From JBFMHD01 sp040752395 [NCBI: Candidatus Hydrogenedentota bacterium] (GTDB taxonomy: Bacteria; JBFMHD01): a DNA stretch of 15,601 nt. The position numbers and the translations under genes were made by a program. Shown here one piece after another: positions 1 through 15,601 of the stretch. The notes beneath the pieces were generated by a model. The model had not been told where the DNA came from, did no database searches, and saw only the letters and a program-made list of their open reading frames with translations. Positions within the stretch are counted from its first letter, which is position 1; each line of letters begins with the position of its first letter. Location: assembly GCA_040752395.1 (NCBI GenBank), contig JBFMHD010000052.1, forward strand, positions 1 through 15,601, written 5' to 3'.

Positions 1-8
1 CCAGCTGG

Positions 9-37
9 CTGTAGTCCGTAGCCTGTAGCCTGTAGCC
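9..37. repeat. degenerate heptamer tandem array
   Basis: Four consecutive 7-base units of the form CTGTAGT, CCGTAGC, CTGTAGC, CTGTAGC run directly into the dispersed repeat that starts near 36. The unit is not found in the coding genes of the window. Related 7-base periodic arrays with other unit sequences occur in the other spacers. Confidence 0.6.
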
Positions 38-121
38 CGTCCTGATACCTCTCACTTCTTCCGTTATCTTGCTTCTTGCTTCTACTTGATATCATTAGAG
101 TTACAATGTTTTTCAGAGGAG
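36..121 (+). repeat. dispersed intergenic repeat, copy 1
   Basis: This stretch runs from CCCGTCCTGATACC through the core CTTGCTTCTTGCTTCT (68-83) to TTTTTCAGAGGAG. It recurs in inverted orientation at 14782-14888 with only a few substitutions and one internal length difference. Shorter relatives sharing the same 16-base core lie at 651-700 and 8504-8550. It is preceded at 9-37 by a degenerate 7-base tandem array of the type CYGTAGY. No coding gene is convincing here. The frame reading LISLELQCFSEE matches only the part of the nitroreductase ORF that itself lies inside the other copy. Confidence 0.8.
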
Positions 122-186
122 AAGAGATCAGTTGAGTGGAAAAAGTTAAAAAAGTATTTTACAATTTGAGAAAATTATTAATAATA

Positions 187-215
187 TTGAAAGAGTGTAT
201 ACGAATTGTTATTAA
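187..215 (+). promoter_or_regulatory. possible promoter of ndk
   Basis: TTGAAA (187-192) and TATTAA (210-215) are separated by 17 bases and would start transcription about 13 bases upstream of the ndk ATG. The -10 box lacks the conserved last T, so this is a weak call made on sequence alone. Confidence 0.25.
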
Positions 216-234
216 AAGGTAAAACATTTACTTT

Positions 235-633
235 ATGGATAACACCCTTGTAATAATCAAACCCGATGCAGTGAAACGTAATATTATAGGTAAAATTTTA
301 ACAATCTTTGAAGAACAGGGTTTTATAATACGTGAAGCTAAAATGCTAAGATTAACAAAAGAAGAGGCTGAAAGTTTTTATGAGGTACATAAAGATAAAC
401 CGTTTTTTAATCCTTTAATAGAGTATATAACTTCTGGTAAAGTATTAGTATGTGTGCTTGAGGGTAAAGATGCTGTTTATAGGGTTAGAGAGATAATGGG
501 TGCTACTGACCCGAAAGAGGCAGAGGAAGGGACTATTAGAAAACTCTTTGGTATAAACAAACAGGAGAATTCTGTGCATGGCTCTGATTCAGATGAAAAT
601 GCGCTACGCGAAATCTCGTTCTTTTTTAAATAA
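235..633 (+). CDS. ndk: nucleoside diphosphate kinase
   Basis: Cytosolic enzyme that moves the gamma phosphate of a nucleoside triphosphate (usually ATP) to other nucleoside diphosphates through a phosphohistidine intermediate, balancing NTP and dNTP pools. The 132-residue length is close to the usual bacterial length. The N-terminal TLVIIKPDAVKR strand is typical, and the signature NSVHGSDS (112-119) carries the phosphorylated His115. The region FGINKQENS replaces the more usual form before the active site but keeps the register. The ATG has no good Shine-Dalgarno sequence; AAAAGG lies about 16 bases upstream. The gene stands alone, preceded by a repeat spacer and followed by another repeat copy, so it is probably not in the comEC transcript. 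The function call is secure. Confidence 0.96.
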   Translation: MDNTLVIIKPDAVKRNIIGKILTIFEEQGFIIREAKMLRLTKEEAESFYEVHKDKPFFNPLIEYITSGKVLVCVLEGKDAVYRVREIMGATDPKEAEEGTIRKLFGINKQENSVHGSDSDENALREISFFFK

Positions 634-650
634 ATCTACAACCTATTAAC

Positions 651-700
651 ATATCCTCTCAGTCTTTGGTCGGTTTTTTTATCTTGCTTCTTGCTTCTAA
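651..700 (+). repeat. dispersed intergenic repeat, copy 2 (short form)
   Basis: CCTCTCAGTCTTTGGTCGG and a T-run are followed by ATCTTGCTTCTTGCTTCTA, which contains the 16-base core (683-698) shared with the copies at 36-121, 8504-8550 and 14782-14888. The G/C-rich part followed by seven T residues could also act as a weak terminator for ndk, but no strong stem is visible. Confidence 0.7.
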
Positions 701-709
701 TTAACTTAT

Positions 710-892
710 ATGCCTAAACGTGATAAAGATACAAAAAATAAACAAATCTTTATTCTTACCATCTTAATAGCTATCTTGTTAGGCGTTTTTTTTATCGGCA
801 TTAAATCTTTTACAAGAAACCCATATACTATCAAAGAATGCATCCGCTCAAATAAAGAGAATAATTTCTATCCACTCATAGAGGTCGAATAA
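710..892 (+). CDS. small single-span membrane protein upstream of comEC
   Basis: I do not recognise the family of this 60-residue ORF. Its first 12 residues are very basic and lysine-rich, followed by a hydrophobic stretch at about 13-31 that should form one membrane helix with the N-terminus inside by the positive-inside rule. A short polar tail ends in LIEVE. No clear Shine-Dalgarno sequence precedes the ATG, which directly follows a repeat copy. The stop codon lies one base before the TTG start of comEC, and the last codons carry GAGGT (881-885), the ribosome binding site of comEC. The two are therefore likely translated together. It could be a small partner of the uptake channel or simply a leader-type ORF. 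Confidence 0.55.
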   Translation: MPKRDKDTKNKQIFILTILIAILLGVFFIGIKSFTRNPYTIKECIRSNKENNFYPLIEVE

Positions 893-893
893 A

Positions 894-3800
894 TTGAGAT
901 ACTTTAACATTATAATGTGTTTCTGTTATTCCTTTGTTGTAGGCGTAGCTGCTTCAATTATAGTTCAACCCTCTGAAACATTATATCAGTATTTTTATAT
1001 AATATCTATTATTGCTGGTTGTACAGGTTTAGCTCTATTTGTTATCACAGATATTTTTGAAATTTTTAGATTGCATCAAGCTATTATATTTATCGTTGCA
1101 GGTCTATCTGGCATCTCACTTGGTATGGGTAGATTTGTTCATAATAAGATTATTCCTCCTTTTGTTAATGACCCTGATTATCCTAATCACATAGTGCATT
1201 TTGTAGATGAGGACCGTAATGCCTTGACAATCGTTGTAGGCAGGATCGCAATGGCCCCTGAAATGAGGTTTATGAAATATGGTGATAAAGTAGATATTTT
1301 ATTTAAACCCGAGGTGGTCATTCCTGAGCCAGGTGATAATAAAGAGTATCTTGTTGGGGAGGGTTATATTCAGGTATCTGTTTCAGCAAATGTAGGAGAA
1401 ATATATCCTGAGATAGCGAGCAGTCAGGCCTATGGTTACAGAGTCCAGTTTGAAGGCGCTCTATTAAGATTCGAGCCCACAACTGTTCCGTATACTCTTG
1501 ATTTAAGAGAATATTTTGAGAAGCAGAATATATTTGCGAAAATGAATTTTTACAGACTCAAAACAGGAGAGGAGATAAAGATATTAAAAGACCCAAAAAC
1601 AGGGTTGCCGCATAAAGGTAATTTCGTGTTCGAATGGTCGATGATAATTAAAGATAAAATATTAAAAGTTATTAAGCAGACAACACCGTACCCTTATTCA
1701 GCATTCCTCGCAGGTGTGACACTCGGGTTAAGACGCGGGCTTGAGCAGGCTTACAATATTTTTGAAAAAGAGAAAAAGTATAAAACAAAGTTTGATCTAA
1801 TAACCGAGGAATTTCGCTGGTCAGGAACAAGTCACGTTTTAGCTGTTTCTGGTTTACATGTTACCATCATTACAGTGATGCTTTATGGCCTGTTTGCAGT
1901 TTTTCGAGTCCCGAAAAAAATAAGTTCACCGTTGATTATATTCTCTTTAATTATTTTTACAATTATTACAGGTGCAAGACCATCTTCCATAAGAGCAACT
2001 ATTATGAATAGCCTCGTAGTAGTATCAGAAGCATATTTAGGCATAGGGTTAAAGACCTCACTTTTGTTTGGTATAGGGATAGCTTGTTTTTCAGAACTTA
2101 TTTTTAATCCTAAACTTATTTTTGAGCCTGCGTTTTCGTTATCATTTATGGCTGTTTTATCACTCGCTCTGATTACAGGTCCTGCCGATAGATTCTTGAA
2201 ACGTAAAACAGGTAAACGAACTTTAGGCGGAATTATAGGTTTTTATACAGGAATGATTCTCGGCTCATTTCTACCAGGCCCGAGTACAATGATATTTATT
2301 TTTATAGGAATTATAGCAGGTATTTATTTCGGGCAAAATATTATTAAACTGATACCGAGATGGTTAATGCAATTTATAGCCTCACAATTTGCCATCCAAT
2401 TCGGAATGATGCTGCCTCTATCAGCATATTATTTCAATCATCTACCAGTAGCAGGCCCAATTGCAAATATTGTTGCCATCCCATTAATTGGTATTATTGT
2501 TCAGCTCGGAATGATAGCCGGCATCATTGGAACTGTAATACCGTCTATCGGGATATATATAGCATTGATGCTGAATGCTACGAACTATCTATGTATGTGG
2601 GTTTTTATGGCCGTGACTCATCTGAGCACAATAACAATGCCTTATCCCTATATGAAAACTTTTACACCAAAATTAGTGGCTTTTTATTATTCATTTCTTG
2701 GTGTACTCTTAATAATAGATAAAGTATATCCTGATTTAGAGGTCTGGTATTATAAAAAATTAGCACAGGCCACAAAATATCTCAAACAAAGAATTTATGC
2801 CACGGCAATAACTGGTTTCATAATTTTGTTTGTGATACCAGCTATTATCTGGAGAGAGCCTTATCAGAAATATGATGGTAATTTACAGGTGAACTTTTTA
2901 GATGTTGGTTATGGTTCTGCTATGCACATAAAAACGCCTCAAGGTAAAAATTTCCTTGTAAACGGTGGCCGGTTCGGAAAATACGATAGAGACGGCGGCT
3001 TTGATTTAGCTGATTTTAAAATCGTCCCGTATTTTTACAAGCAGAGAATAGGGATACTTGATGGTGTATTTATCACGAGTATAAATGACGAAGATATAAG
3101 CGGACTTATCTCTGTCGTAGATTATATGATCGTAGATAAGATTTATTCTTTTTTTGATTCATCCGAAATAAATATTTATAAGAAATGGGATGAACTAAGT
3201 AGAGAAATATTTGAAAAAATCGGTGACAGTTATCTTGCTGAAAACTGTGATAAATTTTATATTAGAAATAAAGCTATTTATTATCGTGATATAATTGAAA
3301 AGGCAAATACCCCCTTCTTCCCTTTTGAATGGTTTGACCATCTTGCTGTTTCTACAATAAGATTTATAAAAGAATTATTCAAAAAAGAGAATAAAAGACC
3401 TGATTTCTTAGCTATCAAAAAAATAGGTACCATTATTTATGAAGAAGAATTTAATGGTAAAAAACTCAGGATATATACCTTAAATCCAGATTGGGAAAAC
3501 CCATCTTCAAATGCTTCTGATATGAGTATAGTATTAAAAATCGAGTACGGCAGGACTGGTATTATATTATTGAATGCTTTAAAAAAGAGTGGCGACTCAA
3601 AGATACTTAGATTCAGGAATAATCTCAAGGCAGATGTTATGCAGGTCCCTTCACATGGTTCAAAAGATGCCTGCTCAGATGCTCTTATCAGAGCTATTTC
3701 TCCAGAAATCGCTATTCTTGAGTTCGGTTATCCACGACATTTATACAAAAGGCTGAGAACAGAGGCTATTGACGATGCTGATTACACTACTCTTAAATTG

Positions 3801-3959
3801 CAGGGAAATGATATAAAGGTTTACAGAACCGACAAAGTTGGTAGTGTACTGATAATCTCAGATGGTGAAAAGATATTAGAACCATTAACTTTTAAAGGCA
3901 GGCTGGAGGAAGAGCCAGAAAAAGAAGGTATCACTCTCGAAACACTACCAGAATTTTAG
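894..3959 (+). CDS. comEC: ComEC/Rec2-type DNA uptake channel with degenerate metallo-beta-lactamase domain
   Basis: Inner-membrane protein expected to carry single-stranded DNA into the cytoplasm during natural transformation. At 1021 residues it is longer than most ComEC proteins (about 750-850). N-terminal helices cover about 5-80, followed by an OB-like DUF4131 region (about 95-235) ending in YTLDLREYFEKQNIF. The competence domain (about 265-610) has multiple helices and the signatures GTSHVLAVSGLHV (311-323), TGARPSSIRATIM (359-371) and FEPAFSLSFMAV (410-421). The C-terminal beta-lactamase-like domain begins at NFLDVGYGSAMHI (667-679), but its metal ligands are replaced: the HxHxDH position reads SINDED (729-734), DGG is NGG (690-692), and the HHGS position reads SHGS (920-923). 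The start is TTG at 894 because GAGGT lies 8 bases upstream; ATG at 915 is the alternative. The stop overlaps the next start by one base. The family call is secure; nuclease activity is doubtful. Confidence 0.93.
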   Translation: MRYFNIIMCFCYSFVVGVAASIIVQPSETLYQYFYIISIIAGCTGLALFVITDIFEIFRLHQAIIFIVAGLSGISLGMGRFVHNKIIPPFVNDPDYPNHIVHFVDEDRNALTIVVGRIAMAPEMRFMKYGDKVDILFKPEVVIPEPGDNKEYLVGEGYIQVSVSANVGEIYPEIASSQAYGYRVQFEGALLRFEPTTVPYTLDLREYFEKQNIFAKMNFYRLKTGEEIKILKDPKTGLPHKGNFVFEWSMIIKDKILKVIKQTTPYPYSAFLAGVTLGLRRGLEQAYNIFEKEKKYKTKFDLITEEFRWSGTSHVLAVSGLHVTIITVMLYGLFAVFRVPKKISSPLIIFSLIIFTIITGARPSSIRATIMNSLVVVSEAYLGIGLKTSLLFGIGIACFSELIFNPKLIFEPAFSLSFMAVLSLALITGPADRFLKRKTGKRTLGGIIGFYTGMILGSFLPGPSTMIFIFIGIIAGIYFGQNIIKLIPRWLMQFIASQFAIQFGMMLPLSAYYFNHLPVAGPIANIVAIPLIGIIVQLGMIAGIIGTVIPSIGIYIALMLNATNYLCMWVFMAVTHLSTITMPYPYMKTFTPKLVAFYYSFLGVLLIIDKVYPDLEVWYYKKLAQATKYLKQRIYATAITGFIILFVIPAIIWREPYQKYDGNLQVNFLDVGYGSAMHIKTPQGKNFLVNGGRFGKYDRDGGFDLADFKIVPYFYKQRIGILDGVFITSINDEDISGLISVVDYMIVDKIYSFFDSSEINIYKKWDELSREIFEKIGDSYLAENCDKFYIRNKAIYYRDIIEKANTPFFPFEWFDHLAVSTIRFIKELFKKENKRPDFLAIKKIGTIIYEEEFNGKKLRIYTLNPDWENPSSNASDMSIVLKIEYGRTGIILLNALKKSGDSKILRFRNNLKADVMQVPSHGSKDACSDALIRAISPEIAILEFGYPRHLYKRLRTEAIDDADYTTLKLQGNDIKVYRTDKVGSVLIISDGEKILEPLTFKGRLEEEPEKEGITLETLPEF

Positions 3960-4915
3960 TGGAAAATAGTAGTGAGGGTCACAAAACCAGTAGCATATAT
4001 TCTATGTTTAATTTTAAGTTCAGCGTCTTTCAGAAACTTATTATTTTATTATCAGCTATCCTGATCACTGTGGGTGGCTTAGTTTTAATTAAACCTGATA
4101 CCAAAGAACAAAGCTATGATGATACTACTCTAAATTTAAAACCATTATCCAATCTCGAATTAGCCTCACCACTCAAAATTGTAACTGAAGATGAACAGAT
4201 AAAACTGCAGGAAGAGGTAAAGATTAACATTAACACAGCCACAGTAGATGAACTCACAACTGTTCCTGGCATCGGCGAGGCAACAGCCAGAGCCATTGTA
4301 GAATATAGAGAGAAAAATAGAAAAGAAGATGAACCTGTATTTTATAAGCTATCTGATTTAGAGAAAGTCCCTCGTATGGGTGAGAAAAAAATTGAGAAAC
4401 TTTCACAATACCTTACTGTCGGCTGGGGTGTTATGCAGCTTGAAAAAGAAAAATCCATTAATATTGAAGAAAAAGAAGACAAAATTAATATTAATACTGC
4501 TGATGTTATTAAACTGCAGGATTTACCCGGTATAGGACCAAAGACAGCAGAGAATATTATTAAGTATAGAGAGACAAAACAATTTGAAAAAATAGAAGAT
4601 ATTATGAATGTTCCGCGCATCGGACCAACACGGTTTGAGAAAATAAAAGATAAAATAACAGTTGGTGAAGAGATGGAAAAATTGTTGAAAAAGAAAAGCT
4701 TGACTAAACCTAAAAAAGTAGAAAAAATTAATCTTAATAAAGCTACAATGGAAGAACTTATAACTTTACCAGGGATCGGTGAACAGACAGCAAAAAATAT
4801 TATAGAGTACAGAACAGAACTTAAAAAATTTAGATCACTTGAGGATTTGCTTGAGATACCTGGCTTTGGCGAAAAAAAACTTGAAAAAATTAGACCATAC
4901 GTAGAGGTTAAATAA
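3959..4915 (+). CDS. membrane-anchored ComEA-like protein with three helix-hairpin-helix modules
   Basis: This 318-residue protein has a cytoplasmic N-terminus, one predicted membrane helix (about 27-44) and an acidic/polar linker. Three ComEA-type modules follow at about 88-154, 175-236 and 257-318. Each opens with a motif such as KININTATVDELTTVPGIG (88-106) and carries a second hairpin such as VPRMGEKKIEKL. These modules bind the DNA backbone without sequence preference. In Gram-positive competence systems ComEA is the double-stranded DNA receptor that feeds ComEC, and it normally carries one such module, so three is unusual. The GTG start overlaps the comEC stop (TAGTG), which points to translational coupling and a shared role. 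It is named by domain only, because repeat number and order differ from classical ComEA. Confidence 0.85.
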   Translation: MENSSEGHKTSSIYSMFNFKFSVFQKLIILLSAILITVGGLVLIKPDTKEQSYDDTTLNLKPLSNLELASPLKIVTEDEQIKLQEEVKININTATVDELTTVPGIGEATARAIVEYREKNRKEDEPVFYKLSDLEKVPRMGEKKIEKLSQYLTVGWGVMQLEKEKSINIEEKEDKININTADVIKLQDLPGIGPKTAENIIKYRETKQFEKIEDIMNVPRIGPTRFEKIKDKITVGEEMEKLLKKKSLTKPKKVEKINLNKATMEELITLPGIGEQTAKNIIEYRTELKKFRSLEDLLEIPGFGEKKLEKIRPYVEVK

Positions 4916-4931
4916 GGTTGTAATATGCTAA

Positions 4932-5087
4932 AAACATTTTTGGCAGTGGTTAAAAATAAAAAAATTGAACTTTTGTTATCCTTTCTCAGACCTATCTGGT
5001 TCAAAGGTTAGACCTGCGATTATCGTTAATTCTGAACACGTATTCGAAAAGCTTAGAGAATTCCTTGCAAAAATGGCTGGGACTTAA
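4932..5087 (+). pseudogene. remnant of a MazF/PemK-family toxin gene
   Basis: This frame is open from 4932 to the TAA at 5085-5087 but has no usable ATG. It reads YPFSDLSGSKVRPAIIVNSE from 4977, which matches the N-terminal hallmark of MazF/PemK-like ribonuclease toxins (FPFTDLSGSKxRPALVxS). The rest of the toxin is missing; the reading continues as HVFEKLREFLAKMAGT and stops. The neighbouring frame from ATG 4925 encodes only 28 residues. I read this as a decayed toxin gene left between the two HhH genes. The family call rests on a stretch of about 18 residues. Confidence 0.5.
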
Positions 5088-5119
5088 AGATTAATCAATT
5101 TTTTATAGGAGATTTTTTT

Positions 5120-6028
5120 ATGAGAAAGCTTATTATTCTATTGATGGTTCTTGGGCTCGTATTTTATGCAGGATGTGGAAAAAAGAAGGAAGCTGAAGAA
5201 AGTAAAACTATGGAACTTGAACAGGAAGAAGTACCAGAGATTGAAGAAGGTGAAGAAGAAATAACTGAAATTACAAAAGAAGATATTGAAAAAGATGTAT
5301 CTGAAGAAGATGCGAAGATAAATGTAAACGAGGCTGATTTAGATGAACTTTTATCAGTAAAAGGATTAGGTCCCACTAAAGCTGAAAAAATTATTCAATA
5401 TAGAGAAGAACACGGACCTTTTAAATCCCTCGATGAACTAACTAAAGTTCCAGGTATCGGTGAGAAAACAGTAGAAAAATTAAGAGAGTATCTTACAGTA
5501 GGTAAAGTAGAAAAAGAGGAAGAATCAGAGGAAAGTAAAACTGAAGATGAGTCAACAGATGAAGAAGGAAAGATAAACATTAATACAGCCTCGTTAGAAG
5601 AACTTGATAATCTGCCGAAAATAGGACCCACTATCGCTCAAAGAATAATTGACTATCGTGAAGAACACGGCGGATTTAAAAGTATTGAAGAATTAAACGA
5701 AGTTAAAGGCATAGGCGATAAAATGTTCAAAAATTTAAAAGACCTGGTTACTGTTGGGAAAGAAGCTAAAAAAGAGGTAGACGAAGAGAAACCAGTAAAA
5801 AAGACTGAAAAAAAGACTACTACAACAAAAAAGACAGGACCAGCAGGCAAGGTTAATATAAATAAAGCATCGAAATCCGAACTTATGACAATTAAAGGCA
5901 TAGGTGAGACTACTGCTGAGAGAATCATTGAGGGAAGACCATATAAAACTATTGATGACCTGAAGAAAGTTAAAGGCATAGGTGAAAAAAAGTTTGAAGC
6001 ACTAAAACCTTTTGTCACAGTAGAATAA
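5120..6028 (+). CDS. probable lipoprotein with three ComEA-type helix-hairpin-helix modules
   Basis: This 302-residue exported protein starts with a short basic n-region and a hydrophobic core ending FYAGC. Cys19 is a likely lipidation site, although Tyr at -3 is atypical for a lipobox. A strongly acidic, glutamate-rich linker (about 24-65) follows. Three ComEA-like modules lie at about 66-127, 151-212 and 244-302, each with NxNxAxxxEL and a GIG or GLG hairpin pair. The linkers between them are acidic first and then Lys/Thr-rich (222-239). It presumably binds DNA outside the inner membrane as a second receptor beside the ComEC-linked anchored protein. AGGAG lies 8 bases before the ATG. It is separated from the first HhH gene by 204 bases holding a toxin remnant, so the two may be an old duplication interrupted by an insertion. 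A structural role unrelated to competence cannot be excluded. Confidence 0.82.
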   Translation: MRKLIILLMVLGLVFYAGCGKKKEAEESKTMELEQEEVPEIEEGEEEITEITKEDIEKDVSEEDAKINVNEADLDELLSVKGLGPTKAEKIIQYREEHGPFKSLDELTKVPGIGEKTVEKLREYLTVGKVEKEEESEESKTEDESTDEEGKININTASLEELDNLPKIGPTIAQRIIDYREEHGGFKSIEELNEVKGIGDKMFKNLKDLVTVGKEAKKEVDEEKPVKKTEKKTTTTKKTGPAGKVNINKASKSELMTIKGIGETTAERIIEGRPYKTIDDLKKVKGIGEKKFEALKPFVTVE

Positions 6029-6064
6029 CCATCTTTACGCTCTACCCCAGAGTCTTCGGTTATT
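6024..6064 (+). terminator. possible terminator hairpin after the HhH lipoprotein gene
   Basis: AATAACC (6024-6030), overlapping the stop codon, pairs with GGTTATT (6058-6064). Inside it CTCT and AGAG flank a five-base loop. A T/C-rich tract, TTCTTCTTTC, follows. The outer loop is long and the tract is not pure T, so efficiency is uncertain. Confidence 0.35.
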
Positions 6065-6114
6065 TCTTCTTTCTCAATCCCTGTTTCTTATTTTTAAAGG
6101 AACGGTAGAAATGG

Positions 6115-8460
6115 ATGGGTTTTTTAAAAGAACATCCTGATAAATGGATACAAGAAGAATATAAAAAGTGGGAGAGTATCCCTGATATTAAAGAACATCA
6201 GCTAACGATCCTCGAGAGTGAACTCGCCACTTTAGGGAATGTCGATAAAATAAAGTTTGTTTTTAAATTAATAGATGGTTTAAATTCAGAACAGATGGAA
6301 TCAGTTTTGCATAATCATTCTACCGAAGGTCCCATTCTTATATTAGCAGGTGCCGGAACCGGTAAAACAGCCACCCTTACTCGCCGGGTCGTTTATCTAC
6401 TTATTAAAGAAATTTTACCCGAGCATATTCTCTGTATGACATTTACAAATAAAGCAGCAGATGAAATGAAAGAAAGGATTTATTTTTTAATAGACAGGCT
6501 CTCACAAGAAAATCCCGGGGAAACCTCTTATTATCTTAATAATGTTAAAACCAGAATCACTACTATGTGGATTTCGACATTTCATTCCTGTTGTTTAAGA
6601 TTACTTAGAGATAGATTAAAAGAAGTGAGTAATTTTGAGAGAGTTGGGTTACCACCATATATCTCTATAATAGAACCGATTGAGCAGAAAGAAATTATTA
6701 AAGAAATACTCAATTCTCTAAAGATATCATTTAAAGAGCTTGAGCCAGAAGAGGCGCTGACACAGATAAGCATACTTAAAAATGAGTTAAAAGATATAGA
6801 TATTGCAAAAAATGAGGCTTCAACAACCGAAGAGAAACGTATCACAGAGATTTATCAACGTTACCAGAAGAAATTGAAAGAAAGACAGATGATAGATTTT
6901 GATGATATGATATTTTATGCTACCACAGTTTTGAATGAGTTTTTAGATGTACTTGAATATTACAGAAACCTCTTTCAATATTGTCTGATAGATGAGTATC
7001 AGGACACGAATTTTGCCCAGTATATCTTTGCATTAAGTATCGTAGAAAAGCACAGAAGACTTTTTGCTGTGGGCGATGACGACCAGTCGATATATGGCTG
7101 GCGTGGAGCTGATATCAGAAACATTCTTAATTTCAAACGTGATTTTCCTTTTTGTAAGATTGTAAAAATGGAGAAAAATTATCGCAGCACAGGTAATATC
7201 CTGTTATCAGCGAATCAGATATTTATAGAAAAAAAACCCGAATATAGAAAAATACTTAAAGTAACTAAAACCGGTAATACCGCATTGGACAGGTATGGCG
7301 AGCGAATAATTATGTTCAGAGCAAAAGATGAAGTGGAAGAGGCAGAGTTTGTAGCTTACGAAATTGAGAACCTGACTAAAAAAGAAAAACATAGACTTTA
7401 TGATTTCGCAGTACTTTACAGAACCAATCATATGAGAGAACCATTTCTTGATGTTTTTAGTAAAAAAGGGATTAAATATATAGAGATGGGGAACAGCGAA
7501 AATTTACGACAGAAAATAATAGTTCAATTCCTTGAGTTCGCATCGATATTTTCAGATTTTATACCATTATTAAAAGAACCCGAGAAAGTAGGTGAAAGCT
7601 TTAAAACAAGACTGGATGAAAAAATAACACGCGTACTTTCTTTGCCTGCTTTTGCAATAAACGAAAACGATATGAATCTTTTAAAATATTTACCAACGAA
7701 TAAAACCACAGGTAAAACCTATCATATTTATGAATTGTTTCTAAACCCTGATTTATATGAACAAATATATAAAACTTTATCAAATAACGCAAAAACCAGA
7801 ATAGCAAACTATTATGCTATTCTCTCAGAAATGATAAGCAATTTTAATCAATATACTTTATATGGTTACCTTTCTGAGATATTAAGACGTGGCGGGTTCG
7901 AGGCAGAGATAAAAGCCGATGGATTAAGAAACGACCGCAAAAAATTAATAAACAATCTTCTTAATACAGCCGGTTTCATTGAAAGAACAATGCCAGCAGA
8001 AGTTCAGACTTATGACAGACTCAGACTATTTCTCGAAGACATAAACGAGAAACTTTATGGTTCCCAAACTGAATTTTCACCTTATGAAGATGGTGTGAGA
8101 TTAGTTACGCTTCATTCTGCCAAAGGACTCGAGTTTAGAAATGTATTTTTTATCGGATTAGAGGAAGGCATCTGCCCGCTTGAGCACCCCTCTGAAAAAT
8201 ATCTGTCCAAACAAGAAAAAGAGAAACGATTAGATGAAGAAAAACGGCTCTTTTACGTCGGCGTTACAAGAGCGATGCAGAGATTATATCTTTTACATAC
8301 TTATACAAGGCTGTGGTTTGGAAAACGACAGGATATGGAACCCTCCAGATATCTGAATCTGCTCCCACAGAATTTGATTGAAAAAGGCGAATCTATCAAC
8401 AGTCTCAAGGACAAACTTAAACAACGAACAAAACGCTTCCTCTCAAAAATAATCGAATAA
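6115..8460 (+). CDS. UvrD/PcrA/Rep-family ATP-dependent DNA helicase
   Basis: This superfamily 1A 3'-5' DNA helicase of 781 residues has all family motifs in order. The Q-motif region is LNSEQ (56-60) and Walker A is AGAGTGKT (78-85). Motif Ia is TFTNKAADEM (109-118) and motif II is DEYQDT (293-298). Motif III is GDDDQSIYGWRGA (320-332) and motif IV is EKNYRS (353-358). Motif V is TLHSAKGLEF (665-674) and motif VI is EEKRLFYVGVTRA (708-720). An N-terminal extension of about 55 residues precedes the Q motif, and the C-terminus is short. The start follows an in-frame TAG at 6106-6108; ATG at 6111 is in another frame. AAGG lies about 14 bases upstream, which is rather far. Such enzymes work in excision repair, replication restart and removal of RecA. 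Its place after the uptake genes could mean a role with incoming DNA, but that is inference. Paralogue identity (UvrD, PcrA or Rep) cannot be assigned. Confidence 0.92.
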   Translation: MGFLKEHPDKWIQEEYKKWESIPDIKEHQLTILESELATLGNVDKIKFVFKLIDGLNSEQMESVLHNHSTEGPILILAGAGTGKTATLTRRVVYLLIKEILPEHILCMTFTNKAADEMKERIYFLIDRLSQENPGETSYYLNNVKTRITTMWISTFHSCCLRLLRDRLKEVSNFERVGLPPYISIIEPIEQKEIIKEILNSLKISFKELEPEEALTQISILKNELKDIDIAKNEASTTEEKRITEIYQRYQKKLKERQMIDFDDMIFYATTVLNEFLDVLEYYRNLFQYCLIDEYQDTNFAQYIFALSIVEKHRRLFAVGDDDQSIYGWRGADIRNILNFKRDFPFCKIVKMEKNYRSTGNILLSANQIFIEKKPEYRKILKVTKTGNTALDRYGERIIMFRAKDEVEEAEFVAYEIENLTKKEKHRLYDFAVLYRTNHMREPFLDVFSKKGIKYIEMGNSENLRQKIIVQFLEFASIFSDFIPLLKEPEKVGESFKTRLDEKITRVLSLPAFAINENDMNLLKYLPTNKTTGKTYHIYELFLNPDLYEQIYKTLSNNAKTRIANYYAILSEMISNFNQYTLYGYLSEILRRGGFEAEIKADGLRNDRKKLINNLLNTAGFIERTMPAEVQTYDRLRLFLEDINEKLYGSQTEFSPYEDGVRLVTLHSAKGLEFRNVFFIGLEEGICPLEHPSEKYLSKQEKEKRLDEEKRLFYVGVTRAMQRLYLLHTYTRLWFGKRQDMEPSRYLNLLPQNLIEKGESINSLKDKLKQRTKRFLSKIIE

Positions 8461-8503
8461 AAATTGTAATGCCTCAGTTATTGGTGCAGTAGAACTTATA
8501 CTT

Positions 8504-8550
8504 TAGAAGCAAGAAGCAAGATTACAGAATCCCACTGAAGACTGAGGAAA
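8504..8550 (-). repeat. dispersed intergenic repeat, copy 3 (inverted, short form)
   Basis: On the minus strand this reads CCTCAGTCTTCAGTGGG, then the core CTTGCTTCTTGCTTCT (8505-8520 on the plus strand as AGAAGCAAGAAGCAAG). It aligns along its whole length with the copy at 651-700. It also contains the heptamer-type duplication ACTGAAGACTGAGG. Confidence 0.65.
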
Positions 8551-8572
8551 TACTAAAAATTAATTTAAGAGG

Positions 8573-8601
8573 TTGACAACTAACAGATCGTAAGTTATAA
8601 T
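8573..8601 (+). promoter_or_regulatory. near-consensus sigma-70 promoter of the methyltransferase cluster
   Basis: TTGACA (8573-8578) and TATAAT (8596-8601) are both perfect consensus boxes with the optimal 17-base spacing. Transcription should start at about 8608, directly at the ATG of the small ORF at 8609 and about 130 bases ahead of the next one. This is one of the best promoters in the window and would read through both small ORFs into the methyltransferase. Confidence 0.8.
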
Positions 8602-8608
8602 AATCCTT

Positions 8609-8752
8609 ATGGATATACTGCTATCAGGGAATTTTAAACATCTTGCTAATATTTATAAACAATTTGATATTAATGCAATCAATAAGAAGGAAGGTTATGT
8701 ATATCCACTTGCATTGACTAATCCTTTTGAGGTAATGTATGAAAAAGACTGA
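8609..8752 (+). CDS. small hypothetical ORF, possibly leaderless
   Basis: This unrecognised 47-residue ORF begins MDILLSGNFKHLANIYK and ends EVMYEKD. Its ATG sits 8 bases after the -10 box, so the mRNA would begin at or next to the start codon without a ribosome binding site. It overlaps the next ORF by 14 bases, and its last codons contain the GAGGT that serves the next start. An open frame through the whole 5' region with a coupled overlap favours a real gene. It could also be the 3' remnant of a longer one. Confidence 0.4.
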   Translation: MDILLSGNFKHLANIYKQFDINAINKKEGYVYPLALTNPFEVMYEKD

Positions 8753-8933
8753 GGAAATATCAAACGCACTTATTGAGGTATGGGAATGGAAGGACAAAGT
8801 ATATCAGGATATAAAGAATAAATCCTTCAAAGAAAAACAAAAATATTTCAATGACAGCTTAAACCGCGGCGCAAGAAGGTTAAACGGTAAATTGAAATCA
8901 AATCCTGATGGCAGTTATCAGATTGTTATATGA
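8739..8933 (+). CDS. small charged protein, possible antitoxin-like
   Basis: This 64-residue soluble protein is rich in Lys, Glu and Asn, with a central IEVWEWKDKVYQD helix-type region and a C-terminal NPDGSYQIVI. GAGGT ends 5 bases before the ATG, a good ribosome binding site. I recall similar small EVWEWK-type proteins in bacterial accessory loci, some beside toxin genes, but I cannot assign a family. The stop lies 3 bases before the TTG start of the methyltransferase, so the two are co-expressed. Confidence 0.6.
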   Translation: MKKTEEISNALIEVWEWKDKVYQDIKNKSFKEKQKYFNDSLNRGARRLNGKLKSNPDGSYQIVI

Positions 8934-8936
8934 AAT

Positions 8937-9968
8937 TTGGCTTGGCAAAAGGAAAAAATAAGAGATAATATGAGGGGAAAATTTCAACTAAAACATAAAA
9001 GAGTAGAATCTTTGAGAGTTAGAGAGCCCTTGCAACAATATTTATTTCCAGATTTATTTCCGATAGGCCCAAAACAAGAATTCTTACAGAGTTTAAGAGG
9101 CAAAGGGAAAAGATATAAAAGATATTTAGGTTCTCCTTTAAGATATGCGGGAGGGAAAAGCTGGGCTGTCGGTTATGTAATAAAGAGATTGCCAGAAAAT
9201 ATAAAGAGATTAGTTTCACCGTTTTTGGGTGGTGGTTCAATTGAAATTGCAGTGGCAAAAGAATTAGGCATAGATGTAGTAGGCTTTGAAATATTTGATA
9301 TTCTTGTAAATTATTGGAAAGTCCTAATTGAAAAACCTTATGACCTATATCGGGAATTGGTGAAATTAAAACCTACGAAGGAAACTTATAATTGGGTTAA
9401 AAAGGAATTAAAGAAACACTGGAAAGGAAAAATAAAACTATTACCATTAAAATTGGCAACCTATTATTACTTTAATCATAATCTTTCATATGGTCCTGGC
9501 TTTTTAGGATGGATGTCAAGCGTTTATGCCAATGAGAAAATGTATCAACGCCTTTTAGAGAGAGTTAAAAATTTTAATGTCCAAAATATAAAAATTGAAT
9601 GTGCCTCATTTGAGAAAGTTATACCTAAATTTAAAAATGATTTTTTTTATTGTGACCCACCATACTATTTAGGAAAAGATAGTACCCTTTTTAGGGGACT
9701 TTATCCTCAAAGGAATTTCCCTATCCACCACAATAATTTTAATCACGAATTGTTGAGAGACCTTTTACTAAACCATAAAGGAGGTTTTATTTTGTCTTAC
9801 AACGATTCGCCTACAATTAGAAAATGGTATAAGGATTTTGAAATTATTGAATTACCTATCCATTACACTATGGGACAAGGAGAAACAAGAATAGGACTAA
9901 ACCGCAAGATGAAAAATAGTAATCACATTAAAAAAACACAAGAGCTATTGATAATTAAAGAGGGGTAA
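8937..9968 (+). CDS. D12-class adenine-specific DNA methyltransferase
   Basis: S-adenosylmethionine-dependent enzyme that methylates N6 of adenine in a specific DNA site (Dam/DpnM/MboI-type, alpha class). It has 343 residues with an N-terminal basic extension of about 60. SPLRYAGGKSW (66-76) is the family's N-terminal motif, SPFLGGGSIEIAVA (94-107) is the cofactor-binding loop, and FFYCDPPYY (236-244) holds the catalytic DPPY. SYNDSP (287-292) is a typical C-terminal block. The first in-frame start is TTG at 8937 with no visible ribosome binding site. ATG at 8970 is a good alternative and leaves every motif intact. No restriction endonuclease is recognisable beside it; the only candidate is the broken ORF downstream. 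It is therefore an orphan methylase or the survivor of a decayed restriction-modification locus. Target site unknown. Confidence 0.9.
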   Translation: MAWQKEKIRDNMRGKFQLKHKRVESLRVREPLQQYLFPDLFPIGPKQEFLQSLRGKGKRYKRYLGSPLRYAGGKSWAVGYVIKRLPENIKRLVSPFLGGGSIEIAVAKELGIDVVGFEIFDILVNYWKVLIEKPYDLYRELVKLKPTKETYNWVKKELKKHWKGKIKLLPLKLATYYYFNHNLSYGPGFLGWMSSVYANEKMYQRLLERVKNFNVQNIKIECASFEKVIPKFKNDFFYCDPPYYLGKDSTLFRGLYPQRNFPIHHNNFNHELLRDLLLNHKGGFILSYNDSPTIRKWYKDFEIIELPIHYTMGQGETRIGLNRKMKNSNHIKKTQELLIIKEG

Positions 9969-9971
9969 ATT

Positions 9972-10151
9972 ATGGCAAAAAAGTGTGCCTCAAATATTAA
10001 CCAACTCCACCGACAACTGATGGAATACTTGTGAAAAATCACAAACCATGATTATGGGGACGGTTCTGATTTCTATATCATACAAGGAGTCAAAACCACC
10101 AAAGACAGAGGAGATACAAGTTATAATGTTTTAAAAGAGGTTATGAATTAA
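9972..10151 (+). pseudogene. ORF interrupted by an in-frame UGA, downstream of the methyltransferase
   Basis: ATG at 9972 opens 20 codons (MAKKCASNINQLHRQLMEYL) and meets TGA at 10032-10034. The same frame then continues for 38 more codons, including NHDYGDGSDFYIIQG and KDRGDTSYNVLKEVMN, to TAA at 10149-10151. That TAA overlaps the ATG of the next gene (TAATG). Frame conservation to a coupled junction suggests one former coding sequence broken by a point mutation. I do not recognise the family. It may be a fragment of the partner of the methyltransferase. UGA is a stop elsewhere in the window, so recoding is unlikely. Confidence 0.45.
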
Positions 10152-10474
10152 TGAATTTTAAAAGTAATAAGGCATTCAGGATATATTATTCTAAAGGATT
10201 GTTACAAGAATACGAGATACACGCAAAAAAAATTGAGAACTCTACTTTGTTCGGGTTCATAGAACTGTCTGAATTTGTTTATCCACAGAAAAAAAATATA
10301 ATTATTGAGCCAGGTAGCGATAGAATAGAAAAAGAATTTAAAGACGTTAAACGAACCTATATCCCGATTAAAGACGTTATCCGTATTGATGAATACGAGC
10401 TCAGCTCCGAAACCGAAGAAAGTCACCTCAAAGTTATAGAATTCAAAAAACAAGAAAAAAAGCAAGGGGGCTAA
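10151..10474 (+). CDS. DUF1820 family protein
   Basis: A small cytosolic protein of 107 residues with no known function. It matches the DUF1820 pattern: AFRIYYSKG at the start, then a [10 protein letters not shown] segment. These are followed by [19 protein letters not shown] (about 51-69) and [14 protein letters not shown], the most conserved part of the family. The C-terminus is a lysine/glutamine-rich tail. AGAGG lies about 10 bases before the ATG. The gene is one base from the deoC fusion that follows, so it belongs to that operon. From what I remember the family is best known in gammaproteobacteria, so its presence here next to deoxyribose catabolism is notable. The family call rests on memory of the consensus. 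Confidence 0.75.
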
Positions 10475-10475
10475 A

Positions 10476-11849
10476 ATGGTAAATGAGGATATTATTAAAC
10501 AGATAGTCGAAGAAGTATTAAAAAAGCAGAAAGAGAGTATCTCAAACAAAGAGACCGAGCTAAAAAAAAGCACAGAGATTCAAGCACCAGAAGGGGCAAA
10601 AAATATACTTGGGTTAATTACCGGTGCACCTGCTTTTGAGGATGAGGCTATCGTTCAATTAAGAAAACTCACTGAAAATGGACTCGATATTACACTCATA
10701 TTTACACGTGGAGCTAAAAGAGTACTTAACCTTGATAGATTCAGACTCGGGATAAGCGGTGTTAAGATTTTACTCGTTGATGAAGTCACTGACCCTGAAC
10801 GGTTCGCTGAAACTTTTGATGTCGTAATCGTCCCGCTTTTAAGTATGAACTCTGCTGCAAAATTAAGTCTGATGATAAGCGATAACGTTATTACAATAAT
10901 AGCGCTCTGGGCTCTTGGTAAAGGTAAACGTGTGATCGCTTCGTATAGTTCTATGATATTTAATGAGAACCCACCTGAAGGCGTTATTAAAAAAAGAGAT
11001 GAATATATAAAACTATTAAGAGACATAGGAATCGAGGTGGTAGAAGTGGCTCATTTAGCTGAAGCTGTATTAAAAGAGGGCACGCTGACTACAAAAGATA
11101 CAACCGATCAAACAAAAGAGTTAAAGCCACTTTTCGAGGCTGGTGCTGATAGAATCTCTTCTCGTGGCTCTATGCTAAATGTTGGTAGTGAAGTGGCATC
11201 AATCATAGACCACACATTATTGAAACCCAATGCTACAACATCCCAGATAGCTAAACTATGCGAAGAAGCTAAACAATACGGGTTTGCGTCGGTCTGTGTT
11301 AATCCCGCATACGTTGCGCTTGCTAAACAATTATTAAAAGACTCAAGACCTAAGGTCTGCACAGTTGTGGGTTTCCCGCTTGGCGCAACTACACCTTATG
11401 CTAAAGCACAGGAAACCATTGACGCAATAAAAAATGGCGCTGATGAGATAGATATGGTAATAAACGTGGGCGCTTTGAAAAGCGGTGATTATGAGACTAT
11501 TAAAAAAGAGATAAGAGCAGTTGTTGATGCAGCAGAAGGTAGAATTGTGAAAGTCATACTTGAAACAGCGCTTCTTACTGATGAAGAAAAAGTCAAAGCC
11601 TGCCAGATTGCAAAAGAAGCAGGTGCTGATTTTGTAAAAACATCAACCGGGTTTGGACCCGGCGGTGCTACTGTTGAGGATATAGCGTTGATGCGAAAAA
11701 CAGTAGGACTTGGAATGGGTGTAAAGGCATCTGGTGGCGTTCGTGATCTTGAAACAGCTATAAAGATGATCCGCGCAGGCGCCTCGCGTATCGGCGCATC
11801 CGCAAGCATCGCTATCGCAAAAGGCGAAACCACTAAGACTGATTATTAA
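10476..11849 (+). CDS. deoC: encapsulation-peptide/flavoprotein/deoxyribose-phosphate aldolase fusion
   Basis: Three parts are visible in 457 residues. Residues 1-18 form an amphipathic helix ([16 protein letters not shown]) of the type that directs enzymes into bacterial microcompartments. A charged linker follows. Residues 42-200 resemble the flavoprotein fold (Pfam Flavoprotein-like) found in microcompartment loci, with [38 protein letters not shown] and [13 protein letters not shown]. Residues 235-457 are DeoC, which cleaves 2-deoxyribose-5-phosphate to acetaldehyde and glyceraldehyde-3-phosphate. Lys388 in KTSTGFG is the Schiff-base lysine, and Asp326 and Lys417 match the catalytic Asp102 and Lys201 of E. 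coli. A normal DeoC has about 215-260 residues. AGGGGG lies 5 bases before the ATG. The stop abuts deoB, the preceding step of the pathway. The aldolase call is firm; compartment targeting is inferred from the helix and middle domain. Confidence 0.93.
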
Positions 11850-13037
11850 ATGGATATGATATTCCACAGAATTTTTTTGGTAGTTATTGATGGGCTCGGT
11901 GTAGGAGAACTCCCTGACTCTGAAAAATATGGCGATAAAGGATCAAATACTCTTGTACATATCCTTGAGAATGTTAAAAAAATAAAATTACCAAATATGA
12001 CCAGCCTCGGGCTCGGCAATATACTAAATAAAGATGACATCCTGCCGGTATTAAAAGAAACAAAAGGGTTCTATGGAAAATCTGATGAATTAAATGAAGG
12101 TAAAGATACTGTAACCGGCCACTGGGAGATGGCTGGTATAAAACTGCAAACACCATTTCGCACTTACCCAAACGGCTTCCCTGAAGAATTACTTGACGAA
12201 TTTTCAAAAAGAGTTGGCAGAGCCGTTATCGGCAATAAAGCTATATCCGGAACAATAATACTTGATGAATTAGGTGAAGAACACATTAAAACCGGGGCTT
12301 TAATAGTTTATACCTCTGCTGATAGTGTATTTCAAATAGCTGCAAATGAAGATATCATCCCGATAGACGAACAGTATAAGATATGCAAGATCGCACGTGA
12401 ATTATTAGTTGACGAATATTTTGTAGGAAGGGTTATAGCTCGACCATTTGTTGGAAATAAAAAAGGAGAATTTAAACGAACACCTAATCGTAAAGATTTC
12501 GGCGTGCCACTACCAAAACCAAACCTTTTAAATAATATGCTTGAAAAAGGGTATGATGTTATAGGGGTCGGTAAAATTTATGATATATTTTCTGGTGAAG
12601 GGCTCAGTGAATATGTTAAACAAAAAGATAACAAAGAGGGATTAGAGCACGTAAATAATTATATCGATAAAGATTTCACCGGTTTATGTTTTATTAATTT
12701 AGTTGATACAGATATGAAGTATGGTCACAGACTGGACATCCAGGGTTTTTATAATGCGCTCGAAGAAATTGATGATTATGTTGGTAATTATATGAAAAAG
12801 TTAAGAACCACAGATTTATTTATTATAACAGGCGACCATGGTTGTGACCCAACAAATCACACAGACCATAACAGAGAATATATACCTATTTTATGTTATT
12901 CTTCTTTATTTAAAAGAGGCAAAAGTTTAGGAACCCGTAAGACCTTTGCAGACATAGGTCAGACGATAGCAGAAAATTATGATGTCGATAGACTCGCTAT
13001 CGGCAAAAGTTTTTTACCGATATTGACCCAAATCTAA
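11850..13037 (+). CDS. deoB: phosphopentomutase
   Basis: Cytosolic metal-dependent mutase that interconverts (deoxy)ribose-1-phosphate and (deoxy)ribose-5-phosphate, linking nucleoside phosphorolysis to DeoC. The 395-residue length is standard. Alkaline phosphatase superfamily ligands are in place: Asp14 (VVIDGLG), the phosphorylated threonine in DTVTGHWE (86-93, probably Thr87), Asp286 and His293 in VDTDMKYGH, and Asp329, His330 and His340 in GDHGCDPTNHTDH. The cap-domain segment FQIAANEDIIP and the loop VGKIYDIFSGEG are also typical. It starts immediately after the deoC stop with no separate ribosome binding site, so translation is coupled. ATG at 11856 is an equally possible start. No purine or pyrimidine phosphorylase lies within the window. 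Confidence 0.96.
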   Translation: MDMIFHRIFLVVIDGLGVGELPDSEKYGDKGSNTLVHILENVKKIKLPNMTSLGLGNILNKDDILPVLKETKGFYGKSDELNEGKDTVTGHWEMAGIKLQTPFRTYPNGFPEELLDEFSKRVGRAVIGNKAISGTIILDELGEEHIKTGALIVYTSADSVFQIAANEDIIPIDEQYKICKIARELLVDEYFVGRVIARPFVGNKKGEFKRTPNRKDFGVPLPKPNLLNNMLEKGYDVIGVGKIYDIFSGEGLSEYVKQKDNKEGLEHVNNYIDKDFTGLCFINLVDTDMKYGHRLDIQGFYNALEEIDDYVGNYMKKLRTTDLFIITGDHGCDPTNHTDHNREYIPILCYSSLFKRGKSLGTRKTFADIGQTIAENYDVDRLAIGKSFLPILTQI

Positions 13038-13090
13038 CACCACCATCACAACCCAATTCTATCTCATTACAAAGCTATCATAAATTAGAC

Positions 13091-13504
13091 TCATAATACT
13101 GAACTGCCTTCCTGGGTTGTTATTTTATGATATCCAAATTCAGTCCTTTGAAGATTATTTTGTAAAAGATATTGTTTGATCTGATTTTTTATATTATAGA
13201 ATTCTTTATCTCCGATAATGGGGACCCCATCTAAAAAAATATCCATAATAAATCCGCTTGTCAATCTATCTTGCAATTCTTCAGGCCGCCAGGGTATAAT
13301 ATCTATTCTCCCTGGTTTTTCAGGCCAGAGTAGATCAAGACGCATAAAATAATCTTTTGGTAAGCTATTTGAAATAATGAATATGTCGATATCGGTATAT
13401 CCTATCGCATCATTCCTCGCACAAGAACCAAATAATACCGCAACCTCAATATCTATTTTACTATTAATTAAGTTCAGGTAATTTGTAATAATTTCTTTAC
13501 ACAT
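13091..13504 (-). CDS. MNT-type nucleotidyltransferase, antitoxin of a HEPN/MNT pair
   Basis: A 137-residue minimal nucleotidyltransferase of the DNA polymerase beta fold. VAVLFGSCARNDAIGYTDID (21-40) contains the GS of the active-site loop (26-27) and the metal-binding Asp38 and Asp40. The third acidic residue is Asp68 in GRIDIIPW. All catalytic residues are thus kept. In characterised pairs MntA-type proteins neutralise the HEPN toxin by adding AMP to it. The start overlaps the end of the HEPN gene by 31 bases, so the two are translated together, HEPN first. The 53-base gap to the convergent deoB shows no clear terminator. Confidence 0.88.
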   Translation of the reverse strand: MCKEIITNYLNLINSKIDIEVAVLFGSCARNDAIGYTDIDIFIISNSLPKDYFMRLDLLWPEKPGRIDIIPWRPEELQDRLTSGFIMDIFLDGVPIIGDKEFYNIKNQIKQYLLQNNLQRTEFGYHKITTQEGSSVL

Positions 13505-13893
13505 AGGATTATGGTTTCACAATCATCCATACAATTCTTTGCATCCTTTAATCCAAAGTATCGATACGCTACCCCGTAAGGGACCCCATTGGGATACCTT
13601 GTCGGGATATAATATCTATCAAGTCTTCTAGCTTGTTCACTGCAATTCTTTAATTCTTCAATCCCATTTATCCTGTATGTTTTATCTCCTTCTATAAGGA
13701 CAAAAATACTATGAACTTTTTCAACATATTCTCCCCTGTTTATATACACGGCTTTAACTGCTTTTTCACTGGCTTGCTGACACAAATAACAACACCAATT
13801 ATATCGTTGTTTTTCATAAAGATCCCTTGCTGTATCAAAATCATATTTTGCTTGTTCTATCCATCGCATTTGTTCAACAATTCTATTGTTCAT
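13474..13893 (-). CDS. HEPN domain protein, toxin-side partner of the MNT gene
   Basis: This 139-residue all-helical HEPN protein begins with QMRWIEQAKYDFDTARDLYE (8-27) and YNWCCYLCQQASEKAVKAVY (31-50), both typical of the family. KVHSI (59-63) and LDRYYIPTRYPNG (91-103) are also family-typical. HEPN toxins are usually RNases using an RxxxxH pair. The visible R/Y-rich loop has no histidine at that spacing, so it belongs to the IPTRYP subgroup, whose activity is not established as far as I know. GGAG lies about 9 bases before the ATG. A possible promoter lies at 13932-13960. Confidence 0.88.
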   Translation of the reverse strand: MNNRIVEQMRWIEQAKYDFDTARDLYEKQRYNWCCYLCQQASEKAVKAVYINRGEYVEKVHSIFVLIEGDKTYRINGIEELKNCSEQARRLDRYYIPTRYPNGVPYGVAYRYFGLKDAKNCMDDCETIILCVKKLLQIT

Positions 13894-13931
13894 ATTATTA
13901 ATCTCCGCAATTCAGACAGTAGACCATAAAG

Positions 13932-13960
13932 ATTAGATGTTAGACTTAAAAGCATAGCAA
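13932..13960 (-). promoter_or_regulatory. possible promoter of the HEPN/MNT operon
   Basis: On the minus strand TTGCTA (13955-13960) and TCTAAT (13932-13937) are 17 bases apart and would start transcription about 30 bases before the HEPN ATG. The match is 4 of 6 and 5 of 6. Confidence 0.35.
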
Positions 13961-13964
13961 TTGA

Positions 13965-14030
13965 CAGATGAAGTCCGTAATTCAGTAGGTTTAGTCTGAA
14001 GTCTGATGTCCAGTGTCTGAATCCCAGATT
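13965..14030. repeat. degenerate heptamer array in the HEPN/nitroreductase spacer
   Basis: The spacer 13894-14148 has no gene. Its middle part is built of loosely repeated 7-base units: AGTCTGA AGTCTGA TGTCCAG TGTCTGA ATCCCAG, preceded by AGTCCGT AATTCAG. Further on AAGATATT is duplicated (about 14048-14064). The period matches the arrays at 9-37 and in the repeat copy at 14782-14888. Confidence 0.5.
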
Positions 14031-14148
14031 AATCTCTGATTATTATAATAAGATATTAAGATATTATAGTCAAATAAAATCATAACAGAGTTCTTAAAAA
14101 AGTCGTTTTCTTCAGACACAAAGTCACATAGTAAAAGGAAAGCCTAAT

Positions 14149-14769
14149 TTAATCTATAATAATATCTCCCAGTGATCTTTTAGGTACATGATGTATCCCG
14201 TCTTTATCACGCCAGTATTTAATATCGCCAGACGCATCTATCTCCTCGAGTTTTATAATTTCCTTCGGCTTACCAAGAGCAACAACAAGAAGTATTTTAT
14301 AGCTGGATGCTATGTTTAAATCTCTGCTTAATTGTTCTCTATTAATTGAGCCAATCATACATCCCCCTAAACCCATCTCTACAGATGAGAGCAAGATAGT
14401 TTGTGCTGCAATACCACAATCATTCTCAAATGAATTACATATAGAAGTATCTCCTAAAATAACAATATATGCTGATGGTCTTTCTCCCTCGATGGGTCCA
14501 TCCCAGTCCTTAAGATACCCTGCCCACGCAAGATTCCCAAATATTAATTTATTCTTTTTGTCATCGCAAGAGAGAATATATTTTAAAGGCTGTAAATTAG
14601 CCGCTGAGCCGCAAATCCTTGCAATATTGACAAGCTCTCTTAAGGTATCCATCCCGATTACAAAATCCTGGTAAAATCTTCTATAACTCCTGTTCTTTGA
14701 TACCAAATCTTTTAAAAAAATGGCCTGTCCCTCGACTTTTCTACTTTTTGAATTTTCTATCATCGACAT
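14149..14769 (-). CDS. nitroreductase family protein
   Basis: FMN-dependent oxidoreductase of the nitroreductase superfamily; the physiological substrate is unknown. In the longest frame (222 residues) KNRSYRRF (41-48) begins the fold. LVNIARICGSAANLQPLKYI (62-81) is the FMN/dimer segment. GYLKDWDGPIEGERPSAYIV (100-119) and GIAAQTILLSSVEMGLGGC (135-153) follow. YWRDKDGIHHVPKRSLGDII (201-220) is a subgroup C-terminus that I remember as common in anaerobes. I place the start at ATG 14769 because CAGGAG (14782-14787 on this strand) lies upstream. The longer frame opens with TTG at 14817 inside a repeat copy, with no ribosome binding site. ATG 14763 is also possible. It is a single-gene unit between repeat spacers. 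Confidence 0.87.
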   Translation of the reverse strand: MSMIENSKSRKVEGQAIFLKDLVSKNRSYRRFYQDFVIGMDTLRELVNIARICGSAANLQPLKYILSCDDKKNKLIFGNLAWAGYLKDWDGPIEGERPSAYIVILGDTSICNSFENDCGIAAQTILLSSVEMGLGGCMIGSINREQLSRDLNIASSYKILLVVALGKPKEIIKLEEIDASGDIKYWRDKDGIHHVPKRSLGDIIID

Positions 14770-14781
14770 AAATCGTATATA

Positions 14782-14888
14782 CTCCTGTGAAAAACGTTGT
14801 AACTCTAATAATATCAAATAGAAGCAAGAAGCAAGATAACGAAAAAAGTAAGAAGTAAGAAGTGGGAAGTGAGAGGTATCAGGACGGG
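14782..14888 (-). repeat. dispersed intergenic repeat, copy 4 (inverted relative to copy 1)
   Basis: The minus strand reads CCCGTCCTGATACCTCTCAC, then a 7-base tandem array (plus strand AGTAAGA AGTAAGA AGTGGGA AGTGAGA), the core CTTGCTTCTTGCTTCT, then TTTGATATTATTAGAG up to CAGGAG. Apart from the heptamer array it matches 36-121 almost base for base. Its inner end includes the presumed ribosome binding site of the nitroreductase gene. Confidence 0.8.
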
Positions 14889-14912
14889 TGTGTAGAGCGC
14901 AAACTCGCTCAT

Positions 14913-14979
14913 GTTGACTCCTTCGAAAAAGTTCGGAGTCCGGAGCTATTATTACGAACTCCTATCATTTTTTGTCAAC
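14913..14979. other. nested inverted repeats in spacer
   Basis: GTTGAC (14913-14918) and GTCAAC (14974-14979) are outer complementary arms. Within them GACTCC (14916-14921) pairs with GGAGTC (14935-14940), and GGAG (14942-14945) with CTCC (14959-14962). A T-run (14968-14973) precedes the last arm. It could be a terminator for a neighbouring transcript, a structured RNA or a protein site. The 190-base spacer 14818-15007 holds only this and a repeat copy. Confidence 0.4.
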
Positions 14980-15007
14980 TCATTCAGTGAATTCAAAAAA
15001 TTCATAT

Positions 15008-15391
15008 TTACGCTTTCATCTGTGCTAATGCTACTCTTTCAGCCATAGCACTCACTCTCTCGAGTATCGCACTTATCTTGGTCATATCCTCACTCAACAC
15101 TTTGAACCCTTCTCGTTGACCCTCGGTCAACACTCTGAGACCCTCGGTTAACGCTCTAAACCCCTCTCGCTGACCCTCCTCTATCTTTACCAGTATCTCT
15201 GCCACCTCTCTATGCACATCCAGTGACATCTTCTGCACATCAAGAGATGTTTTCTGCACATCAAGAGATGTTTTCTGCACATCAAACATAGATCTTAATA
15301 ATTTACTGTTCTCCTTTCTTACATCCCGAATAAACCAGACTATTGTAACACAGCCAGCTACAAGCGTTATAATTGTTATGACCCATTCCAT
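15008..15391 (-). CDS. membrane-anchored coiled-coil protein with heptad duplications
   Basis: No enzyme family is recognisable in this 127-residue protein. Residues 4-20 form one membrane helix, followed by a basic stretch and a long helix to the end. Residues 37-57 are three copies of the heptad DVQKTSL (third copy DVQKMSL), followed by DVHREVA. A second internal duplication is EEGQREGFRALTEG against LTEGQREGFKVLSED (71-102). Period-7 helices of this kind suggest an oligomeric coiled coil facing away from the membrane. GAGGAG lies about 6 bases before the ATG, a strong ribosome binding site. A functional prediction would be guesswork; a role as a spacer or tether is possible. Confidence 0.7.
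   Translation of the reverse strand: MEWVITIITLVAGCVTIVWFIRDVRKENSKLLRSMFDVQKTSLDVQKTSLDVQKMSLDVHREVAEILVKIEEGQREGFRALTEGLRVLTEGQREGFKVLSEDMTKISAILERVSAMAERVALAQMKA
15221..15283 (-). repeat. 21-base tandem repeat within the coiled-coil gene
   Basis: Three adjacent 21-base units (plus strand ATCAAGAGATGTTTTCTGCAC-like) encode the repeated heptad DVQKTSL. Two units are almost identical at base level, which points to recent slippage expansion and probable length variation between relatives. Confidence 0.75.
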
Positions 15392-15471
15392 ATATAACTC
15401 CTCTCTCTTCCCTCCACATCAACCTAAACCTTTACCCCTTTACATTCAATCTTTTATCTCTAATATAATTA

Positions 15472-15510
15472 TAACTATAGTTAAGCACTTTTCTATTGAA
15501 TAAATAGAAA
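15472..15510. promoter_or_regulatory. two palindromes in a divergent promoter region, operator-like
   Basis: TAACTATAGTTA (15472-15483) is a perfect 12-base palindrome. TTTCTATT (15490-15497) and AATAGAAA (15503-15510) form a perfect 8-base inverted repeat around GAATA. The second overlaps the -35 box of the promoter at 15496-15524. They lie between divergent genes, where a repressor or activator could act on both. The short AT-rich arms could partly be chance. Confidence 0.4.
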
Positions 15511-15524
15511 GACCTCCGTATAAT
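15496..15524 (+). promoter_or_regulatory. promoter of the gene starting at 15568
   Basis: TTGAAT (15496-15501) and a perfect TATAAT (15519-15524) are 17 bases apart. Transcription from about 15531 would give a leader of roughly 37 bases that includes GAGGA ahead of the ATG. Confidence 0.65.
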
Positions 15525-15567
15525 ATTGATTATAATTTAATAATCTTACTATACCGAGGAATCTACA

Positions 15568-15601
15568 ATGCTTAATACACAGCAAAGTATACAGCCACCC
15601 G
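15568..15601 (+). CDS. 5' end of an unidentified gene, cut by the window edge
   Basis: Only MLNTQQSIQPP is visible. The start is supported by CGAGGA about 7 bases before the ATG and by a strong promoter at 15496-15524. No function can be assigned. Confidence 0.5.
   Translation, partial: MLNTQQSIQPP

What the first reader, a model, noticed from the sequence alone, without database searches (positions are those of the whole stretch)
10476..13037. Tripartite DeoC: microcompartment-type targeting helix, flavoprotein domain and aldolase in one chain, coupled to DeoB
Seen: DeoC with all catalytic residues (Asp326, Lys388, Lys417) carries about 235 extra N-terminal residues. These are an amphipathic [16 protein letters not shown] helix, a linker, and a flavoprotein-like domain. 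DeoB follows with no gap. Known: short amphipathic helices of this type target cargo into bacterial microcompartments. The sugar-phosphate-utilising (SPU) type of microcompartment uses DeoC-like aldolases, and flavoprotein-family genes occur in microcompartment loci. Inferred: this is an aldolase packaged to contain acetaldehyde, with a flavin or NADH partner built in. The shell must be encoded elsewhere, or the enzyme persists without one.
Basis: partly seen in the sequence, partly recalled or inferred. Interest (0 to 1): 0.75.

Follow-up and report, generated by a model that had tools for sequence, protein, structure and literature searches.

The report
Microcompartment-tagged flavoprotein–aldolase fusion enzyme
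This gene joins a shell-targeting tag, a flavin-type domain and a sugar-phosphate-splitting enzyme in one protein; related fused proteins sit in the gene clusters of bacterial protein organelles thought to digest DNA sugars, so it is probably cargo of such an organelle, although no shell gene is visible in this stretch of DNA.

Summary
ORF 10476-11849 (457 aa) is an amphipathic N-terminal helix, a linker, a PF02441 domain and a DeoC with its catalytic residues; deoB follows with no gap. I found 15 more proteins with both domains in one frame, in three phylum-level groups. All 15 genomes carry BMC-H genes, and 14 of the 15 genes have a shell gene nearby. In Elusimicrobiota the fusion is the aldolase of full sugar-phosphate-utilising (SPU) loci. 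The helix matches encapsulation peptides (EPs) of other SPU aldolases: of 1,414 ORF N-termini, the 11 that score as high are 10 training EPs and one BMC dehydrogenase. The middle domain folds like FMN-binding DmrB/HFCD proteins (Z up to 19.6) and groups with stand-alone BMC flavoproteins (100/100). Against: 4 of the 15 relatives lack the helix, and the window lacks a linker Cys motif seen in many. Not shown: a shell in the window's own genome (none is held), and flavin binding or any redox role. EP-tagged aldolases and BMC flavoproteins are each known; I found no report of the fusion in the papers searched. Verdict: a real, recurrent new architecture of a known kind of BMC enzyme.

The parts
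10476..11849 (+). Fused EP-flavoprotein-DeoC gene, 457 aa
10482..10535 (+). Encapsulation-peptide-like amphipathic helix, residues 3-20
   Evidence: EP matrix score 15.2 bits; predicted helix 3-28, pLDDT about 66-69
10536..10595 (+). Linker, residues 21-40
   Evidence: pLDDT under 50 at 21-40
10596..11084 (+). Flavoprotein-fold (PF02441/HFCD/DmrB-like) domain, residues 41-203
   Evidence: Pfam PF02441 E 1.2e-8; model pLDDT 88.9; Z 19.6 to DmrB
11085..11192 (+). Second linker, residues 204-239; the Cys motif found here in many relatives is absent
   Evidence: pLDDT under 50 at 202-239; alignment
11193..11846 (+). Class I deoxyribose-phosphate aldolase domain, residues 240-457, catalytic Asp326, Lys388, Lys417
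   Evidence: TIGR00126 E 1.9e-87; 16 of 16 conserved; Foldseek to DERA structures, E 3e-28
11850..13037 (+). deoB, phosphopentomutase, no gap after the fusion gene, no EP-like start
   Evidence: TIGR01696 E 2e-145; EP score -4.5 bits
10151..10474 (+). DUF1820 gene ending one base before the fusion's start codon; probably co-transcribed (inferred from spacing)
   Evidence: PF08850 E 7.7e-22

Best explanation
It is the signature aldolase of a sugar-phosphate-utilising (SPU-type) bacterial microcompartment, in a fused form. The N-terminal helix carries the enzyme into the shell lumen (inferred from homologous EPs). DeoB, in the cytosol, turns deoxyribose-1-phosphate into deoxyribose-5-phosphate. 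[quoted passage not shown] not shown for this organism). The middle domain is a BMC-specific member of the FMN-binding HFCD fold; it probably binds a flavin and no longer acts as a cysteine decarboxylase, and the fusion keeps it at fixed stoichiometry with the aldolase. The shell is encoded elsewhere in the genome, as for several relatives (inferred).
For: Fifteen fused relatives. BMC-H in all 15 of their genomes (16 of 16 with G215, which has only a stand-alone flavoprotein). A shell gene on the same fetched stretch as the fusion in 14 of 15; the exception is L146, a 6.5-kb contig. Full SPU loci around the fusion in L138, L139, L140, L141 and L143. Window EP score matched only by BMC proteins among 1,414 ORFs. 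The only plasmid-collection hit to the N-terminal module is a PDU-locus flavoprotein of Ilyobacter polytropus, aligned from residue 6. Flavoprotein fold; 16 fused plus 9 stand-alone BMC domains against 7 CoaBC/Dfp domains 100/100. In the Elusimicrobiota-phylum set extended DeoCs go with shell genes: 38 of 40 long-frame against 3 of 86 short-frame genomes. Precedent for the layout: EP-DeoC followed directly by DeoB in L047, with the strong shell matches of that genome on another contig.
Against: No shell or other BMC gene in the 15.6-kb window and no genome to search. Four of 15 relatives (L138, L140, L141, L143) start at the flavoprotein domain, and by eye no EP is readable in the 210 bases upstream; two others (L142, L146) have EP-like starts that score only 9.0 and 7.3 bits, below the best non-BMC background of 11.4. 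The window, L009 and L148 lack the linker Cys motif. Flavin binding is not shown: PF02441 itself reaches E 0.01 in only 10 of 16, and the flavoprotein part of G208 and G211 is very diverged.
Confidence: 0.78

Rival explanations
1. Relic: the lineage has lost its shell and the tagged aldolase now works free in the cytosol as an ordinary deo-operon enzyme with DeoB.
For: No shell gene in the window; deoB adjacent, as in ordinary deo operons (recalled); Cys motif absent.
Against: The helix is still close to the EP consensus; no fusion-bearing genome without shell genes was found, 15 of 15 have them; other EP-DeoCs or fusions lie apart from the main shell genes in genomes that have shells.
Confidence: 0.15
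2. The middle domain is a scaffold, not a cofactor enzyme: it oligomerises (proteins of this fold form trimers or cages) and clusters several EPs and aldolases for loading.
For: Very fast divergence (branches over 1 change per site) while the fold is kept; its best match DmrB is titled a cubic protein cage; four relatives keep the domain but lack the helix.
Against: Ser/Thr77, Asn125, Lys129 and Asp136 are kept in 12, 13, 14 and 14 of 16; that such positions touch FMN in the family is recalled, not tested.
Confidence: 0.35
3. Chance or artefact: the helix is any amphipathic start and the fusion is an assembly or annotation accident.
For: About 1% of shuffles of the same residues reach the EP score.
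Against: Fifteen fused relatives from other genomes, 11 with a helix at the same place.
Confidence: 0.02

Closest known systems
SPU microcompartment aldolase (pfam01791 DeoC of SPU loci; Axen 2014, Sutter 2021, passages seen)
   Same: DeoC-type aldolase in loci with RpiB, AldDH, PduL and shell genes in relatives
   Different: Carries an extra flavoprotein domain; in the window the gene stands beside deoB, away from any visible shell gene
EP-like N-terminal extension on pfam01791 aldolases of HO-type genomes (Sutter 2021 passage)
   Same: EP plus DeoC; can be encoded away from the shell locus
   Different: No flavoprotein domain is mentioned in the passages read
Stand-alone PF02441 flavoproteins of BMC loci (Ilyobacter PDU locus; Axen 2014 trend)
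   Same: EP-like start and the same domain clade
   Different: Separate protein, not joined to an enzyme
DmrB and HFCD flavoproteins (PPC decarboxylase, EpiD, UbiX)
   Same: Fold; Z 15.3-19.6
   Different: 12-22% identity in those rows; no Cys in residues 1-240

Membership tests
Deoxyribose-phosphate aldolase (DeoC) | Equivalog profile over its cut-off | tested here: met
   TIGR00126 292.1 bits, cut-off 117.3
Deoxyribose-phosphate aldolase (DeoC) | Catalytic Asp and two Lys (roles recalled) | tested here: met
   Asp326, Lys388, Lys417 in 16 of 16
SPU microcompartment enzyme | Encoded with shell genes and RpiB in the same locus or genome | not testable with these tools
   No genome held; none found in the window; relatives have both in or near the locus in most cases
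SPU microcompartment enzyme | EP: terminal amphipathic helix on a disordered linker | tested here: met
   targeting itself not tested
PF02441 flavoprotein / HFCD fold | Profile over cut-off and fold | tested here: met
   35.1 bits, cut-off 22.7; Z up to 19.6
PF02441 flavoprotein / HFCD fold | Bound FMN | not testable with these tools
   Only motif positions and fold examined
CoaBC / phosphopantothenoylcysteine decarboxylase | Equivalog profile over its cut-off | tested here: not met
   TIGR00521 21.7 bits, cut-off 219.7; outside the Dfp clade

The most novel reading that the evidence does not exclude
The built-in flavoprotein is a lumenal electron carrier: it takes electrons from the NADH made by the aldehyde dehydrogenase and passes them out through PduS and the shell, so that this SPU microcompartment recycles NAD+ without an alcohol dehydrogenase, with the carrier fused to the enzyme that makes the aldehyde. 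Consistent: none of 34 annotated loci showed a BLASTP hit to the one alcohol dehydrogenase reference used, and many carry PduS. Against: PduS does not track the fusion (7 of 8 fused against 22 of 30 non-fused long-frame Elusimicrobiota-phylum genomes, counted by hand).
Probability: 0.2. Interest if true: 0.75.

Novelty: new variant of a known kind. Interest (0 to 1): 0.55.

Why it matters
Flavin-type proteins such as PF02441 recur in BMC loci without a known role (Axen 2014 calls this an intriguing trend; passage read). A natural fusion ties one of them, at fixed ratio, to the aldehyde-producing step, so the question can be tested on a single purified protein. It also suggests that SPU cargo can lie away from shell genes, where surveys limited to shell-gene neighbourhoods would miss it.

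Tried and rejected
Scans with the N-terminal module alone found nothing in viral contigs or genome contigs; the whole protein gave only plain DeoCs in viral contigs and the first three fusions in genome contigs. A PDB sequence search with the module gave only E 0.35 to EpiD.

Encapsulin cargo was considered because A-domain encapsulin operons can carry DeoC (PMC8346489 passages). The Pfam scans of 13 window proteins list no encapsulin family; not pursued further.

A link between PduS and the fusion was tested and not found. The N-terminal module was sought in the phyla of G006 (82 genomes) and G004 (245 genomes) with no match at E 1e-6; the tool warns that such an empty answer shows nothing without a positive control.

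One single fusion event without later loss is not supported by the DeoC tree (4 changes, at least 3 forced); the flavoprotein tree leaves it open (3 changes, 1 forced) and has long branches.

Taxon of the window: not settled. The six best UvrD matches among 340 genomes of the G009 phylum are 36-38% identical (at most 3 candidates scored per genome), and ComEC precedes uvrD in 4 of 5 such regions fetched. But G354, of another phylum, has a UvrD match of similar total score in two pieces (336.7 and 117.3 bits, the first 49% identical), without a ComEC hit nearby.

Rows left out of the contingency table: 2 fragmentary and 7 distant DeoC hits (G019, G144 and G117 of these have shell genes) and 63 genomes without a DeoC hit (2 with shell genes). 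Four genomes with weak PF00936 matches (E 2e-5 to 7e-5) were counted as without shell: I counted 46, the tool reports 48 over its cut-off.

Papers: PMC4207490, PMC8217296, PMC12339742 and PMC8346489 were seen as passages; all others only as search listings. That the fusion is not in print rests on searches and those passages; supplements were not read.

Full report
What is in the window. ORF 10476-11849 encodes 457 aa: helix (residues 3-18, modelled 3-28), linker, PF02441 domain (42-158 by Pfam, E 1.2e-8, above cut-off), second linker, and DeoC from residue 240 (TIGR00126, E 1.9e-87). DeoB starts at the base after the DeoC stop; a DUF1820 gene ends one base before the fusion's start codon. The other genes scanned are ndk, comEC, two helix-hairpin-helix proteins, uvrD, a D12-class methyltransferase, a nucleotidyltransferase/HEPN pair, a nitroreductase and a short protein without a clear family; none is a shell or BMC core gene.

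The fusion is real and recurrent. A genome-contig scan with the whole protein (80 best loci kept) returned three relatives of the same architecture: L008 (Bacillota-titled MAG), L009 (Dependentiae-titled) and L010 (Armatimonadetes-titled). With the window that makes 16 aligned fused proteins. A truncated copy may lie at a contig end in G253 (L153). In G208 and G211 the flavoprotein part is very diverged (profile E 2.7e-9 and 1.3e-14), and PF02441 itself reaches E 0.01 in 10 of 16.

The relatives are microcompartment genes. I annotated 34 loci by BLASTP against labelled Ilyobacter and relative proteins. L138 reads BMC-H, BMC-P, AldDH, PduS, BMC-T, RpiB, RpiB, BMC-P, BMC-P, fusion, BMC-H; L139 and L140 are similar; L141 and L143 also show PduL (no PduS in L141's 20 kb; that genome has one on another contig). 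L008, L010, L147, L150 and L151 have RpiB and shell genes upstream; L009 and L148 a BMC-P directly upstream; L142 and L144 a BMC-H directly downstream. L146, on a 6.5-kb contig, shows none. All 15 fusion genomes have PF00936. In the 198 genomes of the G009 phylum, a long DeoC frame goes with shell genes: 38 of 40 against 3 of 86 short frames, Fisher p 3e-26. Read from their own start codons, the two long-frame exceptions are frames of 218 and 254 aa without the long extension; two of the three short-frame positives have 67 residues before the DHT motif without a classical EP. These are counts of genomes, not independent events.

The helix looks like an encapsulation peptide. Non-fused DeoCs from several phyla carry the same kind of helix. 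A matrix from 12 EPs of non-fused proteins gives the window 15.2 bits; among 1,414 six-frame ORFs over 150 aa from other loci, 11 reach this: 10 training EPs and one BMC AldDH. The highest clearly non-BMC ORF has 11.4 bits. About 1% of shuffles of the window's own residues 2-30 reach the score. [quoted passage not shown] Against: L138, L140, L141 and L143 begin at the flavoprotein domain, and L142 and L146 score only 9.0 and 7.3 bits.

The middle domain belongs with BMC flavoproteins. The plasmid collection gave one hit at E 1e-5, the flavoprotein of a PDU locus of Ilyobacter polytropus, aligned from residue 6. Sixteen fused and nine stand-alone domains separate from seven CoaBC/Dfp domains with 100/100 support; the order inside is mostly unresolved. 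The AF2 model of residues 40-203 (7 sequences, pLDDT 88.9, pTM 0.85) matches apo DmrB (Z 19.6, rmsd 2.6 over 158), DmrB with FMN (Z 19.2), PPC decarboxylases, EpiD, UbiX and dipicolinate synthase B; rows 1-37 of the list have Z 15.3 or more and the next is 11.8. Ser/Thr77, Asn125, Lys129 and Asp136 are kept in 12, 13, 14 and 14 of 16, and residues 1-240 of the window hold no Cys. That such positions contact FMN, and that a Cys serves decarboxylation in CoaC-like enzymes, is recalled. I take a flavin site as plausible and cysteine decarboxylation as unlikely.

Where is the shell? The window's genome is not held. Precedents for dispersed genes: L047 has an EP-DeoC followed directly by DeoB, and the strong shell matches of its genome lie on a different contig; in G002, G045 and G354 most PF00936 genes lie on contigs other than the fusion's. 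Kinship is unsettled: the six best UvrD matches in 340 genomes of the G009 phylum (36-38%) all come from genomes with shells, with ComEC before uvrD as in the window in 4 of 5 regions, but G354 of another phylum has a UvrD match of similar total score without ComEC nearby. G354 too has the fusion and shells.

Mechanism. Seen in sequence: intact DeoC, EP-like helix and HFCD-fold domain in one chain. From established knowledge: DeoB supplies deoxyribose-5-phosphate and DeoC yields acetaldehyde; SPU loci are proposed to process products of DNA breakdown (Sutter 2021 passage). Inferred: import into a shell, flavin binding, and a redox or scaffold role of the middle domain. Known before: SPU DeoCs, EP-like extensions on pfam01791 aldolases, and PF02441 among BMC-locus domains. 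A fusion of the two was not found in the searches made. Hence a new variant of a known kind.

Noticed in passing
L008, L010, L138-L151 linkers (alignment A4), and L017, L029, L030, L031: Many SPU-type DeoCs have a Cys cluster (roughly C...EC..CG.C) between the N-terminal part and the aldolase, perhaps a metal or Fe-S site; the window, L009 and L148 lack it.
   Followed up: partly
L011, L016, L018, L020, L138-L144, L161, L162: A short repeated linker motif like [ST]AGKVF recurs in Elusimicrobiota-phylum DeoCs, in some several times per protein; role unknown.
   Followed up: no
L138, L140, L141, L143: Fused proteins inside shell-gene loci that lack the N-terminal helix and start at the flavoprotein domain, so helix-free loading must be possible if they are cargo.
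   Followed up: partly
L138-L141, L143, L145, L156: Two RpiB-like genes in tandem in these SPU loci.
   Followed up: no
L008, L010, L030, L147, L150, L151: recO follows the fused or EP-tagged deoC directly in several genomes.
   Followed up: no
window 13091-13893 (-): Overlapping nucleotidyltransferase (PF18765) and HEPN (PF05168) genes, an MNT/HEPN toxin-antitoxin-like pair.
   Followed up: no
window 3959-6028 (+): Two consecutive proteins with three HHH_3 repeats each, directly after comEC; the second has a lipoprotein-like start.
   Followed up: partly
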